Below, one piece after another: positions 1 through 64,000 of a DNA stretch of 64,000 nt; the first letter of the stretch is position 1, and each line of letters starts with the position of its first letter. Under the pieces are notes generated by a model. It worked only from the letters and a program-made list of their open reading frames with translations, was not told the DNA's origin and did no database searches. The DNA lies in assembly GCA_002844335.1 (NCBI GenBank), contig CP019154.1, positions 992,001 to 1,056,000 on the forward strand. The letters run 5' to 3'. A program made the translations under genes and the position numbers. The stretch comes from Haloarcula taiwanensis (lineage in GTDB: Archaea > Halobacteriota > Halobacteria > Halobacteriales > Haloarculaceae).

Positions 1-487
1 TGTACAGGCCGTTCGAGATGGAGTCGAGGAAGGGCGTCGTTTTGAACCGCAGTGGCGGGGCCGAGTACTCGACAGAGAGCGCAATCCAAGCGAGCAGGGC
101 TACGACCCCGAGCGTCGGCAGCCCGAGCATAAACAGCAACGCGAGCGCGCCGCTGACAACGACGATGGCCGTGACAGCGCTGTCCCCGCGGTAGCTGACC
201 TCGCGGCCCTCGTCTTTCTTGGGATTGTGTTCGTCGATGTCGGCGTCGAAGATGTCGTTGACGCCGTACAGGAACACGTTCCCGGGGATGGTGAAGTACA
301 GAAACAGCGCGATAGCCAGCGGCGAGAACAGTTCGCCCGGGCCGTCGGCCGCATAACTGACGCCGACGATGACCGGGCCACCGAGGTACAGCCAGAACCG
401 CGGCCGGGAGAGGCGCAACAGGTAGCCCACGAGCGTCTCTTCCGGCGGGATAACGGCGGTAATGCGGTCGGTCGGAAGTTCGGGCAT
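1..487 (-). CDS. lyeJ: Lycopene elongase/hydratase, UbiA-type prenyltransferase (3' end beyond window)
   Basis: Membrane prenyltransferase that adds C5 units to lycopene on the way to C50 bacterioruberin. The visible N-terminal 162 residues have hydrophobic membrane segments and the UbiA Asp-rich motif NDIFDADID (Mg-diphosphate binding) around residue 77. The ATG lies 3 bp after the crtD stop, so the two are co-transcribed on the minus strand. In Haloarcula japonica a crtD-lyeJ-cruF cluster makes bisanhydrobacterioruberin, and this order matches; cruF would lie outside the window. The family is clear; the substrate is inferred from the neighbour. Confidence 0.85.
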   Translation of the reverse strand, partial: MPELPTDRITAVIPPEETLVGYLLRLSRPRFWLYLGGPVIVGVSYAADGPGELFSPLAIALFLYFTIPGNVFLYGVNDIFDADIDEHNPKKDEGREVSYRGDSAVTAIVVVSGALALLFMLGLPTLGVVALLAWIALSVEYSAPPLRFKTTPFLDSISNGLY

Positions 488-490
488 TAC

Positions 491-1978
491 TCAGGCGATA
501 TCCTCGATGAGCGCCTCTGCAGTGTGTTCACCGCTGATGAGACACATCGGCACGCCGATGCCGGGCGTCGTGAACGACCCCGTGAAGTAGAGGCCGTCGA
601 CGGCCGACGAGCGGTTGTTGGGCCGCAGCAGGGCCGTCTGGCGGAGCGTGTGGGCCAGACCGAGGGCCGTTCCCTCCGTGGCGTTGTACCGCTCACCGAA
701 GTCGGAGACGGCGAACTGCTTCTCGTAGACGATGCGGTCGCGCAGGTCGACGCCGGTGTTGTCGGCGATGTCGGCCAGCACCTTCTCGCGGTACTCCTCA
801 CGTATCTCGTCGCCGTCGTGCAGTCCCGGCGCAATCGGGACCAGCACGAACAGGTTCGAGTGCCCGTCTGGGGCGACGCTGTCGTCGGTCTTCGAGGGCA
901 CACAGAGGTAGTAGGCCGGGTCGTCGGGCCAGGCCGGTTCCTCGAAGATGTCGTCGAAGTGAGGGTCCCAGTCCGTCGGCAGAACGAGTGTGTGGTGTTC
1001 CAGCGGCTCCACGTCACCCTCGACGCCCATGTACATGAGGAAGGCAGACGGCGCGTACGTCTTGTCGTCCCAGTAATCGTCGTCGTACTGGCGTTCGTGG
1101 TCCGGGAGGAGTTCACGCTCGGCGTGGGCGTAATCGGCGTTGACGACCACTTCGTCGGGGTGGGTCGTCTCGCCATGAACCGTCTCGACGAGGAATCCCT
1201 CCTTCCGTCGGGAAATCTCCGCGACCTCGGCGTCGGTCTCGTAGGTGACGCCGAGTTCTTCGCCGAGTTCGACCAGACCGTCGACGACTGCACCGACGCC
1301 GCCGTCGGGGTAGTACACGCCGAGGTTGAAATCGACGTGGCTCATCATGTTGTACAGCGCTGGCGTCGTTCGAGGTGAGCCGCCGAGGAAGACAAGCGTG
1401 TACTGCATTATCTGCTGGAGCTTCGGGTGCTCGAAGTAGTCCTCGACGTGGCTCTGCATCGAGCCGACGAGCTGGAGGCCGACCGGGGCGGCGGTCATCA
1501 CGTCGAGGTCGACCCAGTCACGGAGCTTCGAGCGGTCCTTGTAGACGAACTTGTTCATCGCCGTCTCGTAGTGGCGTTCGCTGGTCGACAGATATTCTTC
1601 GAACGCCTCGCCCGCGCCAGGTTCGTACGCCTCGAACTTCTCGCGCATCTCGTCGTTGTTACCGGTCACGTCGATCTGGTCGCCGTCCTTGAAGAAGATA
1701 CGGTAGTGCGGGTCGAGCCGCTGGAGGTCGTAGTAGTCGCGTGGCTCCTTGCCGAAGTACGCAAAGAAGCGCTCGAACACGTCGGGCATCAGATACCACG
1801 ACGGCCCCATGTCGAACCGGAATCCATCCACCTCCAGCCGGGAGGCGCGGCCCCCGAGTTGCTCGTTTTTCTCCAGTAGCGAGACGTCCGCGCCTGCGTC
1901 CGCCAGGTAGCACGCGGCGGAGAGCCCACCGATGCCGCCACCGACAACGGTCACGTCTTCACCGGACAAGTCACTCAT
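491..1978 (-). CDS. crtD: Carotenoid 3,4-desaturase / phytoene-desaturase family protein
   Basis: FAD-dependent desaturase of the CrtI/CrtD family, 495 aa, the usual length. The N-terminus has the Rossmann dinucleotide motif VVGGGIGGLSAACYLADAG (residues 11-29) followed by the E-K ribose-binding segment LLEKNEQLGGRAS. The C-terminus has the family's second FAD motif (GLYFTGSFTTPGIGVPMC). Placement directly before lyeJ favours CrtD, the carotenoid 3,4-desaturase of bacterioruberin synthesis, over the phytoene desaturase CrtI, but sequence alone does not separate the two. The start is supported by a TATA-like box about 27 bp upstream, which implies a leaderless mRNA. Confidence 0.85.
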   Translation of the reverse strand: MSDLSGEDVTVVGGGIGGLSAACYLADAGADVSLLEKNEQLGGRASRLEVDGFRFDMGPSWYLMPDVFERFFAYFGKEPRDYYDLQRLDPHYRIFFKDGDQIDVTGNNDEMREKFEAYEPGAGEAFEEYLSTSERHYETAMNKFVYKDRSKLRDWVDLDVMTAAPVGLQLVGSMQSHVEDYFEHPKLQQIMQYTLVFLGGSPRTTPALYNMMSHVDFNLGVYYPDGGVGAVVDGLVELGEELGVTYETDAEVAEISRRKEGFLVETVHGETTHPDEVVVNADYAHAERELLPDHERQYDDDYWDDKTYAPSAFLMYMGVEGDVEPLEHHTLVLPTDWDPHFDDIFEEPAWPDDPAYYLCVPSKTDDSVAPDGHSNLFVLVPIAPGLHDGDEIREEYREKVLADIADNTGVDLRDRIVYEKQFAVSDFGERYNATEGTALGLAHTLRQTALLRPNNRSSAVDGLYFTGSFTTPGIGVPMCLISGEHTAEALIEDIA

Positions 1979-2004
1979 TACTAGAACTGAGGGGCTGGAA
2001 CGTC

Positions 2005-2011
2005 AATAAAT
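2005..2011 (-). promoter_or_regulatory. TATA box of the crtD-lyeJ transcript
   Basis: AATAAAT on the plus strand reads ATTTATT on the minus strand, centred about 28-30 bp before the crtD ATG at 1978. This is the distance expected for a leaderless haloarchaeal mRNA. Confidence 0.5.
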
Positions 2012-2082
2012 GAGCGGCCAAACTGCATCGGTATGGTATTCGTGGCCATATGTCGGGCCGCCGAGCGGCGCAGTGGGAGACG

Positions 2083-2087
2083 TATAT
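2083..2087 (+). promoter_or_regulatory. TATA box of the M24 peptidase gene
   Basis: TATAT centred about 28 bp before the ATG at 2113. It supports that ATG, rather than the in-frame ATG at 2050, as a leaderless start, because the upstream ATG would precede the promoter. Confidence 0.45.
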
Positions 2088-2112
2088 GGGGATGGGGGCC
2101 AATCTGACACGT

Positions 2113-3288
2113 ATGGAACCTGCTCTCTCAGCACTGGACGCATATCTCGACGACGCCGGCGTCGATGGCTACCTCCTCGATGCGGATTCCGAGGTGTCAG
2201 ACCAGTACTATCTCTCGGGCTTTGACGCGCCGGACCCGTTCATCACGCTGTACGACGGTGAGACACGCCTTCTCTTCCCACGGAGTCTGGAGTTCGGCCG
2301 AGCCAAGCGCGAGTCGCGGGCCGAGACTGTCGAACGGTATGTCGACTTCGACCACCAGCAGAAAGTCGAGGAGTACGGCCCGGACGAAGCGGTCTCGCAC
2401 GTCCTCGCGGACTTCCTCGCGGCTTACGACGTCGAGAGCGTGGCCGTGCCGCCGCGGTTCCCCCTTCGGACCGCGGACGGCCTGCGCGCACGCGGCGTCG
2501 ACGTGACGGCCGACACTGACGGCATCGTCACGGAGATCAGAGCGACGAAGACAGAGACGGAAGTCGACCACATCCGGACGGCACAGCGGGCAAACGAAGC
2601 GGCGATGGCGGCGGCCGAGTCGCTGCTTGACGCGTCGGACATTGCGGAAGATGACACGCTCGAAGTCGACGGCGAGACGCTGACGAGCGAGCGGGTGAAA
2701 GAGGAGATCGAGGTGACGCTGCTCCGCAACGGCTGCTCGCTGGACGAAACAATCGTCGCCTGTGGCGCGGACGCTGCGGACCCTCACGACCGCGGGAGCG
2801 GGCCGCTCCTCGCTCACGAGCCGATTATCATCGACATCTTCCCACAGGACAAGATGACGAAGTACCACGCCGACATGACGCGGACGTTCGTCAAAGGCGA
2901 GCCAAGCGAGACGGTGCGTGAGTGGTACGACCTCACTGAACGCGCGGTGGACGCTGCGTTCGACGCGCTGGAACCCGGCGCGACCGGTGCAGACGTACAC
3001 GACGCTGTCTGTGACGTGTACGAGGACGCCGGCGAGCCGACGTTGCGTGACGACGACCGAACGGAGACTGGGTTCATCCACAGCACGGGCCACGGCGTCG
3101 GGCTGGATGTCCACGAGCTTCCACGGCTGGCACCGAACGGGGGGGAGCTCGAACCCGGGCACATCGTCACCATTGAACCTGGCCTCTATGATCCCGACGT
3201 GGGTGGTGTGAGAATCGAGGACATCGCCGTCGTCACCCCCGACGGATACGAAAACCTGACTGAGTACGAGATTCAGTTCGTCGTCTGA
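2113..3288 (+). CDS. M24 family metallopeptidase (Xaa-Pro aminopeptidase-like)
   Basis: Cytoplasmic creatinase/prolidase-fold peptidase, 391 aa from the chosen start. The N-terminal creatinase-like domain (about residues 1-150) precedes the pita-bread catalytic domain. Metal ligands are visible: an Asp in IIIDIFPQD, an Asp in KYHADMTRTF, the His of STGHGVGLDVHE, and the glutamates of TIEPGLY and GVRIEDI. This is the usual two-metal set of M24 enzymes. The ORF extends to 2050, but the TATA box at 2083-2087 and an unusual N-terminal extension argue for 2113. It probably releases N-terminal residues before proline; dipeptidase (PepQ) activity is equally possible. Confidence 0.85.
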   Translation: MEPALSALDAYLDDAGVDGYLLDADSEVSDQYYLSGFDAPDPFITLYDGETRLLFPRSLEFGRAKRESRAETVERYVDFDHQQKVEEYGPDEAVSHVLADFLAAYDVESVAVPPRFPLRTADGLRARGVDVTADTDGIVTEIRATKTETEVDHIRTAQRANEAAMAAAESLLDASDIAEDDTLEVDGETLTSERVKEEIEVTLLRNGCSLDETIVACGADAADPHDRGSGPLLAHEPIIIDIFPQDKMTKYHADMTRTFVKGEPSETVREWYDLTERAVDAAFDALEPGATGADVHDAVCDVYEDAGEPTLRDDDRTETGFIHSTGHGVGLDVHELPRLAPNGGELEPGHIVTIEPGLYDPDVGGVRIEDIAVVTPDGYENLTEYEIQFVV

Positions 3289-3402
3289 AGCAGTCGAACA
3301 GACGCGAGAGGCACGGTAGCAGTTGTAATCTGGCTACTGGCCAACGCTGTGTTACCTATTACCAAAACACTTGTTACCATGAGACAGTATTTTCCACACC
3401 TA

Positions 3403-3422
3403 CATCATGAACATTTATGATG
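3403..3422. promoter_or_regulatory. CATCAT/ATGATG inverted repeat over a TATA-like element
   Basis: CATCAT (3403-3408) and ATGATG (3417-3422) form a 6-bp inverted repeat with an 8-bp spacer that overlaps TTTATGA. Three TTACC copies lie just upstream (about 3350-3380). Together these could be a promoter with an operator for a transcript starting near 3440. The 3289-3749 gap otherwise holds only the small ORF below. Weak evidence. Confidence 0.25.
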
Positions 3423-3534
3423 GATGGGGCAAAAGGTGGTGGTACCCAATGCTTGTATCCGACGTACGCCCCGCACGCGACCCACACATTGCACTGCCCA
3501 CGAACCACAGACGCCGGCCGACACCACCCCCAGG

Positions 3535-3705
3535 ATGACAACACGAATCACGACCCCTCGAAACGACGACTCGTACCCGACAACCACGCTGCCATTCGAC
3601 AGCGCGGACGACCAGTCCCGGTCCCGCCATGCGCCGAAGATGTTCTCGCCGACCAATCACGCGACGATGGGCCAGTTCGACACTGAGGCGACGGACCCGC
3701 GCTGA
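3535..3705 (+). CDS. Possible 56-aa hypothetical protein
   Basis: Short ORF in the 460-bp gap before the ribbon-helix-helix gene. Third codon positions are mostly G/C, and Asp is the commonest charged residue, as expected for halophilic coding DNA. No domain is recognised. In-frame extension to ATG 3424 is possible, but that stretch is basic and unlike the rest. An antisense ORF (3405-3656) shares the same wobble positions and encodes a hydrophobic stretch, so codon bias cannot choose the strand. Treat as a candidate only. Confidence 0.3.
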   Translation: MTTRITTPRNDDSYPTTTLPFDSADDQSRSRHAPKMFSPTNHATMGQFDTEATDPR

Positions 3706-3749
3706 ACTGGGACATAACGCATATCCCGACGGCCCGCCTCCGTCCCGAT

Positions 3750-3959
3750 ATGGCTGACTACACCACAGTATCCATCCCGAAGGACCTCGCGGAGCGCGTC
3801 GAAGAGACTATCGAAGGGACGAGTTTCTCCAGTACGTCCGACCTCGTTCGGTTCCTGCTCCGGAGTATCGTCGTCGAACACCAGCGGGAAGGAGAACTGA
3901 CCGAAGCACAGTTTCAGGATATCACCGACCAGTTGCGGGACTTGGGCTATCTGGAGTAG
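3750..3959 (+). CDS. Ribbon-helix-helix (CopG-like) DNA-binding protein
   Basis: 69-aa protein. The N-terminal strand YTTVSIPKDLAERVEE and a following helix (SSTSDLVRFLLRSIV) fit the ribbon-helix-helix fold of CopG/Arc-type regulators, which bind operators as dimers with the paired strands in the major groove. The remaining 25 residues form an acidic tail. A TATA-like CGCATATCC about 27 bp upstream supports a leaderless start. No toxin gene is adjacent, so an antitoxin role has no support here. The convergent neighbour ends 9 bp away. Confidence 0.75.
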   Translation: MADYTTVSIPKDLAERVEETIEGTSFSSTSDLVRFLLRSIVVEHQREGELTEAQFQDITDQLRDLGYLE

Positions 3960-3967
3960 TCGGGCCG

Positions 3968-4393
3968 CTACTGCGGATACTTCTCGGGCGGTTCGACGTC
4001 GAGAACCGTAATCTCCTGTGCCTGCCCGGCTCTGTCAAAGGCCCCGAAGGCGTCGATATCCCACGGCGGGATGCCGACGAAGACCACCTCGTGGAGGTCG
4101 TCGGTCTTGCTGACTCCCATGTAGCCGTCGGGATGGGAGACGAACCGGCCCTGCGTCTGGCCGGCCGGCGTCCCCAGATCAACGCCGAACACCGCCTTCA
4201 CGGAGGCCCCGGCTGAGGGGAGGTAGAAGTCAGTAAATACCGGTGTTTCGTCTGGTAGGTCCGCATCGGGAAGGTCCCCTGCAGGTGTGACGGCCAGCGA
4301 AATCGTCACGTCGTCAGGTTCGGCCTCGCTGGCGAGCCGTAACAGCGTCTCGACGAGTCCGCGTGTGACGTAGACCACGCCATTCTTTCGCAC
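3968..4393 (-). CDS. Conserved-looking hypothetical protein, 141 aa
   Basis: Not recognised with confidence. The protein is acidic, with alternating hydrophobic strands and no signal peptide or membrane span. The segment RFVSHPDGYMGVSKTDDLHE slightly resembles the His-Pro and Ser/Asp part of JAB/MPN (JAMM) domains, but the full metal motif is not evident, so this is only a hint. It is convergent with the ribbon-helix-helix gene and lies 32 bp downstream of the MBL-like gene on the same strand, so the two may be co-transcribed. Confidence 0.6.
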   Translation of the reverse strand: MRKNGVVYVTRGLVETLLRLASEAEPDDVTISLAVTPAGDLPDADLPDETPVFTDFYLPSAGASVKAVFGVDLGTPAGQTQGRFVSHPDGYMGVSKTDDLHEVVFVGIPPWDIDAFGAFDRAGQAQEITVLDVEPPEKYPQ

Positions 4394-4425
4394 GGCCCGG
4401 GTAAAACGGCGTCGCTTGCCCCGGT

Positions 4426-5106
4426 TCAGCCGAGCACGAGCGACTTGAGGTTCTTCGCGTACAGCCCCGGCGTCCGGCCGCGAGACCCGCGAAGTGCGTA
4501 GGCGATGGCCTCGGCGGCGTCCTCCATCACGCCCTCTCCGTGTCCGACCAGTACTCGCTCGGGGTCGAGGCGGCTGAGCTTCTTCGGCGGGAACAGGCGC
4601 AACATCGGGTGGACGCCGAGCCGCTCGTCGCCGGCGAGGAAGTAGTCCGCCGCCCCGACCGCTTCGGGGACGACTAACGTGTCGTCTGCATCGCCATACA
4701 GCGCGGCTTCTTGCCAGAACGTGTTATCGATTATCTTGTGGACGCCGTAGTCCGTGTCCGGCAGTTGTCGATGCATGCGTTCGACCGGCGCGTCGATATC
4801 CTCTTCGACGCCAGACATCCAGTCGGGGATGTACACTGATACGTCGTGTCGGTTTGCAACGGCGGCGCTGTCACGTTTGTGCCGATCCAGCAGAATGACG
4901 ACGCCGGCAACCGCGCCGAACTCAGCGAATAGCTCGTCGATACCGTCGACGTCTATCGGGTCGACGACGAACACACCGGCTTCCGTTTCGAGAACGTGAC
5001 TCGCCCGGACCATCATTTCGTCGGGATACGGAATGTAGCTCACGCCGCGCTCCCAGCGGTTCGTCTCTAGCCACTCCGTTGCCTCGCCCTGGCCTTTCAT
5101 TGGCAT
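4426..5106 (-). CDS. Metallo-beta-lactamase-fold-like protein without the metal motif
   Basis: 226-aa cytoplasmic protein. The overall plan resembles an MBL-fold hydrolase: strand-rich N-terminus with FVVDPID, a central VVILLDRHKRDS segment where MBL enzymes carry HxHxDH, and a closing VLVGHGEGV. The HxHxDH signature is absent (DRHKRDS instead), so zinc chemistry is doubtful. The frame stays open to 5283, but that extension is basic and overlaps the divergent VOC gene. ATG 5106 lies about 28 bp after an AATAAAT box (5131-5137), which suits a leaderless start; ATG 5100 is a close alternative. Confidence 0.6.
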   Translation of the reverse strand: MPMKGQGEATEWLETNRWERGVSYIPYPDEMMVRASHVLETEAGVFVVDPIDVDGIDELFAEFGAVAGVVILLDRHKRDSAAVANRHDVSVYIPDWMSGVEEDIDAPVERMHRQLPDTDYGVHKIIDNTFWQEAALYGDADDTLVVPEAVGAADYFLAGDERLGVHPMLRLFPPKKLSRLDPERVLVGHGEGVMEDAAEAIAYALRGSRGRTPGLYAKNLKSLVLG

Positions 5107-5227
5107 ACGCTTCCATACGAGCCTGAGGTGAATAAATGGTCGAGAACGGGAAACACGCGTGCTGGGGTTGTTTCGCTCCCGAAACGGGTCCACAGCGGCT
5201 TTGTCGGTGGCGGTCGAAGCGCCGATT

Positions 5228-5944
5228 ATGCTCTCATCGCCCGCCTGGCTCACGCTAGAAGTGAAGTATCCAGACCGTGCCACAGCGTTCTACGAGGCCT
5301 TTCTGGAGCTCGACATCGTTTCAGAGGGCCCAGATGAAGCCGTACTCGCGGCCGGTGATACCGAGCTTAGACTCCGTGCACCGGGAACAGTGCCGCGCGG
5401 TGGGCTCCACACGCACTACGCACTGACAATCCCCGAGCGGGAGTACGACGACTGGTACGACCGGCTGGACGAGCGCTTCGACCTGGTCGAACACACCTTC
5501 GGCGACGCGCGCTCGCTGTACTTCTACGACCCGGAGGGCAACTGCGTCGAACTCGGGGAGCGTGCGATCGACGGCACTGGCGTCACGGGCCTGTTCGAAC
5601 TCGTCCTTGAAGCCGAGGAGCTGTCCTCGGCGATGGAGTTCTACACCACGCTCGGGTTCGAGGTGGTCGACGACGGCCGTGACGAGGGCCGGGTCAGACT
5701 CTCGACTGGCGAACTCGATCTGGAACTGTGGTCGCCGCGGCTGGGCATCGCCGACGCCCGCGGCGGTGTCCACGTCGACTTCGGCGTTGTCGCTGACGAC
5801 CCGAAATCGACGGCCAAGGAGGTCGCCGACGACGCGCTTGCGGTCACGTCGGTCGATGACGGCGTCCGAATCCGGGACCCGGACGGCCACTACCTGACGC
5901 TGGTATCCGCGCAGGTAGCCGCGGGTGTCGGCGCGGCCGACTAG
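5228..5944 (+). CDS. Two-domain VOC (glyoxalase/dioxygenase) family protein
   Basis: 238 aa with two tandem vicinal-oxygen-chelate domains (about residues 1-118 and 120-235). Each has the A-FY-x-LGxE helix-strand pattern and ends with a D-P-x-G-x-x-x-E/L strand: FYDPEGNCVELGE in the first and IRDPDGHYLTLVS in the second. Such proteins bind one divalent metal and act as glyoxalase, extradiol dioxygenase or resistance proteins. The C-terminal glutamate metal ligand is present in domain 1 but is a leucine in domain 2, so domain 1 is the likelier active site. The internal ATG at 5228 is preferred because the upstream extension overlaps the divergent promoter. Substrate unknown. Confidence 0.8.
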   Translation: MLSSPAWLTLEVKYPDRATAFYEAFLELDIVSEGPDEAVLAAGDTELRLRAPGTVPRGGLHTHYALTIPEREYDDWYDRLDERFDLVEHTFGDARSLYFYDPEGNCVELGERAIDGTGVTGLFELVLEAEELSSAMEFYTTLGFEVVDDGRDEGRVRLSTGELDLELWSPRLGIADARGGVHVDFGVVADDPKSTAKEVADDALAVTSVDDGVRIRDPDGHYLTLVSAQVAAGVGAAD

Positions 5945-6061
5945 CGGTACCGGGGGAGACACTCGCTGGACGCGAATATAATGACCTCCCCTGTACTAGT
6001 AGCCGTATAGACCCCTCATAGGCAGGTTCTTTTCCAGTCGATAGCCACCGTCTAAGTGAGG

Positions 6062-6352
6062 ATGTCCCCAACTGACTCCCGGACCGAGCACGGTGGCCTT
6101 ACAAAGGCGACACTGTTCTGTCCGGACTGTGGGCACCAGAGCAGGTACGACGGTGACTGGGTCGTGGTCGAGCAACGCGGTAGCACGCACTATCGCTGCC
6201 CGGAATGCCACGCTCAGATTGCGACCAGACCGAGCCACACTGACTGTGGAGCGTCCCGGTTCTTCGACACCTACTGGCAAGCGTGGAACCACGGCATTCG
6301 AGCGTGGAACGGACTGTTACAGCGCCTGCTCTCCCCTGAACGGTCGTGCTAA
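6062..6352 (+). CDS. Small zinc-ribbon protein
   Basis: 96 aa. Two CPxC-type knuckles, FCPDCGHQ (about residues 19-26) and YRCPECHAQ (about 43-51), would form one zinc ribbon. The rest has a Trp-rich C-terminus (TYWQAWNHGIRAWNG). Haloarchaea encode many such small zinc-finger proteins; function is unknown. An in-frame ATG lies 6 bp upstream (6056), so the exact start is uncertain. Confidence 0.7.
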   Translation: MSPTDSRTEHGGLTKATLFCPDCGHQSRYDGDWVVVEQRGSTHYRCPECHAQIATRPSHTDCGASRFFDTYWQAWNHGIRAWNGLLQRLLSPERSC

Positions 6353-6458
6353 CTGTGGTGGTGTCGATCAAGATCGCTACGCTTCGGGTTCGGCGAATGG
6401 CCGCAGAAACGCATCGCCCGCGACAGGACTGCTCGGTGGGGACCGGCTGTTCTGGCGC

Positions 6459-6761
6459 TCAATCTAGGCGTTCGGAGTCGATGCTGACTCCCGGTGGCGT
6501 CACAATCAGGAACCCACGGAAGTGCATCAGTTCCCCACCGGCCTCCCGGACCGGGCGGGCGAACCCGGCGGCGAGTTCGTTCAGGTCGCCTTCGACGTTG
6601 AGAACCAGGACCGACCCGTTTTCGATGGTGTTGACCCACTGTTCGGACGGTTCCGACCCGTCGAGGACGCCCAGCACGACGCGGTTGCTGCCGGCCCCGT
6701 CACGGTCCTCGTCCATCTGGTCCTCCACGGCCTGCAGGTCCAGGCCCTCGAAATCACTCAT
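6459..6761 (-). CDS. Conserved haloarchaeal hypothetical protein, 100 aa
   Basis: Acidic cytoplasmic protein of unknown function starting MSDFEGLDLQAVEDQ. It has a compact alternating core (NRVVLGVLDG, GSVLVLNVEGDLNELAAGFA, LMHFRGFLIVTPPG). The frame is open to 6980, but that extension is Arg/Cys-rich and covers the leuA promoter, so ATG 6761 is chosen (6773 is the next alternative). It is divergent from leuA with about 130 bp between them. No domain is assigned. Confidence 0.65.
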   Translation of the reverse strand: MSDFEGLDLQAVEDQMDEDRDGAGSNRVVLGVLDGSEPSEQWVNTIENGSVLVLNVEGDLNELAAGFARPVREAGGELMHFRGFLIVTPPGVSIDSERLD

Positions 6762-6887
6762 AGCCACATCCATGCGCGGACGGAGCAAAAATCCTCCCCA
6801 CCTGTCTGACGCGCGGCAGTCGCGCTGGCTGCAATACCCGGCTTGCGGCTGTGTGCCGTGTCGACGTGCCACCGCCTTATGAACAAG

Positions 6888-6895
6888 TATAAATA
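6888..6895 (+). promoter_or_regulatory. leuA TATA box
   Basis: TATAAATA is a near-consensus archaeal TATA box. Transcription would start about 25-30 bp downstream, at 6915-6922, next to an ATG at 6922. This conflicts with the only in-frame leuA start codon upstream (GTG 6896), which directly abuts the box. Confidence 0.7.
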
Positions 6896-8140
6896 GTGGA
6901 AGCATCCAGTTACGGGTGCTTATGTCCAACAACGAGGGCACGTCGGAATCTCCGGCGGATCGAGTTCTTCCAGGGCACACTGGATTCCACGTCTGAGATT
7001 ACAGACGCACGGATTTTCGACACCACGCTGCGCGATGGTGAGCAGTCACCACGTACGTCGTTCAACTACGAGGACAAACGCGAGATAGCCGCGCTGCTCG
7101 ACGAGATGGGGACCCACGTCATCGAGGCCGGGTTCCCCGTCAACTCCGACGCGGAGTTCGAGGCAGTGCGCGATATCGCTGAGTCCACGCGAGTGACGAC
7201 CTGCGGACTGGCGCGCGTGGTCGAGAAAGACATCGAGGCGGCTCTGGATTCGGGTGTGGACATGGTCCACACCTTCGTCTCGACGTCGGATGTACAGTTG
7301 CAGGATTCCATGCACGCGACCCGTCAAGAGGCGCTCGACACTGCCGTCGACTGTGTCGAGATGATCAAAGATGCGGGCGTCGAATGCATGTTCTCGCCGA
7401 TGGACGCCACGAGGACCGACGAGGACTTCCTCGTCGAAGTCATCGAGGCCACGTCCGCGGCGGGGGCGGACTGGATTAACATTCCGGACACGTGTGGGGT
7501 CGCCACGCCGCGGCGGTTCTACGACCTCATCGAAATCGTCGACGACTGCACCGACGCCTACATCGACGTGCACACGCACGACGACTTCGGGCTGGCGTCG
7601 GCCAACGCCATCTCCGGCTTCGAAGCTGGAGCCAGTCAGGCGCAGGTGTCGGTCAACGGCATCGGCGAACGCGCCGGCAACGCGGCCTACGAAGAGGTCG
7701 TGATGGCGCTGGAGTCGCTGTACGACGTCGACACCGGAATCGACACCACCCGCATCACGGAGCTGTCGCGGATCGTCGAGGAGAAATCCGACATCGGGGT
7801 GCCGGCGAACAAGCCCGTCGTCGGGCGCAACGCCTTCTCCCACGAGAGCGGCATCCACGCCGCCGGTGTCATCGAGAACTCCGACACGTTCGAGCCGGGC
7901 GTCATGACCCCCGAGATGGTCGGGGCCACGCGCGAACTCGTGCTCGGCAAGCACACCGGGGCCCACTCGGTTCGGGAGCGGCTCGTCGACGCGGGCTACG
8001 ACCCGACCGAGGCGGAGGTCAGAGAAGTGACCCGCCGCGTCAAAGAGTACGGCGCGGAGGAACAGGTCACCCTGTCGGTGCTCGAACGGTTCGCCGAGGA
8101 GATCGGCGTGACCGAGGAGAGCGAGGAGGTCCGGGCGTAG
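6896..8140 (+). CDS. leuA: 2-isopropylmalate / citramalate synthase (LeuA family), 5' end doubtful
   Basis: DRE-TIM metallolyase condensing acetyl-CoA with 2-oxoisovalerate (or pyruvate) at the entry to leucine synthesis. Visible are the catalytic TTLRDGEQSP motif, the metal-binding HTHDDFGLA, and NGIGERAGNA. The C-terminal part ends after the SHESGIHAAGV/GKHTGAHS region, so the about 120-aa LeuA regulatory domain appears to be missing. The only start in this frame is GTG 6896, which touches the TATA box and gives an Arg/Cys-rich N-terminus. ATG 6922 is at the leaderless distance and encodes an acidic N-terminus but lies in another frame. A one-base indel near 6950-6962 would join them. From IEFFQG onward the protein is secure. 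Confidence 0.88.
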   Translation: MEASSYGCLCPTTRARRNLRRIEFFQGTLDSTSEITDARIFDTTLRDGEQSPRTSFNYEDKREIAALLDEMGTHVIEAGFPVNSDAEFEAVRDIAESTRVTTCGLARVVEKDIEAALDSGVDMVHTFVSTSDVQLQDSMHATRQEALDTAVDCVEMIKDAGVECMFSPMDATRTDEDFLVEVIEATSAAGADWINIPDTCGVATPRRFYDLIEIVDDCTDAYIDVHTHDDFGLASANAISGFEAGASQAQVSVNGIGERAGNAAYEEVVMALESLYDVDTGIDTTRITELSRIVEEKSDIGVPANKPVVGRNAFSHESGIHAAGVIENSDTFEPGVMTPEMVGATRELVLGKHTGAHSVRERLVDAGYDPTEAEVREVTRRVKEYGAEEQVTLSVLERFAEEIGVTEESEEVRA

Positions 8141-8234
8141 GCCAATGACCTCGCTTCCGGCCGTCACTACGAGTGACCAGCCACCGGTGAGTACCCGGTT
8201 TCGAGCGGCTGCCCGCCAACAGCTATCACAGAAC

Positions 8235-8243
8235 GTTTATTAT
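8235..8243 (+). promoter_or_regulatory. TATA-like box of the ilvB leader transcript
   Basis: GTTTATTAT lies 26-34 bp before ATG 8269, so that ATG would be at or next to the 5' end of the mRNA. Confidence 0.5.
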
Positions 8244-8268
8244 TCGGGACGAACTGCATTCGGGTGTG

Positions 8269-8355
8269 ATGACCGCGGCTGCTGGACAACAGGTTCGAAC
8301 CCCCGCCAGCACCGCGACCGCTATTCTCGGCGTGCGTATTGTAGGGGCACTATAG
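8269..8355 (+). CDS. Candidate ilv operon leader peptide, 28 aa
   Basis: Leaderless ORF too short for usual gene calls. The first 18 codons are Ala/Thr-rich. The last ten read ILGVRIVGAL, with six branched-chain residues (Ile19, Leu20, Val22, Ile24, Val25, Leu28). The stop TAG (8353-8355) runs from the loop into the first base of the 3' arm of a 6-bp GC-rich hairpin, which a C/T-rich tract follows. ilvB begins 130 bp further on. Bacterial ilv leader peptides have this design: a run of regulatory codons whose slow translation during amino-acid shortage changes the fold of a terminator. The composition and position are visible; the regulatory role is inferred. Confidence 0.6.
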   Translation: MTAAAGQQVRTPASTATAILGVRIVGAL

Positions 8356-8373
8356 CCCCTCTCTTCACCTTTT
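8343..8373 (+). terminator. Candidate ilvB attenuator hairpin
   Basis: AGGGGC (8343-8348), loop ACTATA, GCCCCT (8355-8360), then CTCTTCACCTTTT. The stem overlaps the last three codons and the stop of the leader ORF. A ribosome stalled on the Ile24-Val25 codons would cover the 5' arm and prevent folding. A palindrome CGAATCGATTCG follows at 8384-8395. The T run is short, so terminator strength is uncertain. Confidence 0.45.
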
Positions 8374-8485
8374 CACCCCCGGCCGAATCGATTCGTCATA
8401 CCACCACAGAGTCATCAGTCATGCACGCAGCACACACATCACCGCGGTATCGACCCCGAACACGAACAGATGGAGGGCTAACACG

Positions 8486-10243
8486 ATGAGCGAACGCGCA
8501 TCCGTCCCCAAGGAAGAGGACGACACGGAGCCAGAAACCGAACCGGAACCGGTCACAACGGGCGCACAATCGGTCATCCGTGCGCTTGAAAACGCCGGGA
8601 CAGACTACGTCTTCGGCGTTCAGGGCGGCGCGATCATGCCCGTCTACGACGCGCTGTACGACTCAGACATCAACCACGTCACGATGGCCCACGAACAGGG
8701 GGCCTCACACGCGGCAGACGCGTACGGCATCGTCACCGGCGACCCCGGCGTCTGTTTCGCCACGTCCGGGCCCGGCGCGACGAACCTCGTGACCGGCATC
8801 GCCGACGCCAACATGGATTCGGACCCGGTCATCGCACTGACCGGCCAGGTCCCGACGGAGTTCGTCGGCAACGACGCCTTCCAGGAGACGGACACGGTCG
8901 GCATCACCCAGCCCATCACGAAGGAGAGCTACTTCGCCGCCGACTCCGATACAGTCGGCGACGATGTCAGCGAAGCGTTTGCGCTTGCCGATGCCGGCCG
9001 GCAGGGACCGACGCTGGTCGACCTTCCGAAGGACGTGACCCAGGGCGAGACCGAGGTCGAACCCGGCACGCCGGAGACGCCGGAGACCTACGAGGTGCCC
9101 GAGGAAGCCGACGACGAGAACGTCCAGGAAGCCGCAGAGGCACTGGCCGCTGCCGACCGCCCGGTCATCCTCTCGGGCGGCGGCGTCATCAAGGCGAACG
9201 CGTCGAGCGCGCTCCGTGAGTTCGCCACGGAGTACGAGATTCCGGTCATCACGACGATGCCCGGTATCGGCTCCTTCCCCGAAGACCACGAACTCTCGCT
9301 CGAATGGGCCGGGATGCACGGCACCGGCTACGCCAACATGGCGATTAGCAACACCGACTGCATGCTGGCTATCGGGACGCGCTTCGACGACCGCCTGACC
9401 GGGGGCGTCGACTCCTTCGCCCCCGACGCGGAGGTCATCCACGTCGACATCGACCCCGCCGAAATCAGCAAAAACGTCTACGCTGACTACCCACTCATCG
9501 GGGACGCCCGGAACGTGCTGCGGCAGCTGTTCGATGCGATGCCGCGCGCACCGGACGCCGACGAGTGGCGCGACCAGTGCCAGACCTGGAAAGACGAGTA
9601 CCCGATGGAGTACGACACGCCCGACGACGAGCCGTTGAAGCCGCAGTACGTCGTCGAGCGCTTCTCGGACGTGACACCTGACGACACCATCGTCTGTACC
9701 GGCGTCGGCCAGCACCAGATGTGGGCCTCCCAGTTCTGGGAGTACACCGAACCCCGCACGTGGGTGTCTTCGCATGGTCTCGGGACGATGGGGTACGGCG
9801 TGCCCGCCGCTATCGGCGCGAAACTCGCCGCCCCGGACCAGGAGGTCGTCTGCTTCGACGGCGACGGCTCGTTCCTGATGACTGTCCAGGGCCTTTCCGT
9901 CGCCGTTCGAGAGCAACTGGACATCACCTACGTCGTCCTCAACAATGAGGCGGTCGGGATGGTCCGGCAGTGGCAGGACGGCTTCTACGAGGGCCGCCGG
10001 ATGGCCTCGGAGTACCCGTGGATTCCGCAGTTCGACAAGCTCGCTGAGGCCTTCGGCGCACGCGGGTTCACGCTCGAATCCTACGAGAACGTCGAGGAGA
10101 CGATACAGGAAGCACGCGACTACGACGGCCCGAGCGTCATCGACGCCCATATCGACCCCGGGGAGAACGTCTTCCCGATGGTCCCCAGCGGCGGTGACAA
10201 CGGCCTGTTCGCGCTCAACGAAGACCATCTGGACATGATCTAA
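8486..10243 (+). CDS. ilvB: Acetolactate synthase large subunit
   Basis: ThDP-dependent catalytic subunit (585 aa) that makes 2-acetolactate or 2-aceto-2-hydroxybutyrate, the first common step to valine, leucine and isoleucine. Domains in order: N-terminal ThDP-pyrimidine domain with the catalytic Glu in MAHEQGASHAADAYG (about residue 70), the central domain, and the C-terminal ThDP domain with GDGSFLMT (459-466) leading to LNNEAVGMV. The first about 30 residues are a Glu/Pro-rich extension. GGAGG (8472-8476) gives a Shine-Dalgarno site 9 bp before ATG, unlike the leaderless genes around it, which fits an mRNA that starts further upstream with the leader ORF. It is followed by ilvN after 2 bp. 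Confidence 0.95.
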   Translation: MSERASVPKEEDDTEPETEPEPVTTGAQSVIRALENAGTDYVFGVQGGAIMPVYDALYDSDINHVTMAHEQGASHAADAYGIVTGDPGVCFATSGPGATNLVTGIADANMDSDPVIALTGQVPTEFVGNDAFQETDTVGITQPITKESYFAADSDTVGDDVSEAFALADAGRQGPTLVDLPKDVTQGETEVEPGTPETPETYEVPEEADDENVQEAAEALAAADRPVILSGGGVIKANASSALREFATEYEIPVITTMPGIGSFPEDHELSLEWAGMHGTGYANMAISNTDCMLAIGTRFDDRLTGGVDSFAPDAEVIHVDIDPAEISKNVYADYPLIGDARNVLRQLFDAMPRAPDADEWRDQCQTWKDEYPMEYDTPDDEPLKPQYVVERFSDVTPDDTIVCTGVGQHQMWASQFWEYTEPRTWVSSHGLGTMGYGVPAAIGAKLAAPDQEVVCFDGDGSFLMTVQGLSVAVREQLDITYVVLNNEAVGMVRQWQDGFYEGRRMASEYPWIPQFDKLAEAFGARGFTLESYENVEETIQEARDYDGPSVIDAHIDPGENVFPMVPSGGDNGLFALNEDHLDMI

Positions 10244-10245
10244 CA

Positions 10246-10845
10246 ATGACTGGAGGAATGCCAGGCCCCGCGCCGGACGAACGGATGCGCCCGAAGGGCC
10301 GACGCAACACGCAGGGAATCCGCGTCGACCCCGAGGCCGAAGTGACACACGAACCGCGCCAGGCGGTGCTGTCCGCGCTGGTCAAACACCGACCGGGCGT
10401 GCTGTCGGAGGTGTCGGCGCTGTTCAGCCGGCGGCAGTTCAACATCGAAAGTCTCACCGTCGGGCCAACAGTCGACGAGGACACAGCCCGGATGACGATC
10501 CTCATCGAGGAGCCGGACCCGGGGATCGACCAGGCGAAAAAGCAACTGCGGAAGCTCGTTCCCGTCATCTCGGTCAGGGAACTCGAAGGCGAGGCCGTCC
10601 GCCGGGAGCTCGCGCTGGTGAAAGTCAGCGGCGAGAAGCCCGACGACGTCAACGCCGTCGCCGACATGTACAACGGGCAGGCCGTCGACGCGTCGACCGA
10701 CTCTGTCACCGTCGAGATTACGGGCAGCAAGCAGAAGATCGACGCCGCCATCGAGGCGTTCAAGCAGTTCGACGTGCAGGAGATTGTGCGAACCGGGGCC
10801 GCCGCACTGGAACGCGGCCCGAAAACATTAGAGAAAGATGTCTGA
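10246..10845 (+). CDS. ilvN: Acetolactate synthase small (regulatory) subunit
   Basis: 199 aa. An ACT domain (about residues 40-115) with the family signature [20 protein letters not shown] binds feedback-inhibiting valine and activates IlvB; a C-terminal ALS-ss domain (about 120-190) follows. The N-terminal 35 residues are an extra Pro/Arg-rich tail. The gene starts 2 bp after the ilvB stop, and its own stop overlaps the ilvC start by 8 bp (ATGTCTGA), so the three are translationally coupled. Confidence 0.93.
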
Positions 10846-11869
10846 CGAACTTACCACAACAGTCTATTACGACGAGGACGCTGACGTATCGACTATCGAC
10901 GACGAGACCGTAGCCGTGCTGGGATACGGGTCGCAGGGCCACGCCCACGCGCTGAACCTCCACGAGTCCGGCGTAGACGTAATCGTCGGTCTCCGGGAGG
11001 ATTCGTCTTCCTGGGCCGACGCCGAGGACGCCGGCCTCCGGGTCGAGACCCCCGACGTGGCCGCCGGTGAGGCAGACCGCGTCGTGATGCTCGTCCCCGA
11101 CACGATTCAGCCGGCCGTGTACGAGGCCATCGAGGACGAACTCGACGCCGGCGACACGCTCCAGTTCGCCCACGGCTTCAACATCCACTACGGCCAGATC
11201 GAACCGCCGGAGGACGTGGACGTGACGATGGTCGCGCCGAAGTCCCCCGGCCACCTCGTGCGCCGGACCTACGAGCGCGGCGAGGGAACGCCGGGTCTCA
11301 TCGCAGTGTATCAGGACGCGACCGGCAACGCCAAGGAGGAGTCCCTGGCCTACGCCAAGGGCATCGGCTGCACTCGCGCCGGGGTCATCGAGACGTCCTT
11401 CCAGGAGGAGGTCGAGACGGACCTCTTCGGCGAGCAGGCCGTCCTCTGTGGCGGCGTCACCGAGATGGTCAAGGCCGGCTTCGAGACGCTGGTCGATGCC
11501 GGCTACGCCCCGGAGATGGCCTACTTCGAGTGTCTGAACGAACTCAAGCTCATTGTCGACCTGATGTACGAGGGCGGCCACATGGGCATGTGGAACTCCG
11601 TCTCCGACACCGCCGAGTACGGTGGGTTGACCCGCGGCGAGGAAGTCATCGACCGCGATGGCATGGAGAAGATTCTCGAAGAGGTCCAAAACGGCGAGTT
11701 CGCCCGCGAGTGGATCAACGAGAACCAGGCCAACCGACCCGCCTACAAGCAGTATCGCGACGCAGAACAGAACCACCAGATCGAAGCCGTCGGCGAGAAC
11801 CTGCGCGAACTGTTCGCGTGGGGCGAGGACGCCGACGCAGAGAAGACAGAAGCTCCAGCAGATGACTAA
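10838..11869 (+). CDS. ilvC: Ketol-acid reductoisomerase
   Basis: NADPH/Mg-dependent enzyme converting acetolactate to 2,3-dihydroxyisovalerate (343 aa, class I length). The Rossmann motif [13 protein letters not shown] is at about residues 29-41. The C-terminal knotted helical domain carries the metal-binding acids [12 protein letters not shown] and [20 protein letters not shown]. The last 20 residues form an acidic tail. The stop overlaps the start of the next small gene by 8 bp (11862-11869). Confidence 0.95.
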
Positions 11870-12128
11870 CGAACGCACGGATACGACGGACGGCGAACAG
11901 AGCGAATCGCGCACAACGATGGGCAGCATCGAGCACACCCACCCCGAGACGAACGGGACCTTCGGCGCGGTGTTCCGCCGCGGCCCGGTTGTGGCTGCCG
12001 ACGGCGGCGAACGCGATGCGGAGGAGGAGACTGACGAGACGATGGAAGACATCGACCACGAAGCTCCCGACGAGGGTGTCACCCGCGCGTACGAGCGCGG
12101 AACTGAAGGACGGGACGAGACAGTATGA
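11862..12128 (+). CDS. 88-aa hypothetical protein inside the ilv-leu operon
   Basis: Highly acidic small protein, not recognised. The Thr/Glu/Ser-rich N-terminus and acidic C-terminus look disordered. Between them [18 protein letters not shown] (about residues 33-50) is the only part with a conserved-looking hydrophobic core. It overlaps ilvC by 8 bp and leuC by 4 bp (ATGA), so it is made in step with both enzymes. I recall a small gene of unknown function at the same place in Haloferax. It could be an assembly factor or peptide partner of the isopropylmalate isomerase or reductoisomerase, but nothing in the sequence proves this. Confidence 0.75.
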
Positions 12129-13546
12129 GTTCGGGAACGCTGTACGACAAGGTATGGGACCAGCACAAGGTCACAACCCTGCCGAACGGTCAGGACCAAC
12201 TGTTCGTCGGGCTGCACCTCATTCATGAGGTCACCAGCCCGCAGGCCTTTGGTATGCTCAAAGAGCGCGGCCTCGAAGTCGCGCGCCCGGACCTGACCCA
12301 CGCGACAGTTGACCACATCGTCCCAACCGCGAACCAGGACCGGCCCTACAGCGACGACGCGGCCGAGACGATGATGGCCGAACTCGAAGAGAACGTCCGC
12401 GACGCCGGCATCCAGTTTTCCGACCCGACGACGGGCGATCAGGGGATCGTCCACGTCATCGGCCCGGAGCAGGGCATCACCCAGCCCGGCAAGACTATCG
12501 TCTGTGGCGACAGCCACACATCGACTCATGGTGCCTTCGGTGCGCTCGCCTTTGGTATCGGGACCAGCCAGATTCGGGACGTGCTGGCCACCCAGACCAT
12601 CGCGATGGAGAAACAGAAGGTCCGCAAGATAGAGGTCTCCGGCGAACTCGACGAGGGCGTCGAGGCCAAGGACATCATCCTCGAAATCATCCGCCGGCTC
12701 GGCACCGAGGGTGGCGTCGGCTACGTGTACGAGTACGCCGGCGAGACCATCGAGAACCTCGACATGGAGGGGCGGATGTCCATCTGTAACATGTCCATCG
12801 AGGGCGGCGCTCGCGCGGGCTACGTCAACCCCGACGAGACCACCTACGAGTGGCTGGAGCAGACGGACTACTTCCAGGAGCACCCCGAGAAGTTCGAGGA
12901 ACTCAAGCCGTACTGGGAGTCCATCCGCTCGGACGACGACGCCGAATACGACGACGTCGTCGAAATCGACGCCAGCGAACTGGACCCGGTCGTCACCTGG
13001 GGAACCACACCCGGCCAGGGCATCGGCATCGACGACCCGATTCCGGAACCCGAGTCGCTGGCCGACGACAAGGTCGACACCGCCCGCCGCGCTCAGGAGC
13101 ACATGCGCGTCGAGCCCGGCGAGACCATGGAAGGCTACGACATTGACGTGGCCTTCCTCGGCTCCTGTACGAACGCTCGACTCCCCGACCTGCGACGCGC
13201 GGCTCGCATCGTCAAGGGCCGAGAAGTCGCCGACGACGTGCGCGCGTTCGTCGTCCCCGGCAGCCAGCGCGTCCAGCGCGCCGCCGAGGAAGAAGGGCTC
13301 AAGGACATCTTTGAGAAGGCCGGCTTCGAGTGGCGAAACGCCGGCTGTTCGATGTGCCTGGGCATGAACGAGGACCAACTGGAGGGCGACGAGGCCTGTG
13401 CCTCTTCCTCCAACCGGAACTTCGTCGGTCGGCAGGGCAGCAAGGACGGCCGCACGGTCCTGATGAACCCCCGGATGGTGGCCGCCGCGGCCATCACTGG
13501 CGAGGTCTCTGACGTGCGCGAACTGAAGGAGGTGAATTTAGCGTGA
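12125..13546 (+). CDS. leuC: 3-isopropylmalate dehydratase large subunit
   Basis: Aconitase-superfamily subunit (473 aa) holding the [4Fe-4S] cluster that isomerises 2- to 3-isopropylmalate with LeuD. Cluster cysteines are visible in [14 protein letters not shown] and [11 protein letters not shown]. The substrate and cluster region also shows [14 protein letters not shown]. Length matches bacterial-type LeuC rather than the shorter archaeal HACN form. The start overlaps the preceding small gene (ATGA), and the stop overlaps the leuD GTG. Confidence 0.95.
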
Positions 13547-14187
13547 GCGACCCCACTGAGGACATCCCGTCGGTCGATTACGTCGAGGGTTCCGGCATCC
13601 CGATTCGCGGGAACGACATCGACACGGATCAGATCATCCCGGCGCGGTTCATGAAGGTCGTCACCTTCGACGGGCTGGGCGAGTTCGCCTTCTTCGACCT
13701 GCGGTTCGACGACGAGGACAACGAGAAGGACCACCCGTTCAACGAGGAGCGGTTTCAGGACTCGAACGTGATGGTCGTCAACAACAACTTCGGCTGTGGC
13801 TCCTCCCGCGAACACGCGCCACAGGCCCTGATGCGTTGGGGCATCGACGCCATCATCGGCGAGGGCTTCGCAGAGATTTTCGCCGGGAACTGTCTCGCGC
13901 TCGGCATCCCGACGGTCACCGCCGACCACGAGACGATCAACGCGCTCCAGCAGTGGGTTGATGACAACCCCGACGGCGAGATTGAGGTTGACGTGCGAGC
14001 GGAGACTGTCACCTACGGCGACAACGAGATCAACGTCAGCGTTGACCGCGCCCAGCGCGAGGCGCTCGTCGAGGGCAACTGGGACACGACGGCGCTGATG
14101 AAGGCTAACAAGAACGCTATCGAGGAGACAGCCTCGCAGTTGCCGTACCTCGATCAGACGCGGTCGGATATCGAAGCGGACGATTGA
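13543..14187 (+). CDS. leuD: 3-isopropylmalate dehydratase small subunit
   Basis: Swivelling domain subunit (214 aa) that completes the LeuC active site. Family motifs [15 protein letters not shown] and [17 protein letters not shown] are present. It starts at GTG 13543 inside the end of leuC, with GGAGGTG about 9 bp upstream as ribosome binding site. It is the last gene of the tightly overlapping ilvB-leuD run; a 9-bp hairpin follows immediately. Confidence 0.94.
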
Positions 14188-14189
14188 CG

Positions 14190-14210
14190 CGAGGTCACTT
14201 TGTGACCTCG
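14190..14210 (+). terminator. Perfect hairpin after leuD
   Basis: CGAGGTCAC (14190-14198), loop TTT, GTGACCTCG (14202-14210): nine uninterrupted pairs starting 3 bp after the leuD stop. Only GTTTG follows, so it may terminate or protect the 3' end of the ilv-leu mRNA rather than act as a classic T-run terminator. Confidence 0.45.
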
Positions 14211-14361
14211 GTTTGTGCGGACGGCAGAGCCGTGCGCGCAGTGCGCTCATTTTGAAGCGCCGATATCCAGATCGCGGAGGGCAGCTACTACCGTCGGCCT
14301 CTGTCGATTTCTCCCTTGGAGATGGCAAGACCAATAGCTGTGCGGGGCGCGTTCTTCCCGC

Positions 14362-15102
14362 ATGGATCAGATTCGGGAGATACACATCGCGCCGCTGGGA
14401 CACGAACGCGACCGGGTCACCGAGCCGATTCACCAGCACAACGCTGACGACGTATACCTCCTCACGGCGACGCCGGAGCTGTCACGGTTGACACCGTATC
14501 AGCAAGCACTTATCGAAGAACTGGACGCCGACGGTGTCAGCGTCGAACTACGACAAACAGATTTACACGACCTGTATGATGTGCTGGCCGAGGTCACGAC
14601 ACTGACCGCCGACCATCCCGAGGACATCGTACGCGTCAACGTCTCTACAGGACCCAAGGTGGCAGCTATCGGGAGCGCAATCGCATGTATGGCCACAGCG
14701 GCGACGGCCTACTACGTCCACCCAGAAGAACACGTCCCACCGATTTCAGCGAAGCCTCTCACACGCGGGATGGACCGCGCGGAGGTCCTCCCCTCGTACC
14801 CCATCGAAGCCATTTCCCGTGACCAGGTCGCAGTGCTGGACTATCTCACGCGGACAAATACAGACAAGTACACGGCAAAGAAATCGGACCTCATCGGGTT
14901 CGCTGAGGACGCCCGGCTTTCGTTCATCGACGATGCGGACCCGGCAAACGAGAAAGCGAAGTTCGCGCTGTTGAACGCCAACATCGTCGACCCGCTGGTC
15001 GAAGACGGCTACATTGAGGTCAACGATGTCGGTCGGACGAAGCAGGTGGAACTGACCGAGACCGGAGAGAACGTCCTCCACGCGTTCCGACACAAGCTCT
15101 GA
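14362..15102 (+). CDS. CARF-like sensor with C-terminal winged helix (putative regulator)
   Basis: 246 aa. The N-terminal about 140 residues form a Rossmann-like domain: IREIHIAPLGHERDRV, YLLTATPE, and the glycine-rich strand-helix RVNVSTGPKVAAIGSAIACM. This resembles CARF domains of Csa3-type regulators. The C-terminal about 95 residues look like a winged helix (RDQVAVLDYLTR, followed by VDPLVEDGYIEVNDVGRTKQVELTETG). I believe it belongs to a haloarchaeal transcription-regulator family sometimes labelled HFX_2341-type/DUF6293. CARF domains bind nucleotides or cyclic oligoadenylates. No CRISPR genes occur in this window, so a metabolic or stress ligand is possible. Its place after leuD suggests, without proving, a link to amino-acid control. 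Confidence 0.7.
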   Translation: MDQIREIHIAPLGHERDRVTEPIHQHNADDVYLLTATPELSRLTPYQQALIEELDADGVSVELRQTDLHDLYDVLAEVTTLTADHPEDIVRVNVSTGPKVAAIGSAIACMATAATAYYVHPEEHVPPISAKPLTRGMDRAEVLPSYPIEAISRDQVAVLDYLTRTNTDKYTAKKSDLIGFAEDARLSFIDDADPANEKAKFALLNANIVDPLVEDGYIEVNDVGRTKQVELTETGENVLHAFRHKL

Positions 15103-15195
15103 GCTTCTGTTGTCTCGATTGTCATACCATCTAAAATACAACCCAACGCTTTCGTGGTTTCACACGATACCTGCATACAGTTGGGAGACGCCCGC

Positions 15196-15957
15196 ATGGA
15201 CCACTTCTCGATAGATAACATCAGAGTGCTCCACGTTGACGACGATTCCGGCTTCGCCGATATCGTCTCGGAGTTCCTCGAACGGGAAGACGACGCGTTC
15301 TCCGTTGAGACCGCGACGAGCGTTGATGACGCGCTGACAGTGCTTCAGGACGCCCGGGTCGATTGCGTCGTCAGTGACTACGATATGCCGCAAAAGGACG
15401 GGCTGGACTTTCTCGAACTGGTCAGAGACGACTATCCCGGACTCCCGTTTCTCCTGTTTACCGGCAAGGGCTCGGAAGAAATCGCAAGCCGAGCGATTTC
15501 GGCCGGGGTCACCGATTACCTCCAGAAGGGGACCGGGACAGAGCAGTACACCGTGCTGGCAAACCGGGTCAGGAACGCGGTCCGGAGCAGTCGAGCCGAA
15601 ACCGCGGTGCGGCGCACGGAAGACAGATACCACAATCTCGTCGACACTGCACCGATCCCGATCCTCCTCTTTGATCATAACTGGGAAGCTCTGTACGCTA
15701 ACGAGGCGGCCGTCGCATTTCTCGATGCGGATTCCTTCACCGAGATTGCTGGGAAGAAGGCGAGCGACTTTCTCCACCCCGACGACCGGGAGGCGGCTAG
15801 AAAGCGGTTCCAGCGGCTGATGCGTGAGGACATCTCGGTTCCGGAACGGGAGTACCGCGTGGTGACCGTCGAAGGAGAGACGAAGACAGCGACAGTTGCC
15901 ACCGCACCCGGCTACTACCGCGGTGAGAAGGTCGCGCAGGCGATGCTGTACCGATAG
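15196..15957 (+). CDS. Receiver-PAS protein without kinase domain
   Basis: 253 aa. A receiver domain (about residues 9-125) has the acidic pocket DDD (15-17), phospho-acceptor Asp61 in VVSDYDMP and Lys111 in YLQKG. A PAS domain (about 140-250) follows. There is no histidine kinase, HTH or HalX part, so output must go through a partner that docks on PAS. Start 15196 is preferred over in-frame 15154 because GGGAG lies about 10 bp upstream and the receiver begins soon after. It lies between the CARF-like gene and leuB on the same strand. Cognate kinase unknown. Confidence 0.8.
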   Translation: MDHFSIDNIRVLHVDDDSGFADIVSEFLEREDDAFSVETATSVDDALTVLQDARVDCVVSDYDMPQKDGLDFLELVRDDYPGLPFLLFTGKGSEEIASRAISAGVTDYLQKGTGTEQYTVLANRVRNAVRSSRAETAVRRTEDRYHNLVDTAPIPILLFDHNWEALYANEAAVAFLDADSFTEIAGKKASDFLHPDDREAARKRFQRLMREDISVPEREYRVVTVEGETKTATVATAPGYYRGEKVAQAMLYR

Positions 15958-16344
15958 CTGGCGGGCGGTTGCGAGGACCGTATTCGTAGATGACTCTGGT
16001 AGTCTGTCTCAGTCCATGGCGTACACCAGTAGCACAGATTGTATTGTTAGTATACATAGTATCAACTGTGTTCGTAGTATTGAGATAGAACATACATAGC
16101 CACCATCGCTACGAACAGTTGCGCACGGGTCGCCAGCGATCACCCCTGATTCGCTTCGGCCCTCCACACGCTCACGTCGTCCGCTGGTCACCCGTGCCAT
16201 TCCCCTGAGCGTGTCCACTGTCTGTCGTTTTCTTCGCTGCCGCGCCGATAGCGCGAACCGGTCACTCGCATGTGGTGCACCGGCGATTCGCAGGAGATAG
16301 TTGGAACCGAACCACTTTCACCGGGCGGGTACGTCCCTCCCGCC
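15958..16344. other. 387-bp gap upstream of leuB with inverted repeat
   Basis: No convincing gene on either strand. The first 130 bp are AT-richer than the surroundings. Directly before the leuB ATG, GGCGGG (16324-16329) and CCCGCC (16339-16344) form a 6-bp inverted repeat with a 9-bp loop. CACTTTCACC (16311-16320) is a weak TATA candidate at the right distance for a leaderless leuB mRNA, in which case the repeat is a DNA operator candidate rather than an RNA hairpin. Confidence 0.35.
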
Positions 16345-17328
16345 ATGACACACGAGATAGCCGTTATTCCCGGCGATGGAATCGGACAGGAGGTCACACC
16401 CGCTGCGGTGGAAGTGCTGGAGGCCATCGATACCGTCGACTTCGACTTTATTGAGGGCGAGGCCGGCGACGCAGTGAAGGAAGCAACCGGCGAGGCGCTC
16501 CCGCAGGAGACGCGTGACTTGGCGGCTGACGCCGACGCGACGCTGTTCGGCGCGGCCGGTGAGACGGCGGCCGACGTAATCTTGCCGCTCCGGCAGGTTG
16601 TCGGCTCGTTCGCCAACGTCCGCCCAGCCCGTTCGTATCCTGGTCTAGACGCCGTCCAGCCCGACACCGACATCGTGTTCATCCGGGAGAATACCGAGGG
16701 CGTCTACAAGGGCATCGAGAGCGAAATCGCCGACGGCGTCACCACCTGCACGCGTGTCATCACTGAGGACGCCTCGGAGAAAATCGCCGAGTACGGCTTC
16801 AGCTACGCGAAGCAAAACGACTACGACGATGTGACTATCGCCCACAAGGCCAACGTCATGCGCACCACCGACGGCCTGTTCCTCGATGCGGCCTCGGCGG
16901 TCGGCGACGACCGGGGGGCGTCCTACGACACCGCGCTGATGGACGCGCTGGCGATGCACCTCGTGATGAACCCTCAGGACTACGGCGTCGTCATCTGTCC
17001 GAACCTCGCCGGCGACATGCTGTCGGACCTTGCTGCGGGCCTCGTCGGCGGCCTCGGCCTGCTGCCGTCGGCCAACATCGGCGAGGAGAACGCGCTGTTC
17101 GAGCCGGTTCACGGCTCCGCGCCCGATATCGCTGGTGAGAGCATCGCTAACCCGTCAGCGATGATTCTCTCCGCAGCGATGTTGCTCGACCACCTCGGCT
17201 ACGACGAACAGGGCGATGCAGTCCGAACGGCTGTCGAGTCCGTGCTCGACTCAGGCCCTCGAACGCCGGATCTGGGCGGCGACGCGTCTACTGCGGACGT
17301 AACCGCCGCGGTTATCGACGAACTGTAA
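16345..17328 (+). CDS. leuB: 3-isopropylmalate dehydrogenase
   Basis: NAD-dependent oxidative decarboxylase that yields 2-oxoisocaproate, completing the leucine branch (327 aa). The isocitrate/isopropylmalate dehydrogenase fold is clear: [14 protein letters not shown] near the N-terminus, [14 protein letters not shown] for substrate contacts, the catalytic Lys in HKANVM, and the [18 protein letters not shown] signature. The ORF extends to 16270, but the family N-terminus begins at [12 protein letters not shown], so 16345 is used. It is separated from the main ilv-leu operon by two regulator-like genes and has its own upstream region. Confidence 0.93.
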
Positions 17329-17416
17329 GCAGTTTTCTCGCGTTCTATCTGGGCAGAAACAAGCACGGTCCAATAGAAAGAGGTAAAACCGAAGCGAAAC
17401 AATCACGCCCGAAAGA

Positions 17417-18178
17417 ATGCTCCCGGCCGAGCGAAAGCGCACTATCGTCCAGTTGGTGACAGAGCGAGACGGCTGTTCAGTGTCGGAGCTGGCCGCGGAA
17501 CTGGAGTTCTCGAAGGCGACGATACGCCGCGACCTCCGGGATTTGGAATCCGAAGGCCGGATCGAGCGATCCCACGGCGGCGCGGTACCGGCGTCCTCTG
17601 TCGGCACCGAACGACCCTACGGCCAGCGTGAGGTCGACCACTACGCCGAGAAACAAGCGATTGCGGAGCGAGCCGCGCAGGAGGTCCGGGAGGGACAGGT
17701 CGTCTGTTTCGACGCGGGTTCGACGACAATGGAAGTGGCCCGTGCGGTTCCGGACAGTGATTATGTCGCGGCGACGAACATGCCGGACCTCGCGACAGAA
17801 CTGGCCGAACGGGACGTTGACGCCAAACTCACCGGTGGCAGTCTGCGGCCCCGAACCCGTGCGCTCGTCGGCCCGACGGCCGAGCGCGCCATCGAGCGGA
17901 TGAACTTCGACCTGCTGTTCCTGGGGACCAACGCCCTCGACAGCGCCGCCGGGCTGTCGACGCCAAACGAGGACGAGGCGGCCGTCAAGGAACTGATGGT
18001 CGAACGCGCCCGCAGGGTCGTGCTGGTCGCCGACGCGTCGAAGTTCGGCGACCGGAGCTTCGTCAGTTTCGCCGACCTGGACCAGGTCGATTTGCTCGTC
18101 ACCGACGCCAGCCCGTCGGGGGCACTCGCCACAGCGCTCGCAGACGCCGACGTGCCCGTTGAGGAGGTCAGCACATGA
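17417..18178 (+). CDS. glpR: DeoR-family sugar regulator GlpR
   Basis: 253 aa. The N-terminal DeoR helix-turn-helix (residues 3-57, CSVSELAAELEFSKATIRRDL) is followed by the DeoR C-terminal sensor, an isomerase-like fold with the phosphosugar-binding stretch FDAGSTTMEVAR. In Haloferax, GlpR represses genes for fructose and glucose use, including pfkB. Here it overlaps pfkB by 4 bp (ATGA), the same gene order. A TTCTAT/ATAGAA inverted repeat (17343-17348, 17373-17378) lies just before the TATA-like GTAAAACC and could be an autoregulatory operator. The function is known for the family; the operator is inferred. Confidence 0.9.
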   Translation: MLPAERKRTIVQLVTERDGCSVSELAAELEFSKATIRRDLRDLESEGRIERSHGGAVPASSVGTERPYGQREVDHYAEKQAIAERAAQEVREGQVVCFDAGSTTMEVARAVPDSDYVAATNMPDLATELAERDVDAKLTGGSLRPRTRALVGPTAERAIERMNFDLLFLGTNALDSAAGLSTPNEDEAAVKELMVERARRVVLVADASKFGDRSFVSFADLDQVDLLVTDASPSGALATALADADVPVEEVST

Positions 18179-19083
18179 TTGTCACCGTCACCTACAACCC
18201 TGCAGTCGACCAGACAGTCCAGTTCGAGGAACAGATGGCCCCCGACCGCGTCATGCGGGCCGACAGCGCGCAGTTCGACGCGGGCGGGAAGGGTATCAAC
18301 GCCGCGCAACTGCTCACCGCGATGGACCGGCCCTGCGTCGCGACGGGACTGCTGGGCGGGTTCACCGGCTCGTTCATCCGGGAGACGCTGCAGGGCGACG
18401 GCGTCGAGACGGCCTTCGTCGACGTAGACGGGATAACCCGGCTCAACACCACCGCCATCGCGGCCGCGGAGGAGTACAAACTGAACCAGGCCGGGCCGAC
18501 CGTCGAGGAGGCTGTCGCCGACTCGCTGCTCGAACGGGTGCGAGCGCAGTCTCCCGACCGCGTGCTCGTCGGTGGGAGCCTGCCGCCGGGGCTGTCCCCC
18601 GAGGCCATCGACCGCATCGCGGCCGGCGGCGACTGGGAGACCGTCGTCGACACCGGCGGCGACGTGCTCCGGGCCCTCGACGCCCAGTACGGGCTCTGCA
18701 AGCCCAACCGCGCCGAACTCGGCGACGCGACCGGGGCCGACGTGTCCACCGTCGAGGGGTGTGCGGACGCGGCGGACACGTTCCGTGAGCGGGGCTTCGA
18801 CCGCGTGCTGGCCTCACTCGGCCCGGACGGCGCGGTCCTCGTCGGCGACGCGGGCCGTCTGTACGCCGAGGCGCTCGACGTCGACGTCGTCGACACCGTC
18901 GGGGCCGGCGACGCGCTCCTCTCGGGCGTCCTGAGCGCCTGGGAGGCCGGCGCGGACGACGAGACGGCGCTCCGGACCGGCGTGGCCGTCTCCGCGCAGG
19001 TCGTCCAGCGGGCCGGAACGGCCGTCCCCGACCTAGCGGATATCGACTCGCTCCGAGACGGTGTGACGGTACGGCGGCTCTAA
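18175..19083 (+). CDS. pfkB: 1-phosphofructokinase (PfkB family)
   Basis: ATP-dependent sugar kinase, 302 aa, phosphorylating fructose 1-phosphate to fructose 1,6-bisphosphate in the haloarchaeal fructose pathway. It has the N-terminal substrate lid (VTYNPAVDQTV and FDAGGKGINAAQLLT), typical of FruK/LacC, and the catalytic DTVGAGDALLSG loop with Asp246 as base. Translational coupling to glpR and the divergent-side aldolase gene fit a fructose-degradation role. Confidence 0.9.
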   Translation: MIVTVTYNPAVDQTVQFEEQMAPDRVMRADSAQFDAGGKGINAAQLLTAMDRPCVATGLLGGFTGSFIRETLQGDGVETAFVDVDGITRLNTTAIAAAEEYKLNQAGPTVEEAVADSLLERVRAQSPDRVLVGGSLPPGLSPEAIDRIAAGGDWETVVDTGGDVLRALDAQYGLCKPNRAELGDATGADVSTVEGCADAADTFRERGFDRVLASLGPDGAVLVGDAGRLYAEALDVDVVDTVGAGDALLSGVLSAWEAGADDETALRTGVAVSAQVVQRAGTAVPDLADIDSLRDGVTVRRL

Positions 19084-19123
19084 GACGGGGCTTCGCGCAG
19101 AAATAGAACTCCAAGCGGGGCGC

Positions 19124-20251
19124 TCAGAACTTCTCGAGGTAGTCGTCGACGAACGCGCGCACGTCGGCCAGCGACGGCTGGTCGGCGGTCCGAACAAAGT
19201 ATCCGGCGACGGCGTTGCCGACGACGACGGCGGCGGCGGACGGGAGGCCGGCGATGCGGGCGAGGCCGAGCCCGGCGTTGAAGTGGTCGCCGGAGCTGGT
19301 CGTCAGTTCCGGGTCAGAGACGGCGGGGACGGCCACGCTGTCGGTGCCCGTCTCCGAGACGACGACGGAGCGTTCGACGCCGTGGCCGACGAACCAGGTC
19401 GGCTCCAGCGCCTCCGCGACGGCCTCGGCGGCCGCCTCGAAGGAGCGGTCGGCCTCGCCGGCGTAGGCGTCGGCGAGCACGCCCGTCTCGGCGCGGTTCG
19501 AGGTGACCACCACGTCGGTCACCTCGTCCAGTCGGCCGATGGCCTCGCGTCCGGCCCGCAGGCGGTCGGCGTCGAGTTTGCGTACGTCGCCGGGGTCGAC
19601 CAGCACCGTCCCCGGCGGGTCGTCGATGTCGCCCCAGAGGTCGCGCAGACCGTCGAAGACCGTCGGCAGGTCCGGCGTCTCCGACCAGTAGCCGGTCCCT
19701 AACAGGCTCGCGCCGTCCAGCGTCTCAGCCAGTCGGTCGTGGCCGAAGGCCGCGTCGAGTTCGGCCCAGTCCAGCGTCATCGTGTCGCCGATTTCGGTGA
19801 GCATGAGCTTCCCGTCGTCGAACTCGACGGCGTCGGTGACGCCGGGTTCGCCAAGCGAGTGGAGTTCGTAGTCGCCGAACTCCGACTCGAAGGCCTCGTG
19901 GACCGGGTCGCCGTACATCCCGACCATCACCGGGTCGAACGACCAGCCGCCGAAGGCCCGCGCGAGGTGGCTGGTGTGGCCGCCGGTCCGGTTGCCCTGC
20001 TGGAGCCACTCGAAGGAAAGCGAACTGTCGGCGGCGACGGACCGGTCGATGCGGTCGCCGAAGCCCTCCAGCGTGGCGAGGCGCTCGTGGCTCTCGGGGT
20101 CGATGCGGTCGGCGACGACCTCCCGGACGCGGTCGAGGTAGCCGTCGAAGCCGAAGACGACCCGGCCGGTGTCGATAGTGTCGGGGAGCGCGTCGCTGTA
20201 AGGCAACGCCTCGTCCGCCGCGGCGACGGCTCGGCGCGTCTCCTCGTCCAT
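19124..20251 (-). CDS. PfkB-family carbohydrate kinase, divergent
   Basis: 375-aa ribokinase-like protein. The C-terminal loop reads TSSGDHFNAG in place of the common GAGDxFxxG, retaining the Gly-Asp pair that carries the catalytic base. An N-terminal RVVFGFDGYLDRV segment and NRTGGHTSHLARAFGG cover the substrate site. Longer than typical PfkB (about 300-320 aa). It stands 3 bp downstream of the aldolase gene on the same strand, so it is probably a sugar or sugar-phosphate kinase in the same pathway; the substrate is not readable from sequence. Confidence 0.8.
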   Translation of the reverse strand: MDEETRRAVAAADEALPYSDALPDTIDTGRVVFGFDGYLDRVREVVADRIDPESHERLATLEGFGDRIDRSVAADSSLSFEWLQQGNRTGGHTSHLARAFGGWSFDPVMVGMYGDPVHEAFESEFGDYELHSLGEPGVTDAVEFDDGKLMLTEIGDTMTLDWAELDAAFGHDRLAETLDGASLLGTGYWSETPDLPTVFDGLRDLWGDIDDPPGTVLVDPGDVRKLDADRLRAGREAIGRLDEVTDVVVTSNRAETGVLADAYAGEADRSFEAAAEAVAEALEPTWFVGHGVERSVVVSETGTDSVAVPAVSDPELTTSSGDHFNAGLGLARIAGLPSAAAVVVGNAVAGYFVRTADQPSLADVRAFVDDYLEKF

Positions 20252-20254
20252 GGC

Positions 20255-21037
20255 CTACAGGACGTCGTCGGCGGTCGCGTCCTCGAAGATGACGCCTTCG
20301 AGCTTGTCGAGGATGTCGTAGGGGTCGTCGCGCTGCCAGACGTTGCGGCCGACGGCGAGGCCGGCGACGCCGACGTCCATGCAGTCCTCGACGAGTTCGA
20401 GGAAGTCGCGGTCGGAAGTCTTCGACCCGCCGGAGAGCAGGACGCGGTTGTCGGCCGCCGAGCGGACGGCGTGGGCCATCGCTTCCTTGTCGCGGGGGTA
20501 TTTCACCTTCGTGAAGTCAGCGCCCAGTTCCAGCCCGATACGGGCCGCGTAGGCGATGGTCGAGGGACTGCGGTGCTCCTTGATGGCCTGTCCGCGTGGG
20601 TACGACCACATGGCGATGGGCAGGTCGTGGTCGCGGGCGTTTTCCTGCACCGGGCGGAAGTCCTCGAACATGTCGGTCTCGCGGTTGACGCCCGGATAAA
20701 TGGTGTAGCCGACGGCGTCGGCACCGAGTTCGGCGGCGTACTCGACCGACCAGTTCTGGGGCGAGTACGGGTCACCCATCCAGAGGTCCGAGCCGCCGTT
20801 GAGCTTCGCCAGCAGGTTCACGTCGTCCTCGTAGCTCGGGTAGTACGTTTCGGCGAGGCCCTTCCCGACAGCTAGCGCCGTCACGGCGTCGTGGGTCGCC
20901 ATCTCGAACACCTCACGCGGGTCGAGGCGCTCCTCGACGCCGCTGAACTGCTTGGGACCGTGTTCCAGTCCGTGGTCGTGGGCCAGCACGAGCGTCTTGT
21001 CGTTCCGTACAAGCGGTGAGTCACCCAGTGGTCGCAT
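20255..21037 (-). CDS. fba: Fructose-bisphosphate aldolase, class I (archaeal DhnA type)
   Basis: Schiff-base aldolase, 260 aa, of the archaeal class IA family. Features: LVLAHDHGLEHGPKQF near the N-terminus, the FTKVKYPRD strand carrying the Schiff-base lysine, VLLSGGSKTSDRDFLE for the phosphate site and AGLAVGRNVWQRDDP. It cleaves fructose 1,6-bisphosphate to two triose phosphates, downstream of the nearby PfkB. It starts at 21037; the TATA region is embedded in a 29-bp imperfect palindrome. Confidence 0.9.
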   Translation of the reverse strand: MRPLGDSPLVRNDKTLVLAHDHGLEHGPKQFSGVEERLDPREVFEMATHDAVTALAVGKGLAETYYPSYEDDVNLLAKLNGGSDLWMGDPYSPQNWSVEYAAELGADAVGYTIYPGVNRETDMFEDFRPVQENARDHDLPIAMWSYPRGQAIKEHRSPSTIAYAARIGLELGADFTKVKYPRDKEAMAHAVRSAADNRVLLSGGSKTSDRDFLELVEDCMDVGVAGLAVGRNVWQRDDPYDILDKLEGVIFEDATADDVL

Positions 21038-21050
21038 GTGTCGTGTTTCT

Positions 21051-21079
21051 ACCGAGAACGACCATTAACCGTTTTCGGT
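21051..21079 (-). promoter_or_regulatory. Palindromic operator candidate over the fba promoter
   Basis: ACCGAGAACG (21051-21060) and CGTTTTCGGT (21070-21079) are inverted copies matching at 9 of 10 positions, with a 9-bp spacer ACCATTAAC. The spacer holds the minus-strand TATA-like GGTTAATGG about 27-33 bp before the fba ATG. A dimeric regulator bound here would block TFB/TBP. GlpR is a natural suspect but is unproven. Confidence 0.5.
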
Positions 21080-21156
21080 TCTGATTTGTTACTACTGTTC
21101 GCGTTTGTTTTTGATTGTGGGCGGGAATTAAGTGTGTTCCACTGAAAGGTTCAGAT

Positions 21157-21300
21157 ATGCCATCCGTGGAACTGGATGCCGAGACAGTGGAGCGCCTCGA
21201 TGACCTTCGTGTCGAGGACGAGTCGTACGACGACATCGTGACGGAACTTATCAACATCTACGAGGCCGAGGAGCTAACACTGTTTCACAGCGGCGACTAA
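21157..21300 (+). CDS. 47-aa antitoxin-like / RHH-like small protein
   Basis: Acidic peptide starting MPSVELDAETVERLDDLRVE, then a short helix (YDDIVTELINIYEAEELT). The pattern resembles VapB-like or ribbon-helix-helix antitoxins widespread in haloarchaea (I believe an unassigned DUF family, number not certain). The ORF extends to 21115, but the extension is unlike the rest. No toxin gene is adjacent. The stop overlaps the stop of the convergent gene by 2 bp. Confidence 0.6.
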   Translation: MPSVELDAETVERLDDLRVEDESYDDIVTELINIYEAEELTLFHSGD

Positions 21301-21746
21301 CCCTGTGCCTGCTCGCAGACAGACTTCCAGCGCCCGTTCGACTCCAGTTTCTCCTGTAGTTGCTCAGCGTACGCCTGTGCGAGCCGGGCCGCCTCTTCTT
21401 TCTGTTGCTTGTCCCCGCCACCGGACCCGCCCAGTCCAAGCGCGTCCTTGACGCCAGAGAGGAGGCCGCCGCCCGAATTCCCGGACTGGTCGCCCCCGGG
21501 ACCGGCCATCGGTCCCTGGTTGGCGACCCGTTCCATCTCCGGCATGACGCTGGAGAGTTTCGACGTATCGGCGACGATTCGAGCGGCGTCCGGGTCCTCC
21601 GGGTTCTCGATCTCGAACTCGACGGCAGTCATCACCAGCCCCCACTGCTGGCTGGAGAACGACGACGCTTTGACCTGTTCGTTGAACTGCTGGTCGACCG
21701 CCATCCGTTCGCCGGCGATACGGTCGGTCCAGTCTGAGTCACTCAT
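21297..21746 (-). CDS. Conserved haloarchaeal protein, 149 aa (unknown function)
   Basis: Soluble acidic protein starting MSDSDWTDRIAGERMAVDQQ. The helical N-terminal half includes SSQQWGLVMTAVEFEIE. A Gly/Ser-rich linker (about residues 79-110) and a C-terminal charged helix ending in KSVCEQAQG follow. No catalytic motif. Probably one of the halobacterial DUF families; I cannot name a role. It is convergent with the 47-aa gene. Confidence 0.65.
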   Translation of the reverse strand: MSDSDWTDRIAGERMAVDQQFNEQVKASSFSSQQWGLVMTAVEFEIENPEDPDAARIVADTSKLSSVMPEMERVANQGPMAGPGGDQSGNSGGGLLSGVKDALGLGGSGGGDKQQKEEAARLAQAYAEQLQEKLESNGRWKSVCEQAQG

Positions 21747-21923
21747 GGACTGGTGTTTGCGGGCCGACGGTATGAGCGTTTCCCGCTCCGTGCAGTGATC
21801 TACGAGAGGGCGTACCGCTTCCGGCGCGACTGCCGGGGGCTTCGAGTGAGACCCCTGCTCCGCACTGTTATTTTCAAAACGGTTCCAATATGTTAAGTTA
21901 GCCCACGATATACTTGCATTTCA

Positions 21924-23207
21924 ATGACTACTGAGTTTGGGACAGGGCAGGCGACGGGAGACTCGGGCGATGCCGCAGCGATGGACGCCATACGGGATGC
22001 CATGGCCGGTATATCGGCCAGCGAACCGGACTTCTGTCAGATTTTCTGCTCTCCGAGGTATGATTACGAGGCGGTGCTGTGGGGTGCTCGGAGTGTTGTC
22101 GGTTCGGACACCGAAATCGTGGGCTGTTCGTCCTCCGGAGAGTTCACTGAATCCGGTTCGGGGAACGGAACTGTCACAGTCGGTGTCGTCTCGTCGGACT
22201 CGATGCGGTTCTTTTCCAGCCTGTCGACCGAACTGAGCGCTGACCCCGAGCGCTGTCTGTTCGAAGCCGTCCATGACCTCCCTGCGAGCGAGGACGCCAC
22301 TGTCGAGGGGCATCCGCATCGGACGGTCATCAATCTCCACGACGGCATGGCCGGAATCGGAAACAAAGTCACTCGGCTCACCGAGCAGTACCTCGACGAC
22401 GAGGAGACGCCGGTTGTCGGCGGGTCTGCGGGTGACGACCTCCAGTTACAGCAGACCCACGTCTTCCGGAACGACCGCGTCGAGACGGACGCCGTCGTCC
22501 TCGCGCTCATTGCCTCAGAGGACCCGCTTCCCGTGACAGTCAACCACGGCCACGAACCGATCTCCGAGGCGATGACGGTAACCCGAGCAGAGGGCAGCAC
22601 CGTATACGAACTCGACGGCAGGCCCGCGTTCGAGGCCTGGCGGGACGCGATTCGGGAGGATGCGATGGAGACGTACGACATCGATGTCGACGAGTTGGAA
22701 GCAGGGTCCGAGGACCTCGTCATGTTGCTCGGCCGCTACGAACTCGGTATCGAATCGGAACCTGATGCCGACGCGGACGGACTCGCCTCACGAATCAAGA
22801 CCTTCATCGAGAGCAAACTCATCTCGACGACAGGATACAACATCCGATGGCCGGGCCATACAACCGACACCGATGGGCCGCTGGATTTCGCCGTCGCTGT
22901 CTCCGAGGGGACGGAAGTGCGGGTGACACATAGCAACAAATCCGACCAGGTGTATGCGGTCCGGAACGCCGCCACCAACGCCGCCAATGAACTCCGCGGT
23001 GGAAATGTCGCGGGCGGATTCGTCTACGATTGCGCCTGCCGGGCGATGATTCTCGGCGACGACTTCGACGACGCCGTCGAGACGATTCACAGCGCTATCG
23101 ACGCGCCCTTCGCCGGCTTCGAAACCTACGGCGAAGTCTGCTCGGCCGACGAGGATTACACCGGCTATCACAACACGTCCTCGGTTATCCTGCTGTTCCC
23201 GGAGTAA
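21924..23207 (+). CDS. FIST-domain sensory protein
   Basis: 427 aa. FIST_N (about residues 35-235) contains IFCSPRYDYEAVLWGA, EIVGCSSSGEF and TPVVGGSAGDD; FIST_C (about 240-405) ends in FAGFETYGEVCS. FIST domains are predicted intracellular ligand-binding modules, often linked to two-component or chemotaxis signalling. Here the protein has no fused output domain, so it would act through partners. An AT-rich stretch before the start likely holds the promoter. No membrane segments. Confidence 0.8.
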   Translation: MTTEFGTGQATGDSGDAAAMDAIRDAMAGISASEPDFCQIFCSPRYDYEAVLWGARSVVGSDTEIVGCSSSGEFTESGSGNGTVTVGVVSSDSMRFFSSLSTELSADPERCLFEAVHDLPASEDATVEGHPHRTVINLHDGMAGIGNKVTRLTEQYLDDEETPVVGGSAGDDLQLQQTHVFRNDRVETDAVVLALIASEDPLPVTVNHGHEPISEAMTVTRAEGSTVYELDGRPAFEAWRDAIREDAMETYDIDVDELEAGSEDLVMLLGRYELGIESEPDADADGLASRIKTFIESKLISTTGYNIRWPGHTTDTDGPLDFAVAVSEGTEVRVTHSNKSDQVYAVRNAATNAANELRGGNVAGGFVYDCACRAMILGDDFDDAVETIHSAIDAPFAGFETYGEVCSADEDYTGYHNTSSVILLFPE

Positions 23208-23254
23208 CGACGACGGGGCTGCTACCAGCGAAAATAACCCCGGCCCTTGCCCGC

Positions 23255-23650
23255 TCAGACGCCGGACTCGATAGTGATTTCTGCGTGTAGCTCGTCCTGC
23301 AGCGCCGAGTGGACGTGGCAGATGTCCTCGGCGAGTTCAACGATGTCCTGTTCCTCGTCTGCGAGTGACTCCTCGACCTCGACATGGAAGTCGATATACT
23401 CTAGGTCGTCATCCTCGTCGAGACCTGCGGCGACTTCGACGTCGACGCTGCCGATGTCTTCGTGGCCGTACTTGTCGGCGGCGACGCGCAGCGCCGGGAT
23501 GTAACAGGAGGCGTAGTCGGCGGCCAGAACCTCGTTCGGCGACGGGCCGTTCTCGCTCAGCGCGTCGACGATAAGCTCCCATTCGCCGTTGATGACGCTT
23601 TCGACTGTGTATCCTTCCTCGCACGTACTCTCGACTTCAATATCTGCCAT
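23255..23650 (-). CDS. OsmC family protein
   Basis: 131-aa OsmC/Ohr-fold protein. It shows the central helix with a conserved cysteine in NEVLAADYASCYIPALRV and the second cysteine in LAEDICHVHSAL. In family members such cysteines reduce organic hydroperoxides. Length and the two-Cys arrangement are typical. It is convergent with the FIST gene (48 bp apart). Specific substrate and reductant are unknown. Confidence 0.8.
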   Translation of the reverse strand: MADIEVESTCEEGYTVESVINGEWELIVDALSENGPSPNEVLAADYASCYIPALRVAADKYGHEDIGSVDVEVAAGLDEDDDLEYIDFHVEVEESLADEEQDIVELAEDICHVHSALQDELHAEITIESGV

Positions 23651-23756
23651 AGCAATTCTGTGGACACGGCCCTGACCCTAAACATTTCCTGCATGGCGTT
23701 TCTACCGGCGAGGCACTGCCGAAAGGTAATACACCTCCAGTCCCTACAAACGACCA

Positions 23757-24128
23757 ATGGAACACCTCGCACCGTCGAACGTGCCGGTGTATGCTACGCG
23801 GGACCACCAGCGCGAGATCTGGGAGCGCTGTCGGGACCGGGGCCACCCGGTCCTCGCCGTCCGAGACGCGACGCGGGGATTCATCGTTCGATACGACCTC
23901 CAGCATCTGTCATACGAACTCTCGGACGCTACCGTTCAGGAACTCCGGGACCGCGTCCGGTCCCGCCGACCGTATCCGACGACGACGGACCCGATCTCGG
24001 AGACGGAGGGCGTCGGCGGCGAAGCCGGCCCGGTGTCCGGTGAAATCCACGCGGACAGCGAACAGGCCGCCAGAGAACTGGCCTCGCACATTTCTGGCTT
24101 CGTGCTCGACCGCTCGAACTGGCGGTAG
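23757..24128 (+). CDS. Hypothetical protein, 123 aa
   Basis: Not recognised. The N-terminal about 70 residues have an ordered look: VPVYATRDHQREIWERC, a basic patch, and FIVRYDLQHLSYELSD. The rest is a Gly/Glu-rich linker and a helix DSEQAARELASHISGFV. Soluble, moderately acidic. A TATA-like box of the next gene starts 22 bp after its stop, so it is probably a single-gene transcript. Confidence 0.55.
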   Translation: MEHLAPSNVPVYATRDHQREIWERCRDRGHPVLAVRDATRGFIVRYDLQHLSYELSDATVQELRDRVRSRRPYPTTTDPISETEGVGGEAGPVSGEIHADSEQAARELASHISGFVLDRSNWR

Positions 24129-24180
24129 TACCGAAACAACGCGGCTGGGGATTTTTGCCACAGCCGTACCTTGAGTCCGT

Positions 24181-25035
24181 ATGGCAGTCGCCCGACACGA
24201 GACCGGTCCGCTCGCGACCGTGAGTGCCCTGGCCTCGCAGGTGCACCCGGTGTTTATGCTGCCACCGCTTGCGACCTCGCTGTTCGGGGGGTTGCTTTCC
24301 GGTGGGTTCTGGCCCCCAGTGGCCGCACTTCACGCGAGTGCGATGTTCTTCGCCGTCTACACGGCCCACGTCAAGGACGGCTACGTCGATTTCCACGTCC
24401 GCGGCGAGGACGACGACCACCCTCTCACTGGCTCGGGGTGTCGCATGGCGCTGGTCGGCGCTGGCGTCGGCTTTGCGCTCTGCACGGCAGCTATCTGGCT
24501 GTTGGTCGGTCCCGGCGCGGCGCTGCTGACGCTACCGACATGGGTTATCGGCTACACCCACGCGCCACAACTGGACATGAACCCTATCGGTGCGACGATG
24601 GGCTACCCGACGGGTATCGCGCTGTCACTGTTGGGCGGCTACTACGCACAAGTGACGACGCTGACGCCGCGTGCTGTCGGTCTCGCCGCCGTGTTTCTGC
24701 TGTTGCTGACCGGCATCAAGATAATCGACGACGAGCAGGACTACGACTACGACCGGTCGATACAGAAACGCACCGTCGCCGTCGTACTTGGCCATCAAGA
24801 CGCCCGGCGACTCGCGCTCGGTCTGTTCGGAGCGGGCCTTCTCGGAATCGTTGGGCTGTCTGTGGCATTGCCCGGGGTCCCGCCGAGTGCTGCGGCGGCT
24901 GCGGTCGTCTTCGGGACGGTCGCGGCTATCGCCCAGCGGGGCGACCCTGAAACTGCGACGATGCTGCTGATCCGCGGCTCGTATCTTCTGCTGGCCGTCC
25001 TCGTTACCGCTGTTTGGTTCCGGCCGCTGTCGTGA
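24181..25035 (+). CDS. UbiA-family prenyltransferase-like membrane protein
   Basis: 284 aa with about eight hydrophobic segments. The first acidic motif is KDGYVDFHVRGED, weaker than the usual NDxxDxxxD; the second, DDEQDYDYDRS, is well formed. Family members transfer polyprenyl groups to lipid, quinone or chlorin acceptors. The altered first motif leaves substrate and even activity uncertain. GATTTTTGCC about 27 bp upstream supports the start as leaderless. It is distinct from the lyeJ paralogue at the window start. Confidence 0.75.
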   Translation: MAVARHETGPLATVSALASQVHPVFMLPPLATSLFGGLLSGGFWPPVAALHASAMFFAVYTAHVKDGYVDFHVRGEDDDHPLTGSGCRMALVGAGVGFALCTAAIWLLVGPGAALLTLPTWVIGYTHAPQLDMNPIGATMGYPTGIALSLLGGYYAQVTTLTPRAVGLAAVFLLLLTGIKIIDDEQDYDYDRSIQKRTVAVVLGHQDARRLALGLFGAGLLGIVGLSVALPGVPPSAAAAAVVFGTVAAIAQRGDPETATMLLIRGSYLLLAVLVTAVWFRPLS

Positions 25036-25106
25036 ATGTGGCTGTGCTGCCGGCTTCGCGTCTGCTGGCTCTCGAAACTGCCGCTGTGCGAACCGCTCCG
25101 TGCCAG

Positions 25107-25766
25107 TCAGCCCGAGATGTGTGTGAGGACATGGGTCGCCGAGACGGCGAGCGAGATGGTCACCATCGAGGCTGCCATGACACCGGCGACGACCGGTGAG
25201 AGGTCTCCAGTGAGGCCACCGACTGCGAGCAGTACGGCGGCAATGATCGTACAGACCAGCAGTGCCAGATGGACGAACAGCCACGGCCCGACACGTCGCA
25301 GTGACTCGAGCAGTGTCTCGACTCCCGACGGCTGTGCCGGCCGAACCCGCTCGCCGGGCCGGTAGTACTCCGCGGCAGTCCCGTAGCCCGTGCTTCCACC
25401 GCGGGTCTGGGTTGGCCGCTGTGTCGCTTTCGCCGTTGTCTCGCCTGCCGTCTCTGCGTCGGCTCGCTGGTCGACGTACTGCTGTGCGATGTCACTGACA
25501 CCGCCCGTGGCTGTACCTCCGTCCGCGACGCTGTCGACGTGCCTGTTGACGTATGCGTCGTGGCCGAGCCGGTCGTATCGCGCTCGCTCGGCCTCGTCTG
25601 TGAGCACGTCTTTCGCCTGCGTGAGGCGCTTAAACCGGTCTCTAGCGGCAGGGTCGTCACTCACGTCCGGGTGATGCGTTTTCGTCTGCTCCCGGTAGGC
25701 GCGGACTATCGTCTCTTCGGTGGCATCTGGGTCTACCCCCAGAATACCGTAGAACGTCGCTTCCAT
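25107..25766 (-). CDS. DnaJ-domain membrane protein
   Basis: 219 aa. The N-terminal J domain (about residues 2-65) contains the Hsp70-activating HPD in THHPDVSD and the RARYDRLG end. A Thr/Gly-rich linker follows. Two hydrophobic segments near the C-terminus (LFVHLALLVCTIIAAVLLAV and VVAGVMAASMVTISLAVSAT) would anchor it in the membrane, so the J domain would recruit DnaK to the cytoplasmic face. It lacks the Gly/Phe and zinc-finger regions of true DnaJ. ATG 25766 is chosen over an upstream GTG two codons earlier. Confidence 0.82.
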   Translation of the reverse strand: MEATFYGILGVDPDATEETIVRAYREQTKTHHPDVSDDPAARDRFKRLTQAKDVLTDEAERARYDRLGHDAYVNRHVDSVADGGTATGGVSDIAQQYVDQRADAETAGETTAKATQRPTQTRGGSTGYGTAAEYYRPGERVRPAQPSGVETLLESLRRVGPWLFVHLALLVCTIIAAVLLAVGGLTGDLSPVVAGVMAASMVTISLAVSATHVLTHISG

Positions 25767-25893
25767 ACACACCCCTGTGTAGTTATCGAGTTGGACTATA
25801 CGTATAATAAGGTATTCACTCCCTCACGACACGATATTGCCGAGCTGTCGCTGAGTCGCCGGACTGAAACTGCGTGGCCACCACCGTCTCAGT

Positions 25894-26442
25894 ATGGACG
25901 AAGACACCGAAGACTGGGCAGCGCAGTTGGAGGCCAACCGGGCCGAGAAAGACCGCTTCTTCGCAGAGCATCGCCAATCACCGATTCCGCCCGAGGAACG
26001 CGACGAGTTCGACGGACTCAGTTACTTCGACCCGGACCCCGACTATCGGGTCGAAGCGACCGTTACCGTTCACGAGACACCGGAGTCGGTCGATCTGGAG
26101 ACGAGCGACGACCGGACGGTGCGCTATCTCCACGTCGCAACACTGTCGTTCGACCTCGACGGCAAGTCCCGCGAACTCCACGCGTTCCGGCAGGCCGCCG
26201 ACGAGTCACGGACGCTATTTGTCCCGTTCCGGGACAAGACCACCGGCCAGCAGAGCTACGACGGCGGTCGATACATGGAACTGGAACCCGACCGCGACCT
26301 GAGCGACGGCGACGAGATTACGCTGGATTTCAACCTCGCCTACTCGCCGTTCTGTGCCTACAGCGACACGTTCTCCTGCCCGTTGCCGCCGGAGTCGAAC
26401 TGGCTCGATGCCGCAGTGACGGCCGGCGAGCGGATCGACTGA
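25894..26442 (+). CDS. DUF1684 family protein
   Basis: 182 aa. The family core is visible: FDPDPDYRVEATVTVHETPE, a hydrophobic strand-rich centre and TLFVPFRDKTTGQQSYDGGR, ending in FNLAYSPFCAYSDTFSCPLP. DUF1684 proteins have unknown biochemical function. No signal peptide. The cysteines near the end (FCAYSDTFSC) are conserved-looking. Single gene between divergent dnaJ-like and downstream CPBP genes. Confidence 0.82.
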   Translation: MDEDTEDWAAQLEANRAEKDRFFAEHRQSPIPPEERDEFDGLSYFDPDPDYRVEATVTVHETPESVDLETSDDRTVRYLHVATLSFDLDGKSRELHAFRQAADESRTLFVPFRDKTTGQQSYDGGRYMELEPDRDLSDGDEITLDFNLAYSPFCAYSDTFSCPLPPESNWLDAAVTAGERID

Positions 26443-26504
26443 ACGCGGGTCGCGACACCGATACCAAACGAATTGTTTACACATCGCCACGACCAAGGTA
26501 GCGT

Positions 26505-27365
26505 ATGGCAACGGCGACCCGCGACCGTCCGGTTCTACAGGCCTTCCAGTACGGGTTTACGCTTTTTTCGGCGCTCTCGCTGGGTGTGATAGGACTCGGG
26601 TTCGGCTCGATCCTGCTTCTCAGCATCGCTTTTTTCCTCTCACTCGGTGCCGGAGTACAGATAACGCAAGTACAGACGCTGGTCCTCGGACTGATAACAG
26701 TTCAGGGAATCGGATGTCCGGTCATCGCGTACACGTACATCAAACTCAGACCGGTAATCAGAGCGAAAGTCCGCGAGGTGTTCTCCTATGCACCGGACAC
26801 CGGCGCATTCAGTATCGGCATTGCTGTACCGAGTCTCCGTGAGGCCGGCATCGTCGTGCTGGGCTACGTCAGCGCGATGGGCGGACTCGTGGTGGTTGCC
26901 ACCATTATCACGACACTCGTCTCGCTGTTCGGGATCGAAACGGCAACCAATCAGGCGGCTGAGATTGGCATGGAAAACCCTGATGTCCTCCTCCTGTTGA
27001 TTCCTGCCTCCTTCCTCCTCATCGGCCCGGGCGAGGAACTGCTGTTCCGCGGTGTCGTTCAGGGCCGCATTCGGGACTACTTCGGCCCGATCTCGGGCGT
27101 CACTATCGCGAGCGTCATCTTCGCCGGCATTCACTACCCCGCCCTTAGTGGCGGATCGGTCACGGGGAAACTCGTCGGGGTGGGTGCCCTTCTCGTTCCG
27201 TCGCTCATCCTCGGCGCCACCTACGAGTACACGGACAACATCGTCGTCCCGTCACTCATCCACGGCGCGTACAACGCGACGCTGTTTACTGGCCTGTACG
27301 TCTTCGTGAAATTCAGCGGGGACCTCTCGTCCGCTCCGGCCGTGCTCGGTATCAGCGGCTTCTGA
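26505..27365 (+). CDS. CPBP-family intramembrane metalloprotease
   Basis: 286-aa polytopic membrane protein. CPBP (Abi/CAAX prenyl protease-like) motifs are in order: EELLFRG (Glu177-Glu178, Arg182), FAGIHYP (His210) and LIHGAYNAT (His253), which together bind the metal in this family. About eight membrane spans. In eukaryotes relatives trim CAAX proteins; in prokaryotes they are proteases or immunity proteins of unknown target. TTTACA-containing sequence about 30 bp upstream may be its TATA box. Confidence 0.85.
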   Translation: MATATRDRPVLQAFQYGFTLFSALSLGVIGLGFGSILLLSIAFFLSLGAGVQITQVQTLVLGLITVQGIGCPVIAYTYIKLRPVIRAKVREVFSYAPDTGAFSIGIAVPSLREAGIVVLGYVSAMGGLVVVATIITTLVSLFGIETATNQAAEIGMENPDVLLLLIPASFLLIGPGEELLFRGVVQGRIRDYFGPISGVTIASVIFAGIHYPALSGGSVTGKLVGVGALLVPSLILGATYEYTDNIVVPSLIHGAYNATLFTGLYVFVKFSGDLSSAPAVLGISGF

Positions 27366-27900
27366 CCGGCCTATCCCACCAGGTCCGCAATCTGGCAGGT
27401 CCGTACCTGACTTGAATGATTTCCTGCCCTGTATTCGCAAGGGATACCAGCGGCGACCTGTCTCTCACCGCCCGGCGATAGCACATCTTCGTCTCACCCC
27501 TACTGCCGAAAATCGGCGAATCCGACGGCCTGCTCTCCGTCTACAACACTGAGCAGCAAGGGCTGGATGCCGACGCTGCATACCAGCGGTGGAGTAGCAA
27601 CTGGTCCATCGATGCGAAAATCGAACTCAACGGTAGGCTATTCGAGACAGCCTGTTTCGTTGCCCGTCCACCGGTCAACTACGTTCAGAGAGGACGAACA
27701 GGCCTTCGTCGAACTGCTTACCCGCTGGCCCAGATACGAACTGAGCCGATGCGACGGGCAGAGCCAGTGGCCGCCACAATCCTGCTCACATCGAGTGTTG
27801 CGTAGCCGGCTCGCAGAACGATTTCCGACGCTCTCGGGACACACCTCCGTCTCCAATTAACAGTAGCATGTCGCCCGGAACACTAACGTCCGGCATCATC
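27366..27900. other. Gene-poor stretch with a coding-like remnant
   Basis: No intact gene is supported. From 27482 to about 27672 the plus strand reads as plausible protein (IFVSPLLPKIGESDGLLSVY and onward), but it has a stop just upstream at 27479-27481, no start, and fades into basic, low-quality sequence. It may be a decayed gene end or chance. The ORF 27567-27860 in another frame is Ser/Arg-rich and not convincing. Confidence 0.3.
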
Positions 27901-27921
27901 CTCGGCGGTGTGCCACGTCAG

Positions 27922-28130
27922 CCGGCAAACCCTCGTGCCGGGCGGGTCGTCCACAGACGACCAAGTGCGCGAGCGGCGTCAGCCGCGAGCGCGGGTGATT
28001 ACGGCGTAATCACCGAACGCCCAGACGGTGCAACCGTCTGGCGGGTCGCCGGATACGGCGACCAGATGCGGTGTGAACCGCGGTCATGTCGCGTGCCCGG
28101 GTTCTCCGGGTCGTCATTGTCCCGGTGACG
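27922..28130 (+). ncRNA. Candidate structured RNA: eight to nine consecutive hairpins
   Basis: Stems in order: 27922-27927/27936-27941; 27945-27951/27956-27962 (loop CACA); 27973-27977/27982-27986 (loop GTCA), extended by GA/GA mismatches and GCGC/GCGC; 27994-28002/28006-28014 (nine pairs, loop GGC); 28021-28029/28033-28041 (nine pairs, loop GCA); 28044-28051/28056-28063 (loop GATA); 28068-28072/28077-28081 (GNRA-type loop GTGA); 28096-28100/28106-28110; 28112-28116/28126-28130. No stem repeats another. It lies between two convergent protein genes. I find no RNase P, SRP or tRNA signature. The strand is a guess based on the GNRA loop; TATA-like AATTAACA (27856-27863) precedes it on plus, and TTTAAT on minus. 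Confidence 0.45.
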
Positions 28131-28194
28131 GGTCTCAGCCGGGGATTAAAGGCACGCAGATGCATTTCGCCGGTGGGACACCTAAGGGTGACGT

Positions 28195-29553
28195 TCAGAC
28201 GGCGTAGTCGTCCTCGCGCAACTGGACGTACTTGCCGTTACGGTAGGAGAACTTCCCCCATTTGTAAGCCAGAACCATCTTGATGCCGTTGAAGCCGCCA
28301 CGGAGCGCTGCGTCGGCCTTGATGCCGCGGGCGTCCATCAGGTCGTTGGCGGTGGTAAAGGCCCGGTCCCAGTCGCCGGGCCGCCAGTCCCGCACCATGT
28401 CCGCGAAGGTGACGTTCCGGAGGATTTCGTCGCCGATGGCGTCGTGCCAGGCGTCGTTGTAGCGTTCGAGGCGGTCGTTCGCGGCGAGGCGGCCGGCGAT
28501 CTTCCCAGTGCGAACGGCGACGTGGTCGCCGCCCTCGTGGAACGCTGACGTAGTCCCCATTGCCCCACCGGCCACGGCAATGCCGGCACCAACTGGGGAC
28601 TCTATCGGGCGGGTCGAGGAGATAGGGTACGTCTCTGTGCCCTTCGATTTTCCCCGGTCCTCGACGAGCGGGAAGTCGTCGAGGTCGTACGCCTGAAACT
28701 CCCGTTCGAGCAGCCGTTCGATGTACTGCCGTCCCTGCGGGATGCTGTCGTCGCTCGCTTTGAGCAGGTCCCACTCGCTGCGGTCGTACGCGTCGATATT
28801 CAGCCCGATAGGCATCGTCAGACCGATGCGGGCGACCGGGGCGTCGTTTGGGAAAATCCACGGATACGCTGTGTGGCCGGGCATGATGCCCCACCAGAAC
28901 TCGATGAACTCCGGTGTGAACAGTTCCTCCGGCATCCGGCGGTGCTCTTGATAGGCGATGTGATTGACCTTGTTCGACGGCATGATGTCGGCCATCGTCT
29001 GCCCGTCTGGGAGAAACTGATCGAGCGTCCCGCCGGTGACGGTTCGCTGGGGGCCATCCGCGAGTATCACGTACTCCGCAGCGATGTCCTCGCCGTTGGC
29101 CAATCGAACGGTGTGTCGCGGCGAACTCCGCAGGTCGGTCTCGACGCCGGTGACGCTGACACCGACGCGGTAGTCCGCGCCCGCTTCCGTCGCCCGTCTG
29201 CGGAGCCAGTCGTCGAACCGCGCTCGGTGAAACGTGATGCCAAAGCTGTCGGCGCTAGAACTAATCCCGGTCTCCGTGAGCGTCATCTCCGTCGAGGGAC
29301 CATAGAACTTCGCCCCGTCGAGTTCGCTCAACACCACGTCCTCGGGGAACTCGGACCGGGGAATACCCATGATGTCGAACCAGTAATCGAGCAATCCGGC
29401 GGCATCTGTCGAGTCCGGTCCCGCCCCCTCGCGGTCGGCTCTGGGGACCCCCTTTTCGAGGAGGACGGCGTCGGCCCCGTGGTCGGCTGCGGCCTCGGCC
29501 GCCGACGAGCCGGCCGGGCCACCACCCACAATGGCGACGTCTACGTGTTCCAT
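28195..29553 (-). CDS. Geranylgeranyl reductase family flavoprotein
   Basis: 452 aa FAD-dependent reductase. The N-terminal motif VAIVGGGPAGSSAAEAAADHG and an LLEKG ribose-binding segment are followed by the middle GxxxDGxxS-like region (VILADGPQR) and the C-terminal GIAVAGGAMGTTSAFHEGG motif, typical of geranylgeranyl reductases that saturate archaeal lipid isoprenoid chains or menaquinone side chains. PWIFPNDAPVARIGL also fits the family substrate region. Which lipid it acts on cannot be told. It is convergent with the hairpin region. Confidence 0.83.
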   Translation of the reverse strand: MEHVDVAIVGGGPAGSSAAEAAADHGADAVLLEKGVPRADREGAGPDSTDAAGLLDYWFDIMGIPRSEFPEDVVLSELDGAKFYGPSTEMTLTETGISSSADSFGITFHRARFDDWLRRRATEAGADYRVGVSVTGVETDLRSSPRHTVRLANGEDIAAEYVILADGPQRTVTGGTLDQFLPDGQTMADIMPSNKVNHIAYQEHRRMPEELFTPEFIEFWWGIMPGHTAYPWIFPNDAPVARIGLTMPIGLNIDAYDRSEWDLLKASDDSIPQGRQYIERLLEREFQAYDLDDFPLVEDRGKSKGTETYPISSTRPIESPVGAGIAVAGGAMGTTSAFHEGGDHVAVRTGKIAGRLAANDRLERYNDAWHDAIGDEILRNVTFADMVRDWRPGDWDRAFTTANDLMDARGIKADAALRGGFNGIKMVLAYKWGKFSYRNGKYVQLREDDYAV

Positions 29554-29649
29554 ACCCGCTACGGTGTCCCGCGCCCGCTAAAACCTATTGTCTTGCATCG
29601 AAACTACGGTGTGACGCGCTCACCGGACTGAACTGGAACGCCCTGCGCG

Positions 29650-30171
29650 CTACGGTCCGGACACTGCGCCGCCGAGTGATACGTCGTGTCGCTCCAGCCG
29701 CTTGACGACCCGCTGGTACGCGTCGCTCTCAGCGAGCGCTGTGGCCCGGACAGCGTCGGCAACTGTTGCTCGGCGGTCGGCGAGGCCCAGGAGCTCGCGG
29801 CGTTTCGCCTCGTACTCACACCGGGTACGAACGGTCGAAAGAACCGACAGCAGAGTGTCCCGGTCAGCGGGCTTTCTGAGATACGAATCCACAGGGATAT
29901 CCAGAATATCCACGTCAGGCTTGACGCTACTGATCATGACGACCGCAGGGGTAACTGTCCGCTGTTGGAGTTTTTCCGCGACCGTTGCGCCGCTCAGGTC
30001 CGGCATCTGGCGGTCCAGCAATACCGCATCGGTTGTGTCGTCGATGCACTGTAACCCTGTACGGCCGTCTTCCGCTTCTATAACCTCGTATTCGTCCGGA
30101 AGCCAGAGCTTGTAGAGCTGTCTGTAGTCCTCGTCGTCATCGACCACCACAATGCTCGTCGGTCTCCTCAT
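29650..30171 (-). CDS. HalX-type response regulator
   Basis: 173 aa. Receiver domain (residues 5-118): acidic DDDED at 11-15, phospho-acceptor Asp53 in LLDRQMPD, Lys in YLRKPAD. The C-terminal HalX helix (about 118-165) is a haloarchaea-specific module of unknown output. It lacks a DNA-binding domain. No kinase gene is adjacent. A second HalX regulator lies at 44113-44718. The 216-bp AT-rich region between this gene and the next divergent gene contains several TATA-like stretches. Confidence 0.87.
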   Translation of the reverse strand: MRRPTSIVVVDDDEDYRQLYKLWLPDEYEVIEAEDGRTGLQCIDDTTDAVLLDRQMPDLSGATVAEKLQQRTVTPAVVMISSVKPDVDILDIPVDSYLRKPADRDTLLSVLSTVRTRCEYEAKRRELLGLADRRATVADAVRATALAESDAYQRVVKRLERHDVSLGGAVSGP

Positions 30172-30387
30172 CTCTTGGAACTCATACGCTGGTCATCCTA
30201 CAAATATGCTAAGATATCGGTGTACTATTACTACAAATTTTACTAATTCAGGCTGGTAATTCTCCTACTCTCTAGATGTAGAAATACCAACACCAGCCTT
30301 GGCGTGCGACCAGCGGTCTGCCGGCACCGTTTTGAGGCCCCCGCGTGGAACAGCCGGTATGGCTCCGCACGCCACAGGAGGGGTTCA

Positions 30388-31341
30388 ATGGCCGATATCG
30401 TCGTGATGAGATACGACGTTCACGGGATGCCGGTCGACCAGTACGCGACTGCGCTCCGGGACCGACTGCCCGAGTGGGACATCACCGTCGCGGAGACACC
30501 AGACGCCGAGCGCGACCTGATTGCGGAGGCGACAGTCCTGACCGGTAATGATGTTTCGCCGAAACTGGTCGATGCGGCCGACGCCCTGGAACTGTTTGCA
30601 GGGACGTACGCTGGATACGACCACCTTCCGCTGTCGGAGTTGGCAGACCGCGACATCGCCCTGACGACGGCCTCCGGGGTCCACGGCCCGAACGTCGCCG
30701 AGAACGTCGTCGGCTCGTGGCTCGCCTTCGCCCGCGGTTTCTTCACCGCCCGCCGCCACCAGCGCGAGGGCGTCTGGCAGTCGTTCCACACCGACGACTT
30801 CGCTGGCAGCCGCGTCTGCGTTGTCGGCCTCGGCGAAATCGGGCAGGCCATCGTCGACCGCTTGCAAGGGTTCGACGTGGAGACCGTCGGCGTCCGCTAC
30901 TCGCCGGAGAAGGGCGGCCCCACCGACGAGGTGTACGGCTTCGACGAGATTCACGAGGCCGTCGCCGATACGGAGTACGTCGGACTCGCCTGCCCGCTGA
31001 CCGACGAGACACACCACCTCGTCGACGAAGCGGTGTTCGACACGATGCCCCCCGAAGCGGTGCTCACCAACGTCGCCCGTGGCCCCGTTGTCGATACCGA
31101 CGCGTTGGTCAGTGCGCTACAGCGCAACCACATCGGCGGCGCGGCACTGGACGTGACCGACCCCGAACCGCTGCCCGGCGACCACCCGCTGTGGGACTTC
31201 GAGAACGTCCTCATCACGCCACACAACGCCGGCCACACGCCGAGCTACTACGATCGACTGGCCGATATTGTGGCCGAAAACGTCAGGCAGGCCGAGCGAA
31301 CCGGCGAGTGGGACGGGCTCAGAAACCAGATCGAACTGTAG
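30388..31341 (+). CDS. D-2-hydroxyacid dehydrogenase family protein
   Basis: 317-aa NAD-dependent dehydrogenase of the SerA/LdhA family. Nucleotide-binding VCVVGLGEIGQAIVDRL lies mid-protein. Catalytic Arg is in TNVARGPVVDTDALV, Glu in DVTDPEPLPGDHPLW, and His in ITPHNAGHTPSYY. ATG 30388 follows a good ribosome site (AGGAGGGG about 7 bp before), so the longer frame from 30304 is not needed. Substrate could be glyoxylate, phosphoglycerate or pyruvate; the length (shorter than SerA) argues against a phosphoglycerate dehydrogenase with ACT domain. Confidence 0.87.
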   Translation: MADIVVMRYDVHGMPVDQYATALRDRLPEWDITVAETPDAERDLIAEATVLTGNDVSPKLVDAADALELFAGTYAGYDHLPLSELADRDIALTTASGVHGPNVAENVVGSWLAFARGFFTARRHQREGVWQSFHTDDFAGSRVCVVGLGEIGQAIVDRLQGFDVETVGVRYSPEKGGPTDEVYGFDEIHEAVADTEYVGLACPLTDETHHLVDEAVFDTMPPEAVLTNVARGPVVDTDALVSALQRNHIGGAALDVTDPEPLPGDHPLWDFENVLITPHNAGHTPSYYDRLADIVAENVRQAERTGEWDGLRNQIEL

Positions 31342-31722
31342 TCACTGCCGGCTGGCGAGATGGCCAGCGCGGGCTTCGTACACCAGATACGAGACGACGG
31401 TCACACCAAACACGCCGCCGAGTAGGTGCGAGACTGTAACGCTCCCGAGGCTAGTTCTCCCGACGGTACCCTGCAGCAGTTCGACTACGGCCACTACCGC
31501 CGCGAGCCCAATGTACCGCCAGCGGGCCGCGACCGGAAGCGTCTCGCTATCACCTGCCAGCGCGAGATACAGGTGTGTGCCAGCCAGAACGGCGAAGTAC
31601 GTAGCTGCGACGAGCACGACAGAGGCAACAGGGCCGAGTGGAACCGCCCGGAACAGGAGCGCCCAGACGAGGACGACAGCGCTCACCACCCCGATCTGAA
31701 GCTTCGTATCGCGGGAGACCAT
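31342..31722 (-). CDS. Small multi-span membrane protein, 126 aa
   Basis: Unrecognised. Four hydrophobic helices are predicted by eye (about residues 9-25, 31-55, 70-85, 95-115), with few charged residues between them and a short C-terminal basic tail. Its stop abuts the stop of the convergent dehydrogenase with no gap. No transport motif. Confidence 0.6.
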   Translation of the reverse strand: MVSRDTKLQIGVVSAVVLVWALLFRAVPLGPVASVVLVAATYFAVLAGTHLYLALAGDSETLPVAARWRYIGLAAVVAVVELLQGTVGRTSLGSVTVSHLLGGVFGVTVVSYLVYEARAGHLASRQ

Positions 31723-31814
31723 ATGCCAGAAGTCGAGTCTGGCCGTGAAAAAATATCGGATCGCCTAGCAGTTCTCGTGCGACTCGGAAGAACGGCGCTC
31801 GGCGAGCGTGACCG

Positions 31815-32852
31815 TTACAGATAGCCGCGCTTGTTCAGCAGTTCGCCGTTCAGCACGCTCGCACCGGCGGCACCGCGCATCGTGTTGTGCGCGAGGCAGT
31901 TGAACTGGACGCCGTCCGTCGTCTCGCGGAACCCGCCGACTGCGACGCCCATGCCGTCCTCGACGTTGCGGTCGAGGCGTGGCTGTGGGCGGTCGGGTTC
32001 CTCGAACACCGTGATGAGTTTCTCCGGCGAAGACGGCAGGTCGATGCCGGTAACCGACTCCGTCGCGGCCTCGGCGTCGGCCGCAGAGATGTCCTCGGCG
32101 GTGTCGGCCCAGACGTTTTCGAGGTGGCCGTCGAGCGTCGGGATGCGGTTACAGGAGGCGGCCACGTCCATCTCGTTGAGGTGGACCTCCGCGCCGTCGA
32201 ACGAGCCGAGCAGCTTGCGCGATTCGGTCTCCATCTTCTGCTCTTCGCCGCCGATGTGCGGGATGGCGTTGTCGATGATCTCCATCGATGTGACGCCAGA
32301 GTAGCCCGCACCGGAGACGGCCTGGAGCGTCGAGACGCGCACGTCGGTCAGGTCGAACTCGCGGTCCAGCGCGGCCAGGGGCGGGACCATCGTGATCGTC
32401 GAGCAGTTCGGGTTCTTCAGGAGCGCGCCGTCCCAGCCGCGCTCGTCACGCTGGACTTCCAGGAGGTCGACGTGGTCGGCGTTGACCTCGGGAATGATGA
32501 GCGGCACGTCCTCGTCCATCCGGCCGTTGGAGGAGTTCGACGAGACTGTGTAGCCGGCCTCACAGAACTCCGGTTCGACTTCCGCGCCGACGCTCGACGG
32601 GAGTGAGGAGAAGATGAGATCGACGTCGTCAGGCACCGAATCCGGGTCGGTGGCGCGGACTTCTAACCCGGCCACGTCTTCGGGAATCGGGGAGTTGACG
32701 CGCCACTTTGCGGCGTCCTTGTATGTCTCGCCAGCGCTTGCGTCGCTGGCGGTCAGTGCTGCGATCTCGAACTCGGGGTGGGGGTCAAGCAGTTGGATAA
32801 GTCGCTGCCCGACCGCGCCAGTCGCACCGAGCACACCTACGCGTACAGTCAT
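31815..32852 (-). CDS. asd: Aspartate-semialdehyde dehydrogenase
   Basis: 345 aa. Reduces aspartyl phosphate to aspartate semialdehyde, feeding threonine, isoleucine, methionine and lysine. Rossmann start VGVLGATGAVGQRLIQLL; catalytic cysteine in LLKNPNCSTITMVPPLAAL; active-site His region MDVAASCNRIPTLDGHLE. It belongs to the archaeal/fungal-type branch by length. ATG 32852 is preferred to the upstream ATG four codons earlier. TATA-like signals are not obvious. Confidence 0.93.
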   Translation of the reverse strand: MTVRVGVLGATGAVGQRLIQLLDPHPEFEIAALTASDASAGETYKDAAKWRVNSPIPEDVAGLEVRATDPDSVPDDVDLIFSSLPSSVGAEVEPEFCEAGYTVSSNSSNGRMDEDVPLIIPEVNADHVDLLEVQRDERGWDGALLKNPNCSTITMVPPLAALDREFDLTDVRVSTLQAVSGAGYSGVTSMEIIDNAIPHIGGEEQKMETESRKLLGSFDGAEVHLNEMDVAASCNRIPTLDGHLENVWADTAEDISAADAEAATESVTGIDLPSSPEKLITVFEEPDRPQPRLDRNVEDGMGVAVGGFRETTDGVQFNCLAHNTMRGAAGASVLNGELLNKRGYL

Positions 32853-32920
32853 CGGTTGACACACGGCTACGGGTGGTCAAAACAGTTTGGATACGGGGCC
32901 ATGCCGCTGCCTTCGTCGGG

Positions 32921-33355
32921 TTACTCGCGCTCGGTGTCTTCGAACACCCATTCGATAACACGGGCCTCCACGAGATCCCGCTCCTCGACGTATGGGTCGT
33001 CGCGGTTCGCCAGCGTCTCCGCGGCCTCAGCGCGCATTTCGGCTTCGATTTCCGTATGGTCCGGTTCGTCTCGGATGTCATTCAGCAGTGCCTCGAAATC
33101 CTCACGGAGATCGAAGGAAGCTCGGGCGGCGTTACACCGCGACAGCGGGCTCATTCCGGTCTCTAACACGAGGTCCCGCACCGTCTCCCAGTCGGAGCCA
33201 CAGAAGTAGATGGACACCTCGCCGACGATGTCCTGCCAGGCGATTGGGTCTGCGTGCTTGAGCAGCGGGACCGCCCGCGGCGGCAGATCGAGACGGGTCT
33301 CAGTGTCGGGATTCCCGCACAGACAGCATGCCTTCTCGGTCTTCCCCGTGTACAT
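32921..33355 (-). CDS. Hypothetical protein with N-terminal Cys cluster, 144 aa
   Basis: Acidic protein starting with KACCLCGNPDTETRLDLPP, a CxxC pair that with YFCGS (about residue 51) could hold zinc, followed by a long acidic helical region (DLREDFEALLNDIRDEP and AEMRAEAAETLANRDD). No known family assigned. Stands 68 bp upstream of asd on the same strand. Confidence 0.6.
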   Translation of the reverse strand: MYTGKTEKACCLCGNPDTETRLDLPPRAVPLLKHADPIAWQDIVGEVSIYFCGSDWETVRDLVLETGMSPLSRCNAARASFDLREDFEALLNDIRDEPDHTEIEAEMRAEAAETLANRDDPYVEERDLVEARVIEWVFEDTERE

Positions 33356-33413
33356 ATGAGACAGTTGTGTCGGACGTATTTGGACCCATCGCAGTTGCGC
33401 AGTCGCTGGCCGG

Positions 33414-35642
33414 CTACACCGGAATGAATTCGGGGTCCACGTCGTTCAGGCGGTCGGTGTTCGAGACGAACTGGTAGAAGTCGCTGTAGAGATCCGTACA
33501 CTTCCCGTCGGCGTCGTAACGGAGTGTGTGCCAGTCGGCGACGACGGCGCAGTAGCGCTTGGCCCGCGTGAGCGCGACGTTCAGCCGCCGGGGGCCGTCG
33601 ACCGGCCGCCCGAGGAACCCAACGGTTCCGTCGGCGTTGCTCCGGACGAGCGAGAGGACGATGGCTGTCCGTTCGCCGCCCTGAAACGAGTCAATGGTGT
33701 CGACAGTCACTCCGTCTCCGGCGTCGGTTCGCTCTGCGAGCATCTCCCGGATGCGTGACACCTGCGCGCTGTACGGCGTGATGACACCGATTTCCTCGGC
33801 AGGTACGTCTGCCAGCAGGTCCTGAACGAGATGCGCGACGAGGCGGGCTTCGGTGGGATTCGCCTTGGAGTGCCCGGCGGTTTCGACCCGACCGCCGACG
33901 TTGTACCCTTCAAGCGCCGGCCTGTCTGGGAGCGGGTCGACGGCGCGCCCGTTCCGTAGCGTCCGGTCGTAGAACCGACGGTTCGGGAAGTACGCGATGT
34001 CGCGGTGCATTCGATACTGGGTCTGTAGCTGGAGGCCGACACCCTCGTAGACGCCGCCGTCAGCGTAGAGATGCTCGAACAGCGAGTGACCGTAGCTCGA
34101 CGCCGGCGGTTCGTCGCTGGCGCTGTAGGGCGGGAGCTGTCGGTGGTCGCCTGCGAGGACGGCGCGGTCGGCCCGGACCAGCGGGATACACGACGCTGCG
34201 CAGGTTGACTGCGTCGCTTCGTCGAGGACTACCAGGTCGAACTCCCTGGCGAGCGTCGCGGCGCTGTTGTTCGTTACCGCCACTACGTCAGCCCGCCCGG
34301 GCACGTCGCTGTAGGCGCGCCCCACAACGTCGTTTGCTGACTGGCTCGCGTTCACGCGGTCGAGGGTGTAGTCGCCGTCGCCGTGCTGGCCATAGGCGTG
34401 CAGCGACTGCGGGTCGGCCCCGTCACCCGTCGACGACCCTGCCACGAGGTTGTCGACGGCCTGATTCGAGTCCGCACACACCAGCACATCCTCACCGGCC
34501 TGTGCGGCCCGCCGGACGATTTCGACGAGCGTCCGCGTCTTCCCTGTCCCCGGTGGGCCGTGGATACAGAACAGGTCGTCGGCCAGCAGCGCGTGCTCGA
34601 CAGCCAGTTGCTGCTCCTGGTTCAGTTCCCCGTCGAACTGGTCGCTCCGGGCGGCAGCCCCGTTCGAGAAGGTTATCGGCCGGTCGCCGGCGAGTACGGC
34701 CCGAAATCGGTGGTCGGTCAGCAACTCAATCGCCGCACGTTCGCGGTCGAACGGAACGGGATTGAGCAGCGCCGTGAGCCCGTAGGTGGCATCACTGTCA
34801 GTGAGTGCGCTTTCGAGTGTTGTCGCCCCGTCGACCTCGCCCCAGTCCACCGCGAGCCAGACCGAACGCCCGCGGATGCGCTCGACTGTCGCCGGGACAG
34901 GGAACGGGTCGTCGCCGCGTCCGCGCTCCCTCTCGGCGTGAATCAGCACCTCGTTTCCCTCGTGAATGCCGAACACGGATTCGACGACAAACGCCCAGTC
35001 ACCGTCCCACTCGGCGGCGATGTCAGCGGGTGGGTCGACGCGAAACCGATACGCTCCGTCATCTCGGCCGCGCGCGTGCAGGTCGGGGACTGCATCACCA
35101 CCGGCCCCGTACACCTCGGCAGGTGAGCGCCGTTCGGCGCGCTCTCGGTTTTGCTGGCGAGTCGCCGCACGTTCGCGCTCGACGTGAGACCGCAAGCCGT
35201 CGATCAGTTCTGCCGACGGGATCGGATTTCGGGGCGGTTCGCTGTCGTCTATCGGTGCGTCGTAGGAGGGTGGGTACGTTTCCGGGACGTAGTCGGAGTG
35301 CCAGAACCGGAGACGGTCGGCCAGCCCCGTGGCTCCGAACCCGTCCGCATCGACGAAGTCCCGCTCGCCGTCGCGCTCGAAGACGAAAATCTGTCCGTGT
35401 AACGAGTGGTCAGTGAAGGCGACGTACTCTCCCGTCGGTCGCGCCGAGTCTGGTTCGTGTAATGGGATACAGACCCAGTCTTCCGCGGGATGGGCGAGCT
35501 CGTCGTGGTGGGCCGCAAACTCGGCAACGGGCCGCGCGGGGACGACATCGCCGCTGTCGTCGAGAGCAGCGTCGGTAACGGCACACAACGACGCGTCGTC
35601 GAGGGCAAACGACCCGATGACGTGGTCGAACAGGAGGGACAT
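33414..35642 (-). CDS. SF1 (Dna2/Upf1-like) helicase with long N-terminal region
   Basis: 742 aa. Helicase part from about residue 335: Walker A GPPGTGKT (362-369), Walker B LVVLDEATQ, motif III GDHRQLPPY, then VITPYSAQVSRIREML, ERTAIVLSLVRSN and NVALTRAKR. This is the Upf1-like group of SF1B, which unwinds DNA or RNA 5' to 3'. The first 330 residues contain no RecB nuclease cysteines that I can see (so not a full Dna2) and are a strand-rich region that may bind nucleic acid. The shared gap with tyrS (104 bp) is a divergent promoter region. Confidence 0.85.
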   Translation of the reverse strand: MSLLFDHVIGSFALDDASLCAVTDAALDDSGDVVPARPVAEFAAHHDELAHPAEDWVCIPLHEPDSARPTGEYVAFTDHSLHGQIFVFERDGERDFVDADGFGATGLADRLRFWHSDYVPETYPPSYDAPIDDSEPPRNPIPSAELIDGLRSHVERERAATRQQNRERAERRSPAEVYGAGGDAVPDLHARGRDDGAYRFRVDPPADIAAEWDGDWAFVVESVFGIHEGNEVLIHAERERGRGDDPFPVPATVERIRGRSVWLAVDWGEVDGATTLESALTDSDATYGLTALLNPVPFDRERAAIELLTDHRFRAVLAGDRPITFSNGAAARSDQFDGELNQEQQLAVEHALLADDLFCIHGPPGTGKTRTLVEIVRRAAQAGEDVLVCADSNQAVDNLVAGSSTGDGADPQSLHAYGQHGDGDYTLDRVNASQSANDVVGRAYSDVPGRADVVAVTNNSAATLAREFDLVVLDEATQSTCAASCIPLVRADRAVLAGDHRQLPPYSASDEPPASSYGHSLFEHLYADGGVYEGVGLQLQTQYRMHRDIAYFPNRRFYDRTLRNGRAVDPLPDRPALEGYNVGGRVETAGHSKANPTEARLVAHLVQDLLADVPAEEIGVITPYSAQVSRIREMLAERTDAGDGVTVDTIDSFQGGERTAIVLSLVRSNADGTVGFLGRPVDGPRRLNVALTRAKRYCAVVADWHTLRYDADGKCTDLYSDFYQFVSNTDRLNDVDPEFIPV

Positions 35643-35746
35643 CTATCGCCGATTGTGCGCCGCTGTGGTAAAACAGTACGGCCCACCTCGACAGCGCGTC
35701 ACACCGGACAGGAACGTTTTAATCGCCGGACCGGCCACACTGCGGT

Positions 35747-36787
35747 ATGGATACCGCCGAGCGACTCGATCTGGTGACGCGACACACCACAGAAGTCGTC
35801 ACCGAGGACGAACTGCGGACGCTGTTCGAGGAGAGCGACCCGTCGGCGTACATCGGCTACGCGCCGACCGGCGAGATGCACATCGGTCACTTCACGACGA
35901 TGCGAAAGCTCGCGGATTTCCTGCGGGCCGGCGTCGACGTGACGGTCCTCATCGCGGACCTGCACGCCCACCTCGACGACAACAAATCGCCCTTTGACCT
36001 GCTGGATGCCCGCTCGGCCTACTACGAAACGGCCATCGAGGGGATGATTGAAGCGGCCGGCGCAGACCCCGAGGACGTGGAGTTCGTCCGCGGGACTGAC
36101 TTCCAGCTTGACGAGGAGTACACGCTGGAGATGTACCGGATGGCCGCCGAAACGACGATCTCCCGCACGCAGCGTGCGGCCAGCGAGGTCGTTCGCGAGT
36201 CCGAGAGCCCGAACCTCGGCGGGCTCATCTATCCGCTGATGCAGACGCTTGACGTGAAGGCGCTGGACGCCGACATCGCCTACGGCGGCGTCGATCAGCG
36301 TGGCATCTACATGCTCTCGCGTGAGATTCTGCCGGACCACGGCGGCGAGTCGCCGATCTGCCTGTTCGCGCCGCTCCTGTCCGGTCTCTCGGGCGGCAAG
36401 ATGAGCGCATCCGACGAGGCGTCGAAGGTTAACCTCACCGACAGCCCCGACGAGGTTGACGAGAAAATCGGGCAGGCGTACTGCCCGGCCGGCGAGGTCG
36501 AGGAAAACGGCGTGCTGGAGTACCTCGAACACCTCGTGTTCCCGGTGCTGGACGTCCGCGACGAGTCCTTCGTCGTCGAGCGCCCCGAGGAGTACGGCGG
36601 CGACCTCACCTACGAGAGCTACGACGAGGTCGAATCGGACTTCGTCAGCGGCGAACTCCACCCCGCCGACCTGAAGCCGTCCGCCGCGGGCGCTATCTCG
36701 GACGTTATCGACCCGGTCCGGGAGCGCCTAGCCGACGAGGAGGACCTCCTCGCCGAGGCCTACCCCGAGAAGTACGGCGCGGAGTAA
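35747..36787 (+). CDS. tyrS: Tyrosyl-tRNA synthetase
   Basis: Class I aminoacyl-tRNA synthetase, 346 aa, of the archaeal/eukaryal TyrRS type. HIGH motif exactly HIGH at 45-48; KMSAS loop GGKMSAS (216-222); YGGVDQRG tyrosine-site region at 179-186. It charges tRNA-Tyr. It is followed 12 bp later by a Trm9-like methyltransferase gene and a tRNA-Gly gene. Confidence 0.95.
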   Translation: MDTAERLDLVTRHTTEVVTEDELRTLFEESDPSAYIGYAPTGEMHIGHFTTMRKLADFLRAGVDVTVLIADLHAHLDDNKSPFDLLDARSAYYETAIEGMIEAAGADPEDVEFVRGTDFQLDEEYTLEMYRMAAETTISRTQRAASEVVRESESPNLGGLIYPLMQTLDVKALDADIAYGGVDQRGIYMLSREILPDHGGESPICLFAPLLSGLSGGKMSASDEASKVNLTDSPDEVDEKIGQAYCPAGEVEENGVLEYLEHLVFPVLDVRDESFVVERPEEYGGDLTYESYDEVESDFVSGELHPADLKPSAAGAISDVIDPVRERLADEEDLLAEAYPEKYGAE

Positions 36788-36799
36788 CGCCGCGTCGCG

Positions 36800-37489
36800 A
36801 TGCCCCCCTCCGACCCGAGCGCCGACAACGACGAACTGGTCCGCTCGCGGGCCGCCGTTCGCCGGACGTACGAGGACATCGGCGATCACTTCTCGAAGAC
36901 CCGCGAGTACGCCTGGCCAGAGGTCGAATCGTTCGTCGACGAGTCCAGCAGTGCTCGAACGGCGCTCGATGTCGGCTGTGGCAACGGCCGCCACGCGGAA
37001 CTGCTCACAGAGGTCGCTGACCGCGTCGTCGGCCTCGACGCCAGCCGCGCGCTCCTGCAAGCCGCGACCGACCGCGTCGGCGACAGCGTCGCGCTGCTGC
37101 AGGGCGACGCGACGCGGCTCCCGCTTGCTGCCGGGTCCGTCGACCTCGCGGTGTACGTGGCGACGCTGCATCACCTCCCGTCGCGGTCCGCCCGCCGCGC
37201 CAGTCTGGACGAACTGGCTCGCGTGCTCGCGCCGGGCGCTCGCGCACTCGTCAGCGCGTGGAGTACGGCCCACGACCGCTTCGACGCCGACCCCGACGCG
37301 GACGCGGGCTTTGACACGACAGTCGACTGGACGCTCCCCGGCGGCGAGACAGTGCCGCGGTTCTACCACATCTACGCGCCGGCCGAATTCGAACGCGATG
37401 TCGCCGACAGCGACCTCCGGCTCGTCTCGATGGAACTCTCAAGCGGCAACTGTTACGGGGTTGTCGAACCAGAAGGGAAACGCACTTAA
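36800..37489 (+). CDS. Trm9-like SAM-dependent methyltransferase
   Basis: 229 aa. SAM site LDVGCGNGRHAELL (residues 54-67), VVGLDAS, LQGDATRLPLAAGSVDLAV. The opening pattern VRRTYEDIGDHFSKTREYAWPEV and the closing VDWTLPGGETVPRFYHIY match the Trm9/ALKBH8 group, which methylates modified wobble uridine of tRNA. It starts 12 bp after tyrS and ends about 140 bp before tRNA-Gly. Trm9 role in archaea is inferred; a general methyltransferase is the fallback. Confidence 0.8.
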   Translation: MPPSDPSADNDELVRSRAAVRRTYEDIGDHFSKTREYAWPEVESFVDESSSARTALDVGCGNGRHAELLTEVADRVVGLDASRALLQAATDRVGDSVALLQGDATRLPLAAGSVDLAVYVATLHHLPSRSARRASLDELARVLAPGARALVSAWSTAHDRFDADPDADAGFDTTVDWTLPGGETVPRFYHIYAPAEFERDVADSDLRLVSMELSSGNCYGVVEPEGKRT

Positions 37490-37627
37490 TTGCCTTCCAT
37501 CTATGAGTGTATACGTTCGCACTCGGGCGGTCCCGATTCGAGAGAATCAGGGCTGCATGAGTGAGCGGTGGTGGTGAGCAAATCCAACGGATTTGCGAAC
37601 GACGCCGCGAGCGAACGGCGTGAGCGA

Positions 37628-37698
37628 GCGGCGGTGGTCTAGTGGTAGGACCTGAGCCTTCCAAGCTCATGGCCCGGGTTCAAATCCCGGCCGCCGCA
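37628..37698 (+). tRNA. tRNA-Gly (anticodon TCC)
   Basis: 71-nt cloverleaf. Acceptor GCGGCGG/CCGCCGC is fully paired with discriminator A; D-stem GTCT/GGAC; anticodon stem TGAGC/GCTCA around loop CTTCCAA, anticodon TCC (reads GGA, glycine); T-arm CCGGG-TTCAAAT-CCCGG. No intron; CCA not encoded. Starting instead at 37631 leaves a mispaired D-arm. A TATA-like GTGTATACG (37506-37514) is the nearest promoter candidate. Confidence 0.95.
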
Positions 37699-37806
37699 TT
37701 CTGCGAGGAACGGACGTGACGAGCGAAGGCCGTACGGCGGGATTTGAATCACGCGAGACGAGCGCAGCGAGTCTCGCCATCGGGTTCAAATCCCGGCCGC
37801 CGCATT
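37675..37806 (+). repeat. Direct and inverted copies of the tRNA-Gly 3' end
   Basis: The 26-bp stretch 37675-37700 (tRNA T-arm to 2 bp past the end) recurs exactly at 37781-37806. Between them, GGGATTTGAA (37739-37748) pairs with TTCAAATCCC (37785-37794), enclosing GCGAGAC (37753-37759) and GTCTCGC (37771-37777). Either a relic of integration at the tRNA or a tRNA-derived palindromic element. Confidence 0.7.
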
Positions 37807-38002
37807 TTGCTGTGAGTCCCATCCGCGAGCGGCAGATACACCATTGAGGGGCCTGAACGACGGAGTTCCAAGCGACAGCAGGGGCGTGCAGTCAAGTTCA
37901 CTCCCGGTTGCCTAATTCTGGCGTGACACCAGCGACCGACTGAAGCGGTAGCAGGCGGTCTTGCCTTCGAGAGCCATTCAGCCGCCGCGACCAATCGACA
38001 CC

Positions 38003-38317
38003 TCACTCCGGTTCGACGGCCGCTTCCTCGAACTCCTCCCAGTCGTCGCCCATCCACTCCTGCAGGCGATCAGTAACGCCCGCGAAGTCCTCGCCGTCTT
38101 CGAAGGACTCGACGACGACCCAACCGTCACCGTCGCGGTCGTAGCCGAGGCTGTAGCCCCGGTCGCCGTCGATGATGACGACGAACGCGGCCACCACGTC
38201 GAGGTCGGGGAAGAACCCGACCGGCGCAAATCCGTAGTCGTCGTGCTGGGCTTCGAGGGCGGAGATTTCGCTCGTCGAGAGCGGTCTGTCCGGCAGCGAG
38301 TCGGTCAGTTCCGTCAT
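38003..38317 (-). CDS. Hypothetical protein, 104 aa
   Basis: Acidic, starts MTELTDSLPDRPLSTSEISA. The core has strands (VVAAFVVIIDGDRGYSLGYD, DGWVVVESFEDGEDF), then an acidic helix ending in WEEFEEAAVEPE. No motif. The region to 38866 in the same frame is unlike it and overlaps dinB control DNA, so ATG 38317 is chosen. Preceded by the 304-bp gap after tRNA-Gly, which contains only the repeat copy. Confidence 0.6.
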   Translation of the reverse strand: MTELTDSLPDRPLSTSEISALEAQHDDYGFAPVGFFPDLDVVAAFVVIIDGDRGYSLGYDRDGDGWVVVESFEDGEDFAGVTDRLQEWMGDDWEEFEEAAVEPE

Positions 38318-38707
38318 TACGTCGCAGTCATGTGGAGAGAACTGAAAACGTTTCGAGCGGAACGAACGCAAAGTCTGTGCCAGATAGCACTGCAGCCAAC
38401 ATTGAAGTGTTTCCATGAGTTTTGTTAACATGGAGCTTCCGACGCTCCCGGCGGGAACGACCGTCGTACCATCCGGGATTGGCATCGGCGGATGACCACT
38501 CGCCGGTGGAGCGATGGCCACTCCACCGGCCACGTATCGCTTTGCAACCAACGGCGTACGGAGCACCTGACACCCAACCCCCACCCACCCCCACCACTTT
38601 CCCTGCTCCCGCCTTTCGAGGTGTTTTCGATACATCGGACAGTACCCTGACCTGATGCGTTCGGCGAGGGCCGGTGGGGTTTTCTGCCAGTACACGTAGC
38701 GTCGAGT
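38318..38707. other. 390-bp gap upstream of dinB with a 10-bp inverted repeat
   Basis: No gene seen. GCCGGTGGAG (38502-38511) and CTCCACCGGC (38521-38530) form a perfect inverted repeat with a 9-bp loop, in a stretch otherwise rich in CCCACC runs (38575-38600). Could be an operator, a terminator for the minus-strand gene, or an RNA hairpin. Confidence 0.4.
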
Positions 38708-40069
38708 ATGGACGCTGCGCGACTCCCCGGGACCAGCGGCCCCGAGCAGATCGTCGCGCACGTCGACATGGACTGTTTCTACGCCGCCTGCGAACAGCGG
38801 CGGGAGCCGGCGCTCCGCGGGGAACCACTCGTCGTGGGAATGGGCTACGAGAACGGCACGACACACGGGGCCGTCGCGACGGCGAGCTACGAGGCGCGGG
38901 CGTACGGCGTCGAATCCGCGATGGCCATCTCGGAGGCCCTAGAGCGGCTCCCCCGGAAGGTCGATGCCGTCGAGGACCCGGACCTGGACGTCGAGGACGC
39001 GGGGTTCTACCGCCCCGTCGACATGGACTTCTACGAGTCCGTCGCCGCGGACGTCCGGGAGATACTTCACGCTGAGGCAGCGGTCGTCCGCGAGGTGAGT
39101 ATCGACGAGGCGTACCTCGACGTCACCGACCGGGTCTCCTGGGAGACCGTCGACTCGTGGGCGCAGGACCTGAAAGACACAATCGAGTCGGCAGTCGGCG
39201 TGGTGGCCAGCGTCGGCGTCGCCCCGACGATGAGCGCCGCGAAGGTGGCGAGCGACCGCGACAAGCCCGACGGGCTGGTCGTCGTCGAACCCGGAGATGT
39301 CCGCGAGTTCTTCGCCGACCTGCCCGTCGAGGACGTCCACGGCGTCGGCCCAGTCACCGCCAGCGAACTCGATTCGCTCGACATCGAGACCGCAGGAGAC
39401 CTGGCGGCCGCCGACCCGGAACTACTGGCCGACCGCTTCGGCGAGCGCGGCCGCGAGATACGCCGCTACGCCCGCGGCGAGGACGAGCGGTCGGTGACCC
39501 CGAAAGGCGACCCCAAGAGCCTCTCGCGGGAGTCCGCGTTCACCGAGGCGACGACCGACTCGGAGGCCAAGTGCTGGCAGGTCCGCACGCTCGCCGAGGC
39601 CGTCGCCGACCGCGCCCGGCGGAAGGGCGCGCGCTACCAGACCATCGGCATCAAGGTCGTGACGCCGCCGTTCGACGTGAACACGCGCGCCCGGTCGCTC
39701 CCCGGCCCGGTCGAGGAGCCCGATCTGGTCAAGCGCGTCGCGCTGGACCTGCTTAGTGAGTTCGACGACGACCCGGTGCGGAAAGTCGGTGTCCGCGTCT
39801 CGAACCTTGATTTCTCGGCCGGCGAGCAGGCCAATCTGGACGGGTTCAGCGGCGACACTAGAACCGAGGAGACGAGCGATAGCTCCGTCGCCGACAACAG
39901 CTCAGAGAGGGCCAAAGAACAGAACGAGGAAGGACAGGTCGGACTCGGAACGTTCGGTGAGAACGACGAGGGAAACGAAGCTGCGGGAGATGCGGTAAAC
40001 GAGGGAGAAGACACCGTCAGTACCAACATTTCGCTCCCGCCCGGCCAGACCACCCTCACAGATTTCTAA
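38708..40069 (+). CDS. dinB: DNA polymerase IV (Y family)
   Basis: 453 aa translesion DNA polymerase. Catalytic acids: Asp20 and Asp22 in AHVDMDCFYAACEQ, and the SIDEAYLDV pair. The finger/little-finger region includes the helix-hairpin-helix VEDVHGVGPVTASELDSL. A long acidic, low-complexity tail (about residues 385-440) ends in GQTTLTDF, a clear PCNA-interacting peptide (QxxLxxF). The start is set by MDAARLPGTSG just before the catalytic strand. Allows replication past lesions; likely mutagenic. Confidence 0.93.
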   Translation: MDAARLPGTSGPEQIVAHVDMDCFYAACEQRREPALRGEPLVVGMGYENGTTHGAVATASYEARAYGVESAMAISEALERLPRKVDAVEDPDLDVEDAGFYRPVDMDFYESVAADVREILHAEAAVVREVSIDEAYLDVTDRVSWETVDSWAQDLKDTIESAVGVVASVGVAPTMSAAKVASDRDKPDGLVVVEPGDVREFFADLPVEDVHGVGPVTASELDSLDIETAGDLAAADPELLADRFGERGREIRRYARGEDERSVTPKGDPKSLSRESAFTEATTDSEAKCWQVRTLAEAVADRARRKGARYQTIGIKVVTPPFDVNTRARSLPGPVEEPDLVKRVALDLLSEFDDDPVRKVGVRVSNLDFSAGEQANLDGFSGDTRTEETSDSSVADNSSERAKEQNEEGQVGLGTFGENDEGNEAAGDAVNEGEDTVSTNISLPPGQTTLTDF

Positions 40070-40075
40070 CGGTGT

Positions 40076-40423
40076 TCAGGCGACACCGTGTTCCAGATTC
40101 TCCAGCAGTTTCCCGACGAACAGGCCGGCCCGCGGCGAGATGGTGTCATCGGCCGCAACTGCTGTTGGATGCGCGGCCAGCGTGTCGACGAACCGTTGGC
40201 TGTGGGTCATTGCGTGTAACATATCGACCACGTCGACCACTAGTCCCTCGTCGCTGGTGTCCATCCCGGCGTACCGCTCCTTCTCGGCCTCGGAGTAGGT
40301 GATTGTCCACGCCGGGCCGCCGGCAGCGGCGACGATATCCTCCAGCGGTGCCACTTCGAGCGGGCCGTCGTCACTCCCGACGTACACCGTTCCGTCCTCG
40401 ACGAACGTCTCGTATCTGTCCAT
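40076..40423 (-). CDS. Hypothetical protein, 115 aa
   Basis: Acidic, single-domain-looking protein: YETFVEDGTVYVGSDDG, a strand-turn repeat, and MTHSQRFVDTLAAHP helix. No cysteines, no membrane span, no known motif. Convergent with dinB (6 bp apart). Confidence 0.55.
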   Translation of the reverse strand: MDRYETFVEDGTVYVGSDDGPLEVAPLEDIVAAAGGPAWTITYSEAEKERYAGMDTSDEGLVVDVVDMLHAMTHSQRFVDTLAAHPTAVAADDTISPRAGLFVGKLLENLEHGVA

Positions 40424-40592
40424 GGACAGCCCTCAGCGAACGAGTGTGTCAAGGTGTCCCACCACAATAGCCGTTGCCCCGTCTCGGACTGACTGGCAAC
40501 GATCACGGTCGGCTTCGCCTTCACATCCTACCGTACTCGGGACACTGTCGGTCAGCACAACCGGTTTACAACTGTCGTCTGTCAGTGAGGAT

Positions 40593-41276
40593 ATGGTTGA
40601 GTTCGGACCACGCGACCGCGAGGCGGTCTACAAGTCCATCTATTCGCGACGGGACATCAGACGATTTGCCGCGGACTCCGTTCCCGAGGACGTACTGGCA
40701 CGGATCCTCGATGCCGCACACAACGCGCCCAGCGTCGGGTTCTCGCAACCGTGGGATTTTGTCGTGATCGAGGACGAACAGACGAAGTCAGCGGTCGCCG
40801 CGATTGCCGAACGGGCGATAGCCGCCGCACGCGAAGGCTACGAGGAGCCGCGCAAATCGGATTTCGGCCAGTTGAAACTGGAGGGGATAACCGATGCCCC
40901 GGTGAACATCTGTGTTACCTGTGACCCCACGCGCGATGCGCCACACGTCCTCGGCCGGAATACGATGCAGCGAATGGATGTCTATTCGACGTGTCTCGCC
41001 GTACAGAACCTCTGGCTCGCTGCCCGTGCCGAGGGCATCGGTGTCGGCTGGGTCTCGTTTCTGTATCCCCACGAACTCCGTGAGGTGCTGAACATTCCAC
41101 ACCATGTTCAGCCTGTGGCCTACCTCTGTGTCGGCTACCCCGAAGACGGCTTCCCTGCGGAACCGGTACTGCAACAGGAAGGCTGGCGTAGTCGCATCGA
41201 CAGAACGGAACTGGTCCATTACGGCGAGTGGGACTCCGGTCGGACGCCCGAAACGAAGTCCCAGCGGCGTCGGTAA
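40593..41276 (+). CDS. bluB: BluB-like 5,6-dimethylbenzimidazole synthase (nitroreductase fold)
   Basis: 227 aa. Cleaves FMN to make the lower ligand of cobalamin. Family marks: YSRRDIRRF near the start, HNAPSVGFSQPWDFV, NTMQRMDVYSTCLAVQNLWL and the GVGWVSF strand. Length and the second motif set separate BluB from ordinary NAD(P)H nitroreductases. Haloarchaea make cobalamin, so the role is plausible; general nitroreductase is the alternative. ATG 40593 is used; the longer frame from 40299 is basic and unlike the family. Confidence 0.82.
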   Translation: MVEFGPRDREAVYKSIYSRRDIRRFAADSVPEDVLARILDAAHNAPSVGFSQPWDFVVIEDEQTKSAVAAIAERAIAAAREGYEEPRKSDFGQLKLEGITDAPVNICVTCDPTRDAPHVLGRNTMQRMDVYSTCLAVQNLWLAARAEGIGVGWVSFLYPHELREVLNIPHHVQPVAYLCVGYPEDGFPAEPVLQQEGWRSRIDRTELVHYGEWDSGRTPETKSQRRR

Positions 41277-41435
41277 CCGAAGCCGCGTCGGTAGCACACG
41301 AGAATTTGAAGCCCGAGCGAGCGAAACCTCGGACTGGCTTCGAACTGTTTGCGTTGCGTCCAGACCTGTTCCACAGTTGATGGGCGTCTGACGGAGAGTT
41401 ATGGGGTGTGAGCGTCTCCGTTCCGACAGTAACGC

Positions 41436-43340
41436 ATGGCAGAGACCGAACAGATAACTGTCGCGACGACGAGCGCGGGGCCGGGTGGGACCGGGGAGCC
41501 GGGCGAGACGGTCAATCTCCCGGTGGTGGAACTGCTCACCGGCCGGGGGTTCATCACCGGCAAGAGCGGGTCCGGGAAGTCGAACACGGCGAGTGTCATC
41601 GCCGAGAAACTGCTGGACAACGGGTTCGGCCTGCTTATTGTCGACATCGATGGCGAGTACTACGGCCTGAAAGAGGAGTACGAGATCCTCCACGTTGGCG
41701 GTGACGAGGAGTGTGACATTCAGGTCACGGAGGACCACGCCGGCAAGATCGCCTCGCTGGCGCTGGAACAGAACGTCCCCATCATCCTCGACATCTCGTC
41801 GTTTCTCGACGAGGAAGAGGCCGAGACGCTGCTGACAGAGGTCGCAAAGCAACTGTTCGCCAAGGCCAAAAAGCAGAAACAGCCGTTCCTGATGCTCGTC
41901 GAGGAGTGCCACGAGTGGATGCCCGAGAAGGGGTCGATGGGCGAGGTCGGGAAGATGCTCATCAAAATCGGGAAGCGCGGCCGGAAACACGGGCTTGGCA
42001 TCGTCGGCATCAGCCAGCGCCCCGCCGACGTGAAGAAAGACTACATCACCCAGTGCGACTGGCTCGTCTGGCATCGCCTGACCTGGAACAACGATACGAA
42101 GGTAGTCGGGCGCATCCTCGACAACAAGTACGCCGACGCCGTCGAAGACCTGGACGACGGCGAGGCGTTCATGATGAACGACTGGGCTGAGCAGGTCCGC
42201 AGGGTGCAGTTCCACCGCAAGCAGACCTTCGACGCCGGCGCGACGCCCGGCCTCGACGACTTCGAGCGCCCGGAACTCAAGTCCGTCAGCGACGACCTCG
42301 TCTCCGAACTGGAGACCATCAGCGAGGAACAACAGGAGACGGAGAACCGCATCAAGGAGCTCCGGGAGGAACTGGACAAGAAGAACTCCCGCATCGCCGA
42401 ACTGGAGGCGGAACTGCAGGACGCCCGGGACCTCTCGCGGATGGCCGAGCAGTTCACCGAGGCGATGGTGGAGCAGGCTGAGGACTACAACCCCGGACGG
42501 ACGGAACAGGAGAACATGCGCCGCAAGCGCGAGCGGTTCGCCGACCAATCTCCGTCGGACGGCGACGCAGACGCCGAGGATGAGGCGGACGCCGACGGTC
42601 CCCGCGACGAGCCCCCCGAACCAGACGAGACGGCCGATGCCACGTCGGGCGGCGGGTTCGGCGACGCGTTCAGCGCCTTCGCCGCGGACGACGCTGCGAT
42701 GAACGGCGGCAGCGCCAGTGGCGGCGCGGACGCGACTGGGAGCAGCGCGGACGCTAAATCGGTGTCGGCTGCCAGCAATACGGACGCAGAGCCGGCGTCA
42801 AATGGCCACGCTGACAACGCTGCTGTGGCGACGAACGGGGACAGCCCAGACAGCAGTGCGGCGGGCGTACCAGTCAACGGCCGGGCTGAGACGGACATTG
42901 CTGAGGCTGACGACGACGCTCTGAGAGCGGCCATCGCCGAGGCCGTCGAAGCTGAGCAGTCGGCGGAGGTGACCGGAGCCACCGACGACGAGATGCCCTC
43001 AGATGTCGACGGTCCCGCCGTCTACGCTGACCTTCGAGCCGACATCGAGGAATTGGACCGAAAGACCTGCCGGATGCTCGCGTACTACCGGGAGCAGGGA
43101 CCCGGGACGCCGCTAAACGCCCACTTCTCGGCGGGCGGCTCCGGCGACCGGACGGCGGCCTACGCGCGGAACAGGGAACTCCGGCTTCGCGGGCTGGTCG
43201 AACACGTCGGCCGTGGAAAGTACGACGCCCGGCTGGCGGCACTGGTCCGAGAGGAGAGCGACCGCGGACTCGACGACGACGAGGTCGAGTCGGTGATCTC
43301 TCGACTCGAATCGGCGTTTCTGGACGGAGACAGCGAGTGA
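41436..43340 (+). CDS. HerA/VirB4-type ATPase with coiled coil and winged-helix-like tail
   Basis: 634 aa. P-loop ATPase domain (about residues 25-240): Walker A GKSGSGKS (42-49), Walker B LMLVEECHEW, and GLGIVGISQRP sensor region. A coiled coil follows (about 290-360, DLVSELETISEEQQETENRI and on), then an acidic Ala/Asp-rich linker (about 370-510), and a C-terminal fold (about 525-600) with DRKTCRMLAYYREQGPGTPL that looks like a winged helix. Resembles archaeal DNA-translocase ATPases; a role in DNA repair or plasmid/DNA transfer is inferred. The exact partner is not visible. Confidence 0.8.
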   Translation: MAETEQITVATTSAGPGGTGEPGETVNLPVVELLTGRGFITGKSGSGKSNTASVIAEKLLDNGFGLLIVDIDGEYYGLKEEYEILHVGGDEECDIQVTEDHAGKIASLALEQNVPIILDISSFLDEEEAETLLTEVAKQLFAKAKKQKQPFLMLVEECHEWMPEKGSMGEVGKMLIKIGKRGRKHGLGIVGISQRPADVKKDYITQCDWLVWHRLTWNNDTKVVGRILDNKYADAVEDLDDGEAFMMNDWAEQVRRVQFHRKQTFDAGATPGLDDFERPELKSVSDDLVSELETISEEQQETENRIKELREELDKKNSRIAELEAELQDARDLSRMAEQFTEAMVEQAEDYNPGRTEQENMRRKRERFADQSPSDGDADAEDEADADGPRDEPPEPDETADATSGGGFGDAFSAFAADDAAMNGGSASGGADATGSSADAKSVSAASNTDAEPASNGHADNAAVATNGDSPDSSAAGVPVNGRAETDIAEADDDALRAAIAEAVEAEQSAEVTGATDDEMPSDVDGPAVYADLRADIEELDRKTCRMLAYYREQGPGTPLNAHFSAGGSGDRTAAYARNRELRLRGLVEHVGRGKYDARLAALVREESDRGLDDDEVESVISRLESAFLDGDSE

Positions 43341-43367
43341 AAAGTCCGCACTTCGACGACAGCGATT

Positions 43368-44015
43368 CTACAGCAGCGGTTCGACGAGGTCTTCGAGCGC
43401 CGCGCGCGGGTCGTCAGCTTTCGCAACGCCGCTTGCCAGCAGGACGCCGCTCGCGCCGAGGTCGCTCGCCGAGACGAGGTCCTCGCCGGTCGAGATGCCG
43501 GCCCCACAGAGCACGTCCACGTCGCCGTTGACGCGGGCGGCGGCGTCGACTGCGCCGGTCACGATGTCCGGGTCGGCCTTGCTGACGGGCGTGCCGGTCC
43601 CGATGAGTTCCGGGGGCTCGACGGCGACGCCGTCGGGGTCGAGCGCGGCGGCCGCGCCGATCTGTGCGGGGTTGTTCGCACAGACGATGGTTTCGAGGTC
43701 CGCGCGGTCGGCGGCGTCGAGCGCGCCGTCGATGTCCGCGAGCTTGAGGCGGTTCTCGGAGTGGTTCAGCAGCGTCCCGACAGCACCGGCGTCCGCAGCG
43801 GCCTCGGCGAGGGTGCTGCCGGTGTGGCTGCCGTGTTCGACGGCGCTGACGTGCTGGGCCCACGTCTCGACACCAGTCTCCGCCACAGCGCCGATCTGTG
43901 CGGCCTGTGGCGCGACGGCGACACGGACACCGGAATCGTCGCTGACGTCAGCAGCGGCGGTCGCTACTTCGACTGGATCACACGGGTACGCCTTCAGATT
44001 GACAAGGACGAACAT
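43368..44015 (-). CDS. tpiA: Triosephosphate isomerase
   Basis: 215 aa, the shorter archaeal form. Interconverts glyceraldehyde 3-phosphate and dihydroxyacetone phosphate. Substrate Lys8 in VNLKAYP, catalytic His85 in LLNHSENRL, catalytic Glu133 in [11 protein letters not shown], phosphate loop [14 protein letters not shown] 44015 is preferred since VNLK follows immediately; the 21-residue extension lacks family sequence. Functionally tied to fba/pfkB far upstream. Confidence 0.93.
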
Positions 44016-44112
44016 ACGAAACGCACCGGTTGCTGTGGGGAAATAGGTTGCGAAGCCGCCGTTTGGCGTCCCTACCACTCCGCCTTCGATTCTCCCGAAC
44101 CACGGCTCGGGG

Positions 44113-44718
44113 ATGACAGTTATTACGGTTCAGCCGAGACAAGAAACGAGACAAGCCGTGACAGCAGGGGATGATGACACACCGACCGTTCTGATAGTCG
44201 AGGACGAACAACATCTGGCTGACCTGTACACCGACTATCTGTCCGACCAGTATCACGTCCAGACGGCCTACAGCGGCGAAGAGGGCTTGGAACTGCTGTC
44301 GCCCGACATCGATGTCGTGCTGCTCGACCGCCGGATGCCGGTCGTCTCCGGCAACGAAGTGCTTGCACAGATCGAGGAGAAGGGGCTTCGATGCCGCGTC
44401 GCGATGGTGACCGCCATCGACCCCGACTTCGACATCATCGAGATGCGCGTCGACGACTACCTCGTCAAGCCTGTCACCCGGGACGACTTGCAGGAGGTCG
44501 TCGACCGACTGTACAAAATCCGGGAGTACAACAACCGACTCCGGACGCTCACGTCGAAAAAGCTCAAGCGCAATGTTCTCCGGGTCGAGAAGACCGACCG
44601 TGAACTCCAGGACAGCGAACGGTATCAGGCACTGCAGGACGAGATCGAGCGGATCTCGTCGAACGTCGAGTCACTCGCGAACGAACTCGATGTCGAGAAA
44701 GACGACCTCCAGCTGTGA
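44113..44718 (+). CDS. HalX-type response regulator
   Basis: 201 aa. Receiver: acidic EDE (30-32), phospho-acceptor Asp72 in LLDRRMPV, Lys in YLVKPVT. The C-terminal HalX region (about 135-200) is a charged helical pair, [20 protein letters not shown] and beyond. No DNA-binding domain or adjacent kinase. It ends 2 bp from the convergent MBF1 gene. Confidence 0.87.
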
Positions 44719-44719
44719 C

Positions 44720-45250
44720 CTAGTCCTTTCGTTTCACGACGTCGCCGAGCGTGTACTCGCCGTCACTGCTGCCGCCGGACCACTCCGTTTCGTCAGCGCT
44801 ACCGCCGGCGCTCAGAGAGATTTCGAGCGCGCTTTCGAGCTTCTTTTGTACGTCGTCGCTGGGCAGCGAGTTGCCCTGTTCGAGCTTCCGGATGAGGCTC
44901 GCCTTCTCGTTGAGTTGCTTGGCGAGTTCCTCCTGGCTGAGGCCCTGTGACTCTCGGCCTTTGCGGATCCGGTCGTCGTAATCCTGTGCGATCTCGTCCA
45001 TCTCGTCGAACATATCTCGGCGGCGGCCACCGGATCCGCCACCACCCGAGGAACTCGATGAGGAGGACGAACTCGACGACGATGACGAGGAGGACGACGT
45101 CGAGTACTTCGTCGACGTGGACGACGTCTCCTCCGTCTTGACCTCGGTGCCGAAGTCGGTACACTCGTCACAGACGTCGAGTTCGGCGCCCTCGATTTTG
45201 ACGCGGTTCGGAGACGAAACCTCCGTTCCGCACATCTCGCACTGAACCAT
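44720..45250 (-). CDS. Multiprotein bridging factor 1-like protein (aMBF1)
   Basis: 176 aa. N-terminal zinc ribbon (Cys4, Cys7 in CEMCG; Cys in DVCDECTD), then a Ser-rich linker with 17 consecutive serines (residues 52-68) and GGGGSGG, then a Cro/C1-type helix-turn-helix (about 90-140: GLSQEELAKQLNEKASLIRK). Archaeal MBF1 is linked to ribosomes and transcription. The C-terminus is Ser/Gly/acidic. The serines use TCG, TCC, AGT and TCA codons, so the run is kept at protein level. It heads a minus-strand cluster with the CDP-alcohol enzyme after 41 bp. Confidence 0.85.
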   Translation of the reverse strand: MVQCEMCGTEVSSPNRVKIEGAELDVCDECTDFGTEVKTEETSSTSTKYSTSSSSSSSSSSSSSSSSSGGGGSGGRRRDMFDEMDEIAQDYDDRIRKGRESQGLSQEELAKQLNEKASLIRKLEQGNSLPSDDVQKKLESALEISLSAGGSADETEWSGGSSDGEYTLGDVVKRKD

Positions 45251-45291
45251 ACCGACGGCTTGGACGGGGCGCGGTATAAATGGTGCGCTGG

Positions 45292-45900
45292 CTACTCCAG
45301 CGCGACCATCGCGTGATAGAACCGCTGGACGGCGGTAACGTGCCCAACGACGGCGAACACGACCAGCAACCAGCCGACCAGCGTCAGGCCGGCCAGTGCG
45401 GTCGGGACGAACGCCGCGACGCCTGTGACGACACCGACGAGCGCAAGCCGGTCGGCCCGCCCGAGCAGGCCGCCGTAGACGCGGTCGAGGCCGACCGCCT
45501 GAGCTTGCGTTCCGAGATAGGAGGTCATCAGGACGCCGGTAACAGCGGCGATGCCGAGCGCCCACTGGCCGACGCCGGCGGCGAGGCCGATGATGATGCC
45601 GATATCGGCGTAGCGGTCGAGCACGTGGTCCAGCAGGTCGCCGCCCGAGGACGCGACGTTCAGTTCTCGCGCGAGCGCCCCGTCCACGAGGTCGAGCCAG
45701 CCGTTCAGGAAGACGAGAACGGCACCGCCGAGATACAGCAGCGGCTCCCGCGTTGCGGCGGCGTACACCCCACCCGCGCCGAGCGCCAGCAGGAAGGCGA
45801 TGACGCTGACGCCGTTGGGCGAGAGGCCGGCCACCTTCGCGGCGCTGACGAACGGGCCCAGCGCGCGGTCGGCCAGCGGGCGGAACTTGTCGAGTGTCAT
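45292..45900 (-). CDS. CDP-alcohol phosphatidyltransferase (probably archaetidylinositol phosphate synthase)
   Basis: 202-aa membrane enzyme. The family motif D-x2-D-G-x2-A-R-x8-G-x3-D-x3-D is exact: DLVDGALAR, then GGDLLDHVLD. About six hydrophobic spans. Transfers a head-group alcohol to CDP-archaeol; in Euryarchaeota at this locus it is most often AIP synthase, giving inositol phosphate lipids. ATG 45900 overlaps the stop of the AK6 gene (ATGA). Confidence 0.85.
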   Translation of the reverse strand: MTLDKFRPLADRALGPFVSAAKVAGLSPNGVSVIAFLLALGAGGVYAAATREPLLYLGGAVLVFLNGWLDLVDGALARELNVASSGGDLLDHVLDRYADIGIIIGLAAGVGQWALGIAAVTGVLMTSYLGTQAQAVGLDRVYGGLLGRADRLALVGVVTGVAAFVPTALAGLTLVGWLLVVFAVVGHVTAVQRFYHAMVALE

Positions 45901-46403
45901 AGCCAGTCGATGTAGGAGACAGTGCCCGCGCTCGGCTCGCGCTCGCCAGCCACGACGGCCTGAATCTCTTGTGCCACCGCGTCGGGGTCCCGGTCCGTTG
46001 TCTCTATTTCGTAGACGGAATCCACGCCATGCTCTTCTACGGCTTCCCCGAGAATGACGTCGAGCGCTTCTGACTCCGCGTTCTCGTAGGCCTTCGAATC
46101 GTCGTCGCCGCGCTCTCGAAGTCGCTCGACGATGGTTTCGGGGTGCGCTCGCAGCACAATCACGCGGTCGGCGTCGAAGTGATGCGCGAGGTGGGATTCG
46201 AACAGCACGTCGTCGCGGCCGTCGAGCCACTCGGACAGCCTGTCGAGGTCGGCGACAAGGCTCCCACGGTCTTCGTCGATGCCCGTCGAGAACCCCTCGG
46301 CCTTGATGATGTCGTTGAGGTGGAAGACATCGAAGTCTGTGTCGAGGTGTTCCGCTGCCGTGGTCTTGCCCGTCCCCGGCGTGCCAGTAATGGCGACCCT
46401 CAC
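45897..46403 (-). CDS. Adenylate kinase-like nucleotide kinase (AK6/Fap7 type)
   Basis: 168 aa, starts at GTG 46403. Walker A ITGTPGTGKTTAAEH (residues 5-19). The lid-less body with NDIIKAEGF and VIVLRAHPETIVERL matches AK6/Fap7, which also helps small-subunit ribosome maturation. It overlaps hisC upstream (GTGA) and the CDP-alcohol gene downstream, so hisC-AK6-CDP-alcohol form one coupled unit. Confidence 0.85.
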   Translation of the reverse strand: MRVAITGTPGTGKTTAAEHLDTDFDVFHLNDIIKAEGFSTGIDEDRGSLVADLDRLSEWLDGRDDVLFESHLAHHFDADRVIVLRAHPETIVERLRERGDDDSKAYENAESEALDVILGEAVEEHGVDSVYEIETTDRDPDAVAQEIQAVVAGEREPSAGTVSYIDWL

Positions 46404-47482
46404 GGCTCGACCACCTCGATGACCTCGTTCAGTACCGAGACGGCGCGCTCCGTGTCCTCGCGCGTCCCGCAGGTGATACGGATGCATTCGGGGAGCCCGA
46501 ACGAGGAGCAGTCGCGGATGATGACGCCCCGTTCCTGGGCGGCGTCCGCGACGGCCGACGCGTCGCCGACCTCCGCGAGAATGAAGTTCCCCGCGCTGTC
46601 CCAGGTCGGCGCGTCGAGTTCCTCGGCGAGGTACTCCCGGGCCCACGCGGCAGTATCGACGGAGCGCTCGACGTGCTCGTCGTCGTCGAGCGCCGCCAGC
46701 CCGGCCCGGCAGGCGAGTTCGCTGGCTGAAAAGGGCGTGTTGATGCGGGCGTAGGCGTCGGCCCAGTCGTCCGGGACGACCGCGTAGCCAAGGCGAATCC
46801 CCGCGAGGCCGTAGGCCTTCGAGAACGTTCGCAGGAGCGCAACGTCGTCGCGGTTGTCCAGTAATGGCCGCTTGCTCGGTTTCTCGGTGAACTCCCCGTA
46901 GGCTTCGTCGACGACGACCAGCGTCTGCTCGTCGGTTTCCTCTGCGATAGTCCGGACCGCGTCGGTCGTGAACTCCGCGCCGGTGGGGTTGTGCGGGCTG
47001 GTGAGATAGACGATCCGCTCGCCGTCGTAATCTTTCAGGACGGTGTCGGCGGTCTGAGCGAAGTCGTCGGCCTTCGAGAGCGTGTACTCGTTGACCTCGC
47101 CGTGGTGATAGCGTGCGCTCATCGCGTAGTACGCGAAGCCCGGTGACGGGACGAGCACGTCCTGGCCGGGTTCGAGCATCGCCCGGGCGAGGCAGTCGAG
47201 CGCGCCGTCGCCGCCGTTGCTCAGCCACACCTGTTCGGGCGTTACGTCCCACATATCCGCCAGCTCGTCGACGAGGTCGGCGTGGGAGGCCTTCGGATAG
47301 GAGTGCATTCGCTCGGCCGCCCCGCGAATCGCCTCGACGGCTCTCGGGCTCGGCCCGTACATGTTCTCGTTCGACGCCAGCTTCACCATGTCGTCCGGGT
47401 CGAGGCCGAGTTCCCGGGCGACTTCCTCGATACCGCGACCTGCCCGATAGACAGTGTGAGCGGAGAGGTCCCGTGGTTCCAT
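46400..47482 (-). CDS. hisC: Histidinol-phosphate aminotransferase
   Basis: PLP enzyme of histidine synthesis (and possibly aromatic transamination), 360 aa. Fold-type I features: KLASNENMYGPSP near the start, YLTSPHNPTGAEF, VVVDEAYGEFT, PLP lysine in RTFSKAYGLAGIRLGY, and the C-terminal ECIRITCGTREDTERA. ATG 47482 used; 13 more codons upstream are unlike the family. First gene of the coupled run. Confidence 0.92.
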   Translation of the reverse strand: MEPRDLSAHTVYRAGRGIEEVARELGLDPDDMVKLASNENMYGPSPRAVEAIRGAAERMHSYPKASHADLVDELADMWDVTPEQVWLSNGGDGALDCLARAMLEPGQDVLVPSPGFAYYAMSARYHHGEVNEYTLSKADDFAQTADTVLKDYDGERIVYLTSPHNPTGAEFTTDAVRTIAEETDEQTLVVVDEAYGEFTEKPSKRPLLDNRDDVALLRTFSKAYGLAGIRLGYAVVPDDWADAYARINTPFSASELACRAGLAALDDDEHVERSVDTAAWAREYLAEELDAPTWDSAGNFILAEVGDASAVADAAQERGVIIRDCSSFGLPECIRITCGTREDTERAVSVLNEVIEVVEP

Positions 47483-47740
47483 GGCTGTGCAAAACGGACG
47501 GGGCGGCTTAAGCGTGCTCACATCGGGCGTGGCCGTGGCTTCCCCAGTCAGTGTCGCACAGAAATCCGCTGGCGGCTTCCCGTGAGAAACCCGTCGATGA
47601 CGGGTACGACACGGAATAGCACGCTCCCCACCGAAACCCTGTCAGTCAGTGGTAATGAGCGTTACGGTGACCCACCGTGCAGCCCCGGGACGCCGTCCCC
47701 ACCGAAAACGGTAACATACCATAGGTCCTGTTAGCCTGCA

Positions 47741-48439
47741 ATGCCGCTTCTCATCGATATTCGGAAACTCACGCTCATCACCAGACTCATTCAGGATGGG
47801 GCCGAGCAGGTCGCTGATTCGCTGGCGACGCTGGCCGGCGTCGACGCGGCCGTTGAGATCAAGAGCCTCTCGTTCGTTCAGCCGGAGGACATCGCCACCG
47901 AGATGGGCGGCGGGAATATTTACAGTGCTCGCGTCCGGTTGACAGAGCCGCCGTACGGCGTCTTCCTGATGACGTTCGAGACGGAGACAGCCGCGGAGAT
48001 TGCGGAGTTAATGACCGGCTCCAGTGTCGACGATGGGTTCACACAGCTCCACGAGTCCGCGCTCCAGGAGATGTGTAACATCCTCACCTCGGGCTTTATC
48101 GACGGCATCGCGAACACGCTGGACGCGACCATCAACATGGGGACGCCGACGGTCGTCCAGGACGACGCGACCGAAATCGCCGACAAGGCCCTCTCGCACG
48201 TCCGCCGGGACTCGCTGACCATCGTGCTTGACTCGCTGGTCGACATCAAGGAAAGCGACGTGGCGTTCTCGCTTCGTATCTTCCTCATCCCCGACCCCGG
48301 CTCGTTCGTCCACCTTATCGACCAACTGGACTACGACACCGACCGCGAAACCCACATCTCCGCCGACACTGACGCGGTCAAGGAACTCGATATGTCGGGT
48401 GATGCGGACGCCCTCGATGCCTTTGATTCCTCGAAGTAG
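47741..48439 (+). CDS. cheC: CheC family protein (chemotaxis phosphatase)
   Basis: 232 aa. Dephosphorylates CheY-P in archaeal taxis and binds CheD. One clear phosphatase motif ESALQEMCNILTSGF (E and N spaced as in CheC); the second, near EIADKALSHVRRD, is degenerate. FMTFET strand and MGGGNIYSARV fit the fold. Upstream ACCGAAAACG (47701-47710) resembles the fba palindrome half-site; the spacing to ATG suits a leaderless start. Confidence 0.83.
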   Translation: MPLLIDIRKLTLITRLIQDGAEQVADSLATLAGVDAAVEIKSLSFVQPEDIATEMGGGNIYSARVRLTEPPYGVFLMTFETETAAEIAELMTGSSVDDGFTQLHESALQEMCNILTSGFIDGIANTLDATINMGTPTVVQDDATEIADKALSHVRRDSLTIVLDSLVDIKESDVAFSLRIFLIPDPGSFVHLIDQLDYDTDRETHISADTDAVKELDMSGDADALDAFDSSK

Positions 48440-48487
48440 CCGGACCAAACCCACGACGTTGAAGAGGGTCGCGTCCAACCGCCGGAT

Positions 48488-48940
48488 ATGAGTGTCGTAA
48501 ACGCGGCTGTCTTCGGGGTACACCTGATATTCGCCGCGCTGTGGGCTGGAACCGTGTTGTTCATGACCTATGCCGTGCTCCCGACGGCGCTGAACGGCGA
48601 CTCCTCGCCGGGGCCGCTGTCGGCGATTACCGCGAAGCTCCAGACGGTGTCGCGTGCGAGTGCGACGCTCCTGTTTCTGACGGGGGGACATCTGGCAGCG
48701 ACCCGCTACACCGCTGAGTCGCTGACTGGAACCGGTCGCGGCCACCTCGTCATTACGATGATCGTCCTGTGGTTCATTCTGGCCGGCCTTGTAGAGGTCG
48801 GCGCATCGAAGCTCAGCGATGGCTTCGCCCAGCAGAAGGTACGCGAACCGGCCCGGAACGCGCGCCCGTTCCTGCTGGGGGCGTCTCTCGTGTCGATTTT
48901 ACTTCTGCTTGACGCCGGCGCTATTCTCGGCCTGTACTGA
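48488..48940 (+). CDS. CopD-like four-helix membrane protein, 150 aa
   Basis: Four hydrophobic spans by eye (about residues 8-28, 56-72, 84-105, 128-147). HLIFAALWAGTVLF at the first span recalls the CopD/YcnJ-type region where a His sits in the membrane; GGHLAATRY adds another. Possible metal or redox transport role. It starts 48 bp after cheC, no coupling. Confidence 0.6.
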   Translation: MSVVNAAVFGVHLIFAALWAGTVLFMTYAVLPTALNGDSSPGPLSAITAKLQTVSRASATLLFLTGGHLAATRYTAESLTGTGRGHLVITMIVLWFILAGLVEVGASKLSDGFAQQKVREPARNARPFLLGASLVSILLLLDAGAILGLY

Positions 48941-49024
48941 ACAGCCGGCATCTCGGTCCCCGGGCTCGACTCACGGACACCTGTATCAGCAGATACAAAT
49001 CACAATCCAGCATAGCACGACACA

Positions 49025-49603
49025 ATGTGGCCGTGGGGACATCTCGCCGTCGCCTACCTCGTCTACGCTGTGTACACTCGGTTCGACCCGACCCGTCGCC
49101 AGACAGCGGCCACGCTGACCGCGCTGGCGGTGGGGTCGCAGTTCCCGGACCTGATCGACAAGCCCTTGGCCTGGACGTTCGGCGTCTTGCCGTCCGGTCG
49201 GTCACTGGCACATTCACTGCTCTCACTTCTCTTCATTGCCGTAGTCTTGCACCGGCTCGCCGCGCTGTATCGCAGAACGGACCTTTCGACGGCGTTCACG
49301 CTCGGTGCGTTCGCACACACGCTGACGGATATGAGCCCGACGGCGGTGGGCGGGGTACTCGGCGGTGACCTGACACAGCTTCAGTGGCTGCGCTTTCTGG
49401 TCTGGCCCCTGCAGCCACCGCCGCCGTACGCCAACGACGCCTCCTTCGTCGAGCAGTTCGCGTCGCTCTCGCTCGAGCCGTACGTCCTGTTTCAGTTCGG
49501 GCTGTTCGGCCTTGCCGTCGCCGTGTGGCTCGTCCATGGCGCGCCCGGGCTTCGGTCGGTCACTCGCCGGAGCAAGGCCATGTTCACCGACTTCGCCGAT
49601 TAA
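49025..49603 (+). CDS. YdjM-like metal-dependent hydrolase (DUF457), membrane
   Basis: 192 aa. Motif MWPWGHLAVAYLVY at the N-terminus and GSQFPDLIDKPLAW soon after match the metal-binding GH...PDLID pattern of this membrane hydrolase family; RSLAHSLLSLL and LGAFAHTLTDMSP give further His/Asp ligands. About five spans. Biological substrate unknown. It is convergent with the GMC gene (4-bp overlap of ends). Confidence 0.75.
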   Translation: MWPWGHLAVAYLVYAVYTRFDPTRRQTAATLTALAVGSQFPDLIDKPLAWTFGVLPSGRSLAHSLLSLLFIAVVLHRLAALYRRTDLSTAFTLGAFAHTLTDMSPTAVGGVLGGDLTQLQWLRFLVWPLQPPPPYANDASFVEQFASLSLEPYVLFQFGLFGLAVAVWLVHGAPGLRSVTRRSKAMFTDFAD

Positions 49604-51231
49604 AGCCGCTCGGAAATATGGTCGGCACATTTCAACGCCAGCGCGGCGATGGTCAGCGTCGGGTTCATCGACCCGGCAGTGACGAACACCGACGAGGACG
49701 CAATCGAGAGGTTCGCCACGTCGTGAGTCCGTAGCTGTGGGTTCACGACGCTCTCTGCGGGGTCCGTCCCCATCCGCGTCGTCCCCATGTGATGGTACGC
49801 CGGGCCGGTGTTTTCCGGCCCGACCGTCCAGGAGACGTCGACGCCGAGTTCGTCCAGAATCGCGTGCTGAATCTCGTTCGCCCGCGAGAGCGACCGCTCC
49901 AGCCGGTCGCCCCACGACCACTGGATGTCCGGCACCGGGTTCCCGTGGTCGTCCGTCGTCGAGGTGTCCAGCGTCACGCGGTTCTCCTTCCGCGGCGGCT
50001 GGCCGACCAGCCCGCCCATGGCGATGCTGTTGCCGTAGGCGTCCCGCAGACTCGACAGCAGGGTGTCGCCCCACTCCTCGCCTGAGAGGGCGAGTTCGAC
50101 CGGCGACGGGCCGGCGTAGTTCAGGAACTCCAGTTTCAGCGGCGACAGCGCCCCGTCGGCGGCCTCGACCACCGTCTCGCCGTCCGCGACCCGCTCGACC
50201 GGCTGGCCGGGGTCGTCGTAGAACTGGTGGCACTCGCTCGTGAGGAAGCCGACGTGATTCTGGCGCGTCTCGCGGTCGAGCGTGCCGCCAGCGCCGGCAA
50301 ACAGGTGGTCCATGAAGTAGCGCCCGACCAGCCCGGACCCGTTCGCCAGCCCCTCGGGGTGGTCCTCGTTCGCCGACAGCAGGAGGAGCCGCGGCGTCTC
50401 GACGCCGCCCGCCGCGATGACGAACTCGCGGGCCGTCTGTCGGTGTTCGGTCCCGTCCGGCGTCGCGTACACGGCCGCCTCGACGCGCCCGTCGCCGTCG
50501 GTTTCCAGGCGCTGGACCGGCGCCCGGTCGATAACTTTGGCCCCTTCGGCTTCGGCGTCTTCGATGTGGACGCTGGCGTCGTATTTCGCTCCGGAGGGAC
50601 AGACCGGCTGGCAGGTCCCGTAGCCGACGCAGGGGCCTCGGCCGTCGTAGGGCTCTGAATTGCGGGCGTTGGGGACGGAGTGCATCGTGATGCCCAGCTG
50701 CTCGCAGGCCTCGGCGAACAGCGAGTCGCTGTACGACGGCGGGAACCCGGGCAAGGGGTACGCGCCGTCACGCGGCGGCGCGAAGGGGTTGTCCACGTCG
50801 CCGGCGACCCCAAGCGCCCGCTCGGCGTCGGCGTAGTACGGCCGCAGGTCGTCGTAGTCGATTGGCCACGCGGGGTCGTCGGTGTCGTGGCTCCCGTCGA
50901 AATCCGAGGGGTGCAGCCGCATCACCATCCCCTGCCAGTGCAGCGTCGACCCGCCGACGCCTTTGACCCGTGAGATGTTCAGCGGGTAGTACCGCTCGCC
51001 GCTCGCACTGAACGCGTCGCGGTCGCCGCCCATTTCCCAGACGGAGCCGTGGTCGCCGGGTCGAATCGTCTCTTCCATCTGCTGCTCTCGTTTCGACCTG
51101 TCGAACCGCGGCCCGGCCTCTAGCACCACGACCTTCTGGCCCTCGCTAGCGAGCTGGCTTGCGATGAGTGCCCCTGCCGGCCCGGCTCCGACGACACAGA
51201 CATCCGCCCGCTCGGACGGCTCCCGGTCCAT
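49600..51231 (-). CDS. GMC-family FAD oxidoreductase
   Basis: 543 aa. N-terminal Rossmann VCVVGAGPAGALIASQLASE (residues 11-30), ribose-binding VVLEAGPR, then GGSTLHWQGMVMRLH and the C-terminal MGTTRMGTDPAESVV plus GSMNPTLTIAALAL that carry the active-site His and FAD contacts. Resembles large subunits of gluconate or sorbitol-type dehydrogenases, but no partner subunit gene is adjacent. The substrate is probably a sugar acid or alcohol (inferred). Confidence 0.85.
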   Translation of the reverse strand: MDREPSERADVCVVGAGPAGALIASQLASEGQKVVVLEAGPRFDRSKREQQMEETIRPGDHGSVWEMGGDRDAFSASGERYYPLNISRVKGVGGSTLHWQGMVMRLHPSDFDGSHDTDDPAWPIDYDDLRPYYADAERALGVAGDVDNPFAPPRDGAYPLPGFPPSYSDSLFAEACEQLGITMHSVPNARNSEPYDGRGPCVGYGTCQPVCPSGAKYDASVHIEDAEAEGAKVIDRAPVQRLETDGDGRVEAAVYATPDGTEHRQTAREFVIAAGGVETPRLLLLSANEDHPEGLANGSGLVGRYFMDHLFAGAGGTLDRETRQNHVGFLTSECHQFYDDPGQPVERVADGETVVEAADGALSPLKLEFLNYAGPSPVELALSGEEWGDTLLSSLRDAYGNSIAMGGLVGQPPRKENRVTLDTSTTDDHGNPVPDIQWSWGDRLERSLSRANEIQHAILDELGVDVSWTVGPENTGPAYHHMGTTRMGTDPAESVVNPQLRTHDVANLSIASSSVFVTAGSMNPTLTIAALALKCADHISERL

Positions 51232-51368
51232 TTCAGCAGGAGTTAGGCAAGCCTAAACTTATACGTTGGCATCTCAGGTGCTGTGGGCTGTCTGCACACC
51301 GGCGCGATGGGGTCTCGTCGTGTGGCAGGTAAGTCATCAGCCCGGCTCCGATCTCAGCGGTGACTGCA

Positions 51369-51585
51369 CGGGCGTGGCGGGAGTGAGCGAAACCGCAGGT
51401 TTCGCGAGGGTCGCCACGGCCGCGAGTGTGTTTCGAGCGAATGTGAGAAACCACGAAGCGGGCGTGGCGGGATTCGAACCACGGTCGGACGTGCTCGCTT
51501 CGCTGCGCGCGACCTCCCTGATTAGAATCCCGCCATGCCGGTTCGCTCCCTTCGGTCGCTGCACGGGCGTGGCGGGATTCGAACC
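51369..51585 (-). repeat. Direct and inverted copies of the tRNA-Arg 3' end
   Basis: CGGGCGTGGCGGGATTCG and 4 more bases at the tRNA 3' end (51564-51585) recur exactly at 51459-51480. A shorter copy, CGGGCGTGGCGGGA, is at 51369-51382 with matching flank CTGCA. GAATCCCGCC (51525-51534) is inverted to GGCGGGATTC (51466-51475), enclosing GGTCG/CGACC. Same architecture as at tRNA-Gly. The 332-bp gap 51232-51563 holds no gene. Confidence 0.7.
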
Positions 51586-51637
51586 CGCGTTCTAGGGGTT
51601 AGGAACCCCTCGCCCTGGTCCACTAGGCCACACGCCC
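51564..51637 (-). tRNA. tRNA-Arg (anticodon CCT)
   Basis: 74-nt cloverleaf. Acceptor GGGCGTG/CACGCCC, discriminator G; D-stem GCCT/GGGC; anticodon stem AGGGG/CCCCT around TTCCTAA, anticodon CCT (reads AGG); variable AGAAC; T-arm GCGGG-TTCGAAT-CCCGC. No intron; CCA not encoded. Confidence 0.95.
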
Positions 51638-51714
51638 TACCGAGTGGTTGATTGACCGGCGAAAAATCCTTTCGTTATCACTAGCGCCCGCTGATAACGG
51701 AGAAGTGGTCGAGA

Positions 51715-51987
51715 TTACGTCTCGGTTTCCGTCGCCGTCTCGGTCGACTCGGTCGAGTCCACAGTGGGCGCGTCGGTCCCTTCTGCAGCGCCGCCCTCAC
51801 GCATCTCTTCGAGTTCCTGTTCGACTTCTTCTCGCCCCTTCTGGAACTCGCCCATGGCTTCGCCGGTCGACCGCGCCAGTTTTGGAATCTTGTTCGCCCC
51901 GAACAGCAGGACGGCGATGAGGAGGATGACCATCATCTCCGTCGTCCCGGGCATTCCCGGGAACAGTACTCCGGATGTCCCTAACAT
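51715..51987 (-). CDS. tatA: Sec-independent (Tat) translocase TatA/E family protein
   Basis: 90 aa. One N-terminal span (TTEMMVILLIAVLLFGANKI) followed by the FG-hinge and amphipathic helix (KIPKLARSTGEAMGEFQKG), then an acidic, Thr-rich tail. The Tat pathway carries folded proteins, used heavily in haloarchaea. The start is the ATG at 51987, after an AT-rich stretch. No tatC gene here. Confidence 0.88.
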   Translation of the reverse strand: MLGTSGVLFPGMPGTTEMMVILLIAVLLFGANKIPKLARSTGEAMGEFQKGREEVEQELEEMREGGAAEGTDAPTVDSTESTETATETET

Positions 51988-52331
51988 TGTGTCCGAAGGT
52001 TACGTGGTTGCTATTATAACCTTTTTGCTCAGGATGGCCTGCTGGGTGATTCACCGCCGTCGGGACTGTGTTGGGGCGCTGTATCGGCCTCTTGGCAACA
52101 AAACGAGAACACAACTGAGACAGACTTGAGCAGCCTGTGGCAGTGGCCTCGCCGGGGACTGCCGACGAGGCTCGACGTCAGGGGGTTGTGGATCGGACGG
52201 AGCGCCACGAGGCACCAGGTTTCCGACTGTTCCATCTCGATGGGCTGGGAACTCAACAGCGAGACCACACCGTGAGCAGCGGACTCCGCCGCCCGGGGAT
52301 ATAACTACTGTCGGGCGCTCAGAGATACCAG
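51988..52331. other. 344-bp gap between tatA and a small gene
   Basis: No gene found on either strand. It holds an imperfect hairpin GCCTCG/CGAGGC (52147-52152, 52167-52172) and, at 52299-52306, GATATAAC about 28 bp before the next start, a good TATA box. No RNA signature was seen. Confidence 0.4.
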
Positions 52332-52577
52332 ATGCCGGCTGATAGCCACACGATGGAAGTCAGGAGCGGACAGGAGGTAACGATTCGACCGATCAAACCC
52401 GTCGGGGAGGACGTCGTTCGGGTCGACATTGAGGCCGATGGGGTGTGGCGGCTCGATATCACGCGCGAGGGCGAGATTGCGGATGTCGTCACGACCCGGG
52501 ACGCAGACGGGACACTCGCGGACCGCGAGCTCCCGGAGTGGATCGACGAGGTCACGGCGAAGTTCGCACAGTTCTGA
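52332..52577 (+). CDS. Hypothetical protein, 81 aa
   Basis: Acidic; strand-rich: MEVRSGQEVTIRPIKPVGED, VVRVDIEADGVWRLDITREGE, then DRELPEWIDEVTAKFAQF. The TATA box 28 bp upstream of ATG 52332 supports a leaderless start; the second ATG (52353) also fits the protein pattern. Unknown function. Confidence 0.6.
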   Translation: MPADSHTMEVRSGQEVTIRPIKPVGEDVVRVDIEADGVWRLDITREGEIADVVTTRDADGTLADRELPEWIDEVTAKFAQF

Positions 52578-52637
52578 CAGCCGCTGTACTCGCCCGGGTC
52601 GGAAAGGGTTTTACCTGCCACGACCCAGGTCGCCACT

Positions 52638-53105
52638 ATGGTATCAGTCGGCGACGCTGCGCCCGATTTCACGGCACCGATAGCAAATGGCGATATCGAC
52701 GAGATAACACTGTCCGAGGCGGTCGCGGACGGCCCTGTCGTCCTCGCGTTCTTCCCGGGGGCGTTCACCAGCGTCTGCAGCCACGAAATGAACACGTTCC
52801 AGGACCGACTGGATGAACTCACCGATGCGGGAGCGACGCTGTACGGCGTCAGCATCGACACGCCGTTCTCACAGAACGCGTTCCGTGACGAACTGGGACT
52901 CGAATTCGACCTCGTGAGTGACTCCGGGCGGGAGATAGTCGACGCCTACGACATCTCGATGGACTTCGAGGCACTCGGCGTTCCGAACGTCGCCAAGCGG
53001 GCTGTCTTCGTTATCGACGAGAACCAGGAAGTCACGTACGCCTGGGTCAGCGACGACCCTGGTGTCGAACCGGACTACGACGAAGTTATCGACGCCGCCA
53101 CCTGA
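52638..53105 (+). CDS. Peroxiredoxin, 1-Cys type (redoxin family)
   Basis: 155 aa. Thioredoxin-fold peroxidase. The peroxidatic cysteine sits in FFPGAFTSVCSHEM; no second cysteine exists, so a partner thiol must resolve it (AhpE/1-Cys-like). PNVAKRAVFVIDENQEVTYAW completes the fold. Reduces H2O2 or organic peroxide. The start is the ATG at 52638. Confidence 0.88.
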   Translation: MVSVGDAAPDFTAPIANGDIDEITLSEAVADGPVVLAFFPGAFTSVCSHEMNTFQDRLDELTDAGATLYGVSIDTPFSQNAFRDELGLEFDLVSDSGREIVDAYDISMDFEALGVPNVAKRAVFVIDENQEVTYAWVSDDPGVEPDYDEVIDAAT

Positions 53106-53146
53106 GCGGTGGGGGATTTTTCGCGGTGGGCCGTCTGGGTAGTCGT

Positions 53147-53959
53147 ATGAGCGTCGACAGAGACGATACCGGCGGCCGTATCTACGACCCCGAAGCGGAC
53201 CATGCGTTCCCGGACGGACGACTGAACGCGGTTCTAGACACGATCACGACTGACGAGGAGATTCAAGCGTATCTCGAGGCCCAGAACATCAATCCCGTCG
53301 CGCGCAAGCGGTACAACGACCACGGCGCGAAACACATCGGCATTGTCCGAAATCGAGCGCTGTGCCTGTACGACCTCCTCAAGCAGGGGGGCGTCGAGTT
53401 CAACGGCGCGGCAGACCACGGCCTCGACGAGGCAGACGAGGCCGTCATCATCGCATTCGCAACGACGCTGCATGACATCGGACACGTCGTCCACCGCGAC
53501 TCACATCCGTATTATTCGATTCCGCTTGCGGCCGACATCCTTGATGACATCCTCCCGGAGTTCTACGACATCCGTCAGGCGGTACAAATAAAAGGTGAGG
53601 TCCTCCATGCGATTCTCTGCCACCACACCGAAGAAAACCCGCTGACGCTGGAAGCCGGCGTTGTTCGGGTCGCTGACGCGCTGGACATGGAGCGTGGCCG
53701 GTCGCGGATTCCGTACAAGCGCGGCGGCCGCGGCATCGACACCGTCTCCAGCCAGGCCATCGAGACGGTGACGCTGACCACGGGCGATGACTACCCCGTC
53801 CTCGTTGAAATCGCGATGAACAACGCGGCCGGCGTCTATCAGGTCGATAATCTGTTGAAAGCCAAACTGAAAGACTCCGGTCTGGAGGAACACGTCCGCA
53901 TCGTAGCGCTCAACACCCGAGAGGACGGCAACCAGATCGTCGAACGAATCGAGCTCTAA
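53147..53959 (+). CDS. HD-domain phosphohydrolase
   Basis: 270 aa. HD metal residues: RYNDHGAKHIGIVRNRA, TTLHDIGHVVHRDSHPYYS (HD pair), and AILCHHTEENPLTLEAGVVR plus VADALDMERGRSR. The C-terminal about 90 residues form a small strand-rich domain. Such proteins hydrolyse nucleotides or nucleotide signals; the substrate is unknown. In-frame ATG 53126 is upstream, but 53147 sits behind a T-rich box. Confidence 0.82.
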   Translation: MSVDRDDTGGRIYDPEADHAFPDGRLNAVLDTITTDEEIQAYLEAQNINPVARKRYNDHGAKHIGIVRNRALCLYDLLKQGGVEFNGAADHGLDEADEAVIIAFATTLHDIGHVVHRDSHPYYSIPLAADILDDILPEFYDIRQAVQIKGEVLHAILCHHTEENPLTLEAGVVRVADALDMERGRSRIPYKRGGRGIDTVSSQAIETVTLTTGDDYPVLVEIAMNNAAGVYQVDNLLKAKLKDSGLEEHVRIVALNTREDGNQIVERIEL

Positions 53960-54000
53960 TCCGGATCGACACAACGGTTTTGTACCGTGGTTCCCTAGCT

Positions 54001-54420
54001 ATGACCATGAGTCTCACACCCATGGATGAGCCACGGGGTGCCCGGGGCAACACGGATGACGGCGACGTGCCGTCGCCCTCGCTTCTGGACCGGGTCAGGT
54101 ACCGCGTGCGCTCAGCCATTGAGACCATTTCAGTTGGGGAGCGATGCTCTGCGTGGCTTGATAGACGTGGTCGAGACAAACCACAGTCACAGATTCACAC
54201 CGATGGGTTCGCTGACGATGTCGTTGCGCCGCCGGAGTGCCCGTCGATCAGCGACCTGCCGACGCGGTCACGACCATTTACATACCCGACGCGGAATCAC
54301 ACGGAGAGCAACACTGTCGACCTGATCGCAGTTGAGGGCGGAGACCAGCTCACGATGACGCACCCAGACAACTCGGACGCGAAAATAACATCTGATATGT
54401 GGATGGACGTCGAGCAGTAA
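54001..54420 (+). CDS. Hypothetical protein, 139 aa
   Basis: Unrecognised. N-terminal MTMSLTPMDEPRG (alternative start ATG 54007); a basic helix LLDRVRYRVRSAIETISVGE; the rest is polar with NTVDLIAVEGGDQLTM. TTTTGTACC about 20-27 bp upstream could be a TATA box. No domain or membrane span. Confidence 0.5.
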   Translation: MTMSLTPMDEPRGARGNTDDGDVPSPSLLDRVRYRVRSAIETISVGERCSAWLDRRGRDKPQSQIHTDGFADDVVAPPECPSISDLPTRSRPFTYPTRNHTESNTVDLIAVEGGDQLTMTHPDNSDAKITSDMWMDVEQ

Positions 54421-54627
54421 CCGCAGAACACCACCTCCTTTTTAATCCGGCATTGCCACTCCCCGCTCACTGGAATGGTTTCAGATCGCTTCGGATAGTG
54501 AAGCTGTAACCCGTTCTTTGCCTGTGTAGAACTCGTTATTGTGTACTGTTATTATGTGTGACTAATTGTGGATATATAACGCTGAGCGCGCGGTTATTAT
54601 CGATTTTGATGCCTCGGGCGAGAACCT

Positions 54628-54635
54628 TTTTTAAA
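54628..54635 (+). promoter_or_regulatory. TATA box of the 93-aa protein/Htr pair
   Basis: TTTTTAAA centred about 24 bp before ATG 54655. Another AT-rich GATATATAAC lies at 54568-54577. The 234-bp upstream gap is AT-richer than the rest of the window. Confidence 0.5.
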
Positions 54636-54654
54636 CCCAATGGCTTGACCGGGT

Positions 54655-54936
54655 ATGGCTGGCATTGGCCCATTCGGAACACTGGAAGTTGTAGGTCTGC
54701 TCGTTGCAGTAATCGGCTTAGTACCCGTTCTCTCACAATACCGGGAGGAAACTCGGTGGTTCACTGCCGGGTATGTCCTCCTTGTGGTTGGCATGGTCGC
54801 AACGAATCTTGAAGCGGTCGTTCTCGGTGACGTCCTAAATTTCGTTGAGCACGGCGTCGGAATCGGTGTTGCCGGACTTACCTTCTTCCTGGCCGCCTAT
54901 CTTCGTCGGGAAAACCGGATCAAGACTGAGGGATAA
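54655..54936 (+). CDS. Small three-span membrane protein paired with Htr
   Basis: 93 aa: spans at about 9-27, 36-55 and 64-83, with a basic C-terminus. Compared with the first 93 residues of the next protein it shares MxGIxP at the start, a YR pair after span 1 (29-30 vs 27-28), and similar span spacing and boundaries; so it looks like a separate copy of the Htr membrane module. The Htr start follows 2 bp after the stop, so co-translation is likely. It may pair with the transducer in the membrane, as a sensor subunit; inferred. Confidence 0.65.
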
Positions 54937-54938
54937 CG

Positions 54939-56513
54939 ATGGTCGGAATTGCACCTATCTTTGATGGGCTGGGCGCGCTGGGGTTTATTGCTGCGACGGC
55001 GCTCGGCTGGCTCAATTATCGAGACACGGAGGCTGAATCGGCCTTCTGGCTGACGTTCAGCTTCGCATCTACGCTTGGTGCTGTCTGGACATTCAGCCTT
55101 ATGCTGGAGAAGGCCGGCATCTACGAGGAGGTGTTCAATCTGGCAACGGGGCCGTTGATGACAGCAACAGTTGCTGTCTTCGCAATCGGGGGCACAGCGA
55201 CTCTCTCGCTGGTCACAGAGATGCAGGAACTGGTCGACGAGGCAGAGACGAAACGACAGGAAGCAGAGAAAGCGAAACAGAAAGCGGAGGAACAGCGCAA
55301 GCAGGCGAAAGACGCACAGCGCGAATCTGAGGAGGCGCGCGCAGAAATTGAGGAACGCGAGGCGGAGCTCGAGCAGCTGACCACGGAGCTTGAATCAACT
55401 GCCACGTCATACGGTCAGGCGATGGAACGAGCAGCCGCCGGGGACCTTACTGTCCGGGTAGATGCGGACAGCCAGAACGATGCGATGGCAAGAATCGGGT
55501 CGGGGTTTAATTCGATGATGGACGAACTCCAGACCGTTATCGCCGAGATTCAATCGTTTGCACAGCAGGTTGATACGGAAAGCACAGAAGTCACGGGCGG
55601 TGCCTCGGATATCCGGTCCGCCAGCGCAGAAGTCGCGGAGAGCACTGAAGAGATTTCGGCCGGAACAGAAACACAGAGCGAGAAAATCAACGAAGCGAGC
55701 AGCGAGATGAGCGACTTATCGGCGACGATTGAAGAGATCGCCTCCTCATCAGAAGAAGTCGCTACCCAGTCACAGCAGGCCGTAGAACTGGGTCAGGAAG
55801 GCGAAAAAGCGGCCGAAACAGCCGTCGACAAGATGGCTACGCTTGAAGCCCGGACTGACGAAACTGTCTCAGAGGTGGCAAACCTCCAGAACGCTGTCGA
55901 GCGAATCGAAGAGGTCGTGAACCTGATAAACGACATCGCGGAACAGACGAACATGCTCGCCCTCAATGCGTCAATTGAGGCTGCGCGTGCCGGCGAAGCG
56001 GGTGAAGGATTTGCTGTTGTCGCATCCGAAATCAAATCGCTTGCCGGTGAGACCGCCGACGCAACTCAGGAAGTCGAAACGCTCATTGAGGGCATCGAAA
56101 ACTCGACCGAAAGTGTCGCCGACGATATCTATGACACGCAGTCAGAGGTCGAGGAAACGCGTGAGACAATCGACGAGACAGCCACCGTACTGAACCGGAT
56201 TGTCACCGAGGTTGAGGAGGCCAGCAGCGCGATCCAGTCGATCAGTCAGGCCACCGACCAGCAGGCTGATTCCGGACAGAAGGTCGTCACGATGCTGGAC
56301 GAGGTAACATCGATCAGCGACCGGACGGCCGACCAAGCACAGGAAGTCTCGGCGGCGACGGAGGAGCAGACCGCGACGATTCAGGAAATCGCGACCAGCG
56401 CTGAGTCGCTGTCGGACAGTGCAGATCGACTCCTCTCTCTCGTCGCACAATTTGACGTTCAGGAGCAACAGGCCCGGCCGGGGACTGTGAGTGCGGAGGT
56501 GACGACGGACTAA
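54939..56513 (+). CDS. Haloarchaeal methyl-accepting transducer (Htr-like)
   Basis: 524 aa. Three N-terminal spans (about 10-26, 36-55, 71-92), almost no extracellular sensor domain, a coiled coil (95-158), a HAMP-like part (155-205), then the MCP signalling hairpin with its tip [16 protein letters not shown] (338-353). The Glu/Gln-rich coil has methylation-type sites. It relays a signal to CheA/CheW elsewhere. The input is likely in the membrane (or via the small partner), such as membrane potential, a dye or light-coupled partner; unknown. Confidence 0.88.
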
Positions 56514-56527
56514 CTGAGCGCCGACGG

Positions 56528-56695
56528 CTACAGATCGTACCGCGCGATAGCACTGGAGTCACAGATCGGGCAGGTCGTCGCGTCCGTTTCGAGGGTCGTT
56601 CCACAGCGTCGACACTCCAGATGTGACTGCTGTCGAGCCCCTACGACCCGGCGTAATCGCTCCATCATATTGCCAGACAGGACACCAAGACTCAT
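56528..56695 (-). CDS. Small CPxC zinc-finger protein, 55 aa
   Basis: Zinc ribbon of two pairs, CRRCG and CPICD, near the C-terminus (LECRRCGTTLETDATTCPIC), with a basic N-terminal helix MMERLRRVVGARQQ. Haloarchaeal short zinc-finger proteins of this kind are common and of unknown role. ATG 56695 is preferred to 56737. Convergent with Htr (15 bp). Confidence 0.6.
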   Translation of the reverse strand: MSLGVLSGNMMERLRRVVGARQQSHLECRRCGTTLETDATTCPICDSSAIARYDL

Positions 56696-56812
56696 ATCAT
56701 CAGTCAATCCACGGTGAAAGTGAAAATCGCAAGACATAGGGTCGATTCGGATGGGCGTCAGCCGAGCGTCAGACGCCGCTAACAGACCGTCCAGCCTATA
56801 CAGCCACCCCTG

Positions 56813-56938
56813 TTACGCCCGGACCTGCTCCCGATCCTGCTTGCCGGACGCATACAGAAGCGCCAGAACCAGTCCGACTGCAAACAGCCAGACCACCACC
56901 AGCAAGAGCACTATCGACTGGACCCCGGTCCCGAGCAT
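56813..56938 (-). CDS. 41-aa single-span membrane peptide
   Basis: Too short for routine calls. One long hydrophobic segment (SIVLLLVVVWLFAVGLVLAL, about residues 8-27), then a charged tail ASGKQDREQVRA. A TATA-like TTAATTA (56964-56970) lies 26-32 bp before the ATG on this strand, as for a leaderless gene. Family unknown; similar tiny membrane proteins exist in haloarchaea. Confidence 0.55.
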   Translation of the reverse strand: MLGTGVQSIVLLLVVVWLFAVGLVLALLYASGKQDREQVRA

Positions 56939-56963
56939 GAGCGGTACGCGTCACTGTCGGTAC

Positions 56964-56970
56964 TTAATTA
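56964..56970 (-). promoter_or_regulatory. TATA box of the 41-aa membrane peptide gene
   Basis: TTAATTA, centred about 29 bp before the ATG at 56938 on the minus strand. Confidence 0.45.
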
Positions 56971-57170
56971 GGAGCTCTGTATCGGGAACGGGGACAGTGC
57001 CACACAGCGGATTATGCCGTCGATAACGGTGCAACCGGCGTCGGTCACTCTACAGCCGAATCGACTCGGTGCGCATGAACACTGCGCTCCTGTCGATTGG
57101 GTGGTCCCAGACGCCTGCCCGTCCAGGGCACGCCCAGACGTTTTTGTGCACGCCAACGTAGCCACCTCCG

Positions 57171-58421
57171 ATGACGGGAACAGCCGCAGCCGAGCCCACT
57201 GTGACGACGTTTACGTCGACCGTCGACCGTATCGATTCGACCGCCGTCGTGCTAACGGAGACGTACTTTTACGCCGAAGGCGGTGGCCAGCCGGCGGACC
57301 GGGGGACGCTCGGTGGTGTCGAGGTTGTCGACGTGCAACACCGGGACGGGGACATCGTCCACGAACTGGCCGAACCGCCGTCTTTCGAGCCGGATGAGTC
57401 GGTCGAAGGCGTAGTCGACGCGGCGTTTCGGACCTACTGTATGCGTGCCCACACGGCCAGTCACGTCCTCTATGGCGCCGGTCGCCGGCTGCTGTCGGAC
57501 CTCGGCTACGGCGGCTTCGACATCAGCGCGACGGTCCCAGACGATGCAGGTGACGACGACTTCGGGCCAGCTGTCAGCGGGAAGGTGCGGGTGGACTTCG
57601 AGACGACGACCGAAATCGACGACTCGACGCTCGCGGAACTCGAACGGCTGACCAACCGCGCCGTCTGGGAGTCCTACGACGTGACCTGGGAGCAAATCCC
57701 GCGCGAGGAGGCGCTGGGCCGCGAGGACATCGCGTTCAACACGAAGACCGAGGAAGGTATCCAGGGCGAGACGGTCCGGGTCGTCACCATCGAGGACTGG
57801 GACGTGGCGGCCTGTGGCGGGACACACGTCGGGAACACGCGCGAAATCGGGCCGGTGACCGTGCTGGGGCGGTCGAACCCCGGCGAGGGGCTGACCCGCG
57901 TCGAGTTCGCCGTCGGCCCGCGGGCGATTCGCCAGCGCGCGACCGAACACGAGCAGTCCAGACGGGCCGCACGGGCACTGGATACGAACGTCGCCGAACT
58001 GCCGGACGCCGTGGCGGCCCTGCAGTCAGAGCGCGACGACCTCCGGGATACCGTGGCGACGCTCCGGGAACGACTCGTCGACGCCCGCATCGCCGACCTG
58101 CGGGACGACGCCGTCGAGGCGGACGGACGGCGGTGGCTCGTCGGCACCGTCGCGGGACTCGACGCGAACGGGCTGGCCGACCGGGCGGAAGGTGCCGTCG
58201 GCGACGCCGTCGACGTGGCCGCGCTGGTGGACGACGACGGCCAGTACCTGGGCGTCGCGACGACCGGCGACGTCGACGCCGGCGAGGTGGTCGACCGCGT
58301 GACCGCGGAGTTCGGCGGCGGTGGCGGCGGCCGGCCGACCGTCGCGCAGGGCGGCGGGCTCGACGCCGACGGGGACGACGTCGTCGCGTTCATCCGTGAC
58401 ACGACGGCCGGCGGCGACTGA
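57171..58421 (+). CDS. alaX: Alanyl-tRNA editing protein (AlaX-L type)
   Basis: 416 aa. Trans-editing enzyme that removes mischarged Ser/Gly from tRNA-Ala. Editing-site HxxxH (His94, His98 in MRAHTASHVL) and CxxxH (Cys215, His219 in ACGGTH) bind zinc; GGGQPADRG (37-45) opens the substrate pocket. The C-terminal half has a coiled region (260-320) and a DHHA1-like domain ending in GGGGGGRPTVAQGGG. Its size fits the long AlaX-L form with that domain. Start ATG 57171. Confidence 0.9.
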   Translation: MTGTAAAEPTVTTFTSTVDRIDSTAVVLTETYFYAEGGGQPADRGTLGGVEVVDVQHRDGDIVHELAEPPSFEPDESVEGVVDAAFRTYCMRAHTASHVLYGAGRRLLSDLGYGGFDISATVPDDAGDDDFGPAVSGKVRVDFETTTEIDDSTLAELERLTNRAVWESYDVTWEQIPREEALGREDIAFNTKTEEGIQGETVRVVTIEDWDVAACGGTHVGNTREIGPVTVLGRSNPGEGLTRVEFAVGPRAIRQRATEHEQSRRAARALDTNVAELPDAVAALQSERDDLRDTVATLRERLVDARIADLRDDAVEADGRRWLVGTVAGLDANGLADRAEGAVGDAVDVAALVDDDGQYLGVATTGDVDAGEVVDRVTAEFGGGGGGRPTVAQGGGLDADGDDVVAFIRDTTAGGD

Positions 58422-58423
58422 CT

Positions 58424-59347
58424 TCAGTCCCCCCGCCTCGGCGTCCCGCCGAACCGCGCGACCTCGTTTCGCAGCGCGTCCCGCTTCAGCAGGCCGAATC
58501 CGATGAGAATACAGCCGAACCCGACACCAGTGTAGACCGTCGGGGTCTCGCCAAGGAACAGCAGTCCGGTGGCGGCGGCGACGACCGGCGCAGCGTAAGA
58601 GACGAGATTGATCTCGATAGGTCCCAGCCGCTCCAGCAGGTCGAAGTAGATGAGAAAGCCCAGCGCGCTGGCGACGACGACCAGATACAGCAGGGCCAGC
58701 ACGGCTTCACCAGTCCACTGAACATCGGCTATCGATTCAGCGGCCCCGAGGCTGACACCGTGCATAAGCACCGCACCGAGCAGCATCGACCACGCTTCCA
58801 TCGTCTCTATCTCCAGATCGTCGTCGACCCGACGGGTCAGCACGCTTCCGAGAGCGAAGGCCGTGGCCGCGAGGAACACCAGAACCAGCGAGACAGTCCG
58901 GGGGTTGAGGAGGTTTCCCGGGTCGGGGTTGCTGAGGACGCCGACACCGACGAATCCGACGAGCAGGCCGACGATGCCCAGCGTCGTGAGCCGTTCGTCC
59001 GGCAGGAACGCCCGCGCGAACCCGGTCGTGAGAATCGGCGAGAGGCTGACGACGATAGCGGCGGCGGCGCTCGTGGTCCCCTGCTCGCCGACGAACAGGA
59101 AGATGTGATACGCCGCAATCATGAGTGTGCCGCCGATCCCTATGACGATCCAGTCGGAGCGGCCCTTCGGGACCCACTGGTCGGTAGCGTACACCGCGTA
59201 GCCGAGCATCAACACCCCGGCGAGGTCGTACCGGAACGCAGCAAACAGGATCGGTGGGAAGTACTCCAGCCCGGCTTTGATAGCGGTGAATGCGCTGCCC
59301 CAGGCGACTGCGAGCGCGACGAAGAGGATTGCGTTACGGAACCGCAT
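58424..59347 (-). CDS. EamA-family (DMT) transporter
   Basis: 307 aa, about ten spans in two EamA halves (about 5-135, 150-290), each starting with the family AWGSAF/FxxK-like and LLEPI-like segments: VAWGSAFTAIKAG near the start; ERLGPIEINLVSYAAPVVAA in the second half. Drug/metabolite exporters of small solutes. The C-terminus is Arg-rich. Convergent with alaX (2-bp gap). Confidence 0.82.
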   Translation of the reverse strand: MRFRNAILFVALAVAWGSAFTAIKAGLEYFPPILFAAFRYDLAGVLMLGYAVYATDQWVPKGRSDWIVIGIGGTLMIAAYHIFLFVGEQGTTSAAAAIVVSLSPILTTGFARAFLPDERLTTLGIVGLLVGFVGVGVLSNPDPGNLLNPRTVSLVLVFLAATAFALGSVLTRRVDDDLEIETMEAWSMLLGAVLMHGVSLGAAESIADVQWTGEAVLALLYLVVVASALGFLIYFDLLERLGPIEINLVSYAAPVVAAATGLLFLGETPTVYTGVGFGCILIGFGLLKRDALRNEVARFGGTPRRGD

Positions 59348-59354
59348 CGTCCGC

Positions 59355-60158
59355 TCAGTCGGCCGCCTCGTCGCCCGGCTCGTAGGTCTCCGCGATAGCG
59401 TCGAGCGCCTCGTGATGTTCCGTCGTGTGTGGCGCAGTCAGCGGCGAGACACTGACTTTTCCGTCGACGACGGCGCGGCGGTCCGTCCCCTCGGGGTCGG
59501 GGATGTCGCCCTCGGCCATGTGCTCCCAGATGCGGTCGTGGAGGGTCACGGCGTCGCCATCCTGCACAGCGTCCATCTCGTAGAGGTGAGACGGTCGTGT
59601 GACCGTCATCTGTGCGTCGCCCCACTCGGCGACGGGGGCGTTGATGTTCAGGTAGTCGCACTGTTCGAACACGCCGGCATCGACGGCGTGGTCGGCGAGG
59701 TAGGTCGTCGCTTTCGCTGCCTCGCGGTAGCTGTCGCCGTTAGCTTCGATATCGGCGAACGCAGCGTCCTCGCGGACCGGGATGTACATAGAGACGGCCA
59801 TCGCCGGCACGTCGAAGAAGGTAGCCTCGACGGCGGCGCTGACGGTCCCCGAGCGGCCGAGAACGTACGCACCGAGGTTCGCCCCGCGGTTACAGCCCGC
59901 GACGACGAGGTCAGCGTCGGTGACGAGCGCTTCCAGTCCCGCCACGACGCAGTCTGAGGGCGTCCCTTCGACGGCGTAGCCGAGTTCGTGCTCGTGGACG
60001 GTCACTTCGTGGGAAATAGCCCGCCCGACCGCGCTCTGGTCTTCCGCCGGGGCGACAGCGGTCACGTCGCCGACTGTCGAGAGACCGTCGTACACCGCCC
60101 GGAGGCCGGCGCTCTCGATTCCGTCGTCGTTCGTCAGCAGAATCGTCGGCTCGTCCAT
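59355..60158 (-). CDS. surE: 5'/3'-nucleotidase SurE
   Basis: 267 aa. Metal-dependent nucleotidase; the acid pair is in LLTNDDGIESAGLRAVYDGL (Asp11, Asp12). A Ser/Asn metal-site region is in APAEDQSAVGRAIS, and VAGCNRGANLGAYVLGRSGTVSAA matches the conserved Asn loop. The SurE role is in nucleotide salvage/stress. EamA follows 7 bp downstream on the same strand. Confidence 0.92.
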   Translation of the reverse strand: MDEPTILLTNDDGIESAGLRAVYDGLSTVGDVTAVAPAEDQSAVGRAISHEVTVHEHELGYAVEGTPSDCVVAGLEALVTDADLVVAGCNRGANLGAYVLGRSGTVSAAVEATFFDVPAMAVSMYIPVREDAAFADIEANGDSYREAAKATTYLADHAVDAGVFEQCDYLNINAPVAEWGDAQMTVTRPSHLYEMDAVQDGDAVTLHDRIWEHMAEGDIPDPEGTDRRAVVDGKVSVSPLTAPHTTEHHEALDAIAETYEPGDEAAD

Positions 60159-60194
60159 ACGTTCCGTGGGGCCGTCTGCGAGAAAAGCCCACCG

Positions 60195-61649
60195 CTAGCG
60201 CGCTCGGTCGACAACCGTCTCGCCGTCGACGACGACGTTGTACGCCTCCTCGTCGTCGTTCCACAGGACCAGCGCGTTCTCGAAGGACAGCAGGTCGCCG
60301 TAGTCGGCTTTCCGGAGGTCTTCGTTCAGTATCGACGCCTCTGTGAGGACGGCGAAGTGGTCGACCTGCTGGCTCCCGTCTCCGAGCAAGTACAGCGGGT
60401 TTGCGCCCTCCCGCTCGGCGAGGTCGTGGCTGAGCTTCACGCCCAGAAAGTTCACCCGGTCGGTGACGTAGTTCTCGGCGTCGGCCATCGGTGCGTGAAT
60501 GCCGCGGTCCGGCGTCACGTCGTGCGTTCGCTTCCCGTCGGTTCGCAGGACGCTGTAGGCGAACTGCACGTCCGTGTTGACGAACTCGCCCGTGCCGCCA
60601 CCGGCGTCGTCGAGCCGTTTTTGCATCGTCGGAACCGCGATGTCCGGCTTGCGGTCGAACGACCACGACTCGCTGTCGGGGGACTGGTGGGGCCAGAGCC
60701 GCACCGTCGGCCCGTACACCGTTGCTGGGCCGCCGTCGGCCACCTCCCGTTCGACGGTTCGGAGCTGTATCGCCGTGTTGCGGTCGGCCGGAGCCAGCGC
60801 CAGCAACGTCCCGTTGTCGGCGATCGCCTCGACGTACCGGTAGAGCGTCGCCGCCGCGTCGTCGAGTTCGCTGAGGACGTTCCCGAAGATGACGAGGTCG
60901 TAGCCGGCGTCGCCGTTCCCGTCTCCGGTCCCATCACTGCCGTCGCCCTCGAACGGCGACGCCGGGTCGAACGCCTCCGCCGTCTCCCGGTGAATCTCCC
61001 AGCGGACGTTCCCGCTGCTGTCCTCTAGAAGGTGTTCCAGCACGTCCGCAGCGGCGCTGGGTTCGACCGCGTGATAGTCGAGCAGGGCGTCGTCGGGGAG
61101 CAGGTCCCGCAGGGCCAGCGCCGGGCCGCCGACGCCGGCCCCCACGTCCAGCACTCGAAGCTGTGACGGGAGCAGGCCGTCGGCGGCGAGGTCCGCGAGG
61201 ACGTACTTCGCCACGGCGTAGTAGTCCGGGAGGTGGTAGACGGCGTAGCCAAGCGCCGTCAGTTCGTCGTACTCGACGGCCTGCCCGCGGAGGTACCGCT
61301 CCTTGATGTCGCGGATGCGCTCGCGGAGCTGGTCGCCGCTGTCGCCGCTGTGCCACTCCAGCCCGCCCCACTCCGTCAGCAGGTCGATGACCTGCTGTTC
61401 GTAGCGGTCGGGGAACCGGTCGACGCCGTCGAAAGTCACCGAGAGCCGTTCCTCAGGTGCCGGGACGAAGGTCCCGTCCTCGCGCTCGACGAGTCCGAGG
61501 TCGAACGCCTCCTCCCGGAGCACCTGCCTCACGACGGCGGGGTGGGGCTGGCCCTCGACGTACTCGTGTAGCTCCTCGGGGTCCAGCGGCCGGACGTTCC
61601 GGAGGTACTGGGCGTTCTCGCGTATCTGCTTTCGTGTGTCCTGGTTCAT
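60195..61649 (-). CDS. SAM-dependent methyltransferase, Rsm22-like
   Basis: 484 aa. A class I SAM site is mid-protein: RVLDVGAGVGGPALALRDLL, later FGNVLSELDD. The N-terminal helical part and the overall length resemble Rsm22/METTL17-type proteins of small-ribosomal-subunit assembly. Mitochondrial relatives bind a [4Fe-4S] cluster through cysteines; this protein has no cysteine at all, so it would lack the cluster. Role in rRNA methylation or assembly is inferred. Its ATG overlaps the tyrA stop (ATGA). Confidence 0.7.
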   Translation of the reverse strand: MNQDTRKQIRENAQYLRNVRPLDPEELHEYVEGQPHPAVVRQVLREEAFDLGLVEREDGTFVPAPEERLSVTFDGVDRFPDRYEQQVIDLLTEWGGLEWHSGDSGDQLRERIRDIKERYLRGQAVEYDELTALGYAVYHLPDYYAVAKYVLADLAADGLLPSQLRVLDVGAGVGGPALALRDLLPDDALLDYHAVEPSAAADVLEHLLEDSSGNVRWEIHRETAEAFDPASPFEGDGSDGTGDGNGDAGYDLVIFGNVLSELDDAAATLYRYVEAIADNGTLLALAPADRNTAIQLRTVEREVADGGPATVYGPTVRLWPHQSPDSESWSFDRKPDIAVPTMQKRLDDAGGGTGEFVNTDVQFAYSVLRTDGKRTHDVTPDRGIHAPMADAENYVTDRVNFLGVKLSHDLAEREGANPLYLLGDGSQQVDHFAVLTEASILNEDLRKADYGDLLSFENALVLWNDDEEAYNVVVDGETVVDRAR

Positions 61650-62380
61650 GAGAGTCGCTCGTACAGCTGTTCAAAGGTGTCTGCGTCGGCGTCGGCGAGT
61701 TCCCTGGCCGCGTCGGCCACGGCGTCCGCGCCGTCGAAGGCGTCCTGGATGTCGGCGTACACCCGCGGGTCGCCGCCGGTGACCTGCTCGACGAGGTCGA
61801 ACAGGCCGGCCGAAACCGGCGTCTGGAACCGGTCGGGCACGTCGTCGGCGACCATCGCGAACGCGAGCACGGCCGCGTGGGCGCTGGCCTGGACCGTCTC
61901 CATGGCCTCGTCGTGTTCCGCCGCCGTCGTCTCGAAGCAGTTGTTCCCGGCCGCCCCGAGTGCGTCGACGACGGCCTCGGTCTCGGGCCCCGGCGCGTCG
62001 GCGACGACGGCGACGTTGCCGGGCGCGTTCTCGGGGGCGAAAAGCGGGTGGAGGCTCAGCCGCTGGCCGTCGGGCACGGCCTCGCGCATCGCCGCGACGG
62101 GGGTCGCCATGCTCCCGGTCACGTCGACGACCGCGCCCGCGGCGAGCGGCGCGAACTCGTCGATGGCCGCCCCGGCGACGGGCATCGGCACGGCGACACA
62201 GACCACGTCGAAAGTCTCGGCCGCGTCGCTGGCAACAGCGCGCCCGCCGACCGCGTCAGCGGCGGCTTCAGCGGCCGACTGGTCGAGGTCGGTGAAGGCG
62301 ACGGACGCGTCGGCGTGAGTCCGGACCGTGCGGGCGAACCACCGGCCCATCGCGCCGGCACCGACGACGAGGACGTTCAT
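61646..62380 (-). CDS. tyrA: Prephenate dehydrogenase (TyrA-type)
   Basis: 244 aa. NAD(P) Rossmann start VLVVGAGAMGRWFARTV; VVDVTGSMATPVAAM and LSLHPLFAPENAPG carry prephenate-site residues (His in SLHPLF). Shorter than bacterial TyrA, no chorismate mutase part. Makes 4-hydroxyphenylpyruvate for tyrosine. Overlaps the Rsm22-like gene by 4 bp, so the two are coupled. Confidence 0.88.
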   Translation of the reverse strand: MNVLVVGAGAMGRWFARTVRTHADASVAFTDLDQSAAEAAADAVGGRAVASDAAETFDVVCVAVPMPVAGAAIDEFAPLAAGAVVDVTGSMATPVAAMREAVPDGQRLSLHPLFAPENAPGNVAVVADAPGPETEAVVDALGAAGNNCFETTAAEHDEAMETVQASAHAAVLAFAMVADDVPDRFQTPVSAGLFDLVEQVTGGDPRVYADIQDAFDGADAVADAARELADADADTFEQLYERLS

Positions 62381-62543
62381 CGGCCCAGCGTAGCCCGTCC
62401 CGTCTCAAAAGCCGTTCGGTCACGCTTCTGCTCGCCGCGACACCGCAGGTGACGATGGACGGGTAGACAGCCGTCGAACAGCCCGCTGTAGTCCGGTTTC
62501 CCCCTCCTAAACGCTTATCTGTCGGCCCTGAGAGAACGGTGAC

Positions 62544-63317
62544 ATGAAGCGCGTTCGATTCCGTGATACCGCGGGGAACGTCCGGGGGGGTCGCTGGACC
62601 GTCGAGGACGGTGAGCCCGTCGTCACCGCCGCCGCCGGACCGTACGGCCGTATCGCCTTTGGCGACGAGTCCTACGACCCCGACGAGGTGGATATCCTGC
62701 CGCCCTGCGAGCCGACGAAAGTCGTCTGCATCGGGCGCAACTACGCCGACCACGCCGAGGAGATGGACTCGGAGCTCCCGGACCGGCCGATGCTGTTTCT
62801 CAAAGCGCCAAACGCCGTCGCCTCGCACGGCAAGCACCTCACGATGCCCTCGGGGAAGGAGCGCATCGACTACGAGGCGGAACTCGGCGTTGTCATCGGC
62901 GAGCAGTGCCGGAACGTCAGCGAATCGGGCGCGATGGATGTCGTCGCAGGGTACACCTGCGTCAACGACATCTCGAACCGCGACGACCAGCGCCAGGAAC
63001 AGAACTGGGTCCGCGGGAAGGCCTTCGACAACGCCTGTCCCATCGGCCCACTCGTGGCCACCCCAGAACACGTCCCCGAAGACGCCAGCATCGAACTCCG
63101 TCTCAACGGCGAGACGAAGCAGTCCTCCTCTCGCGACCACCTCATCTTCTCCGTCCCCGAACTGATCGCCGAAATAACGTCATACATGACGCTGGAACCC
63201 GGCGATGTCATCGCCACGGGGACGCCGGAGGGCGTCGGCCCGATGGAAGACGGCGACGAAGTCGAAGTCGAAATCGAAGGTATCGGGACGCTCAAACACA
63301 GCGTCAAGATTCCGTAG
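62544..63317 (+). CDS. Fumarylacetoacetate hydrolase (FAH) family protein
   Basis: 257 aa. Metal-dependent C-C bond hydrolase/decarboxylase. Features: VVCIGRNYADHAEEM, PMLFLKAPNAV, acids of IDYEAELGVVIGE binding Mg, GYTCVNDISNRDDQ, and the GDVIATGTPEGVG loop. Substrates range from fumarylacetoacetate to oxaloacetate and acylpyruvates; not readable here. Stands alone between divergent tyrA and convergent halocyanin. Confidence 0.88.
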   Translation: MKRVRFRDTAGNVRGGRWTVEDGEPVVTAAAGPYGRIAFGDESYDPDEVDILPPCEPTKVVCIGRNYADHAEEMDSELPDRPMLFLKAPNAVASHGKHLTMPSGKERIDYEAELGVVIGEQCRNVSESGAMDVVAGYTCVNDISNRDDQRQEQNWVRGKAFDNACPIGPLVATPEHVPEDASIELRLNGETKQSSSRDHLIFSVPELIAEITSYMTLEPGDVIATGTPEGVGPMEDGDEVEVEIEGIGTLKHSVKIP

Positions 63318-63358
63318 GCGACCGACATGTCCGTTCCGACGCGGTTCGACGACGATTA

Positions 63359-64000
63359 CTATTCGACAATGATTGCGCCTCTCATCCCCAGGCCTTGGTG
63401 CGGTTTACACGAGTACAGGTAGGTCCCGGTTTCCTCGAAGGTGTGCTGATAAGCGCTTCCGTCTTCGGCGACGAGTTCCGAATCGAGCGGCCCATCTCCC
63501 TTTGAGACGATGTTGTGGGGACCCCCCTCGCCGGTCCACTCCCAGCGGACGGTCGTCTCAGTCGAAACCTTCAGCGCCGGGGGGTCGAACGCGAACCCCC
63601 CGCCGTTGCCTTCCGCGCCGGTTGTGACAGTTGCCGTGTCAGTGCCGGTCCGATCGATAATGGTGCCGTCGAAGTTACTGGATTCTACGAGCCACTCGTC
63701 GACCTCTGTGTTGCCTGAAGACGGTGGCTCTTTCACGATAATCGCACCCTTCATCCCATCGTCGCGATGCGGTTCGGAGACGTAGCGGTACTCGCCGGTC
63801 TCCTCGAAGAAGTAGTGATACCCCGTCCCGGGCTGGGCGTTTGTTCGGCCGCTGTCAAAGGTACCGTCTACGGCGACTACGTTCTGCTGACCGCCGTGCC
63901 CAGTCCAGTCCCAGCGGACTATCGTCCCCGGTGGGACTTCTATGGCCGGTGGGCTGAATGCTAGTCCGCCATCCGTCTCCTGTCCAACCAGGATTGTTGG
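63359..64000 (-). CDS. Two-domain halocyanin (blue copper) protein, N-terminus outside window
   Basis: The gene runs past the window end; visible are two plastocyanin-like domains. The C-terminal one has a complete type 1 copper site: His in GGPHNIVS, Cys-x2-His-x4-Met in YSCKPHQGLGM. The one before it keeps the fold (GTIVRWDWTGHGGQQNVVAV) but reads QQNVV at the first His and YVSEPHRDDGM at the Cys-His loop, so it lacks the cysteine and one histidine. Functions as a membrane-attached electron carrier. Signal/lipobox would be upstream, outside the window. Confidence 0.82.
   Translation of the reverse strand, partial: PTILVGQETDGGLAFSPPAIEVPPGTIVRWDWTGHGGQQNVVAVDGTFDSGRTNAQPGTGYHYFFEETGEYRYVSEPHRDDGMKGAIIVKEPPSSGNTEVDEWLVESSNFDGTIIDRTGTDTATVTTGAEGNGGGFAFDPPALKVSTETTVRWEWTGEGGPHNIVSKGDGPLDSELVAEDGSAYQHTFEETGTYLYSCKPHQGLGMRGAIIVE

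What the first reader, a model, noticed from the sequence alone, without database searches (positions are those of the whole stretch)
8235..8485. Candidate ribosome-mediated attenuator (leader peptide) controlling ilvB in an archaeon
Seen: a TATA-like box (8235-8243), ATG 8269 at leaderless distance, a 28-codon ORF whose final ten codons hold six Ile/Leu/Val codons, the stop TAG on the edge of an AGGGGC/GCCCCT hairpin (8343-8360), a C/T-rich tract (8361-8373), then ilvB with its own Shine-Dalgarno. Known: bacterial ilv operons use leader peptides rich in regulated codons to control a terminator. Inferred: a ribosome stalled at Ile24-Val25 would cover the 5' arm and let transcription continue, while free termination at TAG would let the hairpin form. 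Leader-peptide attenuation is not a standard archaeal mechanism, so this would be new or little described.
Basis: partly seen in the sequence, partly recalled or inferred. Interest (0 to 1): 0.85.

Follow-up and report, generated by a model that had tools for sequence, protein, structure and literature searches.

The report
Isoleucine/valine-sensing leader peptide in haloarchaea
Nearly all salt-loving archaea examined here carry, just ahead of ilvB (a key gene for making isoleucine and valine), a tiny gene that ends in isoleucine and valine codons at an RNA hairpin; a ribosome stalled there for lack of these amino acids would likely block the hairpin and switch ilvB on, a kind of control best known from bacteria.

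Summary
A 28-codon ORF (8269-8355), 33 nt behind a TATA-like box, ends ...Arg-Ile-Val-Gly-Ala-Leu-stop; the stop lies in the loop of the AGGGGC/GCCCCT hairpin (8343-8360), 125 nt before ilvB. The architecture recurs in 189 of 190 ilvB loci of a first set (the other is a contig end) and in 17 of 21 of a second. The Val codon is GTA in 179 of 179 distinct leaders of the first set; the codon before it is Ile in 174.

The strongest new evidence is a natural codon swap: the same leader-hairpin stands before valS (valyl-tRNA synthetase) in 24 of 35 genomes read. There Ile is gone (in the four codons before GTA: 0 of 24, against 178 of 179 before ilvB) and Val takes its place. pheS has a different, Phe-rich leader (23 of 30). 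The codons follow the gene, as expected if the ribosome reads tRNA charging.

A second small ORF, almost without Ile/Leu/Val, overlaps the ilvB start (ATGA) and would couple its translation.

Not shown: termination at the hairpin, translation of the leader, any response to amino acids. Best reading: ribosome-mediated attenuation in archaea, a new one-hairpin variant.

The parts
8236..8243 (+). TATA-like promoter box TTTATTAT
   Evidence: sequence; a box 29-37 nt before the leader start in the 134 of 179 distinct loci where my pattern found one
8269..8355 (+). leader ORF, 28 codons, MTAAAGQQVRTPASTATAILGVRIVGAL*, start at leaderless distance from the box (GTG 8266 in frame)
   Evidence: frame and tail conserved
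8338..8343 (+). control codons ATT (Ile24) GTA (Val25)
   Evidence: GTA in 179 of 179, Ile before it in 174 of 179 distinct leaders; Ile absent from valS copies
8343..8360 (+). hairpin AGGGGC-ACTATA-GCCCCT with the stop codon TAG (8353-8355) in its loop and inner edge
   Evidence: stop overlaps the loop in 170 of 179
8356..8380 (+). G-free pyrimidine-rich tract (3' arm of the stem and beyond), possible termination zone
   Evidence: sequence; over the first 17 nt behind the stem 92 of 117 representatives have at most one G; TTC enriched
8421..8489 (+). second short ORF (uORF2) MHAAHTSPRYRPRTRTDGGLTR*, TGA overlaps the ilvB ATG (ATGA)
   Evidence: such an overlap in 93 of 115 representatives against 17.4 expected
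8472..8477 (+). Shine-Dalgarno-like GGAGGG inside uORF2, before ilvB
   Evidence: sequence
8486..10243 (+). ilvB, acetolactate synthase large subunit, 585 aa
   Evidence: TIGR00118 above its cut-off

Best explanation
The stretch between the promoter and ilvB encodes a leader peptide that likely senses isoleucine and valine supply by ribosome stalling and would control ilvB by transcription attenuation. The mRNA would begin at or near the leader's ATG and be translated at once as a leaderless message (inferred from the TATA spacing). When charged tRNA-Ile and tRNA-Val are plentiful the ribosome would run to the stop codon in the hairpin loop and leave, the hairpin would form, and RNA polymerase is predicted to stop in the G-free tract. 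When either is scarce the ribosome would wait at ATT or GTA, covering the 5' arm of the stem (the A of GTA begins that stem), and transcription would go on. ilvB is then predicted to be translated by termination-reinitiation from uORF2, which hardly uses branched-chain codons and so should itself be readable during the shortage. Shown by sequence: the ORF, its conservation, the codon swap in valS, the hairpin sequence, and uORF2. Inferred: translation, stalling, termination, and the response to amino acids.
For: (1) Conservation: an in-frame tail Ile-Val-Gly-(Ala/Val)-(x)-stop or a near variant at the same hairpin in 189 of 190 loci of the first set and a leader in 17 of 21 ilvB loci of a second set, one of them recognised by eye. 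(2) Codon-level constraint: GTA in 179 of 179 although GTA is 9 of 247 Val codons (3.6%) in eight window genes, and also in the 61 leaders where its A has no stem partner. My anchors contained GTA, but no locus with upstream sequence was left unanchored. Where Ile is replaced just before GTA it is by Val (GTA) in two and Leu (CTC) in one; two further leaders read Ile-Arg-Val. (3) Matched codons: the 24 valS leaders have no Ile in the four codons before GTA (ilvB 178 of 179; Fisher 2.7e-30, not corrected for relatedness) and Val two codons before GTA in 22. (4) Ile+Leu+Val 42% near the end against 11.5% in the body. (5) Stem trade-off: leaders with only four inner pairs have the three outer GTA/TAC pairs in 23 of 25, the others in 41 of 154. 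(6) Stop codon overlaps the loop in 170 of 179, as TAG, TAA or TGA. (7) Specificity: no comparable conserved leader by my scans before trpC, hisG, trpS/tyrS, ileS or leuS. (8) Haloferax background: hairpins up to 10 nt upstream of 503 termination sites, one tested hairpin terminates 59% (PMC7237163, abstract and passages); transcription-translation coupling (PMC8576121, abstract); ATGA coupling (PMC6728339, abstract).
Against: No T run like a strong terminator: TTT lies 8-20 nt behind the stem in only 30 of 117 representatives (13.0 by shuffling), TTTT in 11. No conserved antiterminator was found, only modest folding of the ORF body (mean z -1.36), so the switch would have to work by direct occlusion. 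The peptide body shows no coding constraint: substitutions at codon positions 1/2/3 are 104/128/125 in 48 pairs. The stem barely varies, so covariation is weak (one double change among 71 sequences; 22 of 500 shuffles reach it). In 9 of 179 the stop lies behind the hairpin, in one of them (L189) 29 codons after GTA. Four of the 21 loci of the second set, families f9 and f11, lack the leader; by eye ilvB there follows directly on an upstream coding frame. Three of the 17 leaders of that set have no Ile in the four codons before GTA: two of f2 (Val-Phe-Val, Val-Ser-Val) and one of f8 (Val-Val). valS lacks the leader in 11 of 35, among them all nine f4 genomes read. The paper that listed uORFs in long Haloferax 5'-UTRs has pheS but not ilvB (it examined 5'-UTRs of 150-250 nt only; PMC4983044 section 12).
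Confidence: 0.68

Rival explanations
1. Translational rather than transcriptional attenuation: the leader ribosome still senses Ile/Val, but the hairpin acts on ribosomes or RNA stability (blocking passage or reinitiation at uORF2 and hence ilvB) and transcription is not stopped.
For: Weak T run behind the hairpin; uORF2 overlaps the ilvB start in 93 of 115 representatives against 17.4 expected by shuffling, so ilvB translation looks coupled; ATGA coupling is established in Haloferax (PMC6728339, abstract).
Against: In the window the hairpin ends 60 nt before uORF2 and does not cover its start; the G-poor tract and the TTC at a near-fixed distance would have no role; the region behind the hairpin is unstructured (mean z +0.27).
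Confidence: 0.2
2. Arrest peptide: the nascent ...Ile-Val-Gly-Ala chain stalls the ribosome in the presence or absence of a ligand (TnaC- or Erm-leader-like, recalled), the residues acting in the exit tunnel rather than as codons.
For: I-V-G-(A/V) is the best conserved part of the peptide; the stop codon follows closely.
Against: The residue before Val is Val, Leu or Arg in five ilvB leaders and Phe, Arg, Gly, Leu or Val in valS; distance from Val to the stop varies from 3 to 8 codons, and 29 in one; GTA, not just Val, is fixed.
Confidence: 0.05
3. The GTAGGGGC...GCCCC inverted repeat is a protein-binding operator (DNA or RNA) and the ORF is incidental.
For: Near-invariant nucleotides GTAGGGG; mostly one copy per genome of the ATT form.
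Against: Frame from the promoter-spaced ATG kept in 135 of 141; the stop codon changes type but stays in the loop in 170 of 179; codons outside the repeat change with the regulated gene; two leaders rewrite the repeat to GGGCC...GGCCC and keep Ile and GTA.
Confidence: 0.05
4. Chance or unselected sequence.
For: A single 28-codon ORF near a hairpin is not rare in itself (inference).
Confidence: 0.01

Closest known systems
Bacterial ribosome-mediated attenuation of ilv operons (ilvBNC of Corynebacterium, ilv operons of enterics)
   Same: Short leader ORF with cognate codons before ilvB, then a hairpin; Corynebacterium ilvBNC is reported with an upstream ORF and attenuator (PMC11857589, PMC10272879: search listings and opening lines of the abstracts only; enteric cases recalled).
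   Different: Archaeal host and RNA polymerase, leaderless-type start, one hairpin seen instead of three (three in Corynebacterium by the abstract of PMC11857589), control codon at the base of the stem, stop codon in the loop, weak T tract, a second ORF nearly free of branched-chain codons before ilvB.
Leader-peptide control of bacterial aminoacyl-tRNA synthetase genes (pheST of E. coli; recalled)
   Same: Leader with cognate codons before pheS; haloarchaeal pheS has a Phe-rich leader.
   Different: Different domain of life; a valS leader sharing the ilvB hairpin is not something I recall from bacteria (not searched).
uORFs in long 5'-UTRs of Haloferax volcanii (PMC4983044, section 12 read)
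   Same: Table 2 lists a 26-residue ORF before pheS and a 23-residue ORF before a tryptophan-tRNA ligase, from transcription starts mapped by dRNA-Seq. Whether the pheS entry is the Phe-rich leader was not checked.
   Different: Listed as small proteins, without a regulatory mechanism; ilvB and valS are not in the table.
Termination-reinitiation at ATGA overlaps (PMC6728339, abstract)
   Same: The uORF2/ilvB overlap is of this kind.
   Different: Here the upstream partner is a short ORF nearly free of the regulated amino acids.

Membership tests
Ribosome-mediated transcription attenuator (bacterial type) | Short leader ORF before the operon | tested here: met
   ORF, frame and start spacing conserved; translation itself not measured
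[quoted passage not shown]
   Ile/Val before ilvB, Val without Ile before valS, Phe before pheS; exceptions in f2 and f8
Ribosome-mediated transcription attenuator (bacterial type) | Terminator hairpin followed by a U tract | tested here: inconclusive
   Hairpin stable; U tract short, TTT in 30 of 117
Ribosome-mediated transcription attenuator (bacterial type) | Mutually exclusive antiterminator structure | tested here: inconclusive
   ORF body folds modestly (mean z -1.36); no conserved partner for the GGGGC arm noticed, no specific search made
Ribosome-mediated transcription attenuator (bacterial type) | Expression responds to charging of the cognate tRNA | not testable with these tools
   needs culture experiments
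Known RNA families (Rfam 15) | Covariance-model match | tested here: not met
   0 matches up to E=1 in 8100-8500
Arrest peptide (TnaC/Erm leader type) | Fixed peptide sequence at fixed distance from the stall site | tested here: not met
   distance to stop 3-8 codons (29 in one), residue before Val varies

The most novel reading that the evidence does not exclude
Haloarchaea own a class of codon-reading attenuators, present in this one genome before ilvB (Ile+Val), valS (Val) and pheS (Phe); at ilvB and valS a leaderless leader ORF, a single hairpin built around the control codon, usually with the stop codon in its loop, and a G-poor tract on which an archaeal termination factor (aCPSF1/FttA) or RNA polymerase itself acts replace the three-hairpin bacterial switch. 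It would be the first ribosome-mediated attenuation known in the Archaea, arisen independently and completed at ilvB by a second ORF nearly free of the scarce amino acids.
Probability: 0.45. Interest if true: 0.95.

Novelty: new variant of a known kind. Interest (0 to 1): 0.87.

Why it matters
Leader-peptide attenuation is a textbook bacterial mechanism that needs transcription and translation to be coupled. [quoted passage not shown] Haloferax volcanii is genetically tractable and an ilvB1 (HVO_1508) mutant grows again when Val, Leu and Ile are added (PMC4300041, passages), so each step can be tested.

Tried and rejected
Rfam: no match. Similar leaders before other amino-acid genes: trpC and hisG, 30 loci each, searched for short ORFs with at least two Trp or His residues; the few listed do not recur. 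trpS/tyrS and ileS/leuS: none by a box-plus-tail scan, which is weak, since it caught only one valS leader (L339) and missed others in the same set; none by the GTAGGG and GGGG patterns for ileS and leuS; Phe-tail control 0 of 46 (a few loci at contig ends may be misplaced). Covariation as proof of the stem: rejected, the stem is almost invariant. The first MAFFT alignment of 117 loci mixed loop lengths, so the model was built from 71 that I picked as fitting a six-base loop; 46 were left out. Spread beyond the order: model R1 gave 32 of 246 genomes of the phylum, all of them in this order, but it also missed many known haloarchaeal copies with short loops, so its silence elsewhere is weak; four ilvB loci of another class show no short ORF with an Ile/Leu/Val-rich end. 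Of 12 stretches fetched for extra matches, seven are ilvB leaders, three are orphan copies and two (L291, L292) look like chance matches. Synonymous-site test on the ORF body: no signal. A pairing of the 3' arm with the ilvB Shine-Dalgarno was considered by eye and not pursued. Papers seen in passages without anything on this leader: PMC5852579 (ilvB only in a table of sRNA targets), PMC13158618, PMC12482152.

Sampling: of 187 genomes with ilvB I first read 110 (30 loci, 80 regions of my choice), plus 80 named loci that partly duplicate them, reduced to 179 distinct; the divergent families f2, f8, f9 and f11 were at first left out and then read, together with other genomes of my choice. Six loci that my first pattern missed (L189 among them) were counted after reading them by eye, and L413 likewise. 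For valS I read the 35 best-scoring or already fetched of 87 genomes with a match; the other 52 were not read, and four loci of the PF00133 set that look like a divergent valS (L333-L336) showed no leader. The representatives for searches come from the 117 of 179 that are at most 80% alike. Literature silence rests on ten searches of one open-licence library; two Haloferax papers on ribosome profiling and small proteins and a review of attenuation were not held and were not read.

Full report
What is there. The window is from a Haloarcula-like genome (its ilvB protein is 97% identical to that of Haloarcula japonica and H. amylolytica; the tool's order is Halobacteriales by recall). Between the end of an upstream gene (8140) and ilvB (8486-10243; TIGR00118) stand, in order: a TATA-like box (8236-8243), an ATG 33 nt after its first base (8269; GTG 8266 in frame), a 28-codon ORF ending ILGVRIVGAL-stop (8355), a hairpin AGGGGC-ACTATA-GCCCCT (8343-8360) with the stop in its loop, a G-free stretch to 8380, and a second short ORF (8421-8489) whose TGA overlaps the ilvB ATG as ATGA.

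Conservation. I read the region before ilvB in 190 loci: 80 named ones, 30 from a search of the order and 80 stretches of my choice. One (L075) begins inside the gene; the other 189 all have the leader, six of them as variants that I recognised only by eye. They reduce to 179 distinct sequences. In all 179 the last Val codon is GTA, a codon used for 9 of 247 Val (3.6%) in eight genes of the window; my anchors contained GTA, but no locus with upstream sequence remained without one. The codon before it is ATT in 131, ATC in 43, GTA in 2, CTC in 1 and CGC in 2 (the last two have Ile one codon earlier). The stop is TAG in 135, TAA in 29, TGA in 15, and comes 3 codons from GTA in 65, 4 in 103, 6-8 in 10 and 29 in 1; it overlaps the hairpin loop in 170 and lies behind the hairpin in 9. 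With a rule that does not use the frame (TATA-like box, then first ATG), 135 of 141 starts are in frame with GTA; 38 loci could not be judged by that rule. A second set of 21 ilvB loci, chosen to include families left out before, has a leader in 17 (one, L413, by eye); three loci of family f9 and one of f11 lack it, ilvB there following, by eye, directly on the end of an upstream coding frame.

Codon meaning. Ile, Leu and Val make up 42% of the six codons before the codon next to GTA and 11.5% of the rest. A covariance model of the hairpin found second copies in several genomes that proved to stand before a valyl-tRNA synthetase gene (NF009687 and TIGR00422 are the best matches of a partial protein of 352 residues, which does not reach their whole-protein cut-offs). 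Of 35 genomes whose valS upstream region I read, 24 have it, among them the window's own genome (L337), while all nine of family f4 lack it. The leader keeps GTA-GGG-G and, in nearly all, the hairpin, but mostly reads Val-Phe-Val or Val-Arg-Val; Ile occurs in the four codons before GTA in 0 of 24, against 178 of 179 for ilvB (Fisher 2.7e-30, not corrected for relatedness), Val stands two codons before GTA in 22 of 24, and in six of these it is GTA again. This is the result expected if the codons report tRNA charging, since valS needs to sense Val only. pheS carries a different leader ending in Phe-rich runs (for example GFGFFF) in 23 of 30 loci, against 1 of 30 (trpC), 1 of 30 (hisG) and 0 of 46 (trpS, tyrS, ileS, leuS) with the same rule. 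A Haloferax dRNA-Seq paper lists a 26-residue ORF in the long 5'-UTR of pheS (PMC4983044, section 12); I did not check that it is this leader.

Structure. The hairpin is more stable than shuffles (mean z -3.11; 100 of 116 below -2), the ORF body mildly so (-1.36), the following stretch not at all (+0.27). The stem hardly varies, so classic covariation is slight; but leaders with only four inner pairs nearly always have the three outer GTA/TAC pairs (23 of 25 against 41 of 154, p 4e-10, not corrected for relatedness). The first 17 nt behind the stem have at most one G in 92 of 117 representatives, and TTC occurs 8-20 nt behind it in 76 against 29.9 by shuffling; TTT in only 30 against 13.0. Haloferax intergenic termination sites carry T stretches ending at a C, and hairpins were found up to 10 nt upstream of 503 sites (PMC7237163, abstract and passages). 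The tract is compatible with a moderate terminator, no more.

The second ORF. Of 115 representatives with a defined ilvB start, 17 have no ATG between hairpin and ilvB; in 93 the first ATG opens an ORF that ends within 12 nt of the ilvB start (81 of them as ATGA/GTGA), where shuffling gives 17.4. These peptides contain 2.2% Ile+Leu+Val, against 9.0% in the other two frames of the same DNA. Overlaps of this kind couple translation in Haloferax (PMC6728339, abstract). I read uORF2 as a coupler that can be translated while branched-chain amino acids are short; that role is inference.

Mechanism. The simplest model that uses all parts: a ribosome on the leader waits at ATT or GTA when the cognate charged tRNA is short; it then covers the 5' arm, the hairpin cannot form and transcription reaches ilvB. 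With enough amino acid it runs into the loop, ends at the stop and leaves, and the hairpin forms in front of the tract. The model needs transcription-translation coupling, reported for Haloferax (PMC8576121, abstract). Whether the hairpin ends transcription or blocks translation is not decided here.

Against it. No strong U tract; no antiterminator found; no third-position excess in the ORF body (104/128/125 substitutions at positions 1/2/3), so coding evidence rests on frame, tail and stop; one leader (L189) has its stop only 29 codons after GTA; in the second set the two f2 leaders and the f8 leader have no Ile in the four codons before GTA.

Known or new. Ten searches of an open-licence library listed no paper that I could recognise as describing leader-peptide attenuation in archaea (calls under Tried and rejected); three papers that bear on it were not held. 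Bacterial ilv attenuators are the nearest kind by working principle; no known RNA family matched.

Noticed in passing
L280 (own genome) and others of L251-L280: pheS has a Phe-rich leader (...GFGFF...) in 23 of 30 loci (20 of 30 by a stricter pattern), followed by a recurring GTGGACT/GAAACC-like stretch; structure different from the ilvB hairpin.
   Followed up: partly
L337, L339, L343, L369, L372-L379, L381-L390, L394, L400: valS leaders with the ilvB hairpin but Val-only control codons, in 24 of 35 genomes read; all nine f4 genomes read lack them.
   Followed up: yes
L281, L284, L285: Second copies of the leader (...GARLIVGV*) in three g33 genomes, with no ilvB found next to them; what they control is unknown.
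   Followed up: partly
window 8421-8489: uORF2, nearly free of Ile/Leu/Val in relatives, overlapping the ilvB start; a YRP-like motif recurs by eye.
   Followed up: partly
L423-L426: Families f9 and f11 lack the leader; by eye ilvB directly follows the end of an upstream coding frame there, so the loss may go with a change of operon.
   Followed up: partly
L411, L413: f2 genomes (small) have a leader with Val-Phe-Val or Val-Ser-Val before ilvB, like valS leaders, with a weaker hairpin.
   Followed up: no
window 8145-8489: A 114-codon frame is open across the whole leader region in another frame than the leader; it contains uORF2 and may be open by composition.
   Followed up: no
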